Both the position numbers and the translations under genes were made by a program. Under the pieces are notes generated by a model. That model was given only the letters and a program-made list of their open reading frames with translations. It ran no database searches and had not been told where the DNA came from. 64,000 nucleotides of DNA from Paenibacillus rhizosphaerae (lineage in GTDB: Bacteria; Bacillota; Bacilli; Paenibacillales; Paenibacillaceae), in the NCBI RefSeq assembly GCF_014192015.1, contig NZ_JACHXJ010000001.1, positions 1,178,001-1,242,000 on the forward strand. Reading direction: 5' to 3'. This document shows, piece by piece, positions 1-64,000 of this stretch; the first letter of the stretch is position 1, and each line of letters starts with the position of its first letter.

Positions 1-92
1 TCAAGCAGTGCAAATATTCCATAAGTAAACGGTATAGGGTGGTACGCATTGAACACTAAGGCATAATCGGCTTTAGTGTTTTCTTTTTGGAC
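1..92 (+). promoter_or_regulatory. 3' end of a T-box-like leader (antiterminator and terminator)
   Basis: Bases 36-45 read AGGGTGGTAC, matching the first ten positions of the T-box consensus AGGGTGGNACCGCG; the following CGCG is not matched (GCAT here). A terminator follows at 52-88. T-boxes sense uncharged tRNA and normally control aminoacyl-tRNA synthetase, amino acid synthesis or transport genes. The specifier loop lies before the window, so the amino acid cannot be read. The next gene is a UMP kinase paralogue, an unexpected target. A chance match or a leader orphaned by deletion are alternatives. Confidence 0.55.
52..88 (+). terminator. Intrinsic terminator of the T-box-like leader
   Basis: AACACTAAGG (52-61) pairs with the CTTTAGTGTT at 71-80, including one G-U pair, around a nine-base loop. 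The T-rich tail TTCTTTTT follows at 81-88. Confidence 0.7.
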
Positions 93-216
93 TTCTGAAT
101 TCCGGTTTTGACGGAAAGATTGCGGATGCTTTGAAATCATTGCTGAGGAAGCAAATTTATCTTGGTGGGTATCACGTTAGTCACTTTTACGAACACGAAA
201 GGAGTTGCATCGATCC

Positions 217-954
217 ATGGCAGCGTATCAAAGAGTGTTGATTAAGCTAAGCGGCGGAGCGGTGGCAGGAACGAGCCAGTTCGGCTTTGATCCTGGCCGG
301 CTGGAGCATATTGCGGACGAAATTTTATCCGTCGTGAGCATGGGAGTGGAGGTTTCCCTGGTCATAGGCGGCGGCAATATATTTCGGGGAAACATGGCGG
401 AAACCTGGGGCATCGAAAGGGCGGAAGCCGATAATATCGGCACGCTGGCCACCGTCGTCAACAGTTTGATGCTTCGCGGTGTTCTCAAAGCGAAGACGGA
501 CAAGGAGGTCCGGGTCATGACCTCGCTCCCCATCGCTTCGGTAGCCGAGCCGTACATTCGGTTGCGCGCCATACACCATCTGGAGAAAGGGTATATCGTC
601 ATTTTCGCCGGCGGGAACGGCCAGCCGTACGTCACGACGGACTACCCTTCGGTGCAGCGGGCGATCGAAGTGAACTGTGACGCGCTCCTCGTTGCCAAGC
701 AGGGAGTGGACGGCGTGCTGAGCGCCGATCCGAAGACGGATCCGGCCGCAAGAAAATTCAAGTCGCTGCACTATGACGACGTCATCCGGCACGATCTGAA
801 AATCATGGACCAATCGGCCTTTATTCTGGCCCGGGACTACCATCTGCCTATTCATGTATTCAACTTTGACAAGCCGGGTTCGATGAAAGAATTATGCGAA
901 GGGAAACATCAGGGCACGATCATCAGCCGCGATTCTGTACTGGCTTATGAGTAA
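217..954 (+). CDS. pyrH: UMP kinase paralogue (amino acid kinase family)
   Basis: This 245-residue protein looks like PyrH, which phosphorylates UMP to UDP in the cytoplasm. Seen: N-terminal VLIKLSGGAVAG, the phosphate-binding GGGNIFRG near residue 45, AEPYIRLRAIHHLEKG in mid-protein, the GGNGQPYVTTDYP segment matching the G-G-PY-TTD motif, and the VDGVLSADPKTDP signature. Housekeeping pyrH normally lies between tsf and frr, and neither is present, so this is probably a second, diverged copy. The start is taken as ATG 217 behind AAAGGAG (198-204); a TTG at 205 would abut that site. A T-box-like leader lies upstream. Family membership is firm; a role as the main UMP kinase is not. Confidence 0.85.
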   Translation: MAAYQRVLIKLSGGAVAGTSQFGFDPGRLEHIADEILSVVSMGVEVSLVIGGGNIFRGNMAETWGIERAEADNIGTLATVVNSLMLRGVLKAKTDKEVRVMTSLPIASVAEPYIRLRAIHHLEKGYIVIFAGGNGQPYVTTDYPSVQRAIEVNCDALLVAKQGVDGVLSADPKTDPAARKFKSLHYDDVIRHDLKIMDQSAFILARDYHLPIHVFNFDKPGSMKELCEGKHQGTIISRDSVLAYE

Positions 955-1102
955 CTTCTATACGCCGGAATACTTAAAAGATTAAAATAATAAATCATTT
1001 AAAAAAAGCAATTTATAAGAAACATTTTCAAGGAGTTATATGGTAAAATAGGCTCGCTGATGCCAAATATAGACATATTGCACAAAACAGGAGGGAGAAT
1101 AA

Positions 1103-2563
1103 ATGAATCCATTAGGTGTCGCAGCTGCATCTGTACCGGCTGATATCAGCCGTATCAAAAAGCTGCCTATATTAGTCTCATTAATTGTGGGGGCGTTCTT
1201 TTCCATCTTAAATGAGACGCTGCTCAATATTGCTTTTCCGGAATTGATGGTTGAGCTCAAAGTTTCGGCCTCTACGCTGCAATGGCTGGCTACAGGCTAC
1301 ATGCTGGTCGTCGGCGTTCTGGTCCCCGCATCGGCGCTGCTGGTCCAGTGGTTTACGACAAGACAAATGTTCCTGGGAGCGATGATCATTTTCACGGTGG
1401 GAACGTTTGTCTGTGCCTTCGCCCCGGGCTTTGAATTCCTTCTGATCGGCCGTTTGCTTCAGGCCGCAGGAAGCGGATTGATGCTTCCGGTCATGATGAA
1501 TACGATCCTTGTGCTGTATCCGCCGGAAAAACGCGGAGCTGCCATGGGCAGCATCGGTCTGGTCATTATGTTCGCACCGGCCATCGGACCGACGTTGTCG
1601 GGATTGATTCTCGATTCGTTTGAATGGAGATGGCTGTTCTACTTGGTTCTGCCGTTTGCTATCATTTCGATCATCATCGCATTTGTGTATTTGAAAAACG
1701 TATCGCAGCCTACCAAACCCAAAGTGGACGTTCTGTCGATCATTCTGTCTACGATCGGATTCGGTGGAATCGTCTATGGCTTCAGCAGTCTGGGTGAAGG
1801 TGGAAATGGCTGGTCGCATCCCAAAGTGTACTGGACCATCATTGTTGGCGCGGTTGCCCTGCTGCTGTTCGTTATTCGTCAGCTCCGGCTGAAAGATCCT
1901 TTAATGGATATCCGGTCCTTTAGATTCCCGGCCTTTACCCTGACGGCGATCATGCTGATCATTATGATGATGACGCTGTTCTCCTCCATGTCGCTGCTGC
2001 CGTTCCTTTTTCAGGGCGCACTCGGCATGACGGTGTTTGCCTCCGGTCTGCTGATGCTTCCGGGAAGCTTGCTCAACGGCTTGATCTCGCCGATTACCGG
2101 TAAACTGTTCGATAAGTTCGGTCCACGGGCGCTGATCATTCCGGGAACGATTGCTCTGGTGATCATTATGTGGTTCTTTACGCAGGTATCGGTCGAAACG
2201 AGCAAAGTCACGCTGCTCATCCTGCATATCTGCATGATGGTTTCCATCTCCATGATCATGATGCCGGCGCAGACGAACGGCATGAATCAGCTTCCGGCCC
2301 GGTATTATCCGCACGGTACGGCGATCTTGAATACGCTCCAGCAGGTGGCGGGTGCGATTGGCGTGGCCTTCTTTATCAGCGTCATGTCCAACGGCCAAGC
2401 CGGTTTCCTGAAGGGTTCGTCGGATCCAACCGCGCCAGGGCAAATGGCTCAAGCCATGGTAGCCGGTGTGCATAATGCGTTTGTCATCGGGTTTGGCTTC
2501 TCCATCGTAGCGTTGATTCTGGCATTGTTATTCAAACGGACCAAAGGTCCTGCCGAATCATAG
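1103..2563 (+). CDS. DHA2-family MFS multidrug exporter (EmrB/QacA/LmrB type)
   Basis: This 486-residue integral membrane protein has about 14 hydrophobic segments, as expected for DHA2 drug:H+ antiporters. The early loop is followed by the motif C-like stretch IMFAPAIGPTLSGLIL near residues 155-170, typical of exporters. It probably pumps lipophilic drugs out across the cytoplasmic membrane. The ribosome binding site GGAGGG sits just before ATG 1103. An extended -10-like TGGTAAAAT lies near 1041-1049. No TetR or MarR regulator lies next to it, although such exporters often have one. A strong terminator follows at 2672. The drug spectrum cannot be told from sequence. Confidence 0.88.
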   Translation: MNPLGVAAASVPADISRIKKLPILVSLIVGAFFSILNETLLNIAFPELMVELKVSASTLQWLATGYMLVVGVLVPASALLVQWFTTRQMFLGAMIIFTVGTFVCAFAPGFEFLLIGRLLQAAGSGLMLPVMMNTILVLYPPEKRGAAMGSIGLVIMFAPAIGPTLSGLILDSFEWRWLFYLVLPFAIISIIIAFVYLKNVSQPTKPKVDVLSIILSTIGFGGIVYGFSSLGEGGNGWSHPKVYWTIIVGAVALLLFVIRQLRLKDPLMDIRSFRFPAFTLTAIMLIIMMMTLFSSMSLLPFLFQGALGMTVFASGLLMLPGSLLNGLISPITGKLFDKFGPRALIIPGTIALVIIMWFFTQVSVETSKVTLLILHICMMVSISMIMMPAQTNGMNQLPARYYPHGTAILNTLQQVAGAIGVAFFISVMSNGQAGFLKGSSDPTAPGQMAQAMVAGVHNAFVIGFGFSIVALILALLFKRTKGPAES

Positions 2564-2671
2564 GCGGTTGGCGGCCTTGCCGGCCATTCATTCGGCCGGC
2601 TTCGATATACATAACCGTGACTGAAGGGACAGCGTTCCTTTTACATGGTGGAGTTTCTCGCTTCACAGAAA

Positions 2672-2710
2672 AGAATCCGCTCCCGAAGGGGAGCGGATTC
2701 TTTGTGTTTC
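2672..2710 (+). terminator. Intrinsic terminator after the DHA2 exporter
   Basis: A perfect 13-bp stem, AGAATCCGCTCCC (2672-2684) with its complement at 2689-2701 around a GAAG loop, is followed by a T-rich tail. Confidence 0.85.
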
Positions 2711-2821
2711 AGCCTGTTGATTTCCTTGGTCAGCCGCTGTTTTTCATAGATATTAGCGGGTTTCTATAATACAATGGATAGAAAATAATAGATTTCAAGA
2801 AGGGAAGGAAGTACACAGAAG

Positions 2822-3898
2822 ATGAACTCCAGCATTCCCCAAACGATGCAAGCCGCTGTGATGCACAGCCCGCGCCAAATCCGGATTGAAACGGTGCCGG
2901 TGCCGGATATCGCACCTGACGAAGTGTTGATCAAAGTGATGGCCGTCGGCATCTGCGGATCCGACCTCCATTATTATACGCATGGGCGAATCGGCAAGTA
3001 CGTCGTGGAGAAGCCGATCATCCTTGGCCATGAATGCTCCGGCGATGTCGCCGCCGTAGGCGCAGATGTAACCGGATTCAAAATGGGAGACCGCGTAGCC
3101 GTGGAGCCCGGGGTGACTTGCGGCCGCTGTGATGCCTGCAAAGAGGGTCGGTATAATCTCTGTCCCGACGTGCAGTTTCTGGCGACACCACCGGTAGACG
3201 GTGCTTTTGTGCAGTACATCAAAATCCGGCAGGATTTCGTGTTCCGGATCCCGGATTCGCTGAGCTATGAGGAGGCGGCGCTGATCGAGCCGTTCTCCGT
3301 CGGCATTCATGCCGCGGCGAGAAGCAAGCTTACACCCGGATCGACCATCGCCATCATGGGGATGGGACCGGTGGGACTGATGGCCGTCGTCGCAGCCAAA
3401 GCCTATGGCGCAGCCGAAATCATCGTGACGGACTTGGAGCCGCTGCGTCTGGATGCCGCGAAGAAGCTCGGAGCGGATCACGTGATTAACGTCGCAGATC
3501 AGGACGCGCTGGAGGAAATTCAGCGGTTGACGGGCGGGAAGGGCGTCGATGTCGCTTGGGAAACCGCGGGCAATCCCAAAGCGCTGCAAACGGCGCTGGG
3601 CTCGCTGCGCCGGGGCGGTAAGCTGGCCGTCGTCGGACTGCCGGCGCAGGATGAAATCCCGCTGAATGTTCCTTTTATTGCGGATAACGAGGTCGATATT
3701 TACGGAATATTCCGGTATGCCAATACATATCCGAAGGGCATCCGCTTCCTCGAGTCGGGCATTGCCGATGTAATGACGCTGGTCACGGACCGTTATTCGC
3801 TCCAGGATACCCAGGAAGCAATGGAGCGGGCCTTAAATCACAAAAGCGAGTGCTTGAAAGTTGTCGTTTACCCAAATGGTGTGCCAGAGGCGGAGTGA
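2822..3898 (+). CDS. Zinc-dependent medium-chain dehydrogenase, sorbitol/xylitol dehydrogenase type
   Basis: This 358-residue MDR enzyme would oxidise a polyol such as sorbitol to a ketose with NAD+. Seen: catalytic zinc ligands in GICGSDLHYY and GHECSGDV, the structural zinc cysteines C-x2-C-x2-C-x7-C in TCGRCDACKEGRYNLC near residues 99-114, and a Rossmann GMGPVGL motif around residue 178. Length and motifs fit the L-iditol 2-dehydrogenase family. The start ATG follows GGAAGGAAG. A TATAAT box lies at 2765-2770. The gene is single, with no sugar transporter beside it, so the substrate is not defined. Confidence 0.88.
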   Translation: MNSSIPQTMQAAVMHSPRQIRIETVPVPDIAPDEVLIKVMAVGICGSDLHYYTHGRIGKYVVEKPIILGHECSGDVAAVGADVTGFKMGDRVAVEPGVTCGRCDACKEGRYNLCPDVQFLATPPVDGAFVQYIKIRQDFVFRIPDSLSYEEAALIEPFSVGIHAAARSKLTPGSTIAIMGMGPVGLMAVVAAKAYGAAEIIVTDLEPLRLDAAKKLGADHVINVADQDALEEIQRLTGGKGVDVAWETAGNPKALQTALGSLRRGGKLAVVGLPAQDEIPLNVPFIADNEVDIYGIFRYANTYPKGIRFLESGIADVMTLVTDRYSLQDTQEAMERALNHKSECLKVVVYPNGVPEAE

Positions 3899-4001
3899 GC
3901 TTTATGAAGGACAGGGAAGAAGCGCTGCTTGCCCTTCATCGGGTACCATAAAAGCCCAGTGAGATCAGGCAAACGTAAGAGACAGGGAGATGACGAATCC
4001 G

Positions 4002-4619
4002 ATGATGATTGATCTGACCAGGTTGATCCATGATGGGCTGCCTGTTTTCCCGGGGGATGAGGAAACTGAACTTGTCCAGACGAGGCATTTGAAAAGCGAT
4101 TCGTATACCAACCACCAATTGTCCAGCAATATGCACGCCGGCACGCATATCGACGGGCCGATGCATTTAACGGATTCCGACCGGTATCTTTACGAATTCC
4201 CATTAGATCGTTTTATTGGAACCGGCTGCATCCTGGATGTCCCGCAAGAACCGTCGGTTGAATATAAGCCCATGTACGAAGAAAAGATTGGCATGGGACA
4301 AATCGTAGTTCTGCATACTGGCCATAGCAAGCTGTGGGGACGGCCGGAATATTTTACGGACTATCCCGTCTTGACCCAAGCGTTTGCCGAGCTGCTGGTA
4401 CGTAAGCAGGCGAAGATGGTCTGTCTGGATACGCCGTCGCCGGATAAGTACCCTTTTGATATTCATAAATATTTATTCGGACATGGGATATTCATTGCCG
4501 AAAATCTGACCGACACCGACCGGCTGTTATCTTTGACGGCCTTTGAAATAACGGCACTGCCTTTACGCATCCGGGCGGATTCGTCACCGGCCCGCATTAT
4601 TGCCCGCAATATAGAGTAA
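4002..4619 (+). CDS. Cyclase-family metal-dependent hydrolase (kynurenine formamidase-like)
   Basis: This protein of about 205 residues carries the family signature HAGTHIDGPMH, the H-x-G-T-H-x-D-x-P-x-H metal site, near residues 47-57. Members hydrolyse amide or ester bonds, including N-formylkynurenine, but many have unknown substrates. No tryptophan catabolism gene lies nearby, so KynB activity is not supported by context. An ATG at 3990 directly abuts the AGGGAG at 3984-3989; ATG 4002 (or 4005) has a workable spacer and is preferred. It follows the dehydrogenase in the same direction and may be cotranscribed with it. Confidence 0.78.
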   Translation: MMIDLTRLIHDGLPVFPGDEETELVQTRHLKSDSYTNHQLSSNMHAGTHIDGPMHLTDSDRYLYEFPLDRFIGTGCILDVPQEPSVEYKPMYEEKIGMGQIVVLHTGHSKLWGRPEYFTDYPVLTQAFAELLVRKQAKMVCLDTPSPDKYPFDIHKYLFGHGIFIAENLTDTDRLLSLTAFEITALPLRIRADSSPARIIARNIE

Positions 4620-4672
4620 GCGGTTTGTGTTGCATATAACACATTGTAAAATTGAAAAGGGGATGGTCCTGG

Positions 4673-5203
4673 ATGAAGGATGTCGTTCTGAGTACGGACC
4701 GGTTGATCCTGAGGCAAATGGGACGAGATGATGCTCATCTGCTGCAGCAAATTTTTGCGGACCCCGTCGCCATGAAGTACTATCCCTCCACCAAAGACGA
4801 CCAAGAAACGCTGGAATGGATTGAATGGACGCTGCGAAATTATGAGGAATGCGGTGTCGGCTTATGGATCGTGGAGAACCGAATCAACGGTGATTTTCTG
4901 GGACAGTGTGGCATCGTTCCACAGATTGTGGAAGGGATTCGCGAAATGGAGATCGGCTATCTGTTTGCAAGGCGCGTATGGGGGAACGGTTATGCGACTG
5001 AGGCAGCAAGGGCTTGCAAGCACTACGGATTTGAGCAAATGAAGCTTCGCAAAATCGTTTCGCTTCCCGATGCCAGCAATCAACCATCCGCTCGGGTAGC
5101 CGAACGGATCGGAATGACGCTGGAGAAACAAATCGTCAAATGGAATAAAGAGGTGCTTGTATATTCCGTTTACGACGATGACGGAGAGGTGGTCGAAAGA
5201 TGA
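4673..5203 (+). CDS. GNAT-family N-acetyltransferase (RimJ/RimL type)
   Basis: This 176-residue protein opens with LSTDRLILRQM, the usual start of RimJ/RimL-like acetyltransferases. It has an acetyl-CoA binding region (EIGYLFARRVWGNGYATEAA) and the C-terminal pattern NQPSARVAERIGM. It would transfer acetyl from acetyl-CoA to an amino group of a protein or small molecule; the acceptor is unknown. The start is ATG 4673 behind AAAAGGGG. Its stop overlaps the next gene's start by four bases (ATGA at 5200-5203), so the two are translationally coupled. Confidence 0.87.
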   Translation: MKDVVLSTDRLILRQMGRDDAHLLQQIFADPVAMKYYPSTKDDQETLEWIEWTLRNYEECGVGLWIVENRINGDFLGQCGIVPQIVEGIREMEIGYLFARRVWGNGYATEAARACKHYGFEQMKLRKIVSLPDASNQPSARVAERIGMTLEKQIVKWNKEVLVYSVYDDDGEVVER

Positions 5204-5946
5204 ATCAACATGTGCCCATTATGGGGATTCCTTTCCCGAAACTGACGATGGAGCAGAGCGTGCAGCTTCTTCAAGACGTGGTGGAGCGAAAGGAGCAGCG
5301 GCTCTTTCACGTGGTTACCGGCAACCCGGAGATCGTCATGTCCTGCCAAAAGGACGCGCAGCTGCGCCAAATTGTCGATGAGGCAGGTTTGGTCACTGCT
5401 GACGGCATCGGGATCGTCATGGTCTCCCGTGTACGGGGCGGCAGCCTGCCGGAGCGGGTGACGGGCTGCGATCTGCTGTTAAAGCTGCTTGAGGAAGGCG
5501 ACCGGAAAGGATGGTCGTTTTACTTTCTGGGTGCGGACGAGGAAACGAGCAGAGAGGCGGTCATCAACATCCAAAAACAGTATCCGGGCGTCGCCATACG
5601 CGGCAGACATCACGGTTTCTTTACGCCGGAAGATGAGCCGCGAATCGTGCAGGAGATTGCTGCTGCCGCGCCGGATTTTCTCATCGTGGCTTTGGGAGCA
5701 CCCCGGGCAGAGAAGTGGATACATAGCCATAAGGACAAGCTGCAGGCCAAAATTGCTATCGGTGTCGGCGGCAGCCTGGATATCATCGGCGGTAAAGTGA
5801 AGCGGGCGCCCGCAGCCTGGCAGCGTCTCAATCTCGAATGGCTGTACCGGTTGATTTCCCAACCTTCGAGATGGCGCAGACAACTGATTTTACCCCGGTT
5901 TGCTGTGAAAGCGGTGTTTTTCAGAGAGAGATCCAGAGGCGTTTAG
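5200..5946 (+). CDS. WecG/TagA/CpsF-family glycosyltransferase
   Basis: This 248-residue protein matches the family that adds N-acetylmannosamine to undecaprenyl-linked GlcNAc in wall teichoic acid or capsule synthesis. Seen: GNPEIVMSCQKD and LVTADGIGIV near residues 45-70, WSFYFLGADEET, and ALGAPRAEKWI, all at conserved positions of the TagA fold. It would act at the cytoplasmic face of the membrane. Translation is coupled to the upstream acetyltransferase through an ATGA overlap. No other teichoic acid genes are adjacent, so the polymer it serves is unknown. Confidence 0.87.
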   Translation: MNQHVPIMGIPFPKLTMEQSVQLLQDVVERKEQRLFHVVTGNPEIVMSCQKDAQLRQIVDEAGLVTADGIGIVMVSRVRGGSLPERVTGCDLLLKLLEEGDRKGWSFYFLGADEETSREAVINIQKQYPGVAIRGRHHGFFTPEDEPRIVQEIAAAAPDFLIVALGAPRAEKWIHSHKDKLQAKIAIGVGGSLDIIGGKVKRAPAAWQRLNLEWLYRLISQPSRWRRQLILPRFAVKAVFFRERSRGV

Positions 5947-6065
5947 CCCAAGTGAACGGGTGGTTAAAAGATACCTGGATGAGGTGGAGCGAGATCCGCA
6001 GCTTAATTGGGATCTCCATGTAACGATAAGTATGATCGAAAAAGTAACGGAAGGGAGAGGAAGGC

Positions 6066-6917
6066 ATGAGCCAGTCACAGCCACAGAAGCAAGGCCAGCT
6101 CCTGATTCAGGAAATCGAGGAGACCTTTGTGCCGTACGGCATGGTCGCGGTATGGCCTCTTGGACAAGCCAGCTTTATCATTAAGGGAGGGGAGACGGTC
6201 ATTTACATCGATCCGTATGTCAGCCGTAATCCGGCTCGTACCTACCCGGCGCCGATCGGTCCGGAGCATATAACGAATGCCGATTACTGCCTGATTACCC
6301 ACGAGCATTCGGACCATATGGACCTGGAGGCGATTGCGGCGATGTCCTGGGCCAACCCGCAGACCGTCTATATGGCTCCGGTATTCTGCCGGGAGGACAT
6401 ATTGAAGCAGGGCGTTGCCCCCGAGCGCTTTATGATTGCCGATACGGAGAAGGATATCGGCGAAGAAGTAATTATACGCCCCATCGCGGCTGCACATGAA
6501 GAGCTCGAAACCGATGAGCAGGGCTATCATCGTTACGTCGGGTATCTGATCAGACTAAACGGCGTTACAGTCTACCATTCCGGAGATACGGTCATTTACG
6601 AAGGGTTGACGGACCGGCTTCAGGGTGAGTCCATCGACCTCGGACTTCTCCCGATTAATGGCCGCGACGCATTCCGGAACAGCCGCGGTATTATCGGCAA
6701 TATGGACTACCGGGAAGCGGCCGAGCTGGCGAAGACCGTCGGGATTGGGATGACGATCCCGATGCATTATGACATTTTTGCGGGAAATGCCGAGCATCCG
6801 GGATATTTCGTGGACTATGTCTATGACCATTTTCCCGAAATGCGCATTCACGTGATCGCCCGGGGCGAAAGGTTTATCCACGTGACGGATGCGGCCCTGA
6901 ACGCTCTGAAGTCATAG
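6066..6917 (+). CDS. UlaG-like MBL-fold metal-dependent hydrolase
   Basis: This 283-residue metallo-beta-lactamase-fold protein has the metal signature THEHSDHMD near residues 77-85, further histidines in IAAAHEE and YHSGDTVIYEG, and a late MTIPMHYDIF. It resembles L-ascorbate-6-phosphate lactonase (UlaG), but no ascorbate transport or utilisation genes are nearby, so the substrate is open. GGGAGAGGAAGG precedes ATG 6066. A 119-nt gap separates it from the glycosyltransferase, and a terminator follows. Confidence 0.85.
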   Translation: MSQSQPQKQGQLLIQEIEETFVPYGMVAVWPLGQASFIIKGGETVIYIDPYVSRNPARTYPAPIGPEHITNADYCLITHEHSDHMDLEAIAAMSWANPQTVYMAPVFCREDILKQGVAPERFMIADTEKDIGEEVIIRPIAAAHEELETDEQGYHRYVGYLIRLNGVTVYHSGDTVIYEGLTDRLQGESIDLGLLPINGRDAFRNSRGIIGNMDYREAAELAKTVGIGMTIPMHYDIFAGNAEHPGYFVDYVYDHFPEMRIHVIARGERFIHVTDAALNALKS

Positions 6918-6984
6918 TCTGACGGTTCTCGTTCGGCATCGGTCCGGAAGGCGGACAGGGTCGGATGTATGAATTATAGAAGCC

Positions 6985-7021
6985 ACAAACCGCTTTCTCC
7001 GGAAGGCGGTTTGTTTTTTTA
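6985..7021 (+). terminator. Intrinsic terminator after the MBL-fold gene
   Basis: ACAAACCGC (6985-6993) pairs with GCGGTTTGT (7006-7014), followed by a run of T. Confidence 0.85.
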
Positions 7022-7207
7022 TTTGACGGATTGTACGATGAAGCGCGACGGCTGGATTCTATACGAAGAGCTTTGTAATCTGGATTATAGAAGCGGAAAT
7101 TATGGTGGTTTATGATGAATGTAACACTCCGCTATAGGTATTACACGAGGAACGATTATCGCGGAGAGTGGAGCGGTTGTCGTTCGCAACATGGAAGGAG
7201 GAGCATA
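7022..7207. other. Intergenic stretch before decayed gene
   Basis: No coding region is recognisable here. A good ribosome binding site (AAGGAGGAG near 7195) lies just before ATG 7208, which opens only a 19-codon frame. This suggests the 5' signals of a former gene have survived. Confidence 0.4.
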
Positions 7208-7462
7208 ATGTTAGATGATGAGGGGATGGATAACATAACAACATTTTTGCCGCAAATCAAGATTTGAATCGCTTCCGGCACAAATTATCCGTGAAATTGA
7301 ACCATTAGTAACAAGTTCAAATACATATAAGCTTTCAAAAGGACGCGATTCAGCACTGAAGAAAATGGATACCGAAAAATCGATATTCCCCTTACTCATC
7401 AGGAATTGGCCAATATGAACGGCGTCGAATTGTTCGTAGATGGTGGTATGGCTCAAGTATGA
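7208..7462 (+). pseudogene. Mosaic gene remnant: Crp/Fnr-like fragment joined to SDR C-terminus
   Basis: ATG 7208 opens MLDDEGMDNITTFLPQIKI and stops. Further on, the frame ending at TGA 7460-7462 reads ENGYRKIDIPLTHQELANM (7361-7417), which looks like the start of a Crp/Fnr-family DNA-binding domain. It runs directly into NGVELFVDGGMAQV, a typical short-chain dehydrogenase C-terminus. No intact Rossmann or cNMP domain is present and the frame changes several times, so this is debris of at least two genes fused by deletion. Family identity rests on short motifs. Confidence 0.6.
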
Positions 7463-7530
7463 ACTTGAATCAGAAGGGATGAGTTGTCCTTTAAGCAATT
7501 CCTAATAAGCCCATAGTCCTTGTATCAATT

Positions 7531-7568
7531 CAGGCAGAAGAGTCTATATAAGCTCTCTGCCTGATTTT
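7531..7568 (+). terminator. Hairpin terminator after gene remnant
   Basis: CAGGCAGA (7531-7538) pairs with TCTGCCTG (7556-7563), with AGAG and CTCT inside, followed by ATTTT. It may be the relic terminator of the decayed gene. Confidence 0.55.
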
Positions 7569-7677
7569 CATTCTGCGGCGGATTTGATTGCACTGCTTTG
7601 CCTAAAGTACGCAAACGGACGACTTTCGGTCACTGGGTACTGGATACCGTTGTACAATCTGTCATTTACCCGGCTGA

Positions 7678-8280
7678 TTATTCCTCTATGCAGAAGCGGA
7701 CTTCCTTCCCGGTCGGCTCGCCGCCGAAGGGAGATCCGATTTCCTCCCTGAACACGAATTCGAGACCGGAGAGCTTGTCCGGTAAAGCCGGCGATACCAC
7801 ATAGTTAAAAGTTGCATTTCCGGAGCCGCTTACGCCCCGGTCCATCCGGCAATCATAAGGCTCTCCCATATCTAACGCGAAGTTGGACATGTCGGTCATG
7901 CTTTCCGGTATAGCTGTATCCCAATCCACATACAGCGTCACGACGCTGGCATTGGCGTATTGCCGAACCGCAGTCAGTGTGAAAAAATAACCATCATGCT
8001 CCTGCGATACTACTACCGGAACATGCTTGATAAAACCGGCGGGCTCGACTATCGGTTTAAAATATTCGTCGGATCGGATGGCACCAAAGAAATATTTTAG
8101 AAAGTCCTCATAAAGCCCCGTTTCGGCCGACCATTGGTCAATGTACGCGAAAGGCGGGTATCCCGGATTTCCATCCGACATCTCTTTGCGCTGCTGCAGC
8201 AGCTGGCAGATTTGTCTGTCGAGAGGGCGCAGGCGTTCATCGGAATGCTCGGTGGGTCGTGTGAAAGGCATCCGTTTCAT
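7678..8280 (-). CDS. Hypothetical protein
   Basis: This is a 200-residue soluble protein I do not recognise. The N-terminal third contains LRPLDRQICQLLQQRKEMSDG, which resembles the first helix of chorismate-mutase-like domains (I-x2-L-L-x2-R), but no complete catalytic set is visible. The remainder is rich in beta and aromatic residues, with no membrane segment or signal peptide. Start: of three consecutive ATG codons (8286, 8283, 8280), the last gives a proper spacer from AGGAGG (8288-8293). It lies downstream of, and in the same direction as, the AraC regulator gene. Confidence 0.65.
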   Translation of the reverse strand: MKRMPFTRPTEHSDERLRPLDRQICQLLQQRKEMSDGNPGYPPFAYIDQWSAETGLYEDFLKYFFGAIRSDEYFKPIVEPAGFIKHVPVVVSQEHDGYFFTLTAVRQYANASVVTLYVDWDTAIPESMTDMSNFALDMGEPYDCRMDRGVSGSGNATFNYVVSPALPDKLSGLEFVFREEIGSPFGGEPTGKEVRFCIEE

Positions 8281-8347
8281 CATCATTCCTCCTCATATAT
8301 TCCATTGTACCCTGAAGTACCAAATGTTGGAAACAATCCGCCATGTA

Positions 8348-9202
8348 TCATTCATAAAATAGCAGCCGCTTCGAGTACGCGTTGCGGAATTCCGTCGGAG
8401 TCAACCCCACGATTTTTTTGAAGGATTTCATAAAGTGATGCGGGTCGCTGTAACCCAGTTGATTGGAAATCTCGCTTACATTCTGGTTCGTATCGGTCAG
8501 CAGGTACTTGGCCAGCTCCATTTTCTGCTGCAAAATATACTGTTTCAGCGAGATCCCCGAGACGGTTGTAAACAGGTGGGACAGGTACTTTTCATTGTAG
8601 CCGAAATGCGAGGCGATTTGGGAGACCTTGATGTTCTCGTGGCGGCTCCATTTGATGTAGTCCAGAATATCGTTGTACAGCTGGGTTTGCTTAAAAGATT
8701 TGCCGGGGTTGTTCTTCTCAAAGAACAGCTGGTTGTAGAGCTCACAGAGGATGACGGTAGACATGTAGTCATTTAAGGTCTGTTCGTTGTAGCCGCGCAC
8801 CGAATCCTGCAGCTGCTTCATCATGACGACGATTTTTTCGGGATTGCGCAGGGTGCCGCATTGAGGAATGACGATCCGTCCGTTCTCGTGAACATGGGTA
8901 TAGCGGGAGAGGTCCAGCTTGGGAAGGTTCTGCGAAGAGGAAAAGTGCAGCCAATAAAAGCTGCAATCCGACGGCTTGGCTCCTTTCTGGCGCGTGAACG
9001 GGGGAAGCAGCAGATACTCTCCCTGGGAGACCTCGTAGGTCTCGTCGTCTCCCGAAATGTACAACGTTCCATGCGTCATCACAATGAGCTCATAATCCAT
9101 CAAGTAACGGCTTAAATGAATCCAATCCGCAGAGGGAGCAACGAACTTGCCGGTAAGCTCCATATGGACCGGATGCTCGACGCGGAGCTGATAGGCATCC
9201 AT
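8348..9202 (-). CDS. AraC-family transcriptional regulator with N-terminal cupin-like domain
   Basis: This 284-residue protein has an N-terminal cupin-like sensing domain (SQGEYLLLPPFTRQKGAKP near residues 60-80) and a C-terminal double helix-turn-helix of about 100 residues. The second helix-turn-helix carries the family signature in VSEISNQLGYSDPHHFMKSFKKIVGLTP. Such proteins bind a sugar and activate adjacent transport or glycosidase genes. It is divergent from an ABC sugar importer across about 200 nt, making it the likely regulator of that operon. The ligand is unknown. Confidence 0.88.
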   Translation of the reverse strand: MDAYQLRVEHPVHMELTGKFVAPSADWIHLSRYLMDYELIVMTHGTLYISGDDETYEVSQGEYLLLPPFTRQKGAKPSDCSFYWLHFSSSQNLPKLDLSRYTHVHENGRIVIPQCGTLRNPEKIVVMMKQLQDSVRGYNEQTLNDYMSTVILCELYNQLFFEKNNPGKSFKQTQLYNDILDYIKWSRHENIKVSQIASHFGYNEKYLSHLFTTVSGISLKQYILQQKMELAKYLLTDTNQNVSEISNQLGYSDPHHFMKSFKKIVGLTPTEFRNAYSKRLLFYE

Positions 9203-9308
9203 CTAAAGTTTCACCACCATTTCTAACCTTTTTCCACCCAATGAAGGGTCGCTAGAACCTTAAATTAACACATCGCATCAAACGGCACCATTAGCAAGTA
9301 CAAACCTT

Positions 9309-9338
9309 TTGACACAAATTCGATCGTTGAACTATTTT
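9309..9338 (+). promoter_or_regulatory. Candidate promoter of the first ABC importer operon
   Basis: TTGACA (9309-9314) and TATTTT (9333-9338) are separated by 18 nt, upstream of the lipoprotein start at 9404. It lies in the divergent region shared with the AraC gene. Confidence 0.5.
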
Positions 9339-9403
9339 GCCCCCTTAGGATTGAGTATAAGCTTGTGTAAACGGATTCATAAAACTCAAGGGGAGGATGA
9401 AGG

Positions 9404-11017
9404 ATGAAAAAAATACTCGCATCCGTGCTTGCGCTTGCGCTCGGAACGTCATTGCTGGCGGGCTGCAGCAGCGGCGGCAATGAGCCGGAGGAACCGACCG
9501 CGCAAGGGGGCAAAGTAAAGCTGAAAGCGATTATGACAAAGCATCCGCTCACACAAAAGTTCGAAAACATGAAATGGCTTCAGGATGCGGAGGAGAAGGC
9601 AGGGGTAGATATTGAATGGCAGGAGGTGTCCGCCGACTGGGATCAGAAGAAGGGAGCCATGCTGGCCAGCGAGGATATCCCGGATTTGATCGTTGGCGTG
9701 AACTCCATTACCGATTCGGATTTCGCCCAGTTTCCGGGGTTGTTCCAAGACCTGTCCGGGATGATCGACCAATATGCCCCGAATGTTAAGGCAATGTTCG
9801 ACGCCAAGCCCGAAACGAAGATTATTGCCACGCAGCAGGACGGTAAAATTTACGGTCTGCCGAAGTATCAGCGGTTCTGGCCCGATACGGCGACCCGGCA
9901 GTTTATCAACAAGGACTGGCTGGACCGGCTGGGGCTCCAGATGCCCATGACATGGGATGAGCTGTTCGACGTGCTGAAGGCGTTCAAAGACAAGGATGCC
10001 AACGGAAACGGAGATCCGAACGATGAGATCCCGATGGACTTCGCTCCGACGGGAACCGTCGCATTCGGCTACTTTATGCCGACCGTGCTGCTGGGCAGCG
10101 AAGGGATTACATTGTCCGACGGCAGCGGCAGCGGATATTTCGTGGAGGACGGCCAAGTCAAAAACTTCTTTATCGACGACCGTTACAAGGAGTTGGTCAA
10201 GTTTTTGAACAAATGCTTCAGCGCCGGGCTGATTAATCCTGAAGTATTCACCCAGGATTATACCAAGTACCAATCAGTGGCAAGGGGCAAAGGGAACACG
10301 GCTTCCGTCGGCTTTACATGGGGCTGGGAAGTCACCGACCGTTTCGGCAACGCGGTAAGTCCGCAGTATACGGCGATGGCGCCGCTGAAATTTACGGCGG
10401 ATTCCACCGTTCAGCAGTCGTGGTCCTACGATTACAACACCCTGAATTACGGTGTAAACACCGTTCAAATGTCTGCCGCTTCCAAGCATAAGGAAGCCGC
10501 GATGAAGTTTATCAACGAACTGTACAACCCCGAGGTCAGCATGCAGGTGCTCTTCGGTTCGCTCGGCACGAACATCAAGGACAACGGGGACGGATCGTTT
10601 GCCGTACTGCCGCCGCAGGATCAGGCCATGGATCCGGGAACCTGGAAATGGACTTCCACCTGGGCCGATAACGGGCCGATGTATATTGCCGACTCGCTGA
10701 AGCTGACCCTGGGAACAGACATGCAGTCGGTCGGCAAGCAAACCGAGCCGATGCAGAAGGTGCTGAACTCGATCGATAAGGACAATGATGTTTTCCCGAA
10801 CCTGTTTATTAAATACAGCGCGGCGGACAACAGTACGATGGCTCTCGCCAATACGGCGTTTGTGCCGATGGCCTTGGCCAAATGGTCGCAGTGGATCACC
10901 AAAGGCGGCGTGGATAAGGAGTGGGATGCCTACGTGGAAAATTGCAAAAAGACAGGTCTGTTGAAAAATATCGAAATTATGCAGAAATACTACGACGACT
11001 ATAAAAGCAAGCTGTAA
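9404..11017 (+). CDS. Extracellular solute-binding lipoprotein (LplA-like) of an ABC sugar importer
   Basis: This 537-residue lipoprotein has a signal peptide and lipobox LLAGC, placing the mature cysteine near residue 21. It has the fold and length of the large family 1 solute-binding proteins that Paenibacillus uses for oligosaccharides. It would capture a glycan outside the membrane and hand it to the two permeases that follow. No ATPase gene is in the operon; LplABC-type systems commonly share an MsmX-like ATPase encoded elsewhere. The start ATG follows GGGGAGG. Substrate is unknown. Confidence 0.9.
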   Translation: MKKILASVLALALGTSLLAGCSSGGNEPEEPTAQGGKVKLKAIMTKHPLTQKFENMKWLQDAEEKAGVDIEWQEVSADWDQKKGAMLASEDIPDLIVGVNSITDSDFAQFPGLFQDLSGMIDQYAPNVKAMFDAKPETKIIATQQDGKIYGLPKYQRFWPDTATRQFINKDWLDRLGLQMPMTWDELFDVLKAFKDKDANGNGDPNDEIPMDFAPTGTVAFGYFMPTVLLGSEGITLSDGSGSGYFVEDGQVKNFFIDDRYKELVKFLNKCFSAGLINPEVFTQDYTKYQSVARGKGNTASVGFTWGWEVTDRFGNAVSPQYTAMAPLKFTADSTVQQSWSYDYNTLNYGVNTVQMSAASKHKEAAMKFINELYNPEVSMQVLFGSLGTNIKDNGDGSFAVLPPQDQAMDPGTWKWTSTWADNGPMYIADSLKLTLGTDMQSVGKQTEPMQKVLNSIDKDNDVFPNLFIKYSAADNSTMALANTAFVPMALAKWSQWITKGGVDKEWDAYVENCKKTGLLKNIEIMQKYYDDYKSKL

Positions 11018-11105
11018 TGCGATCCCCGGCCTGGTGCTGCCTTCCTGCATCCGGGCCGGATAACAAAAGCACGGCAGCACTGCTGTTACAAGGAGGTAAT
11101 CTGGT

Positions 11106-12068
11106 ATGATTTCGCGATCCGGCCCCAAATACAAGAAGGCCGCTGCTTTGCCGAAAGCACGCAAGCAGACCGTTCTGAATACGTTCAGGCGGGACCATCA
11201 GCTGTGGATCATGATTTTCCCCGCGATTGTCGTGATTTTTATATTCAACTACATCCCGATGTACGGCATTCAGCTGGCTTTCAGGGACTATAGCTTCACG
11301 AAGGGGCTGACCGGCGGAGAGTGGAGGGGGCTGTTCTACTTCCGGCAGTTCTTTGAAAATTACATGTTTGTTGATCTGATGAAAAATACGGTGGTCATCA
11401 GTGTCGCCACGATTGTGCTCAGCTTCCCCGCCCCGATCATTCTGGCCTTACTCATCAATCAGGTCAGGTTGAAGCGGGCCAAGAAGACGCTCCAAACGAC
11501 CGTGTATTTGCCGCATTTTATCTCGACCGTCGTCATGGTCGGTCTGCTGAGCGTGCTGCTCTCGCCGAATTCGGGAATTATCGGGCACCTCCTGCAGTGG
11601 TTTGGCCTCGGGGATGTCAACCTGCTGGGGTCGACCAAGACGTTCGTGCCCGTATACGTCCTGTCGGAAATTTGGCAGCACGGCGGATGGAACAGCATTA
11701 TCTATTTGGCCGCTTTGTCCACCGTGGATCCGCAGCTGTACGACTCCGCAAAGATGGACGGAGCAAGCCGCTGGCAGACGATCCGGTATGTCGATATCCC
11801 CGCCCTGGTGCCGACAATCATTATATTATTCGTACTCAGCATGGGCAGTGTCCTTGGAACGGGCTTCGAGAAAGTATTTCTGATGCAGAATCCGCTGAAC
11901 CTGCCAGTTTCCGAAGTCATTGCCACCTATGTGTACAAAATCGGTATTATCAGCAGCCAGTTCAGCTATTCGGCCGCCATCGGCTTGTTTAATACCGTCA
12001 TCAATTTTATCTTCCTATTCATCATGAACATGATCGCCAAGCGGTTCTCGGACATCAGTCTGTGGTAA
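11106..12068 (+). CDS. ABC sugar permease, LplB type
   Basis: This 320-residue inner-membrane subunit has about six transmembrane segments. The N-terminal FNYIPMYGIQLAFRDYS is characteristic of LplB proteins. The EAA coupling loop is visible as YDSAKMDGASRWQTIRYVDIP near residues 215-236 and would contact the shared ATPase. It lies 88 nt after the binding protein behind AAGGAGGT, and the second permease follows closely. It is the membrane half of the importer regulated by the neighbouring AraC protein. Confidence 0.92.
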   Translation: MISRSGPKYKKAAALPKARKQTVLNTFRRDHQLWIMIFPAIVVIFIFNYIPMYGIQLAFRDYSFTKGLTGGEWRGLFYFRQFFENYMFVDLMKNTVVISVATIVLSFPAPIILALLINQVRLKRAKKTLQTTVYLPHFISTVVMVGLLSVLLSPNSGIIGHLLQWFGLGDVNLLGSTKTFVPVYVLSEIWQHGGWNSIIYLAALSTVDPQLYDSAKMDGASRWQTIRYVDIPALVPTIIILFVLSMGSVLGTGFEKVFLMQNPLNLPVSEVIATYVYKIGIISSQFSYSAAIGLFNTVINFIFLFIMNMIAKRFSDISLW

Positions 12069-12099
12069 AAGGCGGCGATTCCGAAAGGAGCATGAAGCA

Positions 12100-13002
12100 T
12101 TGATACTTACACATCGTAAGCGCCGGAGTACGGGGGATGTTCTGTTTCAAGTGATGGTCGCCGCCCTGTGCGTGCTGATTTTTCTGATCGTAGCCTATCC
12201 GCTGTACTTCGTCGTCATTGCATCCGTCAGCGATCAATCGCTGGTGTCGACCGGCCAGGTGACGCTGTATCCCAAACATATCAGCTTTTTTGGCTATCAG
12301 GAAATTTTCAAGGATGCCCGCATTTGGACCGGATACAAAAACACGATCATTTACACGGTGCTGGGTACGGCGGTGAACCTGCTGTTTACGCTGCCGGCCG
12401 CCTATGTCTTGTCGCGGAAAGAGTTTCGCGCCCGCCGTTTTATCATGTTTGCCTTCGTGGTCACCTTGTTCTTTAACGGCGGCCTGATCCCAACCTATCT
12501 GCTGATGAAGCAGCTGCACCTGACCAATTCGATGTGGGTGTTTATCATCCCGTTTTCCGTCAATGTGTACAATTTAATTATCGCAAGGTCGTTTTTCGAG
12601 CATTCCATTCCGAAAGAGCTGCATGAAGCAGCTTCCATGGACGGCTGCAGCCACTTCACTTTTTTTGTGAAAATCGCGCTTCCGCTGTCCAAGGCGGTTG
12701 TGTCCGTCATCGCCCTGTATTATTTAGTGGCGCATTGGAACGATTTCTTTACCGGACTCATTTATATTCAGAGCAATTCGCTCCAGCCGCTGCAAATCGT
12801 GCTGCGAGACATCCTGCTATCCAACCAGGTGTTTTCATCCGGGGCGGGGTCCGGCGGAGCCGCCGGAGGGTATGCGCAGCAGTATGCGGATCAGGTCAAG
12901 TATGCCGTGATCATCGTATCCACGCTGCCAATTCTGATGGTGTATCCATTTATTCAAAAGTACTTTGAAAAAGGCGTCATGATCGGCTCGGTCAAGGGTT
13001 AG
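12100..13002 (+). CDS. ABC sugar permease, YtcP/LplC type
   Basis: This 300-residue polytopic protein is the partner permease of the preceding LplB-like subunit. The EAA loop is in PKELHEAASMDGCSHFTFFVKIALP, near residues 168-192, and the C-terminal QKYFEKGVMIGSVKG is a family hallmark. The start is probably TTG 12100, nine bases after AAAGGAG; the ATG at 12092 opens only a very short frame. A strong terminator 31 nt after the stop closes the operon. Confidence 0.91.
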   Translation: MILTHRKRRSTGDVLFQVMVAALCVLIFLIVAYPLYFVVIASVSDQSLVSTGQVTLYPKHISFFGYQEIFKDARIWTGYKNTIIYTVLGTAVNLLFTLPAAYVLSRKEFRARRFIMFAFVVTLFFNGGLIPTYLLMKQLHLTNSMWVFIIPFSVNVYNLIIARSFFEHSIPKELHEAASMDGCSHFTFFVKIALPLSKAVVSVIALYYLVAHWNDFFTGLIYIQSNSLQPLQIVLRDILLSNQVFSSGAGSGGAAGGYAQQYADQVKYAVIIVSTLPILMVYPFIQKYFEKGVMIGSVKG

Positions 13003-13032
13003 CGGAGCGGATTCACGCCACCACGAATGAAC

Positions 13033-13064
13033 AAAGCCGCCAGGCAATAGTGCCTGGCGGCTTT
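13033..13064 (+). terminator. Strong intrinsic terminator of the ABC operon
   Basis: AAAGCCGCCAGGC (13033-13045) pairs with GCCTGGCGGCTTT (13052-13064). It is symmetric, so it may also serve the convergent kinase gene. Confidence 0.85.
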
Positions 13065-13126
13065 CGTAGTTCGAATCATCATAATGATCGGACCTTTAGA
13101 ATCGTTTCGATAGCACGGATCGACGA

Positions 13127-14713
13127 TTAAGCTCCTTCGGTCAATACCGGCAACGTTATCGTGAAGACGGATCCTTCGGATTCCATGCTTTTGACGGTGA
13201 GCGTGCCGTTGTGGTCCTGAATGATCTTATGGCAGATGGATAGGCCGAGGCCGGTTCCTTCTTCCTTGGTCGTATAGAACGGATCGAAGATTTTCGGTAG
13301 CAGGTCTTCGGGGATACCTTTTCCCGTATCAGACACGTCAATAGTGACAGCCGAATCCGTTTGCTGCACCTGAATATGGATATGACCCGGCTGTTCCATC
13401 GCCTCAATGGCATTGCGCACCAGATTAATCAGCACTTGTACGATTTTATCCCGTTCCATTTCAACCATGACGGAATCGCCGACATTCTCCATGCTGATGC
13501 TGTGCCCTCTGGAAGTCACCTGCGACTCGGTTAAATTTCTTGCTCTTTCCACGCAATGCGAGATGGGCTCGGGGCGGATGTTGCCAAGATGCGGTTTGGA
13601 AAACTGCAGAAACTCCGCCGTCAGTTCGTTCATGCGGGTGATCTCGTTGGTGATGATGTCGACCCAAGGCCCGATATTGTACGACTGCGATTTGGACAGG
13701 TGGATGAAGCCTTTCAGCGTCGTGAGCGGATTCCGGATTTCATGGGCCATGCCCGCGGCAAGCTCGCCGACGATTTTCAGCTTTTCGCTTCGGAACATTT
13801 CTTCCTCCCGCTTCAGCCACAGCATCCTCTTTTTCTGAAACAGCCGGTCTTCAGCCAGCATGATAATATCATGCGAGGTTGTGCTTTCCCGGGGAAACCG
13901 CGCCGTGCTGTAGGTCACCTCATAGCCGAGCTTGCCTGATTCAAGAATATCCTGGGCTTGTCCAAGACTTCCATCGGTATCCGGGATGACCATCGCGAAC
14001 CGGTCCCCGGCATAACGGGAGATCGCGAAGGCGCTCGAGAAATAAGTCCGGATGATGAGCGATATTCTCGTCAAAATTTCGTTGCCGCCGCGGATGCTTT
14101 CCTTATTAAGGCTTTTGAAGTCCTGAAAGTCCAGCAGGATCAGCACAAATGGCGACTTTTTTGCCTCAACCAGTTCGTTGACGGCACTGACATAACCATC
14201 GTAATTCAAAAAACCGGTCAGCGGGTCATGCGATGCAAGAAATTGGTTTCGCCTCAAAAGACGCTTTCTTTCGATTTCGGTCGTGACGAGATAACGCATT
14301 CCAAGGACGATTAATACCAGACTAACCAGATCGTAGACCGAAACCAAGAGGTTGTAGCGGTCCCAAGGAAGGTAGCTTAACCGGATGACGGTATACATCA
14401 TGGAATAAGCAAAAGCCAGCGACAGCGTATACTTCAAGTTTCTCGTATTCCGGGTTTCCATAATAATCAATATAAAATAAATAATTTGCGTCCAATTGAG
14501 CTGGGAACTCCAATGGAAGAAGGCGAGGCTTACAGATTGGAGAAGCAAGGAACGGCTGCTGGACTCGGTGGAGAAAATCATAACCGCCGTCAGCATCGCT
14601 CCAGAGAGAAATAGCAGAAAGATGCTGTCGGCTTTGCCCAACAGAAGGGAAGATAACATGATAAATGTAGTTAAGGAAGGAATCAAGACGTGTCTTGTCT
14701 GTTTTACGATCAT
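13127..14713 (-). CDS. Membrane histidine kinase with a degenerate GGDEF domain
   Basis: This is a 528-residue sensor kinase. The N-terminal 150 residues hold about five membrane segments. A GGDEF-type domain follows (HDPLTGFLNYDGY near residue 180, LDFQDFKSLN near 213), but its signature is RYAGDRF instead of RYGGDEF, so cyclase activity is unlikely. Then come a HisKA domain with AAGMAHEIRNPLTTLKGF (phospho-accepting His) and an HATPase domain with DTGKGIP and GTGLGLS. The kinase half resembles Kin sporulation kinases. No response regulator is adjacent. The start is ATG 14713 behind a CTAGGAG site; a start 54 nt upstream lacks one. Confidence 0.85.
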   Translation of the reverse strand: MIVKQTRHVLIPSLTTFIMLSSLLLGKADSIFLLFLSGAMLTAVMIFSTESSSRSLLLQSVSLAFFHWSSQLNWTQIIYFILIIMETRNTRNLKYTLSLAFAYSMMYTVIRLSYLPWDRYNLLVSVYDLVSLVLIVLGMRYLVTTEIERKRLLRRNQFLASHDPLTGFLNYDGYVSAVNELVEAKKSPFVLILLDFQDFKSLNKESIRGGNEILTRISLIIRTYFSSAFAISRYAGDRFAMVIPDTDGSLGQAQDILESGKLGYEVTYSTARFPRESTTSHDIIMLAEDRLFQKKRMLWLKREEEMFRSEKLKIVGELAAGMAHEIRNPLTTLKGFIHLSKSQSYNIGPWVDIITNEITRMNELTAEFLQFSKPHLGNIRPEPISHCVERARNLTESQVTSRGHSISMENVGDSVMVEMERDKIVQVLINLVRNAIEAMEQPGHIHIQVQQTDSAVTIDVSDTGKGIPEDLLPKIFDPFYTTKEEGTGLGLSICHKIIQDHNGTLTVKSMESEGSVFTITLPVLTEGA

Positions 14714-14950
14714 GTTTATGCTCCTAGGGAAAAAAGTAAAATTCAGCAAGCCCTTATCTACTGCCATTATATCGGATAGGCCCTGAAAACAATGTCGAAT
14801 TTCCGTGTCGCCTTGGAAATGATCATGATTTTTTTTCTCCTATGGAGAAAACAGATTTTATGGTATAAATGACCTCATAGCCCGCCGGATGATTTCGGTG
14901 TGGAGGGATGCCGGAAAGATCCGGCACGAACGAAAACCAGGGGGAGTGTC

Positions 14951-15235
14951 ATGCGGACGTATTTTGTCATCAGCCAGATCATCTATGTGTTATGTTTTGT
15001 TCCGTGGCTGTTGATTTGGGGAATTTCGTTTATGGGGTTTGACAACGGAATCAGCGGAGCGGCCATCGCCATGGTATCCGTGATCGGCGTTTACCCGCTC
15101 GTCACCATTGCCTGTGCCATTATGGCCTGGGTGTTCTACAAGAAAAGAAAGAGGGCGGCGGTTATCGTGAATTCCATTCCGCTCTTGTGGGTGCTTGGCA
15201 TCGGCGTACCGGTGCTCGCAGTAAATCTTTTGTAA
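14951..15235 (+). CDS. Small membrane protein, unknown
   Basis: This 94-residue protein has three hydrophobic segments (residues about 5-25, 35-60 and 73-92). A basic loop, YKKRKRAA, after the second segment is probably cytoplasmic. I recognise no family. GGGGGAGTG precedes ATG 14951. It stands alone, divergent from the GGDEF-containing kinase, with a clear ribosome binding site that supports translation. Confidence 0.6.
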   Translation: MRTYFVISQIIYVLCFVPWLLIWGISFMGFDNGISGAAIAMVSVIGVYPLVTIACAIMAWVFYKKRKRAAVIVNSIPLLWVLGIGVPVLAVNLL

Positions 15236-15492
15236 ACGTTACAAAGAGCATGAACCGTGCAAAACCCGGCATATTCAGGATATGTCCTGATCTGCAGGGC
15301 TTTGTGACTTTTTACAGCATTAGCCATTGCTACGGGTCGTCTACCGGGAGAAGGACGCTCGAGCAGAGTTCGGACAAAGCCTCATAAAAATATCCCGCAG
15401 ACTCCATTTAAAGCTATACTTTTCCGGGGATATCCACTATTGTTGACTGTGTATCCGTATGGATGACCAGTGCAATCGGGGAGTGTGAAACA

Positions 15493-16359
15493 GTGGAGTC
15501 TTATGATTGGGATGAGAAGATGGGGTATTTGCGCCGGAGAATGAATCTTTATTATAATGACGACTACATCGCGTTTTTGGTCAAATCGGTTTGGAAATGG
15601 GAAACTCCGGTTCGGATCGTCGATTTCGGCTGCGGATTCGGGCAGTTGGGCTTGACGATGCTTCCGCACTTGCCGGAAGGCTCAACCTATACGGGGATCG
15701 ATCCGGGAGCAAGGCAAATTGACACAGCCAAGGAGCTGTTCGCACACCTGCCCTGGAAGGCCGAATTCATTCAGGCGGAGCTGGAGGAGGCTGAACTGGG
15801 CCGCGCCTTTGATGTCGCCGTATCGCACGCAGTGCTTATGCATAGATCCGATCCTCTGCAGCTGCTGGCTAAGATGGCCGAAAGTGTGAAGGACGGAGGA
15901 ACGGTCATTTGTTACGAGCCTCACGGCTGTGCGTCCATGTCGAGCTATTATTTTGCGGATGTTTTATCTACGGAAGTCATGCCGCTTGGCCCCCTGCAGA
16001 AGCTGCATGAACAGGATGCTCTGCGGACCGGGAAGGACGCCAACATCGGCATGAAGCTGCCGGTTTACTTTTCGCAGTTGGGGCTGCGCCGGATCGAGAG
16101 CAGAATCAGCGACAGGGTGAACTATTACGACCCGGCTCAGGATTCCGAGGAGACGAGGGCTTTGTTCAGCAACCTGCAGTTTGAATGCCCGGGGCAGGAG
16201 GAAGACTTTATTCAGACGCTGAGTGAGAGGGGGCTAACGCCTGAGGAAGCAAAGCGGCTCTATATCGCCGAGGATCTGTTATCCCAGGTGTATACGCCGT
16301 CGATTGCGTTTGCCCATGCGCCGAGCATGAAAATTACATTCGGTACGGTGATCCGATAA
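15493..16359 (+). CDS. Class I SAM-dependent methyltransferase
   Basis: This 288-residue protein has motif I as IVDFGCGFGQLG near residues 40-51, motif II as TYTGIDPGA, and a post-II stretch FDVAVSHAVLMH. It would transfer methyl from S-adenosylmethionine, but the C-terminal region gives no clue to the acceptor. The start is set at GTG 15493, nine bases after GGGGAG (15478-15483); an ATG 30 nt upstream lacks a site. A terminator follows, and the gene is transcribed alone. Confidence 0.82.
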   Translation: MESYDWDEKMGYLRRRMNLYYNDDYIAFLVKSVWKWETPVRIVDFGCGFGQLGLTMLPHLPEGSTYTGIDPGARQIDTAKELFAHLPWKAEFIQAELEEAELGRAFDVAVSHAVLMHRSDPLQLLAKMAESVKDGGTVICYEPHGCASMSSYYFADVLSTEVMPLGPLQKLHEQDALRTGKDANIGMKLPVYFSQLGLRRIESRISDRVNYYDPAQDSEETRALFSNLQFECPGQEEDFIQTLSERGLTPEEAKRLYIAEDLLSQVYTPSIAFAHAPSMKITFGTVIR

Positions 16360-16377
16360 ACCCGTGCAACAAAAAAG

Positions 16378-16421
16378 GAGCTGTTCCCAGGGTTCATTAA
16401 CCTTCCGGGACAGCTCTTTTT
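16378..16421 (+). terminator. Intrinsic terminator after methyltransferase
   Basis: GAGCTGTTCCC (16378-16388) pairs with GGGACAGCTC (16407-16416) with one bulged T, followed by TTTTT. Confidence 0.8.
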
Positions 16422-16555
16422 GCTTACGACCGTTTGTAACCAGACCTTATTCAACATCATAACAGAACCGAAAGAAACAGTCTATATTTTCGGCAGGGAC
16501 TTGGGTATAGTTGGTGATGCCGGCAATCCAAATGATAGAAACGGGGAAAGCAGAA

Positions 16556-17533
16556 ATGGAAATGGTATGTCATATTTCCGAGTCGGATTTAACGGATTAT
16601 GCCAATCGGGTATTCGGATCGGGTTACGCCATCTCACGGATTACGCGGCTGAACGGAGGGGCCCAGAAGGTCGTCTATCAACTCGATTTTCTGAACGGTT
16701 TCTCCTGCATGCTGTACGTTTGGGACTTATCCATGAATTACTTTCGGGAAGAAATCGAAGATTCGGATCATGATATGCGGTCCTATGGAGCCGACTTGTT
16801 TGACGAGAACAACCGAATATTAACCCAGTTGGGCATTCCCACGCCTGAGTTGTATGACCTTAACCAGGAGCACCGGGAATATGCGTTTGATTATGCGCTT
16901 GTCGAACGTATTGATGGCAGCAAAGCAGAAGACTATTTTGCACAGCCGGATACAACGGATAAGCAGCGATTGTTTCGGCGAATCGGGGAGATGGCTGCCA
17001 GGATGCACGACTGCGTGAGAGATGTACACGGGCGGCCTGGTCAAAACAAGCCTCCCCGGAAGTCCTGCCAGCAGGAGCTGGGGGACAATGCCGTCAGACA
17101 GATCGCGTATGCCGCCTCTTATTTGCCTGAGATAGCGGCCGCTAAAGAAGGGCTTATGTCCGTTCTTCAGGAATTTTCATCGCGGATTCACCCAAGGACA
17201 TCTTACGGCTTGATTCATGGCGAGCTTGGGCCGGACCACATTTTGGTGAATCCGAATCTGGAGCCGTATCTGATCGATATTGAAGGCGTAACCTATTTTG
17301 ACATTGAGCATGAGCACAGCTTTCTGGAATTTCGGTTTGGGGAGTATTACCGGTATTTTCGTCAGGACCATCTTGATCCTGACCGGATGGCCTTCTATCG
17401 CCTGCACCACCATATATCCTTGATCGGAGGCGGTTTAAAACTGCTTCACCGCGGCTTTCCCGACCGGCCGTTTGCCCAGGGGATCGTGGATCACCATCTA
17501 AAGTGCGCTCTGCAATATGTTCATAATAAGTGA
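16556..17533 (+). CDS. Aminoglycoside phosphotransferase (APH)-fold kinase
   Basis: This protein of about 325 residues has an APH/choline-kinase-like fold. The catalytic loop reads HGELGPDHILVN near residues 221-232, where classical APH enzymes have HGDxxxxN, and the metal-binding DFG equivalent is LIDIEGVTYFD. The changed loop leaves it unclear whether it phosphorylates a drug, a metabolite, or nothing. The start is ATG 16556 behind GGGGAAA; a GTG 45 nt upstream has no good site. It is followed by a terminator. Antibiotic resistance should not be assumed. Confidence 0.75.
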   Translation: MEMVCHISESDLTDYANRVFGSGYAISRITRLNGGAQKVVYQLDFLNGFSCMLYVWDLSMNYFREEIEDSDHDMRSYGADLFDENNRILTQLGIPTPELYDLNQEHREYAFDYALVERIDGSKAEDYFAQPDTTDKQRLFRRIGEMAARMHDCVRDVHGRPGQNKPPRKSCQQELGDNAVRQIAYAASYLPEIAAAKEGLMSVLQEFSSRIHPRTSYGLIHGELGPDHILVNPNLEPYLIDIEGVTYFDIEHEHSFLEFRFGEYYRYFRQDHLDPDRMAFYRLHHHISLIGGGLKLLHRGFPDRPFAQGIVDHHLKCALQYVHNK

Positions 17534-17572
17534 AATAGAATAAATTCCAGCCGATACATTCCATTAACTATA

Positions 17573-17599
17573 GAAGCCTCTCTCAGAGGCTTCTTTTTT
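17573..17599 (+). terminator. Intrinsic terminator after APH-fold kinase
   Basis: GAAGCCTCT (17573-17581) pairs with AGAGGCTTC (17585-17593), followed by six T. Confidence 0.88.
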
Positions 17600-17722
17600 G
17601 TGCGTAGCGCCGGCAGGCAAATTTTATGGTCCCGGGAGTGCCGCTGAGACTGAATCAAGCCATAAGCAGGGGGATAACCTATCTTTGCAGACATCGTTAA
17701 ATAAAGGAGGTACAGGTCAGAC

Positions 17723-17968
17723 GTGAAGGATTTTCCGCTCGCACCCCATGAATCGATCGATCTTCATGAAGTGCTGAATTTTAAAACGCTCTGCGTTGCC
17801 AAATCGAAGCTGATGCAGGGTGTGGTTTTCGACAAGGAACTGAAGGCACTTATGCAAAAAGACGTTGAACAATCCACGCAGGCTATCAACGAGCTGAAAG
17901 CGGTTTACGGAAGAGCTCCGTTTCAGGCTCCGGTTCCGGAAAGCAAGCCTGCCCCTATCCTAAATTGA
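17723..17968 (+). CDS. Small spore coat-like protein (first copy)
   Basis: This 81-residue protein matches the short coat-associated family containing [19 protein letters not shown], near residues 15-33. It is similar along its length to the protein at 19538-19747. It starts with GTG 17723 behind a strong AAAGGAGG (17703-17710). It is the first gene of a compact five-gene cluster, expected to be expressed during sporulation and located in or under the spore coat. Its exact role is unknown. A similar gene order (yraG-yraF-adhB-yraE-yraD) is known in Bacillus subtilis. Confidence 0.78.
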
Positions 17969-17981
17969 AGGTGATACTCTG

Positions 17982-18368
17982 ATGAACAACGATGATCTGG
18001 ATCCGATCAATTCGCTCAACATGCCGGAGATGGCCGATATGACGTTTGCCGTGGACTTTTTGATAAGGGCGAAGGAGGGGGTCCGCAATACCGCGGTTGC
18101 CCTGACCGAAACCGTATCGGCAGAAGCGAGGGAACTGCTGAAAAAGCAGCTGAAGCAGGGGATTGCCCTCCATCAGGAAATCACCGAGTTGATGATCCGC
18201 AAGAAATGGTTTCACCCGTATGAGCTGCATGAGCAGTACCAGCTGGACCAGCTGTCCGCCAAAAACACGGCTATGATTGCCGGGATGAACCTGTTCCCCG
18301 CAGATACTTCGCGCAAAGGGATGTTCGACCGGACGCCCGATGAGCATATGGAGGAAAGCCGGGCATGA
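17982..18368 (+). CDS. CotF-family spore coat protein (first copy)
   Basis: This 128-residue helical protein carries the CotF-family pattern [25 protein letters not shown] near residues 15-39, and later [18 protein letters not shown]. CotF-like proteins are spore coat components or ferritin-like-fold relatives. It is 13 nt after the small coat gene, and its stop overlaps the dehydrogenase start (ATGA at 18365-18368), showing a tight operon. The C-terminus is about 25 residues longer than in the second copy at 19744. Confidence 0.85.
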
Positions 18369-19504
18369 TGAAGGCCGTGACGTATCAAGGTATCAAAAAC
18401 GTCGTCGTCAAGGACGTGCCCGATCCGAAAATCCAAAAGCCGGACGACATGATCGTCAAGCTGACCAGCACCGCGATTTGCGGCTCTGACCTCCATCTGA
18501 TCCACGGCATGATCCCCAATCTGCACGAGGATTACATCATCGGTCATGAACCGATGGGTATTGTGGAGGAAGTGGGGCCCGAAGTCACCAAGCTGAAGAA
18601 AGGCGACCGGGTCATTATCCCCTTTACGATTGCCTGTGGTGAATGCTTTTACTGCAAAAATCATCTGGAGAGCCAATGCGACAATTCGAACGATAATGGA
18701 GACATGGGCGCGTATTTCGGCTACTCCGGAAACACCGGCGGTTATCCGGGCGGGCAAGCCGAGTATTTGCGGGTTCCGTTCGCCAATTTTACGCACTTCA
18801 AAATTCCGGAAAACAGCGAGCGGCCGGATGAAAGCCTGGCATTAATCGCCGATGTGATGCCCACCGCCTATTGGAGCGTAGACAATGCCGGCGTCAAGCA
18901 GGGCGATACCGTCGTGGTACTCGGGTGCGGACCGGTTGGACTGCTGGCGCAAAAGTTCTGCTGGCTCAAAGGGGCGAAGCGGGTCATCGCCGTGGACTAT
19001 GTGGATTATCGGCTGGAACATGCGAAGAGGAACAATAACGCAGAGACCGTCAATTTCGAGCAGCACGACAATGTTGGCGCATACCTGAAGGAAATCACCA
19101 AGGGCGGAGCCGACGTGGTGATTGACGCGGTGGGCATGGACGGCAAGATGAGCGACCTTGAGTTTCTGGCGAGTGGCTTGAAGCTGCAAGGCGGCACCAT
19201 GAGCGCCCTGGTTATAGCTTCCCAGGCGGTTCGCAAGGGCGGGACCATTCAGATTACGGGCGTGTACGGCGGCCGCTACAACGGGTTCCCGCTCGGGGAC
19301 ATCATGCAGCGCAATGTGAACCTCCGCGCCGGACAAGCTCCGGTCATCCACTATATGCCTTATATGTATGAATTGGTGGCGACCGGCAAAGTTGACGTGG
19401 CCGACATCATTACGCATGTCATCCCGCTCAGCGAAGCGAAACGCGGCTACGAAATGTTCGATACGAAAACGGATCACTGCATCAAAGTCATTTTAAAGCC
19501 GTAG
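18365..19504 (+). CDS. Zinc-dependent alcohol dehydrogenase, formaldehyde dehydrogenase-like
   Basis: This 379-residue MDR enzyme has catalytic zinc ligands in [12 protein letters not shown] and [12 protein letters not shown]. The structural zinc segment has C-x2-C-x2-C spacing within [16 protein letters not shown], and the Rossmann GCGPVGL lies near residue 189. The [16 protein letters not shown] loop is typical of the glutathione-independent formaldehyde dehydrogenase-like subfamily. It is embedded between coat genes with overlapping translation, so it is probably made in the sporulating cell. The substrate is unknown. Confidence 0.87.
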
Positions 19505-19537
19505 AACGCTTGACAACACAAGGGAGTGAAGTTCTTG

Positions 19538-19747
19538 ATGAATCCAACGTATGCCATGCATGAATTGCTGGAGGTGCATGAGATTGCCGCCTTCAAGACG
19601 GTCTGCATGACGAAGTCCAAAACGATGCAGGCGCTGGTTACGGACCCCGAACTCAAGCTCATTCTCCAGCAGGATGCCGCGATGTCATCCGATCAGCTGG
19701 CCGAGCTTGCTGCAGTCCTGACCAAAGGAAAGGAGACGCTGCAATGA
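19538..19747 (+). CDS. Small spore coat-like protein (second copy)
   Basis: This protein of about 69 residues contains HELLEVHEIAAFKTVCMTKS and is a diverged paralogue of the first gene of the cluster. The start is ATG 19538 behind AAGGGAG; TTG 19535 is an alternative. Its stop overlaps the next CotF-like gene by four bases. The repeated pair (small protein then CotF) on both sides of one dehydrogenase indicates a tandem duplication followed by divergence. Confidence 0.75.
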   Translation: MNPTYAMHELLEVHEIAAFKTVCMTKSKTMQALVTDPELKLILQQDAAMSSDQLAELAAVLTKGKETLQ

Positions 19748-20049
19748 ATCCCGTACTGGAATACATGACCGGCATGAACAAATTGACCGACGACGTGATC
19801 GCCATGGACTTTCTGGTTACCGCCAAGAGCGGCGTCCGGAATTTGGCGATGGCGGTTACGGAATGCGTCACCCCGGAAATCAAGGGCATCCTGGAGCAGC
19901 ATTTGGAACAGGCGATCGATACGCATGAGAAGATCACCAAATACGCGATCGCCAAGGGGCTGTATCATCCTTTCAGTGTGCAGGAACAATTGCGCGTCGA
20001 TTTGCAGCAGATTCGGACCGCGCAGAGCATTCCTTTTCCCTCGCCGTAA
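19744..20049 (+). CDS. CotF-family spore coat protein (second copy)
   Basis: This 101-residue protein has the same core as the copy at 17982: DVIAMDFLVTAKSGVRNLAMAVTE followed by HEKITKYAIAKGLYHPF. Translation is coupled to the preceding small coat gene (ATGA overlap). It is the last gene of the cluster, and a 10-bp hairpin follows. It is presumably a structural or accessory component of the spore coat. Confidence 0.84.
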   Translation: MNPVLEYMTGMNKLTDDVIAMDFLVTAKSGVRNLAMAVTECVTPEIKGILEQHLEQAIDTHEKITKYAIAKGLYHPFSVQEQLRVDLQQIRTAQSIPFPSP

Positions 20050-20090
20050 CAGCTAGATTCGAAGCTTAACCGCATACGTAATAGACAGGC

Positions 20091-20118
20091 AGCCGGCTGT
20101 GTCATACAGCCGGCTTTG
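20091..20118 (+). terminator. Hairpin after the spore cluster
   Basis: AGCCGGCTGT (20091-20100) pairs with ACAGCCGGCT (20106-20115). The T tail is short, so termination may be partial. Confidence 0.55.
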
Positions 20119-20227
20119 CTATTATGGTTTACCTCTATTGGATGGCTTACATCGACTCATGAATTATCCCTCTTCCGGGCATGTTAGCCATATCGACATT
20201 TGGCAGAAAGAGGGCAGGAAAACACCT

Positions 20228-22234
20228 ATGGAATTGTTATTGTTGGTCATCGTTCTTCTTATTCTGATCGGCATATCGAACATTATCAATCACTTTATTC
20301 CGGCGGTCCCGGTTCCACTGATCCAGATTGCGCTGGGCGTCGCGGTCACGTTCATTCCCGGCATGCATCATGTGCCGCTGAATCCGGAATTGTTCCTGCT
20401 TCTCTTCATCGCACCGCTGCTCTTTAATGATGGAAAAATGACACCGCGCGACGAGCTGTGGCAGCTGCGGTCGTTCATCCTGCTGCTCGCCCTCGGCCTC
20501 GTATTTGCCACCGTGCTGATTGCAGGGCCGTTCATTCACTGGCTCATTCCGGCCATCCCGCTGTCTGCGGCTTTTGCGCTGGCAGCCATTCTGTCTCCGA
20601 CCGATGCGGTGGCCGTCAGCTCGCTGTCCGGCCGGGTGAAGCTCCCGGGGCGCATCATGCGCCTGCTCGAAGGTGAGGCGCTGATGAACGATGCTTCGGG
20701 CCTGGTTGCTTTTAATTTTGCCATTGCCGCTACCGTCACCGGCCATTTTTCCCTGCCGCGGGCGATTGGAAGCTTTATCGTGATCGCGGTCGGTGGGATT
20801 GTGGTCGGAGCACTGCTCGGCTTCCTGGCCATTTGGCTCCGCATGCTGCTGCGCAGGCTAGGGATGGAGGACGTCACGTTACATATGCTGATTATTATTC
20901 TGACACCGTTCCTGATCTATTGGATTGCCGAGGAATTCCACCTTTCCGGTATTTTGGCCGTCGTTGCGGCCGGCGTAACCCATGCAATCGAACGTGACCG
21001 GATGAGGGCGGGTTCGGCGCGCCTGCGCATCGTTTCCGACAGCACGTGGTCGGTCATCCTGTTCTCCTTGAACGGTCTCGTGTTTTTGCTGCTTGGACTC
21101 GAAATTCCCGGCGTCATCCGGACCGTCTGGAAAGACGAGGCATACAACAACGGCCAGGTGATCACCTATATCCTGCTCATTACAGCGGTATTGATCGCCC
21201 TTCGTTTCTTATGGGTATGGGCAGCCAACCGCCAATTCCGGTCCGCCCTGCTGACAGCGCTGTCTGGGGTCCGGGGGGCCCTGACGCTGTCGGCGGCTTT
21301 CTCCATTCCATTGACACTGGCCGACAACAGTCCTTTTCCCGAGCGGGACTTGATTCTCTTTATCTGTTCAGGTGTCATTCTGCTGACCCTGATCACTGCC
21401 AGCGTTTTGCTGCCCATCCTGACCCGCAGTCCCCAGGTGGATCCCGCGCTTGCAGAGGATGCCGAGAGACAAGCGCGCATTCGTGTGATTGAGGCAGGTC
21501 TCCGAACGGTCAAAGAGGAGAAAAACGATGAAAACCGGCAGCAGGCTATCGAGCTGATCGCTGCGTATTCCCGCAGGCTGCAGATGTGCAGATTCCGGGA
21601 TCGGGCGGAAATGAACCGATTATGGAGAGAGGCAGTTGAAATTCGGCTGGAGGCGCTTGAGGCGGAGAAGGATACCGCGGATCGATGGCTGGAAGAGGAG
21701 CGAATATCGCCAAAACTTGCGGATCGGTTCAAGGCCACGATATCGCGGGTCGAGCTGCTGCTGTCCACCCGGCTCAAGGTGAAGAAGCTGATGATCGTCG
21801 GATGGTCGGCCATTTCGCGGCTGTTTCAAGGCGGTAAACGCAAAAAAGCCCGCATGACGCCTGAACATCCGAAGTGGAATGCGTATAAGGCGCTGAAGCT
21901 GGAAGCGATCCGGGCTGCGATTGAGCGGGTAAAGGGGCTGGAGACAGCAGGCAACCGGGATACCATCGCCATGATTATTGCCGATTACCGGGGGATGGAG
22001 CTGCATCTGGCGCAGGATCCTGCACATGAGGAACGGGCGGAAGAGATGGAGGCCGTCCGCCGGGAGCTCGAACTCAAGGCCATTCAGTCGGAGCGTAACG
22101 AAATTCAAAGGCTGTTCGAGACGGGTGAAATCAGCCGGGCGCTGGCCAACAATTTAAGGCTGGATGTCAATTATCACGAGGCGCATCTGTTTGAATCGCA
22201 AACTGTCCATGAAGAGGAAGGGGAGCATGGTTAG
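20228..22234 (+). CDS. CPA1-family Na+/H+ antiporter
   Basis: This 668-residue protein has about 12 hydrophobic segments in residues 1-400 and a long charged cytoplasmic tail. The transport core shows LSPTDAVAVSSL near residues 123-134 and EGEALMNDASGLVAF near 148-162, the conserved acidic sites of bacterial NhaP-type exchangers. It would exchange cytoplasmic Na+ or K+ for external H+. The start ATG 20228 opens MELLLLVIVLLILIGI, the first membrane segment. A much earlier in-frame start is unlikely. Confidence 0.88.
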   Translation: MELLLLVIVLLILIGISNIINHFIPAVPVPLIQIALGVAVTFIPGMHHVPLNPELFLLLFIAPLLFNDGKMTPRDELWQLRSFILLLALGLVFATVLIAGPFIHWLIPAIPLSAAFALAAILSPTDAVAVSSLSGRVKLPGRIMRLLEGEALMNDASGLVAFNFAIAATVTGHFSLPRAIGSFIVIAVGGIVVGALLGFLAIWLRMLLRRLGMEDVTLHMLIIILTPFLIYWIAEEFHLSGILAVVAAGVTHAIERDRMRAGSARLRIVSDSTWSVILFSLNGLVFLLLGLEIPGVIRTVWKDEAYNNGQVITYILLITAVLIALRFLWVWAANRQFRSALLTALSGVRGALTLSAAFSIPLTLADNSPFPERDLILFICSGVILLTLITASVLLPILTRSPQVDPALAEDAERQARIRVIEAGLRTVKEEKNDENRQQAIELIAAYSRRLQMCRFRDRAEMNRLWREAVEIRLEALEAEKDTADRWLEEERISPKLADRFKATISRVELLLSTRLKVKKLMIVGWSAISRLFQGGKRKKARMTPEHPKWNAYKALKLEAIRAAIERVKGLETAGNRDTIAMIIADYRGMELHLAQDPAHEERAEEMEAVRRELELKAIQSERNEIQRLFETGEISRALANNLRLDVNYHEAHLFESQTVHEEEGEHG

Positions 22235-22300
22235 AAAGCTGCTTTGCCTTCCCTGCTGAGAATGGTAAAATAAGCTCATTCCGGTTGGGGAGGGGAAAGG

Positions 22301-23088
22301 ATGGAAGCTTGCGTTAACGGGATCAAGCTCCATTATGTCGATGAAGGAAGCGGCCTCCCGCTGATCGTATTGCATGGACTTGGTCTGGCCGTTCACTCAA
22401 TGGAATCTGTCATTCACTAGTTTAGTACTGATTTTCGTGTAATCGCCATCAATGCCAGAGGGCACGGACTGTCGGATAAGCCGGCAGAATACAGTCTCTC
22501 GGATCATGTCAGGGACGTCATCGCAGTGATGGATCTCCTGAAACTGGACAAGGTATTCCTAGTGGGCGGATCGATGGGAAGCTATGTTGCGCAAGGAGTC
22601 GCCATTACCGCTCCGGAGCGGGTGGAGAAGCTGGTACTTGTCACTCCCAAGTCGAACGGCAGAACCTCGTCGATGGCCCGATTATTCAGCGAGCATGCCG
22701 AGGAACTCAAAGGCATGGACACCCAGGCAAAGGTGCAGCATGTAAGCCGGTTCATGTTTCACAATCTCTCTTTGGTCGAAAAGTGGATGCGGCATGTTCA
22801 ATAGGGAGGAACGAGCTTGGCGGAGGAGGAGAACGCGGCCTCCAACCGGGCGCTCGAAGGGTTTGATTTCCGTCCCGATCATGACCGGATTACGGCGGAG
22901 ACGCTGATCATCACGGGAGATATGACGGTCTGAATCCGCCGGAGTGCGTCAGGGAAATCGCGGATGCCTTCAAGGGAGCCCGATTCGTGGAGTTCCTCCA
23001 TTCCGGGCATGCGCCTCACGTGGAGGAGCCGGTGCGGTTTGACGAAACAGTAAGAGGCTTCCTGCTTACGACTCCGGAACAAAGCTGA
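22301..23088 (+). pseudogene. Broken alpha/beta hydrolase gene
   Basis: ATG 22301 opens a typical hydrolase with VLHGLGL, interrupted by an in-frame TAG at 22418 after residue 39. The same frame continues with ARGHGLSDKPAEYSL and the nucleophile elbow GGSMGS until TAG at 22802. The sequence then shifts frame for AEEENAASNRALEGFDFRPD. It shifts again near 22917 to read YDGLNPPECVREIADAF and the catalytic histidine region LHSGHAPHVEEPV, ending at 23086-23088. One nonsense codon and two shifts make it a pseudogene unless the assembly is wrong. Confidence 0.85.
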
Positions 23089-23132
23089 AGATTGCACCGA
23101 CCAAGCAGCAAGGAGAGCGGGGGAGAAGAGTC

Positions 23133-23891
23133 ATGTTACATAAATTCGGATTTTCACAATATGAGAGCAAGGTTTACGAGGCGTTGGCGTCGGCGGAGCA
23201 GCCGATGGACGCCACGATGATCGTGAAGCATTCCGGCGTGCCCAAGGCGAAGATATACGAAGTAATCTCCCGGATGGTGGAGAAGGGAATGGTGCTGGAA
23301 TCCGTTTCGGAAAAAAAGAAGCTGTATACCGCATTGCCGCTTCCACTCGTGATCGAGAAATTAACGTCAGAGTTTCAGTCGGACATTCAGGAGCTGGAGC
23401 AGCATAAGGTCCAGAAGGCGGTCATCGACGACCAAGTCTGGAGCTTGAAGGCAGACTCCTCAATCGGCTCCCAGTTAAAGCAGATGATGGAGAATGCAGA
23501 ACGCTCGATTCGGTTTTCGGCATGGGAGGACGATTTTCACAAGTATCTGCCTATTCTGCTGGAGAAGCAGCAAGATGGCGTCAAAGTGGAAGGCGTCGTA
23601 ATTGGCGATACGCCTGATGGCCTGGCCCAGATCGTCCCGATGAAGCCAAGCGAGCAGCATGTCATGCTAGAGCGGTTCAGGCTGCTGATCGTAGACGACC
23701 GCGAGGTCGTATTCGCCGGCGTGGAGAATGATTCGTGGCAGGCGATCAAGACCCAGTCGCAGCCGTTTGTGCGCGTGTTTACGGACTATTTCCATCACGA
23801 TTTGCTCCTGGCGAAAATAACGGGCAAATACAATGATATTTTGCTGAACGACGAGGAGATTATGACGGAATTGCTTCAGTTGAAATATTAA
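23133..23891 (+). CDS. TrmB-family transcriptional regulator
   Basis: This 252-residue protein has an N-terminal winged helix with the TrmB pattern GFSQYESKVYEALASAEQPMD, followed by HSGVPKAKIYEVISRMVEKG near residues 31-50. A coiled linker then leads to an effector-binding C-terminal domain related to phospholipase-D-like sugar sensors. TrmB proteins bind sugars and control transport or metabolism genes. No sugar transporter is adjacent; the MFS gene downstream or the broken hydrolase upstream are possible targets. A terminator follows. Confidence 0.85.
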   Translation: MLHKFGFSQYESKVYEALASAEQPMDATMIVKHSGVPKAKIYEVISRMVEKGMVLESVSEKKKLYTALPLPLVIEKLTSEFQSDIQELEQHKVQKAVIDDQVWSLKADSSIGSQLKQMMENAERSIRFSAWEDDFHKYLPILLEKQQDGVKVEGVVIGDTPDGLAQIVPMKPSEQHVMLERFRLLIVDDREVVFAGVENDSWQAIKTQSQPFVRVFTDYFHHDLLLAKITGKYNDILLNDEEIMTELLQLKY

Positions 23892-23906
23892 GTACGCTTG
23901 CGCCAA

Positions 23907-23938
23907 ACGGGTGGACCCGGATCCACCCGTTTTTTTTT
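23907..23938 (+). terminator. Intrinsic terminator after TrmB regulator
   Basis: ACGGGTGGA (23907-23915) pairs with TCCACCCGT (23922-23930), followed by a run of nine T. Confidence 0.9.
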
Positions 23939-24046
23939 ATGCAAAAAATAGGGGTTGATCCTCATATTGAATTAGGTTACCATTTCAGTAGTAACCCATA
24001 GGAAAAATGGACAGAGAGATTTTTACAGAGGGGAGTTACATGCTGC

Positions 24047-25231
24047 ATGAATTTTAAAATTTATATTTTAGCGATCGCCTGCTTCGTGACCGGAATGGTG
24101 GAGCTGATCGTCGGAGGGATGCTGGATCTCGTATCATCGGATCTTCATATTTCGGTGAGCACGGCCGGTCAGCTGATCACTTTGTATTCTGTGATATTCG
24201 CCGTATCGGGTCCCGTACTGCTAGCGGCAGCTTCGAGGGTCGAACGTAAAATGCTGTACCAATGCGCCCTGCTGGTCTTCATCGCCGGCAATGTGCTTTC
24301 GGTCGTCAGCCCGAATTTTACGATGATGGTCATCGCGAGAATTTTGTCTGCGGCCAGCGCGGCGCTCATCACCGTGCTGTCGATTACGATGGCATCCCAG
24401 ATGGCGGAACCGGCGTACAGGGCCCGGGCGATCGGCGTTATCTTTATGGGGGTCAGCGGTTCCCTCGTACTGGGCGTACCGGTTGGCATGATGCTGGGCA
24501 ACGCTTTTGGGTGGCGCGCTCCGTTTGTCATGATCTCCATTCTGGCCGTTATTTCGTTCATTGCGGTGCAGATATTTATTACCAAGACGCCTCCCAGTGA
24601 GACCGTGCCGCTGCGCAGGCAGCTGGCTTCCTTGAAAAACGGCAAAATCATTTTTGGCCAGCTGATAACGATATGGATGCTGACCGGTCATCTGACTTTA
24701 TATGCTTATCTGACGCCGTTTTTGCAGGAAACGCTGCACCTGAGTCCGTCCATGCTCAGCCTGTTTTATTTTATTTTTGGTATCGCGGCTGTTTTGGGCG
24801 GCGGGGCAGGGGGCTGGGTCACCGACCGGTTTGGACCTGAGAAAAGCATTCTGACCATTGTCAGCGTGTTTGCCGTGGCCATGCTTCTAATGCCGGTATC
24901 TACGGTTTCGGTGTATGTCTGCCTGATCGTGATGATCATTTGGAGCATGCTCAGCTGGTCGATCTCTCCTTCGATGCAGAGCTATCTGATCAAAGCGGCG
25001 CCGGAAACACCGGACATCCAGCAGAGTTTGAACAGCTCGGCATCCCATATCGGTATCGCGCTGGGCTCGGCGATTGGGGGCATGGTGATCGAAGGATCGT
25101 CGGTATATTACAATGCCTGGGTTGGCGTCATTTTCGTCCTGCTCGCATTGGGGTCCGCGGTGCTGTCGATTACATGGACAAAGCGCCGTTCTCAGTCCCC
25201 TTCGGCAGCGGGCGTTCAGGAAACATCATGA
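24047..25231 (+). CDS. MFS transporter, DHA1-type (AraJ/YdhP-like)
   Basis: This 394-residue protein has about 12 membrane segments. The motif GVPVGMMLGNAFGWRAPFV near residues 144-162 is the motif C/D region of DHA1 exporters of the AraJ/sugar-efflux branch, and a GGWVTDRFG loop lies in the second half. It would export small molecules by proton antiport. The start ATG 24047 is 11 bases after GAGGGGAG. An ATG at 24040 opens only five codons. Substrate is unknown. Confidence 0.85.
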   Translation: MNFKIYILAIACFVTGMVELIVGGMLDLVSSDLHISVSTAGQLITLYSVIFAVSGPVLLAAASRVERKMLYQCALLVFIAGNVLSVVSPNFTMMVIARILSAASAALITVLSITMASQMAEPAYRARAIGVIFMGVSGSLVLGVPVGMMLGNAFGWRAPFVMISILAVISFIAVQIFITKTPPSETVPLRRQLASLKNGKIIFGQLITIWMLTGHLTLYAYLTPFLQETLHLSPSMLSLFYFIFGIAAVLGGGAGGWVTDRFGPEKSILTIVSVFAVAMLLMPVSTVSVYVCLIVMIIWSMLSWSISPSMQSYLIKAAPETPDIQQSLNSSASHIGIALGSAIGGMVIEGSSVYYNAWVGVIFVLLALGSAVLSITWTKRRSQSPSAAGVQETS

Positions 25232-25669
25232 TGGAGGTGAATTCCGCTGTGGCGGCACAGCGGAATGTCGATGGAACAACAGTGGAATATGGAGCCCGCC
25301 AAATGCATGGCGTTGACCGTTCAGTTGATGCAGGGCCGGAGGGGCCCTGAGACTCGCGGTAACGAAGAAGCAGACGGCTTTTACCAAGAGTTGGGGCGGT
25401 TTGCCCAAGACCCCGTCATTCACCAGCTGCTGGAGTGCGGAGAATTTGAATTGGTTGATGTGGGGGATTCCGGTATATTTGCTTTCAAACGAAGCATGGA
25501 CCATCATCGGCTGCTGATCGTAGCGAATATGAACAAGGAGGAAGCGGTATTCCGGGTTGACGGGATAACAGGTGGACAGAAAGTAGTATCTGTCTATCCC
25601 GATACCGTTCCGTCCGAAGCGATGCGGCTGCGGCCATATGAGGCGTTTGCGGTATTGATCAACGATTGA
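25228..25669 (+). pseudogene. Remnant of a GH13 alpha-glucosidase
   Basis: The frame beginning at 25265 contains AKCMALTVQLMQG, resembling the region just before the Y-x-GEE motif of oligo-1,6-glucosidases. It jumps directly to FYQELGRFAQDPVIHQLLECG and then GIFAFKRSMDHHRLLIVANM, the start of the C-terminal beta domain. The catalytic barrel is missing, so this is an internally deleted and 5'-truncated remnant. It lies directly after the MFS gene. The open frame is 134 codons and may still be translated, but it cannot be an active glucosidase. Confidence 0.65.
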
Positions 25670-25671
25670 AG

Positions 25672-25697
25672 AGGAGGGGAAATCCCTCCTTTTTTTT
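25672..25697 (+). terminator. Intrinsic terminator after the GH13 remnant
   Basis: AGGAGGG (25672-25678) pairs with CCCTCCT (25684-25690), followed by T residues. It is probably the original terminator of the glucosidase gene. Confidence 0.8.
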
Positions 25698-25746
25698 GTG
25701 CTCGGATAAAGTATTTTAGTATAAAGGGTGGTTATCTTAATGTTGC

Positions 25747-25879
25747 CTAGTTGGAGTTGGATTGTTCTAGGTGGCCGCCGCCCATCGCTTTTTTATAAAA
25801 GCTGCCCCATTCCGTGATCTGCATGATGACCGGTCTGATTCTCTGACCGAACTCGGTCAGCGAATACTCCACTCTTGGG
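25747..25879 (-). pseudogene. C-terminal remnant of an HxlR-family regulator
   Basis: The minus strand reads VEYSLTEFGQRIRPVIMQIT followed by EWGSFYKKAMGGG and a TAG stop at 25749-25747. This is the second half of the HxlR winged-helix domain. The sequence 5' of this point is lost and joins MFS-like DNA on the opposite strand. It is a gene fragment without the N-terminal DNA-binding portion. Confidence 0.65.
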
Positions 25880-26289
25880 GGTCAGCGTTTTTTCCGAAAA
25901 AAACGTATATTGGGGTGCGGTCCTGATCCTTGTCAGCGATCTTGCGCTGATCGGCTTGTTATATGAATCGGGAGAGCATTTAAGCAAAACGGTGCTGTAT
26001 CTGCTTATGTTTCCTAGCAGGATCAGGCCAGGGAGTCATTGCTCCCCCGCTGCTGCAGACGATACTTTTTCGGATCCGTCAGCAAGATTCAGGAGCTGCC
26101 TCGGGAATCTTGACAACGATGACCCAAATTTCCCAAGCATTGGGGATAGCAGTGCTGGGCGGCGTGTTTTATACGCTGGCTGAACATAACGGGTACGTTA
26201 CTGCTTTCAGAGACGTGCTGTGGGTCCTTCTTGCCTTAGGCATGGGGACGCTGCTTGGTTTGATGAATTTGATTCGCCTCTATAAATGA
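25880..26289 (+). pseudogene. C-terminal remnant of an MFS drug exporter
   Basis: The plus strand reads VYWGAVLILVSDLALIGLLY in one frame. After a shift near 26015-26030 another frame gives GQGVIAPPLLQTILFRIRQQ and SGAASGILTTMTQISQALGI, ending LMNLIRLYK at TGA 26287-26289. These are late segments of a 14-segment DHA2-type exporter. The first two thirds are missing, so it is a frameshifted 3' remnant, a type often found divergent from an HxlR regulator. Confidence 0.65.
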
Positions 26290-26496
26290 GACCTGCGCTG
26301 ACTTGGAACTTCCAAAGGAGAGAGTGGTAGCTTTCCAAAGAAAAGACAGTGTGGCGTCTATGAGCAGAAGATCGAAAGGGTCGAAACGAATCAGTCGCCC
26401 AAATCCGAAAGTGAGGTTGGGGGTTGTCATGAGGACGCTAAACGCAGTCCAGCAGACCCGGGCAAAACCTAAAGATACGGCACCTCTTCTTCTCAT
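26236..26496 (-). CDS. Doubtful small ORF downstream of a Fur-like box
   Basis: This 86-codon minus-strand frame starts at ATG 26496 behind a CAGGAG site and begins MRRRGAVSLGFARVCWTAFS. The first half is moderately hydrophobic; the last 20 codons overlap the MFS remnant and look random. I recognise no family. It may be the surviving 5' end of a truncated iron-regulated gene, given the Fur-like palindrome about 75 nt upstream on its side. Confidence 0.25.
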   Translation of the reverse strand: MRRRGAVSLGFARVCWTAFSVLMTTPNLTFGFGRLIRFDPFDLLLIDATLSFLWKATTLSFGSSKSAQVSFIEANQIHQTKQRPHA

Positions 26497-26567
26497 ATTT
26501 CTCGCTCCTGTGGGTTATTTAATACCAAGTATACCCAAAGACGGGTCACTGTCACGAAAAAAACACT

Positions 26568-26588
26568 TGATAATGAGATTCATTATCA
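26568..26588. promoter_or_regulatory. Fur-box-like palindrome
   Basis: TGATAATGA (26568-26576) and TCATTATCA (26580-26588) form a perfect 9-3-9 inverted repeat closely resembling the Fur consensus. It lies 187 nt before the siderophore-binding lipoprotein and 72 nt before the doubtful minus-strand ORF. Iron control of one of these is a reasonable inference. Confidence 0.65.
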
Positions 26589-26681
26589 CTTATGATACCT
26601 AAAGAGATATCTTTCACGTAAAACCGGATGGATCATGGATGTACATATAGGTTTTCGTAAAAAAATAAGACTCTAGCCTAG

Positions 26682-26723
26682 ATAGAATGAACTAAAGTTT
26701 TGCATTTCTTTAGTTCATTCTAT
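26682..26723. promoter_or_regulatory. Perfect 16-bp inverted repeat before the siderophore lipoprotein
   Basis: ATAGAATGAACTAAAG (26682-26697) and its exact complement CTTTAGTTCATTCTAT (26708-26723) are separated by 10 nt. There is no T tract, so it is not a normal terminator. It ends 32 nt before the start codon and could be an operator or a 5' UTR hairpin. Confidence 0.6.
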
Positions 26724-26754
26724 ATAGATGAACCAGTGGAGGGGACATACAATC

Positions 26755-27741
26755 ATGAAATTCAAACTTAAAGGATCACTGTTGCTCGCGGTGCTGATGA
26801 GCTTTACCGTATTGGCCAGCGCCTGCGGCGATAAAGCCGGCAATTCTAATACAACGGATTCGGGGGCAGCGGCAGGAGGTAACAGCACCGCGGATACCAA
26901 GCAGGAACGCGTGCTGACGGACGCGCTTGGTCATGAAGTGAAAGTGCCTGCGAATCCGCAGCGGATCATCGCTTCCTATTTGGAGGACCACCTGCTGACA
27001 CTTGGTGTCAAACCGGTGGCCCAGTGGTCGGTCGGCAAGGGATCCGTGCAGTATTATTTGCAGGACCAGCTGAACGGAATTCCTGAAATTTCTTACGACC
27101 TGCCTTATGAGGCGGTTTTGAGCTTTACGCCGGATCTGATCATTCTGAGCAGTGCGGACATGGCGACGGACGACAAGTACGAGCAGTACTCGAAGATCGC
27201 TCCGACCTACGTCGTAGGCAAAGAAAAGACTAACAACTGGCGCGAAGAATTGAAGGCGGTCGGCGAAGTGCTCGGTAAGAGCAAGGAAGCTGAGGAAGCC
27301 GTTCAAGCTTATGATATAAAAGCGGCGGACGCCAAGGAGCAGCTTCAGAAGTCCGTCGGAACGCATACGGCAGCGGCACTTTGGGTGACGGGTAAGGACA
27401 TCTACGTGTCAAGCGACCATCTGTCCAGCGGTTCGGTGCTTTATGATGATCTGGGACTGGCGAAGCCTAAATTGGTAGAAGAGCTGTCCAAAACCGGCAC
27501 GGCGAGCTGGAACCAGGTTTCGATGGAAAAATTCGCGCAAATGGACGCCGATTATCTGTTTATCGTGAACAGCCGCGGCGTATCGAAGGATGAGCTGCTG
27601 AAGGATCCGGTATGGGCCAGTATCCCAGCCGTCAAGGAAGGCCATGTGTTTGAATTCAACGATCATTCCAGCTGGCTGTACTCGGGTACGATCGCCAATA
27701 CGCAAATCATCGATGACGTGTTGTCCAACGTTGCCAAATAA
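26755..27741 (+). CDS. Iron-siderophore ABC transporter substrate-binding lipoprotein
   Basis: This 328-residue lipoprotein has signal sequence and lipobox LASAC near residue 23, followed by a Thr/Ser/Gly-rich linker. The body has the FecB/FhuD class III fold: RVLTDALGHEVKVPANPQRI, then VLSFTPDLIILSS, and a late ADYLFIVNSRG. It would bind ferric siderophore at the membrane surface. No permease or ATPase gene is adjacent, so partners are encoded elsewhere. The start is ATG 26755 behind GGAGGGG; ATG 26728 has no site. Iron control is suggested by the Fur-like box upstream. Confidence 0.88.
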   Translation: MKFKLKGSLLLAVLMSFTVLASACGDKAGNSNTTDSGAAAGGNSTADTKQERVLTDALGHEVKVPANPQRIIASYLEDHLLTLGVKPVAQWSVGKGSVQYYLQDQLNGIPEISYDLPYEAVLSFTPDLIILSSADMATDDKYEQYSKIAPTYVVGKEKTNNWREELKAVGEVLGKSKEAEEAVQAYDIKAADAKEQLQKSVGTHTAAALWVTGKDIYVSSDHLSSGSVLYDDLGLAKPKLVEELSKTGTASWNQVSMEKFAQMDADYLFIVNSRGVSKDELLKDPVWASIPAVKEGHVFEFNDHSSWLYSGTIANTQIIDDVLSNVAK

Positions 27742-27786
27742 ATGGGATGAAACTTGCAATGTTTTAATTAGAAACTAACGTTTTAG

Positions 27787-27831
27787 AAGCCTCGGTTCCG
27801 ACACCTTCTGTCGGTTCCGGGGCTTTTTTTT
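27787..27831 (+). terminator. Intrinsic terminator after the siderophore lipoprotein
   Basis: AAGCCTCGG plus CCGACA (27787-27803) pair with TGTCGG plus CCGGGGCTT (27809-27825) across a TT/TT internal loop, followed by a T run. Confidence 0.88.
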
Positions 27832-27973
27832 CTGTCTTCATCACAGGAAGCCACCTGAAATTTAGAAACCTTAACTAAAATTTGAAGACTATTTTTCATA
27901 AGGACCGCCACCTATAATTAGTACCTGAAAGGGCTTACATAGGAGATTTCAGAAACGAGGTGCTTTCCAGAAC

Positions 27974-28939
27974 ATGAACGCAAGGGCCGGTATCGAAGCC
28001 GAGTGGGAACCTGCCGCCGAGAAGGCGAAAGAGAGGAAGCTCTGGCGGAAAATCGTGGGCCAGCGCTATCTGCAGATGATGGCTCTGCTAGGCGTCGCCT
28101 GGATGATTGTTTTCAACTATATCCCGATGTACGGGGTCATCATTGCTTTTAAAGAGTTCGACATTATTCACTCGATCTCTTCGGCTCCGTGGGTCGGATT
28201 GGATCATTTCAAGGAATTCCTGGAGGACGACAGTCTCGGATACGTGATCAAAAATACGCTAGGGATGAGCATCCTGAAGCTGGTGATCGGGTTTCCGCTG
28301 CCCATCCTGTTCGCACTCCTGCTGAATGAAATCCGTTCCATCGTGTTCAAAAAGTGGATTCAGACGATTTCCTACCTGCCTCACTTTTTGTCCTGGGTCA
28401 TTCTGGGCGGCATCCTCGCCACCTGGCTGGCGGATGTGGGCATCGTCAACAAGGTGCTGATGGCGCTTCAATTGATCGATCAGCCTATTACATATCTGGC
28501 CGAGCCCAAATACTTCTGGTCCATCGTCGTCACTTCCGACATCTGGAAGGAAATCGGCTGGTCGGCGATCATTTACCTGGCGGCGATTTCGAGCGTGTCT
28601 CCGGAACTGTACGAAGCGGCTACGATCGACGGGGCGGGCCGGATGCAAAAAATGTGGAACATTACGCTTCCTTCGATCAAAGGCACGATTTCCATATTGT
28701 TCATTCTGGCTGTCAGCGGCATCCTGAACTCGAACTTCGACCAAATTCTCGTGCTGCGCAACTCGCTGAACGAAACGTCAAGCAACGTCATAGACGTCTA
28801 CGTGTACAATGTCGGTCTGGCAGAGAGCCGTTACTCCTACGCGGCGGCGGTCGGACTGATCAAAAACGTGATCGCGCTCGCGCTGCTGCTTGGAGCCAAC
28901 AGCATCACGAAACGGCTCAACAATACATCCTTATTCTGA
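27974..28939 (+). CDS. ABC sugar permease, LplB type (second system)
   Basis: This 321-residue polytopic permease contains FNYIPMYGVIIAFKEFD near residues 44-60 and the EAA loop YEAATIDGAGRMQKMWNITLP near residues 214-234. It opens a second importer operon ordered permease, permease, binding protein, kinase, regulator, unlike the first system, where the binding protein comes first. The start ATG follows GAGGTG at a longish spacer. The ATPase is not encoded here and is presumably shared. Substrate is unknown. Confidence 0.91.
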   Translation: MNARAGIEAEWEPAAEKAKERKLWRKIVGQRYLQMMALLGVAWMIVFNYIPMYGVIIAFKEFDIIHSISSAPWVGLDHFKEFLEDDSLGYVIKNTLGMSILKLVIGFPLPILFALLLNEIRSIVFKKWIQTISYLPHFLSWVILGGILATWLADVGIVNKVLMALQLIDQPITYLAEPKYFWSIVVTSDIWKEIGWSAIIYLAAISSVSPELYEAATIDGAGRMQKMWNITLPSIKGTISILFILAVSGILNSNFDQILVLRNSLNETSSNVIDVYVYNVGLAESRYSYAAAVGLIKNVIALALLLGANSITKRLNNTSLF

Positions 28940-28959
28940 TGGGACGGCGGTGACTCTTC

Positions 28960-29847
28960 GTGTATTCATTCAAACGCCAAAGCGCTTCGAGCGCGATCTT
29001 TGAAATGTTCAACTCCCTGCTGATGCTGATCGTCTGCTTCGTCACGCTGTACCCGATCTGGTATGTCATCGTGAACGCATTTAATGACGGAGCGGATGCG
29101 ATGCGGGGCGGCATTTACTGGTGGCCGCGGCAGTTCAGCCTGGACAGCTTCCAGGCCGTATTCCGCAGCGAGGGCATCATGACCGCCATGGGGGTCACGG
29201 TGGCCAAGACGCTGATCGGTACCCCGGTGCACGTATTTTTTACCGCGATGGTGGCGTATGCCTTTTCCAGAAAGGAGCTTGTCGGGCGCAAGCTGTACAT
29301 GTTTATCGGCACGGTAACGATGTTCTTCGGCGGGGGCCTCATCCCGTACTACCTGCTGATTCGCGACCTGCATCTGCTGGACAATTTTCTGGTGTATATC
29401 CTACCTGCTGCGTTCAGCTTCTTCGACCTGATCATCTTCCTGTCGTTTTTTCGGGAGATTCCCCCGGGACTAGAAGAAGCGGCGAAGATCGACGGGGCGA
29501 ACGATTTTAAAATTTTCTATAAAGTCATCATTCCGGTGTCCATGCCGGTGGTGGCGACGATTGCCCTTTTTCACGGGGTGTACCAATGGAACGATTACTT
29601 TACCGGGATGATCTTTATCAATGACACGAACCTGCAGCCGATCCAGACGTATTTGTACCGCGTCGTCGCGCAGTCGAGCTCCAACCAGATGCTGGCGTCC
29701 ATGCCAAGCGGCATGGCGGTGACAGTGACAAGCCAATCGCTGAAGCTGGCTACCATGGTGGTTACCACCGCGCCGATCGTCTTCGTGTACCCGTTCCTGC
29801 AAAAGTACTTCGTGAAAGGCTTCATGATCGGATCGATCAAGGAGTAG
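28960..29847 (+). CDS. ABC sugar permease, YtcP/LplC type (second system)
   Basis: This 295-residue polytopic protein starts with GTG 28960, 20 nt after the upstream gene, with a weak GGCGGTGA site. The EAA loop is in PPGLEEAAKIDGANDFKIFYKVIIP, near residues 168-192, and the C-terminus QKYFVKGFMIGSIKE is the family hallmark. It pairs with the preceding permease to form the membrane channel. Confidence 0.9.
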   Translation: MYSFKRQSASSAIFEMFNSLLMLIVCFVTLYPIWYVIVNAFNDGADAMRGGIYWWPRQFSLDSFQAVFRSEGIMTAMGVTVAKTLIGTPVHVFFTAMVAYAFSRKELVGRKLYMFIGTVTMFFGGGLIPYYLLIRDLHLLDNFLVYILPAAFSFFDLIIFLSFFREIPPGLEEAAKIDGANDFKIFYKVIIPVSMPVVATIALFHGVYQWNDYFTGMIFINDTNLQPIQTYLYRVVAQSSSNQMLASMPSGMAVTVTSQSLKLATMVVTTAPIVFVYPFLQKYFVKGFMIGSIKE

Positions 29848-29931
29848 CCGGGAAATCCGGGTGTATCCATGGTTATCAGTCCCGCCTGCGGGATTGCTAA
29901 TAGATTAACGAAAGAAAAGGGGTTAGAATCC

Positions 29932-31638
29932 ATGAGCAAAGCGCGCAGACTCATGACTTCCATGGTCGCTCTGACCGTCGTGTTCACGATGGCGCTGTCC
30001 CTTGCGGGATGCTCCGGCGGCAAGAGTGAGACCAACGGCGGCAGCACCGCCGCGACAAGCGGAAGCACAGATGCGAAGAACACGTCGTCTACGGGCGGCG
30101 GGGAAGCCAAACCGAATCCGGACGAGCCGGGCTGGAAGTCGGACAACGCACCGATCACGTTCGACTGGTACATGAACTTTTCCTGGTTCAATAAAAAATG
30201 GGGCGGCGACGCGACTGCCGAATACGTGACAAAGAAGACGGGCGTCAGCATCAACTTTATCGTTCCGGCGGGTAATGAGAACGAGAAGCTGAATACGATG
30301 ATCGCCTCCGGCAAGCTGCCGGATTTCATCACGCTCGGCTGGAGCGAGGAAGCCGTCAAGAAGATGATCGAGGGCAAGCTCGTGCTTCCGCTGAACGAAT
30401 TGGCTGACCAATACGATCCGTACTTCTTCAAAGTGGCCGACCCTGCTAAACTGGGTTGGTACACGCAGCCGGACGGCAACATTTACGGTTATCCGAACGC
30501 ATCGTCCTCCCCGGAAGATTACAAGAAGTACGGCTCGAACTTCACGTCAAACCAAACGTTCGAGGTCCGCAAGGACATGTATGAAGCCATCGGCAGTCCG
30601 GATATGAGCACACCGGAAGGTTTTCTGAACGCGCTCAAGTTGGCGAAGGAGAAGTTCCCTGAAGTGAACGGCCAGCCGCTCATTCCGCTCGGGCTGCATG
30701 AATTCAGCGAGACCGGCAACTACTCGCTCGAAGGCTACCTCCAGAACTTCCTGGCGATCCCGCAGCAGAAGGACGGCAAGCTGTATGACCGCCGTCTGGA
30801 TCCCGAATACATTACATGGCTGAAGACGTTCCGCAAAGCCAACGAAATGGGGCTGCTCTCGAAGGACATCTTCATCGACAAGCGTCCGCAAATGGAAGAA
30901 AAAATCGCACAGGGCCGCTACTTCGCAATGCTGTACCAGCGCTCCGACTTCGATGCGCAGAACATGTCGCTGTACCAGAAGGACCCGAACTCGGCGTATA
31001 TGGCGATCAATGGTCCGGCGAACTCCAAGAAGGACGCGCCGACCCTCTCCGGCCCAGGCATCTCCGGTTGGACGCTGACCCTGATCTCCAAGGACGTAAA
31101 GGACAAAAAGCGGGCGATCGAGTTCCTGACCTACCTGATCAGCGAAGAAGGCAACAAGGATCTGTTCCTCGGCGAGAAGGGCGTCACCTACGACAACATC
31201 GACGGCAAAGACCAGTTCCTGCCGGATGTCGTGAAGCTGCTGAATACGGATCGTACCGCGTTTGACCAGAAATACGGCGCATCCTACACCTACTGGATGC
31301 TGATGGATACGAACATGAACCTGCAGTGGGCGCCGCCGGGCGTCGACCCGCAGAAACAGATGGCGGACTGGACGAAGGGCAAATCGATCAGCATGTCCGA
31401 ATTCGACAATCTGGATCCGCCGAGCACGTCTGAAGAGGGCATCGCCGGCAGCAAAAACGCACGGAATTGGGGCAAGCTGCTGCCGAAACTGCTGCTGGCC
31501 AAATCGGATGCCGAATTCGACGAGATGTGGAACAACTACGTCGAAGACCGCAACAAGAATAAACAGGACAAAATTGATGCGTATCGTCAAAAGGCATACG
31601 AAGAAAACATAAAAAAACTGGAAGCGCTCAACAAATAA
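29932..31638 (+). CDS. Extracellular solute-binding lipoprotein (second ABC system)
   Basis: This 568-residue lipoprotein has an N-terminal signal and lipobox SLAGC near residue 25, then a long Gly/Ser/Thr linker. The body is a large family 1 binding protein, as used for oligosaccharides. The start is ATG 29932 after AAAAGGGG; an in-frame ATG 63 nt earlier would bury the signal peptide and is rejected. It follows its two permeases by 84 nt and precedes a YesM/YesN-type two-component pair, its likely regulator. Confidence 0.91.
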   Translation: MSKARRLMTSMVALTVVFTMALSLAGCSGGKSETNGGSTAATSGSTDAKNTSSTGGGEAKPNPDEPGWKSDNAPITFDWYMNFSWFNKKWGGDATAEYVTKKTGVSINFIVPAGNENEKLNTMIASGKLPDFITLGWSEEAVKKMIEGKLVLPLNELADQYDPYFFKVADPAKLGWYTQPDGNIYGYPNASSSPEDYKKYGSNFTSNQTFEVRKDMYEAIGSPDMSTPEGFLNALKLAKEKFPEVNGQPLIPLGLHEFSETGNYSLEGYLQNFLAIPQQKDGKLYDRRLDPEYITWLKTFRKANEMGLLSKDIFIDKRPQMEEKIAQGRYFAMLYQRSDFDAQNMSLYQKDPNSAYMAINGPANSKKDAPTLSGPGISGWTLTLISKDVKDKKRAIEFLTYLISEEGNKDLFLGEKGVTYDNIDGKDQFLPDVVKLLNTDRTAFDQKYGASYTYWMLMDTNMNLQWAPPGVDPQKQMADWTKGKSISMSEFDNLDPPSTSEEGIAGSKNARNWGKLLPKLLLAKSDAEFDEMWNNYVEDRNKNKQDKIDAYRQKAYEENIKKLEALNK

Positions 31639-31728
31639 GCGCCTTCTGACACAGGCCTGGAATCCGCGATTTTTTGCTCGCGGATTTTCAGGCTTATTAC
31701 CATAATGGGCTGGGTGGTGCTTGCGGTA

Positions 31729-33636
31729 ATGATCAAACTTGCCCGGAATCGAATGGCCAAGCTGTCGACCGCCATCGGCCGGATGCCGATTCAATTAAAG
31801 CTGATCCTATCGTTTATCTGTATTATTTTGATTCCGATCACCCTGGTTTCCTGGTATTTATTCAACGGGGTATACTTGAATACGATCAAAGACTTGACCA
31901 AGAAAAACCAATATATTCTGGAGATCGAAAAGACGAATGTGGCCAACAACATGCAGGTGATGGAACGCACGGCCCAGCTGGCCATCTCCAACAGCGAGAT
32001 CAATGAGTATCTGCAGAGCCGGGAGGAGCTGGACACCGCCGATTTGATCGATTTTAAGATGAAGACGTTCTCCAGCTTTCAATACTATCTGTTTAACAAT
32101 CCGAACATTGCCAACATCCGGCTGTATTCGGAAAACCCGAACGTGAGGGAGTTTTGGCCGGTTATTTTCAAAGAATCCCGGATCAAAAACAAACCCTGGT
32201 ACCAGACGGTCCTTCGGCGCAACGGACTGGTCTGGTGGGAGATCAGCGCGACCAATAAGGATGTGATCAAGAACAGCACGGTGGCCAGCGACCAGGTCGG
32301 TGATTTTGTCACGCTGCTGCGCGAGATCAAATATCCGAACGATAAGCATAATGGCATCCTGGAGGTGACGATGGAGCTGAACAACTTTTTCATGAAAACC
32401 TTCAGCAGCGTCCAGGATACGAGCTCGCAAATGATCGTGGTCAACCGGGAGGGCAAAGCGTTCACCAATCCGTCCCTGAGCCTGATGCAAACGCTCCCCG
32501 TCGGAACGATCATGGCGGAGTTCGCCAAGCATGGCAGGAGGACCGACCGCGAATTCACCTTTACCTATAACGGGACGCCGTATTTATGCATTCCGAGTGA
32601 TCTGGAGCCGCTGAACAGCTATCTGTTCAACGTCGTTTCGCTAAAAAGCGCTTTGTCGGACGTGAGCAAACGGCGGAATACGATTATCATTGCGACGATT
32701 ATTCTGATCGCCCTGCTGTCGGCCACGTCCTACATCCTGCATTCCTTGATTTTGAAAAAACTGAACATTTTGCGTGACTCCATGAAAAAAGTACGTAAAG
32801 GCGACTTTAATTTCGAAATTGACATTACAAGCATGGATGAGATCGGGGAATTGGCGCATCATTTCCGCCAGATGCTCAAACGGATGAACGAGCTGATCGT
32901 CGAGGCCGTAAACCGTCAGGCGGCGACCAAGGAAGCGGAGCTGAAGTCGCTGAAAAACCAGATCGACTCCCATTTTTTGTACAACACCCTCGAAAACTTA
33001 AAGATGCTTGCCGAAATTGAGGGCCAATACACGATATCCGATTCGCTCACCTCACTCGGCCGCATGATGCGCTATAACCTGCAGTGGACCAGCAACCATG
33101 TGCGCCTGAGGGATGAACTGGAGCATATCCAAAACTACATCGCCATCATGAACATACGCTATGACAACAATCTGGTGCTCAACATCAATGTCCCCCCGGT
33201 CCATATGGAACAGGAAGTACTGAAGATGTCGCTCCAGCCTATCGTTGAGAACGCCGTTAAGCATGGGATGGGTTCCCGCGCTGAGGACGGCGAAAAGCTG
33301 GAAATCGCTATTCATGCTTATGTATCGGGGGACAGCATCATTATCGAGGTCTGCGACAATGGCGACGGGATTCCCGAGTCTAAGCTGAAGAAGGTCAACC
33401 TGATGATCCGCCTGGAAGACGCGGAATATCAGCAGATGCGGAAGGAGCTGAACGACGGGGAAAGCAGCGGTATCGGACTGCGGAACGTCGATCAGCGTAT
33501 CGTCATGTTTTACGGGAAGTCGCACGGGATCCGGGTGGAAAGCGCCGAAGGAAGTTTCACGCGGGTCACGATGACTCTGCCATATCTAATTCTAGCGGGA
33601 GGTGTGCCTGCCCATGTGCAATCTGCTAATCGTTGA
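31729..33636 (+). CDS. YesM-type sensor histidine kinase
   Basis: This kinase of about 635 residues has a membrane segment near residues 20-40, a large extracellular sensor region, and a second membrane segment near 310-330. A HAMP domain follows (KVRKGDFNFEID). The His-kinase motif is SHFLYNTLENLKMLAEIEG, with the phospho-accepting His, and the ATPase domain has VENAVKHGMG, DNGDGIP and SGIGLRNVDQRI. It would sense the imported sugar or its binding protein. The start is uncertain (ATG 31705, 31729 or 31753). Its 3' end overlaps the regulator gene by 23 nt. Confidence 0.88.
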   Translation: MIKLARNRMAKLSTAIGRMPIQLKLILSFICIILIPITLVSWYLFNGVYLNTIKDLTKKNQYILEIEKTNVANNMQVMERTAQLAISNSEINEYLQSREELDTADLIDFKMKTFSSFQYYLFNNPNIANIRLYSENPNVREFWPVIFKESRIKNKPWYQTVLRRNGLVWWEISATNKDVIKNSTVASDQVGDFVTLLREIKYPNDKHNGILEVTMELNNFFMKTFSSVQDTSSQMIVVNREGKAFTNPSLSLMQTLPVGTIMAEFAKHGRRTDREFTFTYNGTPYLCIPSDLEPLNSYLFNVVSLKSALSDVSKRRNTIIIATIILIALLSATSYILHSLILKKLNILRDSMKKVRKGDFNFEIDITSMDEIGELAHHFRQMLKRMNELIVEAVNRQAATKEAELKSLKNQIDSHFLYNTLENLKMLAEIEGQYTISDSLTSLGRMMRYNLQWTSNHVRLRDELEHIQNYIAIMNIRYDNNLVLNINVPPVHMEQEVLKMSLQPIVENAVKHGMGSRAEDGEKLEIAIHAYVSGDSIIIEVCDNGDGIPESKLKKVNLMIRLEDAEYQQMRKELNDGESSGIGLRNVDQRIVMFYGKSHGIRVESAEGSFTRVTMTLPYLILAGGVPAHVQSANR

Positions 33637-35173
33637 TGATGAGAAAAATATACGGGATGGCCTGAAAGCGATGATTCGCCGCGAGTTCGGCGATGCCTAC
33701 GCACTGCACTTTGCCGCGAACGGGCAGCAGGCGCTTCAAGTCATGGACGGCACGGAAATGGACTTGGTCATTACCGACATCCGCATGCCGGTGATGGACG
33801 GAATCGAGCTCATTAACCGCTTACAGGACCAGGAGCCGGGGCCGGATCTGGTCATTCTAAGCGGTCATGACGACTTCCAGTATGCCAAAGCGGCGATCCG
33901 CTGCAATGTGAAGGAATACTTACTGAAGCCAATCGTACGTGATGAGCTGTTCCGGACACTGCGGCGCCTTGACGCAGAGCGCATACGCAAGGGCGAAATC
34001 GCCGATCAGCTGCGCGGAACGAAGGCTCTGAAGGAAAATTATGCGGTGAGCCGGCTGCAGTATCTGTTTTTGCAGGAAGGGATGGACGAACACGGTATTC
34101 GGGATGTAGTCCTTCAGGCGGGACTGGATTGGCTGGATGCGGGGGGATACGCCGCGCTAGTTCTCGTTCCGGAACGTTACCGGGATTCGGGCTGGGACGA
34201 ATTTACGGCTTATGTTGACCTGATGATCGGCTGGCTGCCGGGCGAACGTTATATCCGTTTTTACGACAAAGATGGCAAGCTCGTTGTGTTTACCGACACC
34301 GCTGCTCCGTTCAACCGGCTGGGGGAGGCGATCATCCGCCAGTCGGCCAGCGCCATCCGGGCCGGCATCAGCGAACAGATGTCGGGAGCAGGGGAGGTGA
34401 AGAGAGCTTACCAGCAGGCAGGCCGGGCGCTGAAATACTTCTTGTTCCAAAACATGCCGGGACTTATTTGGAGCACGGAATTGTCCGGTAAACGGGCTGA
34501 CTACCGCATCCCGCTGGAAGACATCCGGAAGACGGCCAACCTGCTCGGACTGGACCGGGATGCCGAACTGAGCCGGCTGCTGCAGCATATTTTCGATATC
34601 CGGACAATTCTTCAGTATGATATCGGGTATCTGGAAGGGATCGGCAGGGCATTTAACGAGCATGTATTTGACCAGGTGTTTCAGACCTATGGCGAGGAAT
34701 CCGTGGACATTCTGAAGCTCCACAAGCAGGTGGGAAACCTATATAACTTCAATCATTTTCATGATTATTTCCACGGTTTGGAGAGCCTGATCTTCCTGCT
34801 GAGCGATTATGTGAAACGGATGCGGTCGATGCATTTCGACCAGAACGAGATTCAGCGGGCCATCGTTTATATCGAGGAGCATTATCATGAAAACGTGAAC
34901 ATGGCCGTCGTGTCCAACCATGTATCCTTGAATTATTCGTATTTTAGCCATGCTTTCAAGGAGTACACGGGGGAGACGTTCGTCAGCTATTTGCGCAAGC
35001 TGCGGATCCGTAAAGCCAAGGAGCTCCTCAATAGCACGGACCTGAAGGTATACGAAATCAGCGAGCAGGCCGGGTTCGAGAACGTGAAACATTTTACCCG
35101 GGTCTTCAAGGAAATGGAGGGCGTAGCCCCGCTCGAATACCGCTCGCAGCAGGAGGCGCTGAGGCGGAGATGA
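33614..35173 (+). CDS. YesN-type response regulator with AraC output domain
   Basis: This 519-residue regulator has an N-terminal receiver with acidic pair VDDE, phospho-acceptor Asp in VITDIRMPVMDG near residue 56, and Lys in YLLKPI. A long middle region precedes a C-terminal AraC double helix-turn-helix (VSNHVSLNYSYFSHAFKEYT and YEISEQAGFENVKHFTRVFKE). Phosphorylated by the preceding kinase, it would activate the sugar importer. The start is ATG 33614, ten bases after GGGAGGTG, inside the kinase 3' end, implying coupled translation. Confidence 0.89.
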   Translation: MCNLLIVDDEKNIRDGLKAMIRREFGDAYALHFAANGQQALQVMDGTEMDLVITDIRMPVMDGIELINRLQDQEPGPDLVILSGHDDFQYAKAAIRCNVKEYLLKPIVRDELFRTLRRLDAERIRKGEIADQLRGTKALKENYAVSRLQYLFLQEGMDEHGIRDVVLQAGLDWLDAGGYAALVLVPERYRDSGWDEFTAYVDLMIGWLPGERYIRFYDKDGKLVVFTDTAAPFNRLGEAIIRQSASAIRAGISEQMSGAGEVKRAYQQAGRALKYFLFQNMPGLIWSTELSGKRADYRIPLEDIRKTANLLGLDRDAELSRLLQHIFDIRTILQYDIGYLEGIGRAFNEHVFDQVFQTYGEESVDILKLHKQVGNLYNFNHFHDYFHGLESLIFLLSDYVKRMRSMHFDQNEIQRAIVYIEEHYHENVNMAVVSNHVSLNYSYFSHAFKEYTGETFVSYLRKLRIRKAKELLNSTDLKVYEISEQAGFENVKHFTRVFKEMEGVAPLEYRSQQEALRRR

Positions 35174-35289
35174 TACAAAGATAGGCTGGCCAAGGTTTTG
35201 CGAAATAAAAAAGAAACCAGGCAGCAGGGAAAGCAGATGGTGTTGGCGAACGTATATTCCTATTGCGATTATCACTAGGAGGAGTGTAT

Positions 35290-36219
35290 GTGAATCTGGA
35301 TAGAATGCCTGACCAAGCAGCGTTTGAGCCATTGGATGAAGTGGTCCGCAAAGCGCGTACCGATTACGGTGCGTCAGCTTCATCCGTTCTGGTCATACAT
35401 AACGACAGAATCGTCTATGAGCAGTATCGTGGATTTCATCACCATAAAGAAGGAGCGGTTCCCGTTACGGAATCCTCCTTGTTCAACATTTACTCCACCC
35501 GAAAGACGTATATATGCTGTGCAATGGCGATGACGGCTCTGGACAACGGAGTACCGATATCCACCCCGGTTGCAGAAGTGTTGGGCAATTACCCCGGTGA
35601 AGATTTGGGGCAGCTGACATTACGCGATTTGGTGACCGTGTCCGGCCCGAAATATTTTCATAATAAGCAATGGGAAAGGGAAGGGATTCAAGGGCAGGTG
35701 GTGAGAGCCTTGTCAGGGAAGTCTATTGGGGCTTTTCTGGAAGAGCGCATTTTAGAGCCGCTCACCTGCAAGGAAACCATATGGGCTACAGCGCCAACGG
35801 CCGGTCTTGTCTGCGATTATGCAACGAATCCAAGTTATGCTACGGTTCGTCTGGAATCTCATGAAGGGCATGAAAGAAATATGTATACCAGCACAAGGGA
35901 TTTGGCCAAGTGGGGCTATTTGCATTTGAAACGTGGAAACGTAGGAGGTCATCAGCTGATCCCTGCGGCATTTTATCGGCTTAGCGACGAGTTGAAAACG
36001 AAGACTCCGGATCGTCGCATACTCGGTTGGTATCATCGGCCGGAATGGTTCTACGCTACCGGAGCGGCAGGATGCCATGTGGTCGTCTTCCCGGAGCATC
36101 AGGCCGTGGGTGTCAGAATGCTCAATAAGTACACGAGCCGTTATGAAGATGACCAGTATCTTTTTGATAACGCCCTCCTGAAGTGTCTGCAGCAAGCCGG
36201 GACGGCGGGCGTCCTGTAG
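35290..36219 (+). CDS. Serine hydrolase of the class C beta-lactamase/DD-peptidase family
   Basis: This protein of about 309 residues has the SxxK nucleophile motif as STRK in FNIYSTRKTYICCAMAM near residue 70. Family features such as HHKEGAVPVTESSLFN and TSTRDLAKWGYLHLKRG follow. There is no signal peptide, so it acts in the cytoplasm, most likely as an esterase or amidase and not a resistance beta-lactamase. The start is assigned to GTG 35290 behind AGGAGG (35277-35282); GTG 35284 and ATG 35305 are alternatives. It is a single gene. Confidence 0.8.
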   Translation: MNLDRMPDQAAFEPLDEVVRKARTDYGASASSVLVIHNDRIVYEQYRGFHHHKEGAVPVTESSLFNIYSTRKTYICCAMAMTALDNGVPISTPVAEVLGNYPGEDLGQLTLRDLVTVSGPKYFHNKQWEREGIQGQVVRALSGKSIGAFLEERILEPLTCKETIWATAPTAGLVCDYATNPSYATVRLESHEGHERNMYTSTRDLAKWGYLHLKRGNVGGHQLIPAAFYRLSDELKTKTPDRRILGWYHRPEWFYATGAAGCHVVVFPEHQAVGVRMLNKYTSRYEDDQYLFDNALLKCLQQAGTAGVL

Positions 36220-36277
36220 CTGAAAGAATTGCCGGCGGAAGCAGGCTAACCTAATAAAACTAGTGTATTAAAGAAAG

Positions 36278-36301
36278 GGGCTGCCGCCAGGCAGCCTTTT
36301 A
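36278..36301 (+). terminator. Intrinsic terminator after the serine hydrolase
   Basis: GGCTGCC (36279-36285) pairs with GGCAGCC (36290-36296), followed by TTTT. Confidence 0.75.
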
Positions 36302-36382
36302 CCGTTTGCTGGCAGCGCATTGAAGGGGCATTCGACCGCTACAAAGTTCTGCATGGCATGCATAAAGCTGGTTTATTTATAT

Positions 36383-36408
36383 CCAACCTTTCTGTGGGTT
36401 GGTATAAT
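36383..36408 (+). promoter_or_regulatory. Extended -10 promoter with adjacent inverted repeat
   Basis: TGG followed by TATAAT (36403-36408) forms an extended -10 element upstream of the methyltransferase at 36444. CCAACC and GGTTGG (36383-36402) form an inverted repeat directly before it, a possible operator. Confidence 0.5.
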
Positions 36409-36443
36409 ATGGTGGAGAATAGCGTGTTAACGGAGGTGGTTGC

Positions 36444-37166
36444 ATGAAAGAGAGGGTTCTCGAAGCTTACTCTAAGCTAGCCAAGGACTATGAATTTCAT
36501 ACCGATTCGGACAGCGGCGCCAACGCTTACTATGAGCGTCCGGCCATGCTTGAGCTGCTGCCGTCGGATTTGTCCGGACTTCATGTCCTAGATGCAGGTT
36601 GTGCTGCAGGATGGTATACCGAGCAGTTTATTACCCGGGGGGCCGTGGTATCGGCGATCGATCTCAGCCCTGATATGGTGCAGGCGGCCAAACGGAGAGT
36701 CGGCGATCAGGCGGACATTCGAGTTCACGATCTAAGCGAACCGCTTCCGTACGATGCGGACAAGTTCGACTTGATCCTCAGTTCGCTAACGCTGCATTAC
36801 ATCGAAGATTGGGATCCTTTGTTCCGTGAGTTTCAGCGGGTATTGAAACCCGGAGGAACCTTTTTGTTTTCAGTGCATCATCCGTTTATGGATTTTACTG
36901 TTTTTGAGAGACCGGATTATTTTGCGAGGGAGCTGCTTGTTGACCGATGGACGAAGAAAGAAGCAGGCAGCGTTGAAGTCACGTTCTTCCGGAGGCCCTT
37001 GCAGGAAATCGTCAACATGACGTCAAAATGGTTTGTGCTGGATCGGCTTATCGAACCAAGACCGGTTCCCGAGTTTATGGAGCGGCTGCCGGAGTCGGCG
37101 GATTTCTACCAGCGGATTCTGCATCGCCCGCATTTTTTAATTATGAAAGCCCACAAGCCGGAGTGA
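36444..37166 (+). CDS. Class I SAM-dependent methyltransferase
   Basis: This 240-residue protein has motif I VLDAGCAAGWYTEQF near residues 48-62, motif II SAIDLSPDMV, and FDLILSSLTLHYIEDW at the post-II position. It belongs to the UbiE/COQ5-like branch that methylates small molecules; the acceptor is unknown. ATG 36444 follows GGAGGTGG. The small membrane gene downstream runs in the same direction after 103 nt. Confidence 0.87.
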   Translation: MKERVLEAYSKLAKDYEFHTDSDSGANAYYERPAMLELLPSDLSGLHVLDAGCAAGWYTEQFITRGAVVSAIDLSPDMVQAAKRRVGDQADIRVHDLSEPLPYDADKFDLILSSLTLHYIEDWDPLFREFQRVLKPGGTFLFSVHHPFMDFTVFERPDYFARELLVDRWTKKEAGSVEVTFFRRPLQEIVNMTSKWFVLDRLIEPRPVPEFMERLPESADFYQRILHRPHFLIMKAHKPE

Positions 37167-37269
37167 GGGGGAAGGGGCTTTACCGCGGTAGGCAAAACAT
37201 GACTGGATGGTTTCCCGAGTATGGCTTCATTCCAAAGGCCCTAACCGGCCCAAAACGGAGGGTTTGGCA

Positions 37270-37596
37270 ATGATTGTGATCGACCTTATCTTTTTTCTGA
37301 TGGAGCTATGTGCACTTGCAGCCTTTTGCCTGTGGGGGTTTAAACTGGATGCCGCCTTGTGGATCCGTATTGTGGCTGGAATAGGTTCGCCGGTCGTGGT
37401 CGCAATTTTTTGGGGCATGTATGTCGCGCCGAAAGCCACCTTCCCGGTAACTCTCCCCGTGCGGGCTGTGCTGCAGCTGATCGTATTTGGTTTGGCTGCG
37501 GCTGCGCTGTATGGATCAGGTTATCGAACGGCCGCCGTCATTTATGCCGTTGTCGTCATCATCGAGATGATCCTTACTTACGCGTTGAAACGGTAA
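37270..37596 (+). CDS. YrdB-family (DUF2568) small membrane protein
   Basis: This 108-residue protein has four predicted membrane segments and the family pattern FWGMYVAPKATFPVTLPVR near residues 47-65. Function is unknown. ATG 37270 follows CGGAGGG. It contributes no clear context to its neighbours. Confidence 0.75.
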   Translation: MIVIDLIFFLMELCALAAFCLWGFKLDAALWIRIVAGIGSPVVVAIFWGMYVAPKATFPVTLPVRAVLQLIVFGLAAAALYGSGYRTAAVIYAVVVIIEMILTYALKR

Positions 37597-37732
37597 AAAC
37601 ATGCAGGCGAAGGGACATCCGCATAGACGATCGGCGAGTTATCACCGGTATCACGCTGGCATCTTTTTTGTTTGACAAGACCGACAAACGGAGCTACAGT
37701 TAATCATGAACTTATAAAAATCATACGAAAAT

Positions 37733-37822
37733 CCACTAGGGGAGCTGCGGTAGGCAGCTGAGACAAGTGATCGCTTGGACCCTTTGAACCTGATCCGGTT
37801 AATACCGGCGGAGGGAAGTGGA
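37733..37822 (+). promoter_or_regulatory. TPP riboswitch (THI element)
   Basis: The aptamer core is clear: GGGG near 37739, GCTGAGA around 37756-37762, then CCCTTTGAACCTGATCCGG at 37780-37798 and TACCGGCGGAGGGAAG. It binds thiamine pyrophosphate and shuts down the tenA-thiM-thiD operon. A terminator at 37885-37911 supplies the expression platform. Confidence 0.95.
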
Positions 37823-37884
37823 GCGGGCCTTTACATACGCAACTTTCCGGATGAGATACATTCAGGATGACACTGCAAGCAGCG

Positions 37885-37911
37885 GCCGCTCCATTTCGGG
37901 GCGGCTTTTTT
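37885..37911 (+). terminator. Terminator of the TPP riboswitch
   Basis: GCCGCTCC (37885-37892) pairs with GGGGCGGC (37898-37905), followed by six T. It is 61 nt before tenA. Confidence 0.85.
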
Positions 37912-37972
37912 GTGTTGGCTTCCCCGCGCTCCGGCATGCGATTTTCGTCAAAATTAACGGAGGTGCATTATC

Positions 37973-38671
37973 ATGGCCCGGTTTACTGAAGAATTGAGAC
38001 ACGCGGCAGATCCCATTTATCAAGCGATCTTCGAGCATCCGTTTGTACGGGGAATTGCGGAAGGTTCCTTATCCAAGGAGCAGCTGATTCACTATGTAAA
38101 GCAGGATTTTGAATACTTAAACGCCTACATCCGGATCTATGGCATTGCCATATCCCGATGCGATTGCCGGCAGACGACCGCGCTTTTCAACGAACAGATC
38201 TCGTTTATTTTGAATAGTGAAACGCATCCCCACCAAAACTTTTGCGATGTCGCCGGTGTTGCATATGAGGACCTGCAAGGGTATCCGCTGGCTCCATCGG
38301 CCAATCATTACATCCGGCATATGCTGAACGTCGCCCACGAGGGGGGACTTGAGGATATTGTAGCCGCGCTGTTACCTTGTCCATGGACCTATACGGAAAT
38401 CGGCCAACGTCTGCTGGCGGAAGTCCAGCCGGAGGAATCCCATCCGTTTTATGAATGGATGCACTTTTACGGGGACCGGGAGAGCGGGGTGACGGTACAG
38501 CTGCGGCGGCTGCTCGACGAATGGGCGGAGAGCCTTCCTTCCTCGAGAAAAAGCCGGCTGATGGAGCATTTTCTGACCAGCTGTCAGCTGGAGTACATGT
38601 TCTGGGACATGGCGTTTACGCTTGAGGATTGGCCGGTTCCCCTGGCTGCAGCGGAAGGGGTGGGACGATGA
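37973..38671 (+). CDS. tenA: Aminopyrimidine aminohydrolase / thiaminase II
   Basis: This 232-residue helical enzyme salvages the pyrimidine of degraded thiamine, converting aminomethyl-HMP to HMP. Seen: catalytic Cys136 in [13 protein letters not shown], the active-site Asp in VKQDFEYL near residue 45, and the C-terminal Glu region [12 protein letters not shown]. It is the first gene after a TPP riboswitch and overlaps thiM by four bases (ATGA at 38668). Together with ThiM and ThiD it forms a salvage route. Confidence 0.95.
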
Positions 38672-39516
38672 CCGCCGAAATGTTCCCGTCCGGATTCATC
38701 CAGCTTCCTTCACGGATAAAAGAGCAGCGCCCGCTCATTCACAACATGACAAATGTGGTCGTAACCAATTTTACGGCCAACGGCCTGCTTGCCCTTGGCG
38801 CCTCCCCAGTAATGGCCTATGCCAAAGAGGAGGTGGCCGAAATGGCTCGGGTCGCCCAAGCCGTTGTCCTGAATCTCGGAACGCTAAGCAGCGAATGGGT
38901 GGAAGCGGCGATCATCGCCGGCCGATCGGCGAATGATCACGGCGTTCCAGTATATCTGGACCCCGTCGGAGCGGGGGCGACTACGTTTCGGACGGAGGCA
39001 GCGCTGCGCATTTTGCGTGAGGTGCGCGTGTCACTGATCCGGGGAAATGCAGCGGAGGTTGCCCATCTCATTGGTGAATCCGGCGCAATTAAAGGCGTCG
39101 ACGCAGGTGAGGCTGGAGAGTCCCCTCCCGCCGACTTGGCTGCACGGGCGGCAAACCGTCTGGGGACTCTCGTCGCAATAACCGGGCAAGAAGATGTGAT
39201 CACCGACGGAACGAGAGGGTACCTGATCCGGGGCGGACATCCGATGCTGACCCAAGTCACCGGGACCGGATGCCTGCTGACATCGGTGATCGCGGCTTTC
39301 GGGGCGGTCGAATCCGATCTGTTGTCTGCGGGCGCGGCCGCCTTGGCGTACTATGGTGAAGCGGCCGTCCGGGCCTTTGAACGGGCAGGCATTGAGGGAC
39401 CGGGAAGCTTCCAAATCGCATTCCTGGACGCGTTGTCCGTGATGGACCGGCATCCGCTGGAGGAACGAACGATTACCGCCCTTCTGGAGACGGCAGGAAG
39501 GGGATTTGTCCTATGA
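38668..39516 (+). CDS. thiM: Hydroxyethylthiazole kinase
   Basis: This 282-residue ribokinase-like enzyme phosphorylates the thiazole alcohol salvaged from thiamine. Seen: [21 protein letters not shown] near residues 24-44, [10 protein letters not shown], the IRGNAAEV strand, and the catalytic GTGCLLTS near residue 200. The start ATG overlaps the tenA stop; an earlier in-frame start inside tenA is not needed. The stop overlaps thiD (ATGA at 39513). Confidence 0.95.
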
Positions 39517-40328
39517 TCATTCCAAAAGCATTGACGGTTGCCGGCTCTGACAGCGGCGGCGGGGCAGGCATTCAGGCGGATATCAAGACGTTCCAGGAGC
39601 TTGGCGTATTCGGCATGACGGCCATTACAGCCATTACGGTTCAAAACACACTCGGGGTACAAGGCGTATATCCGCTCCCCGCGGCTGCGGCAGCCGAACA
39701 AATGGAAGCTGTGGGCACCGACCTCGGTGTGGATGCGGTGAAAACCGGTATGCTGTTCAGCGGGGATATTATTGAAGCCGTTGCTGACCGCATTGAAGCA
39801 TTTGGCTGGAAGAACGTGGTCGTCGACCCGGTTATGGTCGCCAAAGGCGGATCGCGGCTGCTGCAGCAGGACGCCGTGGACGCGCTGAAGAACAAGCTGC
39901 TGCCGCTGGCTGCTGTCGTCACACCCAACATTCCGGAGGCGGAAGTGCTCGCGGGGATGGCGATCCGGTCGATGGAGGAACGCTGCGAGGCGGCCTACCG
40001 CATCGCGGCTTACGGTCCGGCGATGGTTGTGATCAAGGGCGGACATGACGAATCGTCAGACAAAGCGGTTGATCTTACATTCGACGGAAAATCCTTCTTG
40101 ACCCTGGAAGGAAGTCGGATTGACACGCTTCATACGCATGGAACGGGATGCACCTTCTCGGCCGCGATCGCCGCTGAGCTGGCTAAAGGGAACCCGGTCA
40201 ACGAGGCCGTACGGACGGCCCGTGAATTCATCCAGGCGGCCATCGAGAACACGCTAGGTATTGGCGGCGGGAACGGTCCGACGAATCATTGGGCCTACCG
40301 CAGCCAAAAGGAAGGGGCGGCAAGATAA
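39513..40328 (+). CDS. thiD: Hydroxymethylpyrimidine / phosphomethylpyrimidine kinase
   Basis: This 271-residue enzyme phosphorylates HMP twice to HMP-PP. The substrate-binding [19 protein letters not shown] is at residues 12-30, [11 protein letters not shown] lies in mid-protein, and the ATP/anion-hole [18 protein letters not shown] is near residue 209. It is the last gene of the riboswitch-controlled salvage operon. ThiE, which joins the two halves of thiamine, is not in the window and must be encoded elsewhere. A terminator follows. Confidence 0.95.
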
Positions 40329-40364
40329 AGGCAGCCGATCCCGGTCTGCTCCACAAGCGGTTAG

Positions 40365-40393
40365 CACCTGTCTATGCAGACAGGTGTTTTTCT
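40365..40393 (+). terminator. Intrinsic terminator of the thi operon
   Basis: CACCTGTCT (40365-40373) pairs with AGACAGGTG (40378-40386), followed by TTTTT. Confidence 0.9.
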
Positions 40394-40519
40394 TGGCGCT
40401 GGCTTCCTTAGATGTTCGTCGATAGATGTTTTTTTGCACCAAGCTTCGGTTAGGCTTTGTCCAATTTTTAGTGTTACAATGGTAGAACGATTCCAATGCT
40501 AGAAAGGATGTTAACGAAA

Positions 40520-42013
40520 TTGGACCAACTCCTCATCCGTACTTACAATGGCCTGATTGAAGGATATGTTCAGAACGGCGTCCGGACCTGGAAGGCGATT
40601 CCTTACGCCGAGCCCCCCGTCGGCGAGCGGCGTTTCCGGAAACCGCTTCCCGCTCGGCCATGGGCAGGCGTCAGATCCGGGGATATGATGGTTCCGCTTG
40701 CTCCGCAGCGCGTCAACCCCACAGGTGGCGCTTTTAGACTGAAACGGGATCAGATCCCGCAATCTGAAGACTGCCTGTTCGTCAATGTGTGGGCCCCCGA
40801 CGAGCCGGCATCGCAGCCGCTTCCGGTGATGGTATGGATCCATGGCGGCGCCTTCGTGACGGGCGGCGGCGGCCTGCCCATATATGACGGCTCCGAGCTG
40901 GCGCGCCGTGGGGGCTTGATTGTAGTCAGCCTGAGCTACCGGCTGGGTCCTCTCGGTTTTGCACATTTGTCCCCATTTTCCCGGGAGACCGAGGACGGTT
41001 ATGTAAGCAACGCCGGTCTGCTGGACCAAATCGAGGCGCTGCGCTGGGTGAAGCACAACATTGCCGCTTTCGGCGGTGATCCGCAGCAGGTGACTGTATT
41101 TGGGGAGTCGGCGGGAAGCATGAGCATCGCGGCGCTGCTCGCAATGCCTGCGGCACAGGGCTTGTTCGCCCGGGCGATTATGCAGAGCGGTGCTTCCCAG
41201 GCGATTTCGGACCGCCAGGGCAGGCTGCTGGCGAAGGGGCTGCTGGATCTCCTTGGTATTCCGGATGATCAGCTGGAGCGGCTGCAAGAAGTGCCCGCCG
41301 AGGATATCCTTCGAGCGGCAGATGAGTTGAAGCAGGCGGCCGGAGCGAGTGCCGTCATGCTGTTCCAGCCGGTCGTCGATGGGAAGTCGCTGCCCGTGTC
41401 GCCATTGGAAGCGGTGGCCGCCGGTTCCGCGGCCGGTATCGAGATCATCATCGGAACGAACCGGGATGAGGGGGCGCTCTTTATACCCGAAGGAATGCCG
41501 ATGCTGACAAAGGAACAGAACGCCCGGGCATATACGGCCGTGACCGGGACGAAGGAGGCGGCCAACTGGATCGAATCGTATCCGTTGACCGTGGAGGGGC
41601 AGCGTCAGGCGATGACCGAGCTGTTCTTCTGGAGGTCGGCCCTTCAGTTCGCAGAAGCCCAGCTTCCGCATGCGGCGGTATGGATGTACCGTTATGATTA
41701 TGCGATGGTGCCGGGCGATCCGCTGCTGGGAACGGCTTTTCATTCGGCCGAAATTCCGTTTGTGTTTGACAATCTCGACTTGCTTGCGGGCGCAGGTATG
41801 CCGGTTAACGAAGAGATGCGGACCGTGGCGAGACGAATGCAGGAGGCCTGGACGTCTTTTGCCAAACATGGACAGCCGTCAACGCCATCTTTGCCGTGGC
41901 CGGCTTACGATGCGGAAGAGCGTTCAACGATGGTGTTCGGGGCAGACAGCACGGTTACCCGTGATCCGGACGCGGACAAGCGGCGGATGCTGGCCGGCGG
42001 ATCTAACGAATAA
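40520..42013 (+). CDS. Type B carboxylesterase (PnbA-like)
   Basis: This alpha/beta hydrolase of about 497 residues has the oxyanion motif MVWIHGGAF, the nucleophile elbow FGESAGSMS near residue 196, GTNRDEG in the acidic region, and a late His in GTAFHSAEIPFVFD. It would hydrolyse carboxyl esters such as p-nitrobenzyl esters. The start is probably TTG 40520, about ten bases after AGAAAGGA; ATG 40496 or 40508 are alternatives. It is a single gene with a very strong terminator. Confidence 0.88.
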   Translation: MDQLLIRTYNGLIEGYVQNGVRTWKAIPYAEPPVGERRFRKPLPARPWAGVRSGDMMVPLAPQRVNPTGGAFRLKRDQIPQSEDCLFVNVWAPDEPASQPLPVMVWIHGGAFVTGGGGLPIYDGSELARRGGLIVVSLSYRLGPLGFAHLSPFSRETEDGYVSNAGLLDQIEALRWVKHNIAAFGGDPQQVTVFGESAGSMSIAALLAMPAAQGLFARAIMQSGASQAISDRQGRLLAKGLLDLLGIPDDQLERLQEVPAEDILRAADELKQAAGASAVMLFQPVVDGKSLPVSPLEAVAAGSAAGIEIIIGTNRDEGALFIPEGMPMLTKEQNARAYTAVTGTKEAANWIESYPLTVEGQRQAMTELFFWRSALQFAEAQLPHAAVWMYRYDYAMVPGDPLLGTAFHSAEIPFVFDNLDLLAGAGMPVNEEMRTVARRMQEAWTSFAKHGQPSTPSLPWPAYDAEERSTMVFGADSTVTRDPDADKRRMLAGGSNE

Positions 42014-42027
42014 CCACCCTAATCACC

Positions 42028-42077
42028 CTATGGAAAAAGGTCACACCTGAGAAACCAGGCGTGACCTTTTTCCATAG
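42028..42077. terminator. Very strong symmetric terminator
   Basis: A 22-base arm at 42028-42049 pairs with 42056-42077 with one mismatch. Runs of A and T flank the GC core, so it could end transcription in either direction. Confidence 0.88.
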
Positions 42078-42463
42078 ACTATGACTTTTTTATTCCCCTT
42101 CGTTACTAAACGGCTTCGTTACCTAACAGCTAGGTAAATTCCAATTCTCCGCTGGGATGGTATTACTCATCATCATCGATGTTAGCCCGCCGTAACACCC
42201 CGCATTCCGCATCAGATTTGGCTTTATTCAAGACGGTTATATTCTAATCATTTCTACTGATATAGAAAGTCTGTTCGCTCCCATTAAATTTGAACAATCC
42301 CAGATGATCAGAGTTATTTTGAAAAAGCTGGCTTGAATAAAAGGGTATCCCGGATGCCGAGACGAAGAATATGGGAGTGCCGCCCGGCAGGGCAGTGAAG
42401 AAAGGCTGCCGGATTTTGCTGCGGCACAAGTCAAGAAAACAGCTATTGGAGGGCGAATACGGC
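42078..42463. other. 386-nt gap with no recognisable gene
   Basis: I find no supported gene. A minus-strand open frame (42244-42465) ending FNGSEQTFYISRND has no ribosome binding site and overlaps the fucosidase start. The only clear signal is the GGAGGGCG ribosome binding site near 42448, which serves the fucosidase. Confidence 0.4.
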
Positions 42464-43747
42464 ATGAATCCGCGTTTTGAAAGAACGGCAACATTAATGA
42501 ACGACCGCTTTGGCTTGTTTATTCATTGGGGATTGTATGCGATTCCGGCCAGAGGCGAATGGGTACGGAGCCAGGAACGCATCACGAATGAACAGTACCA
42601 AGCCTATTTTGAGGAGTTTAATCCGACTCTCTATGATCCGCGAGCATGGGCCAAGGCGGCCAAAGCGGCCGGACAGCGCTACGCCGTGCTGACGACCAAG
42701 CATCACGACGGCTTCTGCTTGTTTGACAGCGAGCTGACGGATTACAAAGCAACGAATACGCCGGCTGGAAGGGACCTGATCCGCGAGTATGTTGATGCGT
42801 TTCGCGAAGAGGGGCTGCAGGTCGGTTTCTATTATTCCTTGATCGATTGGTATCATCCGGATTACCCTGCCTTCGGCGACAGGCAGCACCCGATGCGTGC
42901 GGAAGAATCGTATAAAGACCGGGAAGAACATTTCGACCGGTATTTGGAGTATATGCACGGGCAGGTCCGGGAACTGCTGACCAACTACGGAAAAATCGAT
43001 ATGATGTGGTTCGATTTCTCATATGATGAGATGACCGGCGAAAAGTGGCGCGCCACCGAGCTGATCCGGATGATTCGGTCCCTTCAGCCGGACATCGTCA
43101 TCGACAACCGCCTGGGCGGCAATATTATGGCGGCGGAGCCGGAGGAATACGCGGGCGATTTCTTCTCGCCTGAACAGATTATTCCGCCGCGCGGCATCGT
43201 GAATGACCAGGGCGAGCCGGTTCCGTGGGAGGCATGCATCACCTTAAACGATCATTGGGGCTACCATGCGACGGACAAAAACTATAAGTCTCCGAAACAG
43301 ATTATCCGTGCGCTGGTGGAATGTGTCAGCAAAAACGGCAATTTGCTCCTGAACGTCGGACCGGATGCCAAAGGGGAAATTCCGAAGGAGTCCCTGGCCA
43401 TTTTGTCCGTTGTCGGTGAATGGCTGCGCCGGAACGGGGACAGCATTTACGGCTGCGGGATTGCGGCACTTCCCAAACCGGAGTGGGGGCGGTATACGCA
43501 AAAAGGCAATAAGCTGTACGCCCATATTTTTGACCGCGGCATTGGTCCGATCTACTTCCAGGGACTGAAGGGGAAGATCAAGAAAGCCCGTCTGCTGTCG
43601 GACGGCAGCGAGCTACATGTGGAAACGCCTTGGATGGCCGATCAATATTCGGATACGGACAGCGGCGCGTTTATTCACCTGGCCGGCGGTGATCTGCCGG
43701 ATGAACTGGATACGGTCATCGAACTGGAACTGACGGAAGCATTCTAA
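42464..43747 (+). CDS. GH29 alpha-L-fucosidase
   Basis: This 427-residue cytoplasmic glycosidase begins with the family pattern RFGLFIHWGLYAIPARGEW near residues 15-33, followed by KHHDGFCLFDS. The catalytic nucleophile Asp lies in MMWFDFSYDE near residue 185. It would cleave alpha-linked L-fucose with retention. There is no signal peptide, so the substrate must be imported, although no transporter is adjacent. ATG 42464 follows GGAGGGCG. A sugar isomerase-like gene follows after 24 nt, probably in the same operon. Confidence 0.9.
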   Translation: MNPRFERTATLMNDRFGLFIHWGLYAIPARGEWVRSQERITNEQYQAYFEEFNPTLYDPRAWAKAAKAAGQRYAVLTTKHHDGFCLFDSELTDYKATNTPAGRDLIREYVDAFREEGLQVGFYYSLIDWYHPDYPAFGDRQHPMRAEESYKDREEHFDRYLEYMHGQVRELLTNYGKIDMMWFDFSYDEMTGEKWRATELIRMIRSLQPDIVIDNRLGGNIMAAEPEEYAGDFFSPEQIIPPRGIVNDQGEPVPWEACITLNDHWGYHATDKNYKSPKQIIRALVECVSKNGNLLLNVGPDAKGEIPKESLAILSVVGEWLRRNGDSIYGCGIAALPKPEWGRYTQKGNKLYAHIFDRGIGPIYFQGLKGKIKKARLLSDGSELHVETPWMADQYSDTDSGAFIHLAGGDLPDELDTVIELELTEAF

Positions 43748-43771
43748 CAAAACGCAGGAGGGATCGCGCAG

Positions 43772-44644
43772 ATGAAGCCCGGAGTAAGTACATACAGCCT
43801 TTTGCAAGCGATTAAGGCGGGAGAGATGACCGTATTGGACGTTATCGACTGGATTGCGGAGCAGGGCGGGGAACATATGGAGATCGTGCCTTACGGATTT
43901 ACGCTGGAGGATCAGCCGGAGCTGGCCGATGCGGTTCGTGAGCGGGCGGCTGCCAAAGGGATCGAGCTGTCCAATTATTCGATGCCGGCCAACTTCGTGC
44001 AGGATACGCCGGAAGCTTTTGAAGCGGAAATCGAGCGCATCAAGCGGCATGTGGATACCGTTCACCGATTGGGCATGAAGCATATGCGTCATGACGTGAC
44101 AGCATTTACGCTTCCGCCGGAGAAGCGGGGCATCGATTATCTGGAAGCCAACCTGGACCAGATCGTCGAGGGATGCCGGCGGATTGCCGATTATGCGGCG
44201 GGGTTCGGCATCACGACCACCGTCGAGAATCATGGCATGAGCGTACAGGCCAGCGACCGCGTTCAGCGCGTGCTGCAGGCTGTTGACCGTCCCAATTTCA
44301 AAACGACGCTCGATATCGGCAACTTCCTCTGCGTTGATGAGCAGCCGCTTGTCGGCGTCAAACGGAATCTCCCCTACGCATCGCTTGTGCATGTGAAGGA
44401 TTTCTATATCCGTCCAGCGGACCAAAACCCGGGAGGCGGTGCCTGGTTCCTCACCTCGCACGGTAACTATTTGCGGGGAGCTATCTTCGGACAGGGCGAT
44501 ATTGACGTCCGCCGGGTGCTCCGCTTGATCAAGGAATCCGGCTACGATGGATACGTTACGCTGGAGTTCGAGGGCATGGAGGAGTGCCGTGAGGGCACGA
44601 AGCTCGGCCTTGAAAACTTGAAGCGGATCTGGGATGAAGTCTAA
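43772..44644 (+). CDS. TIM-barrel sugar phosphate isomerase/epimerase-like protein
   Basis: This 290-residue protein has an AP-endonuclease-2/xylose-isomerase-like barrel. Metal-binding residues are suggested by TTVENHGMSVQ, TLDIGNFLC and VHVKDFYIRP in the second half. It would isomerise or epimerise a sugar or polyol. Its place directly after the fucosidase (CAGGAGGG site, 24-nt gap) suggests it acts on a product of that pathway; this is inference. Confidence 0.84.
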   Translation: MKPGVSTYSLLQAIKAGEMTVLDVIDWIAEQGGEHMEIVPYGFTLEDQPELADAVRERAAAKGIELSNYSMPANFVQDTPEAFEAEIERIKRHVDTVHRLGMKHMRHDVTAFTLPPEKRGIDYLEANLDQIVEGCRRIADYAAGFGITTTVENHGMSVQASDRVQRVLQAVDRPNFKTTLDIGNFLCVDEQPLVGVKRNLPYASLVHVKDFYIRPADQNPGGGAWFLTSHGNYLRGAIFGQGDIDVRRVLRLIKESGYDGYVTLEFEGMEECREGTKLGLENLKRIWDEV

Positions 44645-44669
44645 GTACCCGTAAGAAAAGTTTTGAAAG

Positions 44670-44697
44670 AAGGCTGCCGGGCAGGCCCGGCAGCCTT
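44670..44697 (+). terminator. Hairpin after the fucosidase operon
   Basis: AAGGCTGCCGGG (44670-44681) pairs with CCCGGCAGCCTT (44686-44697). The T tail is weak. Confidence 0.7.
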
Positions 44698-44743
44698 GCT
44701 TATTTGCCCAATTTCTTAAATTTTACTTCAGGAGGTTTATTGC

Positions 44744-45226
44744 ATGATGATGCCTACGCATATCGGGGCCGTCGGAGGATTTGTCGAGAACGGCAGCGGA
44801 GACATTCTGCTGGTTAAGACGAGGCACGGCGGATGGGTGTTTCCCGGCGGCCAGGTGGAGAACGGTGAGAATCTGATCGACGCCCTGACCAGAGAAATCA
44901 AAGAAGAGAGCGGTATCGACACGGAAGTGTCGCATTTGATCGGAGTCTATTCCAATACGGGCAGTTACCTGTGGCATGACGGAGAAACCCCGGTTCCGAC
45001 GAAGCTGATGTTGGACTTTGTCTGCGCACCGACAGGTGGGGAACTGTGCACATCCGAAGAGATTTCGGACAGCCGCTGGGTGCCGAGAGATCAGGTCCTT
45101 GACCTCGTAACCGCGCCGGCTATCCGGCTCCGATATCAGGCTTACCTGGACTTTACCGGCAAAATCCATTATATGGAGTACGTCACGAGACCGGCGTTTG
45201 AGGTCAAACTGAAGAGAACGCTTTAA
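44744..45226 (+). CDS. NUDIX hydrolase
   Basis: This 160-residue protein carries a complete Nudix box: GGQVENGENLIDALT then REIKEESGI, near residues 36-59, with all consensus Gly, Glu and Arg positions. It would hydrolyse a nucleoside diphosphate linked to another moiety; specificity is unknown. ATG 44744 follows CAGGAGG. It converges with the small minus-strand gene, overlapping it by four bases at the 3' ends. Confidence 0.9.
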   Translation: MMMPTHIGAVGGFVENGSGDILLVKTRHGGWVFPGGQVENGENLIDALTREIKEESGIDTEVSHLIGVYSNTGSYLWHDGETPVPTKLMLDFVCAPTGGELCTSEEISDSRWVPRDQVLDLVTAPAIRLRYQAYLDFTGKIHYMEYVTRPAFEVKLKRTL

Positions 45227-45524
45227 TCTGAATGCAGCGCCCCGGGCTCGGGGCGGACCCATTGTATCCATACCCTGTAGATGATTGCCTTATCGACGTA
45301 TTGCTCGTCGGCAAACACCTCACGCTTACCGTAACCCGCGGTCTTCGCTTTCATCAGCTCCCATACCAATGCGGCGGCGATCTTCGGATCGGTCGTCCGG
45401 TACCCGTCGTATTCCCAGCCGAGTTTGTTATACGGTTCGTCCAAGGCCCATACTTGGGCTTCGTACATCGAATCGAAAATCAATCCTCGAAATACGGCGC
45501 AGGCACGCGCTCGTCATCTTTCAT
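45223..45524 (-). CDS. Small unknown protein, possibly frameshifted or with coupled leader peptide
   Basis: A strong GGAGGTGA site precedes ATG 45524, which opens MKDDERVPAPYFED and stops at TGA 45480. A TTG at 45483, overlapping that stop (TTGA), begins IFDSMYEAQVWALDEPYNKL and continues 86 codons to 45223. Adding one T would fuse them as ...YFEDLIFDSM..., a smooth protein of about 100 residues. Either the gene carries a one-base deletion, the read has an error, or the short peptide and main protein are coupled. I do not recognise the family. Confidence 0.6.
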
Positions 45525-45587
45525 TGTAAGTCACCTCCGGTACAAAGGATTAAGCGGAATGGCGGCTTAACGTTCCGTAACTGCTTC

Positions 45588-46019
45588 TTAATTGTTCAGC
45601 GCAAATGCTTTGGAATCAAATGTCGTCGACAGCACGGTAATCGTCTGCGTGAAGCCATACTTGCTGCAGGCCATTCGAAAATCCTCCAGCGATTGCATTG
45701 AAGCCGCGACCACCTTCAGGATAAAGTTATATTGACCGCTGATTTGGTGCAGCTCAAGCACATCGGGAGACTGCGCACAGAATTCCGATAGCGCGTTGCA
45801 TTGGTTCGCCTGCACGAGTATAAATGCGGTGATCGGTTTGCCAATTTTTTCTGGAGACAGAACCGCACGGTAGGACTCAATGACGCCTTTATCCTCCAGC
45901 TTGCGGATCCGCTCGGCGACGGCCGGACCGGACATATTGATCATGCGGCCCAGCTCGGAAATGGAAATCCGCGCATCCCTCTGCAGGATATCTAAAATTT
46001 GCAAGTCGATGTGGTCCAT
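45588..46019 (-). CDS. Lrp/AsnC-family transcriptional regulator
   Basis: This 143-residue protein begins MDHIDLQILDILQRDARIS with a helix-turn-helix (ISELGRMINMSGPAVAERIRKLE, residues about 19-41). A RAM ligand-binding domain follows (LHQISGQYNFILKVVA). Such proteins are octameric regulators that sense amino acids. The start is ATG 46019 behind AAAGGAGT. It is divergent from the old yellow enzyme gene across 217 nt and may control it. Confidence 0.9.
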   Translation of the reverse strand: MDHIDLQILDILQRDARISISELGRMINMSGPAVAERIRKLEDKGVIESYRAVLSPEKIGKPITAFILVQANQCNALSEFCAQSPDVLELHQISGQYNFILKVVAASMQSLEDFRMACSKYGFTQTITVLSTTFDSKAFALNN

Positions 46020-46179
46020 AAATGTACTCCTTTCCTTGTACGACACATTCAGGCGGATCAAGGTGCAGATCCGGTTGCCGGACAGGACTTTCAATTTTAA
46101 AATCCGCTGTGCCCTCAAACTTCAAATTCAAAGTATAAGGGTCGGAATAACTTGGTTTTGGTATGTAACGATACCTCTG

Positions 46180-46221
46180 AGACTCTTACAATGGAGTTAA
46201 GAAATCCAAACACAAGAGTCT
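46180..46221. promoter_or_regulatory. 8-bp inverted repeat before the OYE gene
   Basis: AGACTCTT (46180-46187) and AAGAGTCT (46214-46221) are inverted around a 26-nt spacer in the region between the Lrp and OYE genes. It is a possible regulator site; the sequence alone cannot say whose. Confidence 0.35.
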
Positions 46222-46236
46222 TAGGAGGAGTTAACC

Positions 46237-47238
46237 ATGAAAACGATCATATATAGCGAAAAAAATATCGGACGGCTGATGCTGAACAACAGATTGATCG
46301 TGTCCCCAATGCAGCAGAACCAGGGAACGCCCGAAGCGTACGCCACCGATTATCACGTGGACCATTACAGCCGGCTTGCCAGCGGAGCCGCGATGGTCAT
46401 GTTGGAATCGACCGGAGTGTCGCCGAACGGCAGGCTGTTCAGCAACGATATCGGCATTTATACAGATGAGCATGTCGCCCCGTTGAAAAAAGTAGTCGAA
46501 GCTGTTCACGCGAAAAACACGCCGGTTTTTATTCAGCTTACGCACGGCGGCAGAAAATCGTGGACATACGGGGATTCGCGTCTGCTTGCACCCAGTCCGA
46601 TTGCCTACGACGATGAATACGGGATTCCGGAAGAAATGAGCCTCTCGGATATCCGAAGCGAGATCGACAATTTCCGGCAGGCTGCCCGAAGAAGCCTGGA
46701 GGCCGGCTTTGACGGCATCGAAGTGCACGCGGCCCACGGCCACCTGGTGCATCAGTTCCTCTCCCCGCTGTCCAACCACCGGACCGATGAATATGGCGGC
46801 TCGCCGGAAAATCGAACCCGTTTTCTCCGTGACATTTTGGAGGCCGTTCGCTCGGAGGTGGGACGCGACTATCCGGTGCTGATCCGCGTATCCGCGTCCG
46901 ATTATGTCGAAGGGGGGCTAACGCCTGTGGATGTGGCGCAAATTGCCGCCTCCCTGGAGCCGCTGCTGGATGCGGTGGATGTGTCTTCAGGCGGCCTGCT
47001 CCCGGTGAATCCCGCAGCGACGCCGGACGGTTATCAAGTGCCCTATGCCTCCATTATAAAGCAACACGTGAGCATTCCCATCATTGCCGTGGGTAAAATT
47101 TACACCAAAGAACTTGCCGAGTTTATCCTAACGGATCGGCTGGCAGACTTTATCGCCATCGGGCGGCCGCTGCTGGACAATCCGGAGTATATCCGCAGCA
47201 CCTTTATTACTTCTGAGACGGAACCGGCTCGGGTCTAA
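46237..47238 (+). CDS. NADH:flavin oxidoreductase (old yellow enzyme family)
   Basis: This 333-residue FMN barrel enzyme shows FIQLTHGGRKS, near residues 91-101, and GFDGIEVHAAHGHLVHQFLSP near residues 160-180, the substrate- and FMN-binding His region. The late IAIGRPLLDNPEY binds phosphate of FMN. It would reduce activated C=C bonds or related electrophiles with NAD(P)H. AGGAGGAG precedes ATG 46237. The divergent Lrp gene is a candidate regulator. Confidence 0.9.
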   Translation: MKTIIYSEKNIGRLMLNNRLIVSPMQQNQGTPEAYATDYHVDHYSRLASGAAMVMLESTGVSPNGRLFSNDIGIYTDEHVAPLKKVVEAVHAKNTPVFIQLTHGGRKSWTYGDSRLLAPSPIAYDDEYGIPEEMSLSDIRSEIDNFRQAARRSLEAGFDGIEVHAAHGHLVHQFLSPLSNHRTDEYGGSPENRTRFLRDILEAVRSEVGRDYPVLIRVSASDYVEGGLTPVDVAQIAASLEPLLDAVDVSSGGLLPVNPAATPDGYQVPYASIIKQHVSIPIIAVGKIYTKELAEFILTDRLADFIAIGRPLLDNPEYIRSTFITSETEPARV

Positions 47239-47419
47239 CTCAGGAAGGCCCCAGCCTGAAACGAGGTGGAGTTGACGGATCGGCCGGTTGAACAAATCGG
47301 GATGTAAGCAGCGAACGGTCGTCATTGGTTCTTCCAAAATCGCAGTTATTGGCTCTGATCATAAGCCGTTTTCCTTATTATAATGGAGCCGTACACAAGC
47401 GAAAAGGGAGGAAATATTA

Positions 47420-48400
47420 ATGAACAGAACCTTGGGAACATCAGGTATACCCGTAAGTCCGCTGGGACTCGGCTGCTGGGCGATTGGCGGGAACTTTACG
47501 CTCGGCGGCCTGCCCGATGGATGGGGCGAGGTGGATGATGCGGAATCGGAGGCCGCCATCCATACGGCGCTGGACATGGGAGTGACCTTTTTTGATACGG
47601 CCGATGCTTATGGAACCGGACACAGTGAAGAAGTGCTGGGCCGCGCGGTCAGGGGGCGCCGTGATCAAGTGGTCATCGCCACCAAATTCGGATACTTGCA
47701 GGATACGGCGAAGAGAGAAGTGCACCTGAATTACGACGTCTCGCCCTCCTATGTCCGCTTTGCTTGCGAGCGTTCGCTCAGACGGCTGGGAACCGACTAC
47801 ATCGATTTGCTGCAGATTCATCCGGGGGCGCTGAGCCGGGAGGAGATTCTGTCCGTGATCGATTCGCTGGACTGGCTGCGTCGGGAAGGGCTTATCCGTG
47901 CATATGGGTGGAGCACTTGGGATGCCGGGGACGCCGAATTCTTCGCGAGCCGGTCGGATGCGTCCGCCATCCAGCATGAGCAGAATGTTTTCCATGACAA
48001 CCAAGACGTAGTGGCTGTTTGTGAGCGTATGGGTCTTGCCAGCATTAACAACACGCCGCTGGCGATGGGACTTTTGAGCGGCAAATTCCGGCCGGAGACA
48101 AGCCTGCCGAATACCGACGTCAGAGGCAGCGGACACGAGTGGGTGAGGTACTTTAAAGACGGCAGCCCCCTTCCCGAGTTCATTGAGAAGCTTGATGCCA
48201 TCAAGGAAATTTTGACGAGCGGCGAGCGGACGCTGGTACAGGGAGCCCTTGCCTGGTTATGGTCCAGAAGCGATGCCGCCATTCCGATTCCGGGCTTTAA
48301 AACGAGACGGCAGGTAGAGGAACTGGCAGGCGCTGTATCCCGCGGCCCATTGTCCGCTAAACAAATGCAAGAAATCGATGCGATGGTGAACAGCTTCTAG
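47420..48400 (+). CDS. Aldo/keto reductase
   Basis: This 326-residue barrel protein has the AKR catalytic set: Asp and Tyr in FFDTADAYGTGHSEEVLG near residues 54-71, Lys in VVIATKFGY, and His in DLLQIHPGA. The C-terminus shows IPIPGFKTRRQVEE, the NADP-binding region. It would reduce aldehydes or ketones; substrate unknown. GGGAGGAAA precedes ATG 47420, and a TATAAT box lies at 47379-47384. Confidence 0.9.
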   Translation: MNRTLGTSGIPVSPLGLGCWAIGGNFTLGGLPDGWGEVDDAESEAAIHTALDMGVTFFDTADAYGTGHSEEVLGRAVRGRRDQVVIATKFGYLQDTAKREVHLNYDVSPSYVRFACERSLRRLGTDYIDLLQIHPGALSREEILSVIDSLDWLRREGLIRAYGWSTWDAGDAEFFASRSDASAIQHEQNVFHDNQDVVAVCERMGLASINNTPLAMGLLSGKFRPETSLPNTDVRGSGHEWVRYFKDGSPLPEFIEKLDAIKEILTSGERTLVQGALAWLWSRSDAAIPIPGFKTRRQVEELAGAVSRGPLSAKQMQEIDAMVNSF

Positions 48401-48577
48401 CTAAGTTCGTAAGTAAATATAGGTAGAATTGACCCTCATGGTAAGCTCGTGGGGGTTTGCCAATTCGCGGAATTGTAATGCCAGTATGAAGAGAATGTTA
48501 AATTTTCGTATGATTTTAATGTTTTTTTAAGATAATTGGCGTATACTGTTCGCTTGAGAACAGATGGGAGTGATACC

Positions 48578-50386
48578 GTGCGCCAATTATTTGTACCGTC
48601 CAGGCGGGTGGGGATAACCCTTTTCTCCTTGCTGCTCGGCGGATTTATTCTAAATTTTTTCATGCAGGCGGCTTCGCTCGGACTGAATATCGTTAGCGTG
48701 CTGAACTGGATTTCCCAATATTATTGGCTATATTTATCCGGCAGTCTGTTTTTCTTCTTCGTGCTGCTGGTCTGTGCCATGATCATTCCGAACGTTTATA
48801 CGGGGGCGCTGATCGCGTTTCTCGTGTGCGTGGTCCTCGGGATCGCCAATTATGAGAAGCTGTCCACAACGGGCGAGCCTCTATTCCCTTGGGATTTGAT
48901 GCAGATCAAGAACGCCCAGGAAATGACGAAAATTACGAAGGGCATGATTTCGCCGGCAGCCGTCATCGTAGCGGTGCTTCTCGTCGCGGTCTTGATCTAC
49001 TTGATGCTGAAGCTGCCGAAAGTCAAAGTCCGTCTCCCGCTGCGGATCACGCTCGGCATTATCTCGTTGGTAGCGGTTGGCGGATTTATTCAAATGGTCG
49101 GAGGCCAGCACGCGCTGGCCACATCGCTGAAGTATCAGAACATTCCGTGGAACCAGAAGGTCAATTATGCCCAGAACGGGTTCGTATACGCCTTTGCGGG
49201 TAACTTGATGCAGAACCTGATCGAGAAGCCGGAGGGTTACAGCAAAGAAGCGATCGAAGCCATCGCGCAAAAATACGGAACATCTACCGATACGTCGCCA
49301 AGCAAAGCGGTAGAGCAGCCGAATATTATGTACATGATGGACGAGGCTTTTTTTGATCCGACCCGGATGCCGTCTTTTACGTTCAGCGAGGATCCGCTGA
49401 AGTTTATTCACCAGAACGCCCAATCGACGCCGGACGGATTTCTGCTGTCCCCCGAGTTTGGTGGTAACACGGCCAACGTGGAATTCGAGGCGCTGACCGG
49501 GTTGTCGATGTATTTTCTGAAAGACGGGTCGATCCCGTACCAGCAGCGGATCGTCAAAATGTCCTCACTGCCCTCGATCGTCAGCATTTTGAAGGAACGG
49601 GGATACGAGGCGCTTGCGCTGCATCCGTTCGACGATACATTCTACAACCGCAATCGGGTGTACCCGATCCTCGGCTTTGACCAATTCACGAGCGAAAAGG
49701 ATCTGCCGAACGCCAAACGGTACACCCCAAACGGATACATTTCCGATATGGCTGCCGTGCAGGAAGCGGTCCGTGAGTTGAAATCGGCGAGCAAGCCGAC
49801 GTTCCTGCACCTGGTGACGATGCAGAACCATTTTCCGTTTACCAAGGGGCTGAATGGTCCGAACACGATTACAGTTTCCGGCGTCAAACCGGAATACAAA
49901 GACGAGCTGGAAACGTACACGCATGACACCAAGCTGACGGACGAAGCGGTGGCTTACCTGAGCCAGCAGCTGAAGACGATTCAACGGCCGACGATCGTCG
50001 CGTTCTGGGGCGATCACCTGCCGGCCTTATCCTCCGGCGTGTATGCCCAGGCCGGATTTAACGACAACCCGCGCCTGAAGCATGAGACGAAGCTGATCTA
50101 TTTGGCCAACTTTGATATCGGCAGCAAGTCTCCGGGCACGATGAGTCCCGCTTTTATCGGACCGACCGTGTTCGAACTGTCCGGCCAGAGCATGCCGGCA
50201 TATTACAAGCTGCTGGAGAAGGTGAAGTCTGAAATTCCCGGCTTGAACAAAAGCGTGTTCATCGGCAAGGATAACGCCGTGATCTCCGCCTTGAGTCCGG
50301 AGCAGCAGTCGCTGCTGAACGATTACAAGCTTGTGGTTTACGATATGCTGGAGGGAGAGCAGTACGGCAAGGATGTGCTGTATTAG
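48578..50386 (+). CDS. LTA synthase-family membrane sulfatase-like protein
   Basis: This protein of about 602 residues has five N-terminal membrane segments (residues about 10-190) and an extracellular sulfatase-fold domain. Motifs include NIMYMMDEAFFDPTRMP near residue 250, GGNTANVEFEALTGLS with the catalytic Thr region, LHLVTMQNHFPF, and FWGDHLPAL, a metal-binding stretch. Members make or modify glycerol phosphate polymers such as lipoteichoic acid. This branch is shorter and diverged from LtaS, so the substrate is open. The start is GTG 48578 behind GGGAGTG. Confidence 0.87.
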   Translation: MRQLFVPSRRVGITLFSLLLGGFILNFFMQAASLGLNIVSVLNWISQYYWLYLSGSLFFFFVLLVCAMIIPNVYTGALIAFLVCVVLGIANYEKLSTTGEPLFPWDLMQIKNAQEMTKITKGMISPAAVIVAVLLVAVLIYLMLKLPKVKVRLPLRITLGIISLVAVGGFIQMVGGQHALATSLKYQNIPWNQKVNYAQNGFVYAFAGNLMQNLIEKPEGYSKEAIEAIAQKYGTSTDTSPSKAVEQPNIMYMMDEAFFDPTRMPSFTFSEDPLKFIHQNAQSTPDGFLLSPEFGGNTANVEFEALTGLSMYFLKDGSIPYQQRIVKMSSLPSIVSILKERGYEALALHPFDDTFYNRNRVYPILGFDQFTSEKDLPNAKRYTPNGYISDMAAVQEAVRELKSASKPTFLHLVTMQNHFPFTKGLNGPNTITVSGVKPEYKDELETYTHDTKLTDEAVAYLSQQLKTIQRPTIVAFWGDHLPALSSGVYAQAGFNDNPRLKHETKLIYLANFDIGSKSPGTMSPAFIGPTVFELSGQSMPAYYKLLEKVKSEIPGLNKSVFIGKDNAVISALSPEQQSLLNDYKLVVYDMLEGEQYGKDVLY

Positions 50387-50419
50387 GGATTGCCTGCCTG
50401 CTGCCCTCACCGATTGAAG

Positions 50420-50459
50420 AAGGGGATGTCCCAGGGTTAAATACCACGGGCATCCCCTT
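50420..50459. terminator. Hairpin between convergent genes
   Basis: AAGGGGATGTCCC (50420-50432) pairs with GGGCATCCCCTT (50448-50459) with one bulge. It serves the LTA-synthase-like gene and possibly the convergent ABC permease. Confidence 0.65.
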
Positions 50460-50466
50460 GCTGTAT

Positions 50467-52398
50467 TTATAGCTGTGCCGAGACGGTCCGATCATAGGTT
50501 TTGACCGTAAACGCATAATAGGCGAGATAGATCAGAAGATATGCACCGCCGGAGACTAGGATCGGAACGGCGAACAGGCCGCTGATCAGGTTAATGCCGG
50601 CAAGTGCCTTTAGCATCATGATGCTGTGGACCAGTCCGACGATCAGCGGGAGTCCAAACACGAACAGCACCTGCTTGGCGACCGACCGGCGGATATCTTT
50701 ACGGCTTACACCGATTTTGCGCAAAATGCCATAGCTTCCTTTGCTGGCTTCCGCTTTGGTCAACTGATTAAAATAGATGATGCTCCCGGTGGCCGCCAGA
50801 AAGACCAGCCCGAGAAATCCGAGCGTAAAGACGTTGATGCCGGCGTTCTCTACGTTCTGACGGTACTGCTGATAGAATGTGGCCATTCCGGTTCCGTCTC
50901 CAGAAAGCTTGATGAGCGCCGTTGCGGTTTCTTTTGTCGTTTCCTGGCCCCTGACTTTAAAAGCTTTATAGGTGCTGGCTTTGAGGCTCTTGTTCAACTG
51001 ACTGAACAGGCTGTCGCTGATAACGATGCACATATCCGGATAACCCCAAGGAAGGATGCGTTCTTCAGCAATCCCAGTTACCTCTAAGCTTTCCCGTTCA
51101 TTCCCCGTGGTTACGGATATTCGATTTCCCTGTACTTCATCAGCCGAAAGGGTCGTGTACAATGGGCGAACGAGGACAACATCCCGACCTGCGGGCTGAA
51201 GGCGTTCTTTATAGCCCAGTGCCGAAGCGGCCCGATTATACGTTGATGCAGATATCAGCTTTACGGGAACCTTGTTTGGCTCGTAATTTCCGGGCTGATA
51301 GGCAAAACGGGTCAGATCGGCATCGGTCGCAATCGCAGGCAGGTCGATTTCAGCGATAACCGGATGCTTGGCGTCCGAGAGAATGAGCTGTCTGGCCTCG
51401 GCATCAAGCCCGTTTTCCGAAGCGGCATAGGTGTAGCTGAACGGCATCTCCTGTTCGGCGCTCTGCTTCTGGGTATAAAAAAAGCTGTAGCCGACGCTTA
51501 CCGCGCACAAGGTCAAGGAACTGAGCAGGGCGATCGTGGTCAGCATGACCGTATTGCTGCGGATGCGGTAGAGCAGGTGGGAAGTGCCGATCATGTTGAT
51601 GCCACGGTAATACCTTTTTTTATGATGGGACGACAGCTGTAATAGCGCAATGACAAGGGAGCGGAACAACAGATAAGTGCCTGCGCCTAGTCCTATAAAA
51701 ATGATGGAGAAGTTGACAAGAATACCTTGGGTCGTACTTATAGGCTTAAAGGCAGTCCAGTAACCCAGGGCAATGAGGATGACGGACAGCCCTGCAGCGA
51801 GCAGAGAAATCCGGGGCGCATGCTCCCCTTTTCGCTCGGCTTGGAATAGCTCCACAAGCTTGAACTTATAGATCAGCCGGTAACCTTGCATGGAAGTGAT
51901 CAGGATCAGGACCACAAATACGAATGTAACTTGACCAATGGCCCCGATGTGAATTTCAAAGCCGGCTTGCACCGGGTTATCCAGCAGCTTCAACAAAATC
52001 ATGGTGAACAGCTTCGATAAAAGTGTGCCGAGAAAGATGCCTATGATCAAGGCAGCCAAGCTCATGATCAGGTTTTCATAGAACAGCATCCGGGCGATCG
52101 TTTGCCTTCGCATTCCGAGCAGGGCGTATAAGCCTACTTCCTTCATTCGTTTTCTGGTGAAGAAGGCATTGGAGCCCCAAACGAATACGGCCGTAAACAA
52201 AATCAGGATGACGGAAGCCTGGGACAGAACGGCCCGGAGGCTCTCGGATGACTGCAGTCCTTCAGTGATGGCCTTGCTGTACTGAAGCGATACGAAAATA
52301 TAGTAAATCATAACGCTGAAAATCATAGAAAGCAGGTAGATTAAATAATTTTTGAAGTTCCCCTGAATATTTTTCTTCGCTACGTCAAACAGCGTCAA
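50467..52398 (-). CDS. Bce-type ABC transporter permease (FtsX domains)
   Basis: This 643-residue permease has about ten membrane segments and a large extracellular domain (residues about 310-510) between segments 7 and 8, the layout of BceB-like proteins. These bind and remove peptide antibiotics such as bacitracin from lipid II cycle intermediates, and also signal to a partner kinase. It overlaps the ATPase gene by 14 bases. Sequence opens MTLFDVAKKNIQGNFKNYLI, typical of the family. Confidence 0.9.
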   Translation of the reverse strand: MTLFDVAKKNIQGNFKNYLIYLLSMIFSVMIYYIFVSLQYSKAITEGLQSSESLRAVLSQASVILILFTAVFVWGSNAFFTRKRMKEVGLYALLGMRRQTIARMLFYENLIMSLAALIIGIFLGTLLSKLFTMILLKLLDNPVQAGFEIHIGAIGQVTFVFVVLILITSMQGYRLIYKFKLVELFQAERKGEHAPRISLLAAGLSVILIALGYWTAFKPISTTQGILVNFSIIFIGLGAGTYLLFRSLVIALLQLSSHHKKRYYRGINMIGTSHLLYRIRSNTVMLTTIALLSSLTLCAVSVGYSFFYTQKQSAEQEMPFSYTYAASENGLDAEARQLILSDAKHPVIAEIDLPAIATDADLTRFAYQPGNYEPNKVPVKLISASTYNRAASALGYKERLQPAGRDVVLVRPLYTTLSADEVQGNRISVTTGNERESLEVTGIAEERILPWGYPDMCIVISDSLFSQLNKSLKASTYKAFKVRGQETTKETATALIKLSGDGTGMATFYQQYRQNVENAGINVFTLGFLGLVFLAATGSIIYFNQLTKAEASKGSYGILRKIGVSRKDIRRSVAKQVLFVFGLPLIVGLVHSIMMLKALAGINLISGLFAVPILVSGGAYLLIYLAYYAFTVKTYDRTVSAQL

Positions 52399-53152
52399 TG
52401 GCTCCGCCTCCCAGTACGGCCAGAACGTCCAGCACTTTTTTGAACATGTCCCTCCGCGACTGGCTTCCCTTGACCAATTCGGTGAACAGGCTTCCGTCCT
52501 TGATGAAAATCACCCGCTTGCAGTAGCTGGCAGCATAGGCGTCATGGGTAACCATCAAAATCGTGGTTCCTTCCTGTTCGTTCAATTCCTTCAAGCTCTC
52601 CAGAAAGTCGGTTGCCGATTTGGAATCGAGCGCTCCCGTAGGCTCGTCGGCAAGCAGCAGCGCCGGTTTCGTCACGATCGCCCGGGAGGCGGCTGTCCGC
52701 TGCTTCTGACCGCCAGATATCTGATACGGATACTTGTCCAGAATCGACTGGATCCCGAACCGGACCGCAACCTCGCTTGCCCGCTGCTCCAGCTGCCCTA
52801 TATTCATTTTAGCGATAGCCAGAGGAAGCACGATATTTTCCTTAACTGTCAGCGTGTCGAGCAGGTTGTAATCCTGAAATACGAAGCCCAGCCGGTCACG
52901 GCGAAACGATGAGAGCTGTTCTTCGTTCATGTTCAGGATGTTGTAACCGTCGATCACCACTTCGCCTGAGGTCGGGGAATCGATCGTGGCCAAAATGTTG
53001 AGCAGTGTGGTCTTTCCTGAGCCTGAAGGCCCCATAATAGCCACGCTTTCGCCTTCCATGACCGTCAGGTCGATTAGCTGCAGGGCGGATATGACGCTGT
53101 CTCCCGAGCCGTATACTTTGGAGATTTGTTTGCCTTCGATGACGACATTCAT
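52385..53152 (-). CDS. Bce-type ABC transporter ATPase
   Basis: This 255-residue ATPase has Walker A GPSGSGKTT near residue 41, the signature ISGGQKQR near 145, and Walker B LLLADEPTGALDSKSA. It would power the overlapping permease to free the cell envelope from peptide antibiotics. AGGAGGAGACAC precedes ATG 53152. A two-component system lies divergently about 1 kb away. Confidence 0.93.
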   Translation of the reverse strand: MNVVIEGKQISKVYGSGDSVISALQLIDLTVMEGESVAIMGPSGSGKTTLLNILATIDSPTSGEVVIDGYNILNMNEEQLSSFRRDRLGFVFQDYNLLDTLTVKENIVLPLAIAKMNIGQLEQRASEVAVRFGIQSILDKYPYQISGGQKQRTAASRAIVTKPALLLADEPTGALDSKSATDFLESLKELNEQEGTTILMVTHDAYAASYCKRVIFIKDGSLFTELVKGSQSRRDMFKKVLDVLAVLGGGAIDAV

Positions 53153-53194
53153 TGATTGTGTCTCCTCCTTAATAGGGGTCCGTAGTAGGCTTCA

Positions 53195-53938
53195 TTAGCC
53201 CATGCGGCCGAACAAAGTGAACAGGACAATCCCGGCGCAGACGATCAACGTCCAAGTTCCTGTTTTCAACCACCCGGGAAAAGGGGGGCTGCGGATTACA
53301 GTCCATCCGAACGGAATAAAAGCGACGGCCAGCCCTCCTGCTGCCGCTATAGACCACGGTGTGGTTCCTTTCAACACGCCGAGCGGGAGTGCGGCGGCCA
53401 GTGCCAGTGCTGCGGATTGGACCGGGCCGAGCGTACCGGAACGGTAAGAACCGATGGCCAGAACGATCCATCCTAAGATGATAGGCAGATTAAAAGTGCT
53501 GTATATGTGGAAGGCACCGTACGCATCTGCGACCGTGTTCACCGCCTGACCTGCGCCGCCGGTTTTCACCAGCTGAAAAGCCAGATGGTCGACTCCGGCA
53601 TGGAAGGTGCGGGCAAACAGGCCTGAAATGACGAATAATCCGCTCCAAAGCGCGAAGCGCGGTTTCGAAACGCCGATCGACTGGACCAGCAGCAGCACGG
53701 CCGGCCAGAGCATGACGATCCCGGCCCCGAACAGGCTGTATGAAGCCGTCATCTGCAGCGGATGCTCGTCATAAGCGGCTAACTGGTCGGGAAAGAAAAA
53801 ATGATACGGTGAGCGGAGCAGGATGCCCGCCAGAAGCAGTATCGGCGAAACGATCAAGGCGATTCCCCCGGCCCACGGACCCGGAAACCTCTGCATCGCT
53901 GCTGCTGAGGTCAGCGCTATTTTACCATGTCCTTGCAT
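53195..53938 (-). CDS. Polytopic membrane protein of the Bce locus, unknown
   Basis: This 247-residue protein has about seven or eight hydrophobic segments and no recognised motif. It starts at ATG 53938 behind GGAGGATTTT and ends 42 nt before the Bce-type ATPase gene, so it is probably the first gene of that operon. It is not a standard component of Bce modules. A role in sensing or immunity is possible but not shown. Confidence 0.7.
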   Translation of the reverse strand: MQGHGKIALTSAAAMQRFPGPWAGGIALIVSPILLLAGILLRSPYHFFFPDQLAAYDEHPLQMTASYSLFGAGIVMLWPAVLLLVQSIGVSKPRFALWSGLFVISGLFARTFHAGVDHLAFQLVKTGGAGQAVNTVADAYGAFHIYSTFNLPIILGWIVLAIGSYRSGTLGPVQSAALALAAALPLGVLKGTTPWSIAAAGGLAVAFIPFGWTVIRSPPFPGWLKTGTWTLIVCAGIVLFTLFGRMG

Positions 53939-54130
53939 AAAATCCTCCTTTTTCTTTGTGTTTACCAAGCCCGGTAGTGTTCATTATAGAAGAGTCAAAA
54001 TGCATCAAAGCTTACGGTTTAAGAAGCAACCTAACGATTTTGTCACATTGGGCGGAAAAACTGGAGGCAGGGGAGGATGTCGTTTACAATAAGGATATCG
54101 ATATTAGTGCGTGAGCAAAGGATGAACCGG

Positions 54131-54808
54131 ATGAACATGAAAATTTTGGTCGTGGAGGATGAACCCGTCATCCGGGAGATGATCGGGGATTCGCTTGCGA
54201 AATGGGGATTCGAACCTATCCTGGTCAGCGATTTCGAGCAGGTGATGTCTTTGTTCAGCGAACAGGCGCCCGGACTGGTCATTCTGGATATTAACCTTCC
54301 AAGGTTCGACGGTTACTATTGGTGCAGCCGGATCAGGGAGGTGTCCAAAGTGCCGATCCTCTTTTTATCCTCGCGAACGACGCCGATGGACATGGTGATG
54401 GCGATGAATATGGGAGGGGACGATTTCATCCAGAAGCCCTTTCATATGGACGTGCTGATGGCCAAGATTAACGCCATGCTGCGAAGAGTGTACTCCTACC
54501 TTGATGTGCAGACCCATATCATCGAGCACCAAGGCGTACTGCTGAACCTGAACGATGGGGATGTGTCCGTCGGAGAGCAGCGTGCAGAGCTGACCAAAAC
54601 CGAATTTATCATACTGAACATGCTGATGCGGCACGCAGGAACGATCGTCGGCCGAACGAAGATCATGCGGAGCTTATGGGCGGACGAAAGTTTTATTGAC
54701 GACAATACGCTTACCGTGAATATCGTCAGAATCCGGAAGAAGCTGGCTGACCTCGGAAAGAAGGATTATATAGTGACCAAGAAGGGGCAAGGGTATCTGA
54801 TACCATGA
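54131..54808 (+). CDS. OmpR-type response regulator (BceR-like)
   Basis: This 225-residue regulator has a receiver (VVEDEP, phospho-Asp in LVILDINLPRFDGY near residue 52, Lys in FIQKPF) and a winged-helix DNA-binding domain (AELTKTEFIILNMLM and IDDNTLTVNIVRIRKKL). It would activate the divergent Bce-type transporter operon. The start is taken as ATG 54131, nine bases after AAAGGA; ATG 54122 is an alternative. Its stop overlaps the kinase start (ATGA). Confidence 0.9.
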   Translation: MNMKILVVEDEPVIREMIGDSLAKWGFEPILVSDFEQVMSLFSEQAPGLVILDINLPRFDGYYWCSRIREVSKVPILFLSSRTTPMDMVMAMNMGGDDFIQKPFHMDVLMAKINAMLRRVYSYLDVQTHIIEHQGVLLNLNDGDVSVGEQRAELTKTEFIILNMLMRHAGTIVGRTKIMRSLWADESFIDDNTLTVNIVRIRKKLADLGKKDYIVTKKGQGYLIP

Positions 54809-55821
54809 AATTTGTGGACTATGTGAAGGTCAAAAGCTGGTTTGTCGTGTTCTATATTCTGCTGATGACCGTTGTGACGCTGTTTATGGTTATGGATTCG
54901 GACGGCGCTTCCGGAACAGGAAACTTGGTGTACTTAAATATCATCTGTTTAGCCGGTGCCGTGCTGTACTTGGTGATCGGGTATTTTTACCGCAGGCCTT
55001 ATTATCAAATGCTTCGGCAAATGAACATCAGCAAAGTGGAGGAAGTGACGGCGCTCCTTCCCGAACCGCAGCATCCGCAGCAAGCCATCGTGAATGAATG
55101 GGTCAGGCGGCTTCAACGGATTCACTCCGCCCAGCTTCAGCAGCAGCTTCGCGAGAAGAAGGATCACCAGGATTTTATCATGTCATGGATTCATGAAGTG
55201 AAGCTGCCGATTACCGCGTCCAGACTGCTGTTGGAGAACGGTATGACTCATCATGTAGAAGCCGTCATGGACAAGCTGGAAGACGAGATCGACCAAATCG
55301 ACCATTATGTGGAGCAGGCGCTCTATTATTCACGGATTGACTCGTTCAATCGGGATTACTTGATTACCGAAACCGCGCTGGAGCCACTGATTAAAGCAAG
55401 CGTCAAGAAATACGCCAAGCTGTTTATCAACAAGAGAATCCAGTTTCAGATGGTAGGCAAGCCGTTATTCGTTCATACCGACGGCAAATGGCTGGGTTAT
55501 ATGATCGATCAGATCGTGTCCAACGCGCTCAAATATACCGGCGAGAACGGCCGCATCCTGTTCCGTTGTGAGGAGGATGCCGCCGAGAAGCGGCTGGTTA
55601 TTGAAGACACGGGGATCGGTATCAAGGCGGAGGATCTGCCGCGTGTCTTTGACAGAGGCTTTACCGGCGGTACAGGCAGGACCGAAGCCAAATCCACCGG
55701 CATGGGGCTCTATTTGGCCCGTCAGATGGCCCTGAAGCTCAGCCACCGCCTGACGGTTGATTCCGCCGAAGGCGAGTCGACCGCGTTTACGATGCATTTT
55801 CATAAATTCAAGCAGGAATAG
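54805..55821 (+). CDS. Intramembrane-sensing histidine kinase (BceS-like)
   Basis: This 338-residue kinase has two close membrane segments near residues 12-30 and 38-58 with almost no extracellular loop, the hallmark of kinases that sense through a Bce-type transporter. The phospho-acceptor His is in MSWIHEVKLPITASRLLLE near residue 130; ATPase boxes include QIVSNALKYT, EDTGIGIKAEDLPRVFD and GMGLYLARQM. It is coupled to the response regulator gene. Confidence 0.92.
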   Translation: MKFVDYVKVKSWFVVFYILLMTVVTLFMVMDSDGASGTGNLVYLNIICLAGAVLYLVIGYFYRRPYYQMLRQMNISKVEEVTALLPEPQHPQQAIVNEWVRRLQRIHSAQLQQQLREKKDHQDFIMSWIHEVKLPITASRLLLENGMTHHVEAVMDKLEDEIDQIDHYVEQALYYSRIDSFNRDYLITETALEPLIKASVKKYAKLFINKRIQFQMVGKPLFVHTDGKWLGYMIDQIVSNALKYTGENGRILFRCEEDAAEKRLVIEDTGIGIKAEDLPRVFDRGFTGGTGRTEAKSTGMGLYLARQMALKLSHRLTVDSAEGESTAFTMHFHKFKQE

Positions 55822-55902
55822 AGGACTTATACTACAGCTGGTTATTTCGATAGACTTGTCGTACAAACCTTTATATATTGGGGAAACAAGAAGGAAGGGA
55901 TC

Positions 55903-56325
55903 ATGATGAAAAAAAACGCAGCCACCATGTTCAGCAAAATCCGGAACGCCATTAACGCCATGATTGTATCCGAGCTGGAACAGCGCGGCATCGAGGGCAT
56001 CGTCTCCTCGCACGGAGATATTTTGTGGGCGCTGTATATCCAGGACATGCAGCCCATAACTGCCCTGAGCGAAAAAATCGACCGGACGCAGCCGACGGTC
56101 ACCGTGCTCGTGAACAAGCTGGACAAGCTGGGGTACGTCCGCAAAGTGAAGAGCAAGGAAGACAGCCGGATTACGCTGGTTTCGCTGACACCCAAAGGAA
56201 GAGAGTTGGAGCCCGTGTTCCGGGAAGTGTCCAACCGTCTCAACGAGACCTTATACGGCGGACTTTCCGAAGGGGAGCAGGTCCAGCTTGAATCCTTGTT
56301 GGAGCGAATATTGAAAAGGTTCTAA
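55903..56325 (+). CDS. MarR-family transcriptional regulator
   Basis: This 140-residue winged-helix protein has ALSEKIDRTQPTVTVLVNKLDKLGYVRKVKSKEDSRI near residues 50-86, with the wing DSRITLVSLTPKG. MarR dimers bind palindromes and are released by ligands. Two near-identical palindromes lie downstream, before the hydrolase gene, which suggests that gene is its target. AAGGAAGGG precedes the start. Confidence 0.9.
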   Translation: MMKKNAATMFSKIRNAINAMIVSELEQRGIEGIVSSHGDILWALYIQDMQPITALSEKIDRTQPTVTVLVNKLDKLGYVRKVKSKEDSRITLVSLTPKGRELEPVFREVSNRLNETLYGGLSEGEQVQLESLLERILKRF

Positions 56326-56342
56326 CGCTTCGCCGGCAATTG

Positions 56343-56392
56343 TATAGACATCTATAAATTTCTTCGGTACACTGTAATATATAGATATCTAT
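56343..56392. promoter_or_regulatory. Pair of related palindromes, candidate MarR operators
   Basis: TATAGACATCTATA (56343-56356, one central mismatch) and the perfect ATAGATATCTAT (56381-56392) lie 25 nt apart, just before the hydrolase ribosome binding site. The adjacent MarR-type gene is the natural candidate for binding. Confidence 0.55.
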
Positions 56393-56415
56393 GTAATATG
56401 CGAGGAGGCATTCTT

Positions 56416-57240
56416 ATGAAATGCGAGCTGAAACATACGACGATTCACTACGAGATTCACGGCACCGGCAAGCCGGTGTTGCTCCTGCATGGGTTTTCCT
56501 GTGACCATCACCTCATGACGGGATGTATGGAGCCGGTGTTCACGAATCAATCCGGTTGGAAGAGAATCTATCCGGATTTGCCGGGAATGGGGGACAGCAC
56601 CGTTACGGACGGTATCCAGAGTACGGATGATATGCTGAAGGCGCTCGATGAATTTGTTGGAGAAATTTTGGGGGATGAGCCATTTCTTTTGGCTGGGGAG
56701 TCTTACGGGGGCTATTTGTCCAGAGGACTGCTCAAGAAGCGCCTGCATCAGATCGAGGGTCTGCTCCTGATCTGTCCGACGGCCGGACAGGCGAAGCACG
56801 ATGCGCCGGCATTTCAGCTCATTGCCCGGGACGAAGGGTTTATGTCGCAGCTGAACCATCCGAACGCCGGTGAATTTAGCGGAATGCATACGGTACAGGA
56901 CGAGTACAATTGGAGCCGGTATGAACGGGAAATCCTGACCGGACTTAGAAAAGCGGATCGGCCGTTTCTAGAGCGTCTCCGCAAGCACTATGATCTTTCG
57001 ACCGAATTGGAGAAGCTGAACGCCCCTTATGAGAAGCCCGTACTTATTCTGGCCGGCAGGCAGGATCATATTGTCGGTTACCGGAATCAGTGGGAGTTTG
57101 CGAACGAGTATCCGCGCGCAAGCTTTGTCATGCTTGATCGGGCGGGCCATAATCTGCAGATCGAACAAAGCGGACTGTTCCGCGTTTTGGTGGAAGAATG
57201 GCTTGATCGGGTAACCGAAGAGCAGGGACGCAAAGCATAA
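56416..57240 (+). CDS. Alpha/beta hydrolase
   Basis: This 274-residue protein has the oxyanion motif LLLHGFSCDHH, nucleophile Ser in LAGESYGGYLS near residue 97, Asp in ILAGRQDHIVGY, and His in DRAGHNLQIEQ, a complete catalytic triad. The substrate is unknown. ATG 56416 follows GAGGAGG at seven bases. The palindromes upstream suggest control by the preceding MarR-like protein. Confidence 0.88.
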   Translation: MKCELKHTTIHYEIHGTGKPVLLLHGFSCDHHLMTGCMEPVFTNQSGWKRIYPDLPGMGDSTVTDGIQSTDDMLKALDEFVGEILGDEPFLLAGESYGGYLSRGLLKKRLHQIEGLLLICPTAGQAKHDAPAFQLIARDEGFMSQLNHPNAGEFSGMHTVQDEYNWSRYEREILTGLRKADRPFLERLRKHYDLSTELEKLNAPYEKPVLILAGRQDHIVGYRNQWEFANEYPRASFVMLDRAGHNLQIEQSGLFRVLVEEWLDRVTEEQGRKA

Positions 57241-57306
57241 AAGATCGTACCCAAGGTGCGCTGAGTCAATATTTTGATTACACATAGCAAGTTTTTCGAA
57301 ATGACT

Positions 57307-57331
57307 AGACTCCATGTAAGGAGTCTTTTTT
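57307..57331 (+). terminator. Intrinsic terminator after the hydrolase
   Basis: AGACTCC (57307-57313) pairs with GGAGTCT (57320-57326), followed by six T. Confidence 0.85.
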
Positions 57332-57495
57332 ATTGGAAGGTGTCCTTTTCGGCCGCAGTCCGTTTTTGAAAATAATCGTCAAGGCCTCAGGGTCAGAGGA
57401 GCTTTTCAGGCTCTTTTCTTGACGGAAGCAAAAATATTGATTATCCTTATATTTAATAGACATTAAATTTAATATACATATAAAGGGTGGTTTTT

Positions 57496-58101
57496 CTGCA
57501 GCTCGATAAATTGGTCAATTATTATAAGGCGTTAGCCGACCGGAACCGGATCCGGATTCTGGTACTCTTGTCTCAAGAAGAAATCAACGGAATGACCCTC
57601 GCGGAGAAGCTGGGTGTCACCCCTGCGACGATCACGCATCATATCGCCAAATTAAAGGAAGTTGGGGTCGTTATGGAGCGCCGGGAGAAGAACGTGTCGT
57701 TCTACCGGATTTCGCAGGACATGATCGAGCGAACGGAAGGCCAGCTGCTGAAGCTGATCCGCAATTATGAGCCGCAGGAAGATCAGCCCGGATCGCAGTT
57801 GTCCGCCAAGAACGAGAAGCTTCGGGACACCGTGCTCAAAAGCTTCATCATGGATGACGGCCGGCTGAAGAACATCCCGGCACAGCTCAAGAAAAAGCTG
57901 ATTGTTCTTGAGTTTATGGTGCGAAACCTGGATATGGGACGAAAATATACGGAGAAGGAAATCAACGAGTTCATTAAAACGTTTCATCCCGATTTCGCCA
58001 CGATCCGCAGGGAGTTCATTATGCATCACTACCTGTATCGTGAAAAAGAAATTTATGAGTTAAATCCGGTGGAAATGTGGGAAAAATGGGAGTATCTCTA
58101 G
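57496..58101 (+). CDS. ArsR-type regulator with C-terminal DUF2087
   Basis: This protein of about 201 residues has an ArsR-like winged helix (NYYKALADRNRIRILVLLSQ, then LAEKLGVTPATITHHIAKLKEVGVV) and a C-terminal DUF2087 domain (KYTEKEINEFIKTFHPDFATIRREFI). No metal-binding cysteine cluster is visible, so metal sensing is not indicated. The start is unusual: AAAGGGTGG (57482-57490) is best placed for CTG 57496, giving QLDKLVNYYK; GTG 57487 lies inside that site. The downstream gene follows after 12 nt, in the same operon. Confidence 0.82.
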   Translation: MQLDKLVNYYKALADRNRIRILVLLSQEEINGMTLAEKLGVTPATITHHIAKLKEVGVVMERREKNVSFYRISQDMIERTEGQLLKLIRNYEPQEDQPGSQLSAKNEKLRDTVLKSFIMDDGRLKNIPAQLKKKLIVLEFMVRNLDMGRKYTEKEINEFIKTFHPDFATIRREFIMHHYLYREKEIYELNPVEMWEKWEYL

Positions 58102-58113
58102 GGAGGCGGTTAC

Positions 58114-58773
58114 ATGCTAGCAGCCCCATTGGAAGTTTTGGAGCGCTGCGATACCCCGCGCGGTGAAATTCAGCTCCAGCGGCGGGGCGGCGAATACGAG
58201 TTGATCAGCAACGGCACGTTTCTTATGGCCACCTATAACGGCGAGTCTGAAAAAAGGCTTGTCCGTTCCGTCATCGATGCCTGCGCCAAAGACGGCATGA
58301 CCGTGCTGATCGGAGGCTTGGGCGTCGGCTATTCGTTGGGAGAGGCCGTGCATCATCCGCAAACCGGTCAAGTTACGGTCGTGGAAATCGAAGACCGGGT
58401 CATCGCCTGGAACCGGACCTATTTAGCGCCATTTTCCGGAAATGCGATGTCCCACCCAAAGACGAGGGTCATATGCGCCGACCTGCTGAAATGGATATCC
58501 GAGACCGGCGAGACGTTCGATGCGTTATGTTTCGACATTGATAACGGGCCGGATTGGACGGTGTTTCAAGACAACGAAAGCTTATATTCGCCGGTTGGAT
58601 TGAAGGCGCTTACCAAGCTGCTGAATCCCGGAGGCGTCATGTCTTTCTGGAGTGCCTCCGCTTCTCCGGCATTTAAGGCTCTTCTCGGGTCCCGATTTGC
58701 CGATGTGGAAGAAATCCGCATTGAGCAGCCGCGGAACGTCGAGCCGGATGTGGTTTACATAGCCAAAACTTAA
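58114..58773 (+). CDS. Spermidine synthase-like methyltransferase-fold protein
   Basis: This 219-residue Rossmann protein has VLIGGLGVGYSLGEAV near residues 69-84, VTVVEIEDRVIAWNR, and FDALCFDIDNGPDW near 136-149, as in spermidine synthases and related SAM-binding proteins. It lacks the N-terminal beta domain of full spermidine synthase, so it is a short homologue of unknown substrate. GGGAGGCGG precedes ATG 58114. It is probably cotranscribed with the ArsR-type gene. Confidence 0.8.
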   Translation: MLAAPLEVLERCDTPRGEIQLQRRGGEYELISNGTFLMATYNGESEKRLVRSVIDACAKDGMTVLIGGLGVGYSLGEAVHHPQTGQVTVVEIEDRVIAWNRTYLAPFSGNAMSHPKTRVICADLLKWISETGETFDALCFDIDNGPDWTVFQDNESLYSPVGLKALTKLLNPGGVMSFWSASASPAFKALLGSRFADVEEIRIEQPRNVEPDVVYIAKT

Positions 58774-58807
58774 ACTAATCGTCGTGAAAGGCTTAATGGA
58801 AAAAGGG

Positions 58808-58836
58808 TTGAACCTGTGCCTGGGGTATGGTAAATT
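58808..58836 (+). promoter_or_regulatory. Promoter of the vat-vgb operon
   Basis: TTGAAC (58808-58813) and TAAATT (58831-58836) are 17 nt apart, with TG at 58828-58829 giving an extended -10. The predicted start is near 58843, which would leave a leader of about 300 nt before vat. Confidence 0.65.
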
Positions 58837-58873
58837 AAGGGCATTCAAGTCATGAAAGGGTGACCTTAGGCCA

Positions 58874-58885
58874 ATGATCTACTAA
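58874..58885 (+). CDS. Candidate three-codon leader ORF (Met-Ile-Tyr)
   Basis: ATG ATC TAC TAA follows the SD-like GAAAGGGTGA (58854-58863) by ten bases. Its stop codon overlaps the first arm of the anti-antiterminator hairpin (58884-58893). A ribosome held at the start codon would cover that arm and release the antiterminator. Group A streptogramins and related drugs block early peptide bonds, so a very short ORF is a suitable sensor. Translation is not proven. Confidence 0.5.
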   Translation: MIY

Positions 58886-59042
58886 TCCTATCCACACAAG
58901 ACAATCGTTTGAAACGATGTTCAGGATAGGATTCGTGCGGGCTTTTTTAAGAACTCATGCCGGTTGGGCATGTGCTTCTTAAATACGGGATCATGGCGCA
59001 CCCTCTTGACGAGAGGATTCAGCGGATTTCCATGCGCATGCA

Positions 59043-59080
59043 GCCTCCTGTCCTGAACATCGGGACAGAGGCTTTTTTGT
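59043..59080 (+). terminator. Attenuator terminator in the vat leader
   Basis: GCCTC and TGTCC (59043-59053, one bulged C) pair with GGACA and GAGGC (59063-59072), followed by six T. It is 63 nt before the vat start codon. Confidence 0.9.
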
Positions 59081-59142
59081 GTGGCTATAAGGCAACCGGA
59101 TGCGCTATCCAATCTGCTGAACGATCGAAAGGAGTGACTTGC

Positions 59143-59808
59143 ATGCCAGGTCCTAACCCGAACACGAAGTACCCGATACCCGGGGACACAAATATGCAGT
59201 TTATCAAAAACGTGATTACCATGCCGAACCTGATTGCGGGGGATTATTCTTACTACTATGCGATCAACGGGGAGTCGTTTGAAGATCAGGTGTTATATCA
59301 TTACGAATTCTTAAGTACCAAGCTGATCATCGGCAAGTTTTGCTCGATTGCCGGAGAGGCGCGCTTTATGATGGACGGAGGCAACCATCGGATGGACGGC
59401 TCCACGTTTCCTTTTAATATTTTCGGAAACGGTTGGGAAGCCCACACGCCAACATTGGATCAGCTGCCGATCAAGGGGGATACCGTCGTCGGAAACGACG
59501 TCTGGATCGGCCGGCGGGCGGCCATTCTGCCGGGCGTGAAAATTGGCGATGGAGCGATCATCGCGGCCGAAGCCGTCGTGACAAGGGACGTCGAGCCCTA
59601 CACTATCGTCGGCGGCAACCCCGCGAAGGAAATCCGCAAGCGCTACGAACCGGAGGTGATTGCCGAGCTTCTGGAGATCCGCTGGTGGGATCACGATATC
59701 GAAGAAATCGAGCGGTTCATGGGTGCCATTACCAGCGGGGACATGGATCTGCTCCGGCAGATGGGCAAGCCAAAGCTGCAGGAAGGAGGAAGCCCAGATG
59801 AGAATTGA
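59143..59808 (+). CDS. vat: Streptogramin A O-acetyltransferase (Vat family)
   Basis: This 221-residue left-handed beta-helix enzyme of the xenobiotic acetyltransferase family acetylates the hydroxyl of group A streptogramins, so that they no longer bind the ribosome. Seen: the Vat N-terminal block ([20 protein letters not shown]), catalytic His82 in [13 protein letters not shown], and hexapeptide-repeat sequence [20 protein letters not shown]. Length and His position agree with VatA/VatD. The start is ATG 59143 behind AAAGGAG. Its 3' end overlaps vgb by 11 nt, making a coupled operon under the attenuator. Confidence 0.93.
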
Positions 59809-60685
59809 AATGGTGGAATTCCCCTTGCCTTTGCCGGACTCGGGGCCTTACGGTATCACGGCTGGCAGAGAAGGGACTGTGTGGTTCACGGAGCAGAAAA
59901 GGAACCGGATCGGAGCCCGGAATGAGCGCGGCAAGTTTACCGCGTTTGACGTGCCGACGCCAAATGCGGGGGTGATGTCGATCCTTTGCGGAGTAAATGG
60001 GGATCTTTGGTTTAACGAGTATCATGCCGGTCAAATCGGCCGGATGACACCAGGCGGAGAGTTCACGGAGTATAAGCTCCCGGACCCGGGCTGTGCGCCG
60101 TTTGGTCTCGCTGAAGGGCCTGACGGGGCGATCTGGTTCACCGAGATGATGACCGGCCGGATCGGCAGGCTCAGCCCTGCGGGTGAAGTGACCGAGTACA
60201 AGCTTCCTCATGAGGGTGCCTTTCCATCCTTCATCACAACGGGCAGTGACGGGAAGCTATGGTTTACGGAAAACCAAGGGAATCGGATCGGCACCATCTC
60301 GCTGGACGGTAAGGTGACTCACTACATACTTCCGACGCCGGGTTCCGCACCGGTCGGGATCACCGCGGGTCCTGACGGTGCGCTCTGGTTTGTGGAGATC
60401 GCCGGGAATCGGGTCGGCAGAATCACGACGGACGGTCAGATAAGCGAGTATCCGCTATCTACACCTGGCGCGAAGCCTCATGCGATCACTTCCGGCATCG
60501 GCCAGGACCTTTGGTTTACGGAATGGGGTGCGAACCGGATCGGCCGCATCACCGTGGAGGGTAAACTGACCGAATACGACATTCCGACGCAGGGGGCGGA
60601 ACCGCATGGCATCGCTGTCGCCACGGACGGGACGGTGTGGTTTGCCGAGGAAAGCAATCAGCTTGGACGATTAACGATCAAATAG
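59798..60685 (+). CDS. vgb: Virginiamycin B lyase (streptogramin B lyase)
   Basis: This 295-residue seven-bladed beta-propeller linearises group B streptogramins by an elimination reaction, without hydrolysis. Repeats of the type [14 protein letters not shown] recur about every 42 residues. The active-site residues known for Vgb are all at the same numbers: His228, Glu268, His270 and Glu284. The start ATG 59798 lies inside the end of vat behind GGAGGAAG. With Vat it gives a two-step defence against both streptogramin components. A terminator follows. Confidence 0.94.
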
Positions 60686-60699
60686 AGAGTGCGAAGCAG

Positions 60700-60734
60700 A
60701 GCCTCAGGATTATCCATGACCTGGGGCTTTTTGG
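60700..60734 (+). terminator. Intrinsic terminator of the vat-vgb operon
   Basis: AGCCTCAGG (60700-60708) pairs with CCTGGGGCT (60720-60728), with one G-U pair, followed by TTTTT. Confidence 0.85.
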
Positions 60735-60998
60735 TATGAAAATGACATATCCTTTTTTGTCGGCTTATTCGGAACAACGGACTAAACGAATGCTCCACGA
60801 GCACTATTTTTTAACTATTTTTGTCGAAAGCCTTGTAAAGCAATATTAGATATATTAAATATAGATTGTGTACCAGCAATGGAGGAGAACCTCGATTCCG
60901 TTCGGCGTTCAGCATGGCGAGGTTTCAAGTAAGGGCCGGGAGTAAGGTGTTTCTTTCAATTGCCAACCAAATCAGCGTAAAGTTGAGGTGTATTGTTC
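60735..60998. other. Upstream region of the GxGYxYP gene
   Basis: No gene is supported here. An AT-rich stretch at 60833-60861 with TTGTAA followed by TATATTAAATA is a weak promoter candidate. GAGGTG at 60985-60990 is the ribosome binding site for the next gene. Confidence 0.35.
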
Positions 60999-63068
60999 AT
61001 GCTTCGAAAGTTCACCACGGTTTGTCTCGCTGCGGTCTGTGCGCTGTCCGTCTCCATGGGCGCGTCCGCCGAGCCGGCGGCAAATCCCTCATCCTCATCC
61101 AGCGGCATCAAGTGGCCGGAATCGCAAGCGCTTCCAACCTTTGCAAAGGTGAAGCATCTGGACGTTGCAGACGTTTATGACGCACCTGGCGACGTCAAAA
61201 TCATGCTTGCGACCCTGCAGGGCATCGTCAACCGAAACCAGCCTCGAATTTATTTGCTGGAGAACCAGGAAGAAGGCAAAATGACCTGGCTGAACGATCT
61301 CAAGGTCCCTTATACGGTGCATGACGATCCTTGGGAACTGGTAAGCGATTTTAAAAAAGAAGTGAAGGGAATCATCGTCTACGATCCGAAAGTGCCGGAC
61401 AGCATTAACGTGGCGACAACGCTTGCCGGGTTGAAGGATGCGGTGGTCGCCAGCCCGGAGCTCAGCGCCAAGCTGACGGCGGCTCCTTTCGGCCTGAAAG
61501 TGCTCGATGATTTGCAGGGCAAATTCAAGGATAAATTGGATGCCTACACCTGGCAGTACGAAAACTTGTGGAAGCAGACTACACACCGGATGCTGATCGG
61601 GCTGAGCCCGGATACGTCGGTGAAGCTGCCTCCGGGACTCCCGCAGTCATTCAAAGTGGTGGCGGAGGAAAAGACGCAGGAGCGGGATGCGAAGAACCGC
61701 CAGACCTACGACCTGGATTTGACGTCTTTCCTTGGAACGGATGCGGTATACCTCCGCTTTGAGGATGCGTTCCAGCAGGACGGATGGGGTTCGGCCGTTC
61801 ACGAAGTGACCGTGAAGGCTGATGGCCAGACGATCGCCCAGTTCGTGCCCGGAACCGAAGACGAGAAACCGTTCCTGTACGACGCCCAAAGCTCGCAGCT
61901 TTCCGACGGCAGCGGAGGACACCGGTTCGCGGACAACGGACGGTACTTTGTGTACGAATTTAAAGTGCCTGCTGGTACGAAATCGTTGACCGCTTCGGTG
62001 GACATGTGGAACCAATTCAAGGTGTACGCGGGCAACGAAGCGCCGGCTTCATCGGAGCAGAAAGAGCCGTATGGTTACCTCCGCGATTATGCGGTCGCCA
62101 ACAAGGCGATGGTATTCTGGCTGGGCACCAATACGCCTGAGCAAAAAGCATTGTTTGATAAGATCCTCGCCGATGTTCCGGCGGGAACACCATACCTTGG
62201 CTGGTTCAGCAACGATACCGAAGGCGAATTCAACGGAGTCGAGCTGTTGTCGAACCACAGCATCTACGTTCTTGCTGCCGACTGGTTCAGCAATCTGACC
62301 GTATTTTCCGGTACGGAGAACAAAGGCCAGGGGCCGCTTCCGTCCGACAAGGTCAAGACACCGAAGCTGGAAAATAAAATTTATGTGACATACACCTTCA
62401 GCGAAGGCGACAACTTCCAGTACAACCAGCACCGGATGCGCATTTTGTGGGATGATCCGAACCGCGGCAAAGTGCCAATCAACTGGACGTCCAGTCCGAT
62501 GCTGTACGACGGGGCGCCGGCTATGCTGAACTACTTCAGAAGCACGGCAACCGCCAACGACCAGCTGATCGCCGGACCGTCCGGCGGCGGGTATTTCTAC
62601 CCGAACGCCTGGCCGGAGAAGACGCTGCCCGATTTCCTGAAGAAGACTTCCTCCTACTTGAAAAAGACCGGAATGACCGTACCCTACGTATTGAACCGTA
62701 TTGCGAACCAAAACGTTCCGCTCAGCGACTCCGTCGTCAAAGCTTATGAGGACAACTACCGTCCGAACGGGCTGTTCCTGAGCTGGGAAGATCATTTCGG
62801 GGTGGATATCTTGAAAGGAGACCTGCCGGTATCGACGATTCAGGGCATTAGTACCGTACAGGATGGACAAAAGATTCTGGCGGACGCCAAAGCGAAATGG
62901 GACGGCAAATCTCCGCTGTTCGTATCCCTCGGGCTTCTGGCCTGGAATATGACGCCGACTGATGTGGCGAAGCTGACGGAATCGCTCGGGCCGGAATACC
63001 AGCCGGTGCTGGCCGATCAATACTTTTCCCTCATTCGGGAAGCGAACGATCTGCCGAAAAAGCCGTAA
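60999..63068 (+). CDS. Secreted GxGYxYP-domain protein
   Basis: This 689-residue protein has a Sec signal peptide ending near MGASAEPA (residue about 25). The name-giving motif is present as GPSGGGYFYPNAWPEK in the second half, and the region after the signal fits the GxGYxYP N-terminal domain (DVKIMLATLQGIVNRNQPRI). An inserted beta-rich segment near residues 220-340 (YDLDLTSFLGTDAVYLRFED) looks like a carbohydrate-binding-type domain. The family is proposed to be glycoside hydrolase-related, but activity is not established. It is a single gene with a terminator after it. Confidence 0.85.
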   Translation: MLRKFTTVCLAAVCALSVSMGASAEPAANPSSSSSGIKWPESQALPTFAKVKHLDVADVYDAPGDVKIMLATLQGIVNRNQPRIYLLENQEEGKMTWLNDLKVPYTVHDDPWELVSDFKKEVKGIIVYDPKVPDSINVATTLAGLKDAVVASPELSAKLTAAPFGLKVLDDLQGKFKDKLDAYTWQYENLWKQTTHRMLIGLSPDTSVKLPPGLPQSFKVVAEEKTQERDAKNRQTYDLDLTSFLGTDAVYLRFEDAFQQDGWGSAVHEVTVKADGQTIAQFVPGTEDEKPFLYDAQSSQLSDGSGGHRFADNGRYFVYEFKVPAGTKSLTASVDMWNQFKVYAGNEAPASSEQKEPYGYLRDYAVANKAMVFWLGTNTPEQKALFDKILADVPAGTPYLGWFSNDTEGEFNGVELLSNHSIYVLAADWFSNLTVFSGTENKGQGPLPSDKVKTPKLENKIYVTYTFSEGDNFQYNQHRMRILWDDPNRGKVPINWTSSPMLYDGAPAMLNYFRSTATANDQLIAGPSGGGYFYPNAWPEKTLPDFLKKTSSYLKKTGMTVPYVLNRIANQNVPLSDSVVKAYEDNYRPNGLFLSWEDHFGVDILKGDLPVSTIQGISTVQDGQKILADAKAKWDGKSPLFVSLGLLAWNMTPTDVAKLTESLGPEYQPVLADQYFSLIREANDLPKKP

Positions 63069-63085
63069 ATTCAAGCACAGTGACG

Positions 63086-63119
63086 AAGCGGTCAACGCGA
63101 GAGGCGTTGGCCGCTTTTT
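63086..63119 (+). terminator. Intrinsic terminator after the GxGYxYP gene
   Basis: AAGCGGTCAACGC (63086-63098) pairs with GCGTTGGCCGCTT (63104-63116) with one internal mismatch, followed by T. Confidence 0.88.
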
Positions 63120-63154
63120 AGCGTCTTATCAAAGAAAAAATTTTAATATACCCA

Positions 63155-63217
63155 TTGACAATGGATTCGGGGATCCATTATCCTTATGATGAATAATGAG
63201 TGAGTTACTCACTCATT
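63155..63217 (+). promoter_or_regulatory. Promoter with 23-nt perfect palindrome (TetR-like operator)
   Basis: TTGACA (63155-63160) and TATCCT (63179-63184) are 18 nt apart. Directly after, AATGAGTGAGT (63195-63205) and ACTCACTCATT (63207-63217) form an 11-1-11 perfect palindrome over the expected transcription start, the position of a repressor site. The repeat type suits TetR-family proteins; no such gene is visible before the window end. Confidence 0.65.
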
Positions 63218-63241
63218 TTAAAATGAAAGCGGGGAATTCAT

Positions 63242-64000
63242 ATGAGCAATGCTTTGGTTCAAATCGTGATGCGGAAAAGAAATCAACAGAAAAATGCGCA
63301 GCTGCTTCGCATAACCGCACCCGAAGGAATCGCCGAATCCGGCTTTGTGCGTATTGGCGGGATTGAACAATGGGTGACCGTCCGGGGGGAGAACCGGCGC
63401 AATCCGGTACTGCTGTTAGTTCACGGGGGGCCGGGATCGGTATACTCCATCTTCAGTCCACTTCTGCGTTCCTGGGAGAAGGATTTTACGATCGTGCAGT
63501 GGGATCAGCGGGGAGCAGGGAAGACCTTTCGGCGCAACGGCAAACAAGGCAGCGGATCGCTGACCTTCGACCGGTTGGCGAAGGACGGGATCGAGTTATC
63601 CGAATATCTATGCGGCAAGCTCCAGCAGACAAAGCTGATTCTGGTTGGCAGTTCGGCGGGCAGCCTTACCGGCATCATGATGGCCGCGCGTCGTCCGGAT
63701 TTATACCACGCTTATGTAGGGACGGATCAGAACGCTCCCGATCCCGAACACGTTGGACATCGATTGCTGCTGGAAGCATTCCGGACTACAGGGAACCGGA
63801 AGGGGGCCGAACTGCTTGAGCGGATGGGGAACGATCCTTCTTCCTGGAACAGCAGGGATATCGATGCACGTAATCGGCTTATGGTGAAGGCGATTCGCGG
63901 TGTCCCCAACATGATCACGGATTTGATCATGCCTTCGATGCTGTCATCTCCGGAACACACGATGAGGGATATGACGGATATGTTTAAAGGCATGAAATTT
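63242..64000 (+). CDS. Alpha/beta hydrolase (proline iminopeptidase-like), cut by the window end
   Basis: The frame is open from ATG 63242 to the end of the window (253 codons). It has the oxyanion motif LLLVHGGPGSVYS, VQWDQRGAGKTF, and the nucleophile elbow LVGSSAGSLTG near residue 140, all as in proline iminopeptidase-type hydrolases. The Asp and His of the triad lie beyond the window. GCGGGGA precedes the start. A palindromic operator overlaps its promoter, so it is probably repressed until an inducer appears. Confidence 0.82.
   Translation, partial: MSNALVQIVMRKRNQQKNAQLLRITAPEGIAESGFVRIGGIEQWVTVRGENRRNPVLLLVHGGPGSVYSIFSPLLRSWEKDFTIVQWDQRGAGKTFRRNGKQGSGSLTFDRLAKDGIELSEYLCGKLQQTKLILVGSSAGSLTGIMMAARRPDLYHAYVGTDQNAPDPEHVGHRLLLEAFRTTGNRKGAELLERMGNDPSSWNSRDIDARNRLMVKAIRGVPNMITDLIMPSMLSSPEHTMRDMTDMFKGMKF

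Follow-up and report, generated by a model that had tools for sequence, protein, structure and literature searches.

A predicted ribosome-operated attenuator before vat-vgb of Paenibacillus rhizosphaerae and related leaders before other resistance-type genes in Bacilli

The vat-vgb genes and their leader

In the window, i.e. the whole stretch of 64,000 nucleotides of Paenibacillus rhizosphaerae DNA that was analysed, a gene for a Vat-family streptogramin A O-acetyltransferase and a gene for a streptogramin B lyase-like protein lie behind a structured leader (Table 1). With the NCBIfam Vat(I) model (NF033468) vat scored 414.4, just below the cut-off of 415, and vgb did not reach the cut-off of 600 of the Vgb(B) exception model. 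The frame of vat is open upstream of its start, which gives an ORF at 58957-59808; no convincing ribosome-binding site was seen for this ORF and it was taken as due to chance. The genome holds one vat (E up to 1e-40) and one match to the leader model R1 (see below). Both enzyme families are shared with VatI and VgbC of Paenibacillus sp. LC231 (passages of PMC5155152). As 'attenuat', 'leader' and 'operon' are absent from the main text of PMC5155152, the regulation of VatI and VgbC was seemingly not studied there. A leader-vat-vgb unit that is 91% identical over 100% was observed in P. cellulositrophicus (L145/L274) on plasmid unnamed1 (NZ_CP045296.1, a record of 896,837 bases titled plasmid), where the kinds of genes upstream of the unit match those in the window.

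Table 1. Positions in the window of the leader features and of the genes behind them
Feature	Position	Strand	Basis
Promoter-like TTGAAC-N17-TAAATT, TG before the -10	58808..58836	+	read by eye from the sequence
AAAGGGTGA, 10 nt upstream of the uORF and likely its ribosome-binding site	58855..58863	+	conservation
SL-1, anti-antiterminator (58868-58872/58940-58944, 58880-58882/58935-58937, 58884-58893/58924-58933)	58868..58944	+	folds; 91.9% of cells paired
uORF ATG ATC TAC TAA (Met-Ile-Tyr-stop, three codons)	58874..58885	+	sequence; ATG invariant in 55 A3 rows
Arm A, overlaps the uORF stop codon	58884..58893	+	sequence, folds, alignment
Arm B, common to SL-1 and the antiterminator	58915..58933	+	folds, alignment, covariation
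U6 directly 3' of SL-1, possible RNA polymerase pause (inferred)	58943..58948	+	sequence
SL-2, middle hairpin	58949..58980	+	fold, -13.7 kcal/mol
SL-3 (intrinsic terminator) with U6; arm C, 59046-59062, forms its 5' side	59043..59078	+	folds, terminator scan
vat, streptogramin A O-acetyltransferase (Vat family)	59143..59808	+	NCBIfam Vat family 314, cut-off 300
vgb (streptogramin B lyase-like), overlapping the 3' end of vat	59798..60685	+	NCBIfam Vgb(B) 359.1

The leader 5' of vat-vgb is 230 nt long. A sequence similar to its putative promoter, TTGA...TATGGTAAATT, was seen in several of 16 leaders inspected; a consensus promoter scan of the window's leader region returned no promoter. The lower stem of SL-1 (AGGCC at 58868-58872 with GGCTT at 58940-58944) places the start of the uORF in a bulge, and its A:B helix, read from the sequence, is an exact 10-bp pairing of AATCCTATCC (58884-58893) with GGATAGGATT (58924-58933). 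Arm B is also complementary to arm C: 58915-58931 and 59046-59062 pair over 17 nt with one G-U and no mismatches, with a duplex energy of -31.4 kcal/mol. The original prediction had described these two competing helices, and had called the longer one hard to explain by chance. Both were recovered as described, and the 17-nt helix is the longest in the leader (no more than one G-U allowed, pairing partners over 60 apart), the maximum in 300 dinucleotide shuffles being 13.

From the sequence, the folds and conservation, the anti-antiterminator and the antiterminator are mutually exclusive, with one arm in common. A predicted intrinsic terminator (hairpin 59043-59072, followed by six T at 59073-59078) precedes vat and would, by sequence and folding, be destroyed by the antiterminator. 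Folding with and without a mask over 58874-58893 had been proposed as a check on such a switch; when this segment was forced unpaired, the antiterminator indeed replaced SL-1 and the terminator in the minimum free energy (MFE) structure of the window leader. Between SL-1 and the terminator the window leader lacks the NusG pause motif TTNTTT, and no Rfam family was found at threshold over this leader. The only match at gathering level in the window is a TPP riboswitch at 37728-37833.

Conservation and modelled folding of the arms

Conservation was examined in an alignment (A3) of 55 leaders, the decayed leaders L054 and L083 being excluded from both the alignment and the folds. The likely ribosome-binding site, the uORF and the pairing arms are conserved, and the loop of SL-1 varies in length and sequence. 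Within AAAGGGTGA the T and the last G are invariant and the other seven bases are at least 90% conserved. The same degree of conservation (at least 90%) holds for the first four T of the U6 behind SL-1. A terminator hairpin stands ahead of a T run in all leaders (55/55), and TTNTTT occurs up to 60 nt after the element in 27/55, where about 10 are expected.

Covariation of the arms in homologous leaders had been named as a further check, and it came out differently for the three helices. For the antiterminator, 79.8% of cells are paired and 11/17 pairs show changes on both sides (a value reached in 1/500 shuffles), with 62 both-side-changed cells and 36 further pair types (0/500 shuffles); with the partner slid as a control, 3-7 pairs and 13-36 cells were counted. 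This part of the prediction is borne out. Covariation of SL-1 is modest: 5/18 pairs are changed on both sides (17/500), no excess over the 1-7 of slid versions, so that the case for SL-1 rests on the high percentage of paired cells (91.9%, vs 28-54% when slid). Covariation of the terminator is weak. Its cells are paired in 74.0% (47/500), its changed cells number 16 (227/500; 17 or 21 in two slid versions) and 5 pairs are changed on both sides (4/500), a count hampered on this alignment by loop gaps.

At 58925 and its partners, arms A, B and C read T-A-T in three related leaders (L090-L092) vs C-G-C in most, and at 58927 they read G-C-G in two related leaders (L088, L089) vs A-T-A in most. Such three-way changes are expected from mutually exclusive pairings, and each may be a single event. 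In a few leaders one of the pairings is broken at single positions; the cores of the arms barely vary.

The switch was modelled on the 55 leaders with a ribosome footprint that masked 16 nt on each side of the uORF start, after the vmlR toeprint. In the full RNA without ribosome, SL-1 and the terminator formed in 55/55 and the antiterminator in 0/55. In RNA that stopped 10 nt before the U run, the unmasked leaders gave SL-1 in 40/55 and the antiterminator in 15/55; with the start codon masked, the antiterminator formed in 55/55 and SL-1 in 0/55. A control mask in the middle of the leader gave SL-1 in 47/55 and the antiterminator in 8/55 of these shortened RNAs. At equilibrium in the full RNA, the start-codon mask yielded the antiterminator in only 31/55, and the terminator persisted in 28/55. 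Since full-length masks at equilibrium often keep the terminator, the model in general needs a kinetic order in which the antiterminator is made before the 3' side of the terminator. Stricter thresholds were applied to the full RNA of three sets: A3, a set from the order and class (52 tested of 60) and a motif-pattern set (92 tested of 102). Unmasked, SL-1 together with the terminator was found in 51/55, 49/52 and 86/92, respectively. The mask gave the antiterminator without terminator in 27/55, 19/52 and 33/92, and the control mask in none of the three sets. The window leader itself switches under both full-length criteria.

Probable kinship with known leaders and a proposed mechanism

The original prediction pointed to attenuation of vmlR and lmo0919, and this is indeed described in passages of PMC9226507 and PMC8079631. 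The leader of Bacillus subtilis vmlR (RF02452, ncr1575) has its Met-Ile-Asn uORF in the bulge of SL-1, followed by SL-2 and a terminator SL-3 (passages of PMC9226507). The window leader is like it in the three-codon uORF beginning Met-Ile in the SL-1 bulge, in the order of SL-1, SL-2 and terminator and in an antiterminator that would allow read-through. It differs in the uORF (MIY vs MIN), in the genes downstream (drug-modifying enzymes vs ABC-F), in the lack of a mid-leader TTNTTT and in having no clear counterpart of SL-4, the hairpin hiding the Shine-Dalgarno sequence: that of vat (59127-59137) is mostly unpaired in the local MFE fold.

RF02452 aligns to the window leader over its full length (1-212) with 23.3 bits (E 0.31), and the gathering threshold of 60 bits is not reached. 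Two unrelated families, queA (22.8 bits, E 0.039) and BcKCsr2 (20.4 bits, E 0.015), lie far below their cut-offs, with matches located on the side of the terminator or 3' of SL-1; because their E-values are lower, the window's own match to RF02452 has no weight alone. Of 18 relatives, however, 8 match RF02452, with at most 52.9 bits (E 4.5e-5), three of them (L057, L069 and L059) at E <1e-3. The same family model gives 177-198 bits for the leaders of B. spizizenii, B. tequilensis and B. atrophaeus. These B. subtilis-group leaders carry the uORF ATGATTAAC, which is the vmlR uORF of PMC9226507 (in its passages on vmlR), and have an ABC-F gene downstream in the two tested (L141, L215). Conversely, R2, a model of 38 elements that come only from family-level relatives of the window, finds these three leaders at E 2e-8 to 1e-9. 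It also finds 30/30 loci supplied, among them 24/24 MIN-type ABC-F loci (from 43 of this type) at E 7e-10 to 3e-5, all 30 having been picked by motif pattern, i.e. partly by design, and one (L174) being the locus of a training row. In Brevibacillus laterosporus a vat lies behind an MIN leader. As the relatives bridge RF02452 and R2, each model finding members of the other over their full length, the comparison makes common descent of the window leader and the vmlR leader probable despite the insignificant match of the former.

In Listeria, rli53 of lmo0919 (RF01481) likewise has a three-amino-acid ORF overlapping an anti-antiterminator/antiterminator pair and is induced by lincomycin (passages of PMC8079631). 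RF01481, however, matches 8/18 relatives weakly, the best at 28.9 bits vs a cut-off of 70, and does not match the window leader at E up to 5. Short uORFs are also found in the leaders of cplR, VmlR2 and LsaA (MR[I/M], MK[L/Q] and MAGN), which unlike the window leader precede only ABC-F genes (passages of PMC10201436). For cplR attenuation was shown, and its terminator also hides the ribosome-binding site of the gene (passages of PMC10201436).

The uORF, the arms with which it is jointly conserved, the covariation of the antiterminator and the modelled switch make it very probable that the vat-vgb leader is a ribosome-operated transcription attenuator with two exclusive predicted folds, in which transcription of the genes would require that ribosomes be jammed on the uORF by a drug. 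The proposal of a ribosome-type attenuator in the original prediction is in this way strengthened. In the off state, ribosomes translating the uORF would finish or leave it, SL-1 (A:B) would tie up arm B and the terminator would stop transcription near 59078. In the on state, a drug preventing formation of the first peptide bonds would arrest the ribosome at the start of the uORF. By the 16-nt toeprint of vmlR, this ribosome would cover the RNA to about 58890, i.e. most of arm A. The freed arm B could then pair with arm C before the 3' side of the terminator is made, and the polymerase would read through into vat and vgb, presumably on one transcript. The inducer would most likely be a streptogramin A, perhaps a lincosamide or a pleuromutilin. 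Induction by streptogramin A is here inferred by analogy: virginiamycin M and lincomycin induce VmlR, the uORF of which (AUGAUUAAC) gives the +16 toeprint (passages of PMC9226507), and for a tripeptide uORF, inhibition of translation by pristinamycin IIA and stalling at the start codon have been described (passages of PMC12421871). Since a stall at the start codon depends little on codon context, the variation of codons 2 and 3 of the uORF agrees with it.

This variation also bears on an amino-acid or charged-tRNA attenuator, in which slow decoding of Ile and Tyr instead of a drug would open the switch. Ile is kept at codon 2 in most elements. Nevertheless, codons 2 and 3 vary at a constant uORF length of three codons, and those downstream genes that could be labelled are of resistance type or efflux genes and not amino-acid genes, which makes such an attenuator highly improbable. 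Two competing folds would equally be the anatomy of a small-molecule riboswitch or a protein-bound leader that does without the ribosome. The conserved bases, however, are those of the likely ribosome-binding site, the uORF and the pairing arms and not of the SL-1 loop, and among Rfam families, none of which reached threshold, RF02452 has the highest score of those matching over their full length; either of these is therefore exceedingly improbable.

A leader acting on translation, by hiding the ribosome-binding site of vat with transcription not being ended, would have a precedent in the additional layer of this kind in vmlR and cplR (passages of PMC9226507 and PMC10201436). In the window, the Shine-Dalgarno sequence of vat lies outside all arms, about 50 nt past the U run, and is mostly unpaired locally, and it is on the terminator that the arms converge, so that translational attenuation is judged very unlikely. 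The terminator-like site detected by the scan could finally be a plain terminator with a fortuitous pairing upstream and no switch. As the 17-bp helix exceeds anything in the 300 shuffles and the antiterminator covaries, this is scarcely credible. A ribosome-operated attenuator remains the preferred reading.

Distribution of the leader family and the genes behind it

Among 100 genomes of the genus, a vat-like match (E up to 1e-40) was found in 49, with 52 copies in total. Of these, 14 are at least 70% identical to the window vat (the VatI-clade) and 11/14 have a homologous leader, the exceptions being the VatI-clade vats of G010, G023 and the second copy of G032. No match to model R1, which consists of 11 leaders, was seen beside any of the 38 more distant vat copies of these 100 genomes. 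In the genus R1 gave 21 matches in 19/100 genomes: 11 before vat, one directly before vgb, one before a GNAT gene (uORF MDC) and two before an MFS gene, one of them decayed. Five further leaders (L048, L049, L052, L055 and L056) are followed by an apparent vat remnant, as judged by eye, and an open vgb frame of 296 aa in four and 257 aa in one. The leader can therefore persist after vat has become a remnant and would then serve vgb. The remaining match is a decayed leader that lost its uORF and stands before a broken vat (L054), so that leader and vat seem to decay together there. As vgb is present in the fetched stretch of only 5/11 genus leaders before vat, the leader tracks vat more than vgb.

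At wider range, R1 was found in 54/394 genomes and 12/19 genera of the family, and R2 in 52/392 genomes and 13/49 genera of the order and in 90/398 sampled genomes and 43/145 genera of the class; the three samples overlap, and searches over more than 40 genomes used stricter filters (E up to 0.001), so that absences are not proof. In a pattern scan of named genomes, 78 of the 80 matches listed (of 102) bore names that we take to be those of Bacilli, and the other two were bins named Oligoflexales and Competibacteraceae. Of mobile vat genes, three stretches out of many vat plasmids were searched with R2 (E up to 5), and no match was found in vgbA-vatA of E. faecalis, vgb-vat of Priestia megaterium or vatE of L. 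reuteri, the last with only 59 bases upstream.

A three-codon uORF is present in 111/115 distinct model-found elements (109 ATG, 2 GTG), a count that is partly circular because the RNA models were trained on uORF-holding leaders. As background, with the uORFs included, 430/7926 ATGs of these loci on the same strand are followed by a stop at the fourth codon. Since the motif-pattern set fixes most letters of the uORF by design, uORF types were counted on the model-found elements only. Codons 2 and 3 are most commonly IY (57), followed by IH (8), KY (8) and IN (7) among the 115 elements; NN, RC, DC, KN and more occur as well, with the length constant at three codons. The ABC-F leaders L090-L092 have the uORF MKY, a longer SL-1 with an extra apical insert and A-U for G-C at one position in all three arms.

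Downstream genes were labelled by similarity search for 217 fetched leaders, duplicates included: ABC-F (70), Vat (37), MFS type b (31), MFS (25), Vgb (18), GNAT (6), Cfr (2), tetracycline-protection-like (1) and 27 unlabelled. A role in resistance is not apparent for some of the unlabelled genes, e.g. a polyhydroxyalkanoate depolymerase-like gene behind leader L260. In a profile check, four ABC-F genes passed the ABC-F cut-off of 380, one also that of Vga; MFS and GNAT representatives were recognised at superfamily or domain level only. Leader L059 stands before a gene of the Cfr family of 23S rRNA methylases (558, cut-off 468). Leader L080 stands before a gene for a tetracycline-protection-like GTPase (733.8, just below the cut-off of 775). 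The latter pairing is odd, since tetracycline is not a peptidyl-transferase drug.

Exchange of genes behind the leader was followed on a tree. Of the 217 leaders, 202 have a recognisable terminator and 174 were left after identical and unlabelled rows were dropped, near-copies of one locus from two collections being retained. This tree has 26 changes of gene label (least possible 8, shuffled mean 99). On its well-supported branches no fewer than 4 changes are needed for Vat, and no fewer than 4 for Vgb. As support is weak (39/171 inner branches starred), the count is approximate and speaks for switching only in part; label switches from Vat to Vgb can be explained by loss of vat from the operon. 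The window leader groups with four vat leaders of close kin (99*), some of them one locus from two collections, inside a group of 86 leaders with eight gene labels (98*).

The occurrence of this leader family before unrelated resistance-type genes in many Bacilli makes it a likely reusable sensor of ribosome-jamming drugs. We lean towards the view that one family of three-codon-uORF attenuators acts as a plug-in sensor of peptidyl-transferase drugs across Bacilli. It would have been passed among unrelated resistance genes (vat, vgb, Cfr, ABC-F, two MFS kinds, tetracycline-protection-like GTPase and GNAT), would outlive the loss of its first gene to serve the next and would even be stacked in tandem. 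In the open-licence literature found, earlier descriptions of drug-sensing three-codon attenuators are gene by gene, for ABC-F proteins. The suggestion that the vat-vgb attenuator may be undescribed holds in so far as the open-licence PMC matches listed contain no description of an attenuator before vat or vgb, two 'vat' text matches in PMC10219788 being an author name; as a kind it is known from vmlR and lmo0919. Sharing of a leader among unrelated resistance genes was likewise not described among the matches listed. In the present set, one leader family stands before drug-destroying enzymes, a ribosome methylase, pumps and ribosome-protection proteins. Should the sensor reading be true, many silent resistance genes of soil Bacilli would have one drug sensor in common, and cross-induction is predicted, e.g. 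streptogramin or lincomycin turning on cfr or pumps. The leader would then also provide an RNA signature for inducible resistance genes that may escape ordinary susceptibility testing. Whether the codons of the uORF (MIY, MIN, MKY, MRC) tune the choice of drug is testable.

A second, weaker R2 element lies near the first at L153 and L164, from which tandem or decayed copies may be common. At L122 (G441 contig 170, 22035-22134 and 22247-22352) two attenuators stand in series before a Cfr-like gene, each with a ribosome-binding-site-like sequence, a uORF MYN, the arms of SL-1 and a terminator-like hairpin.
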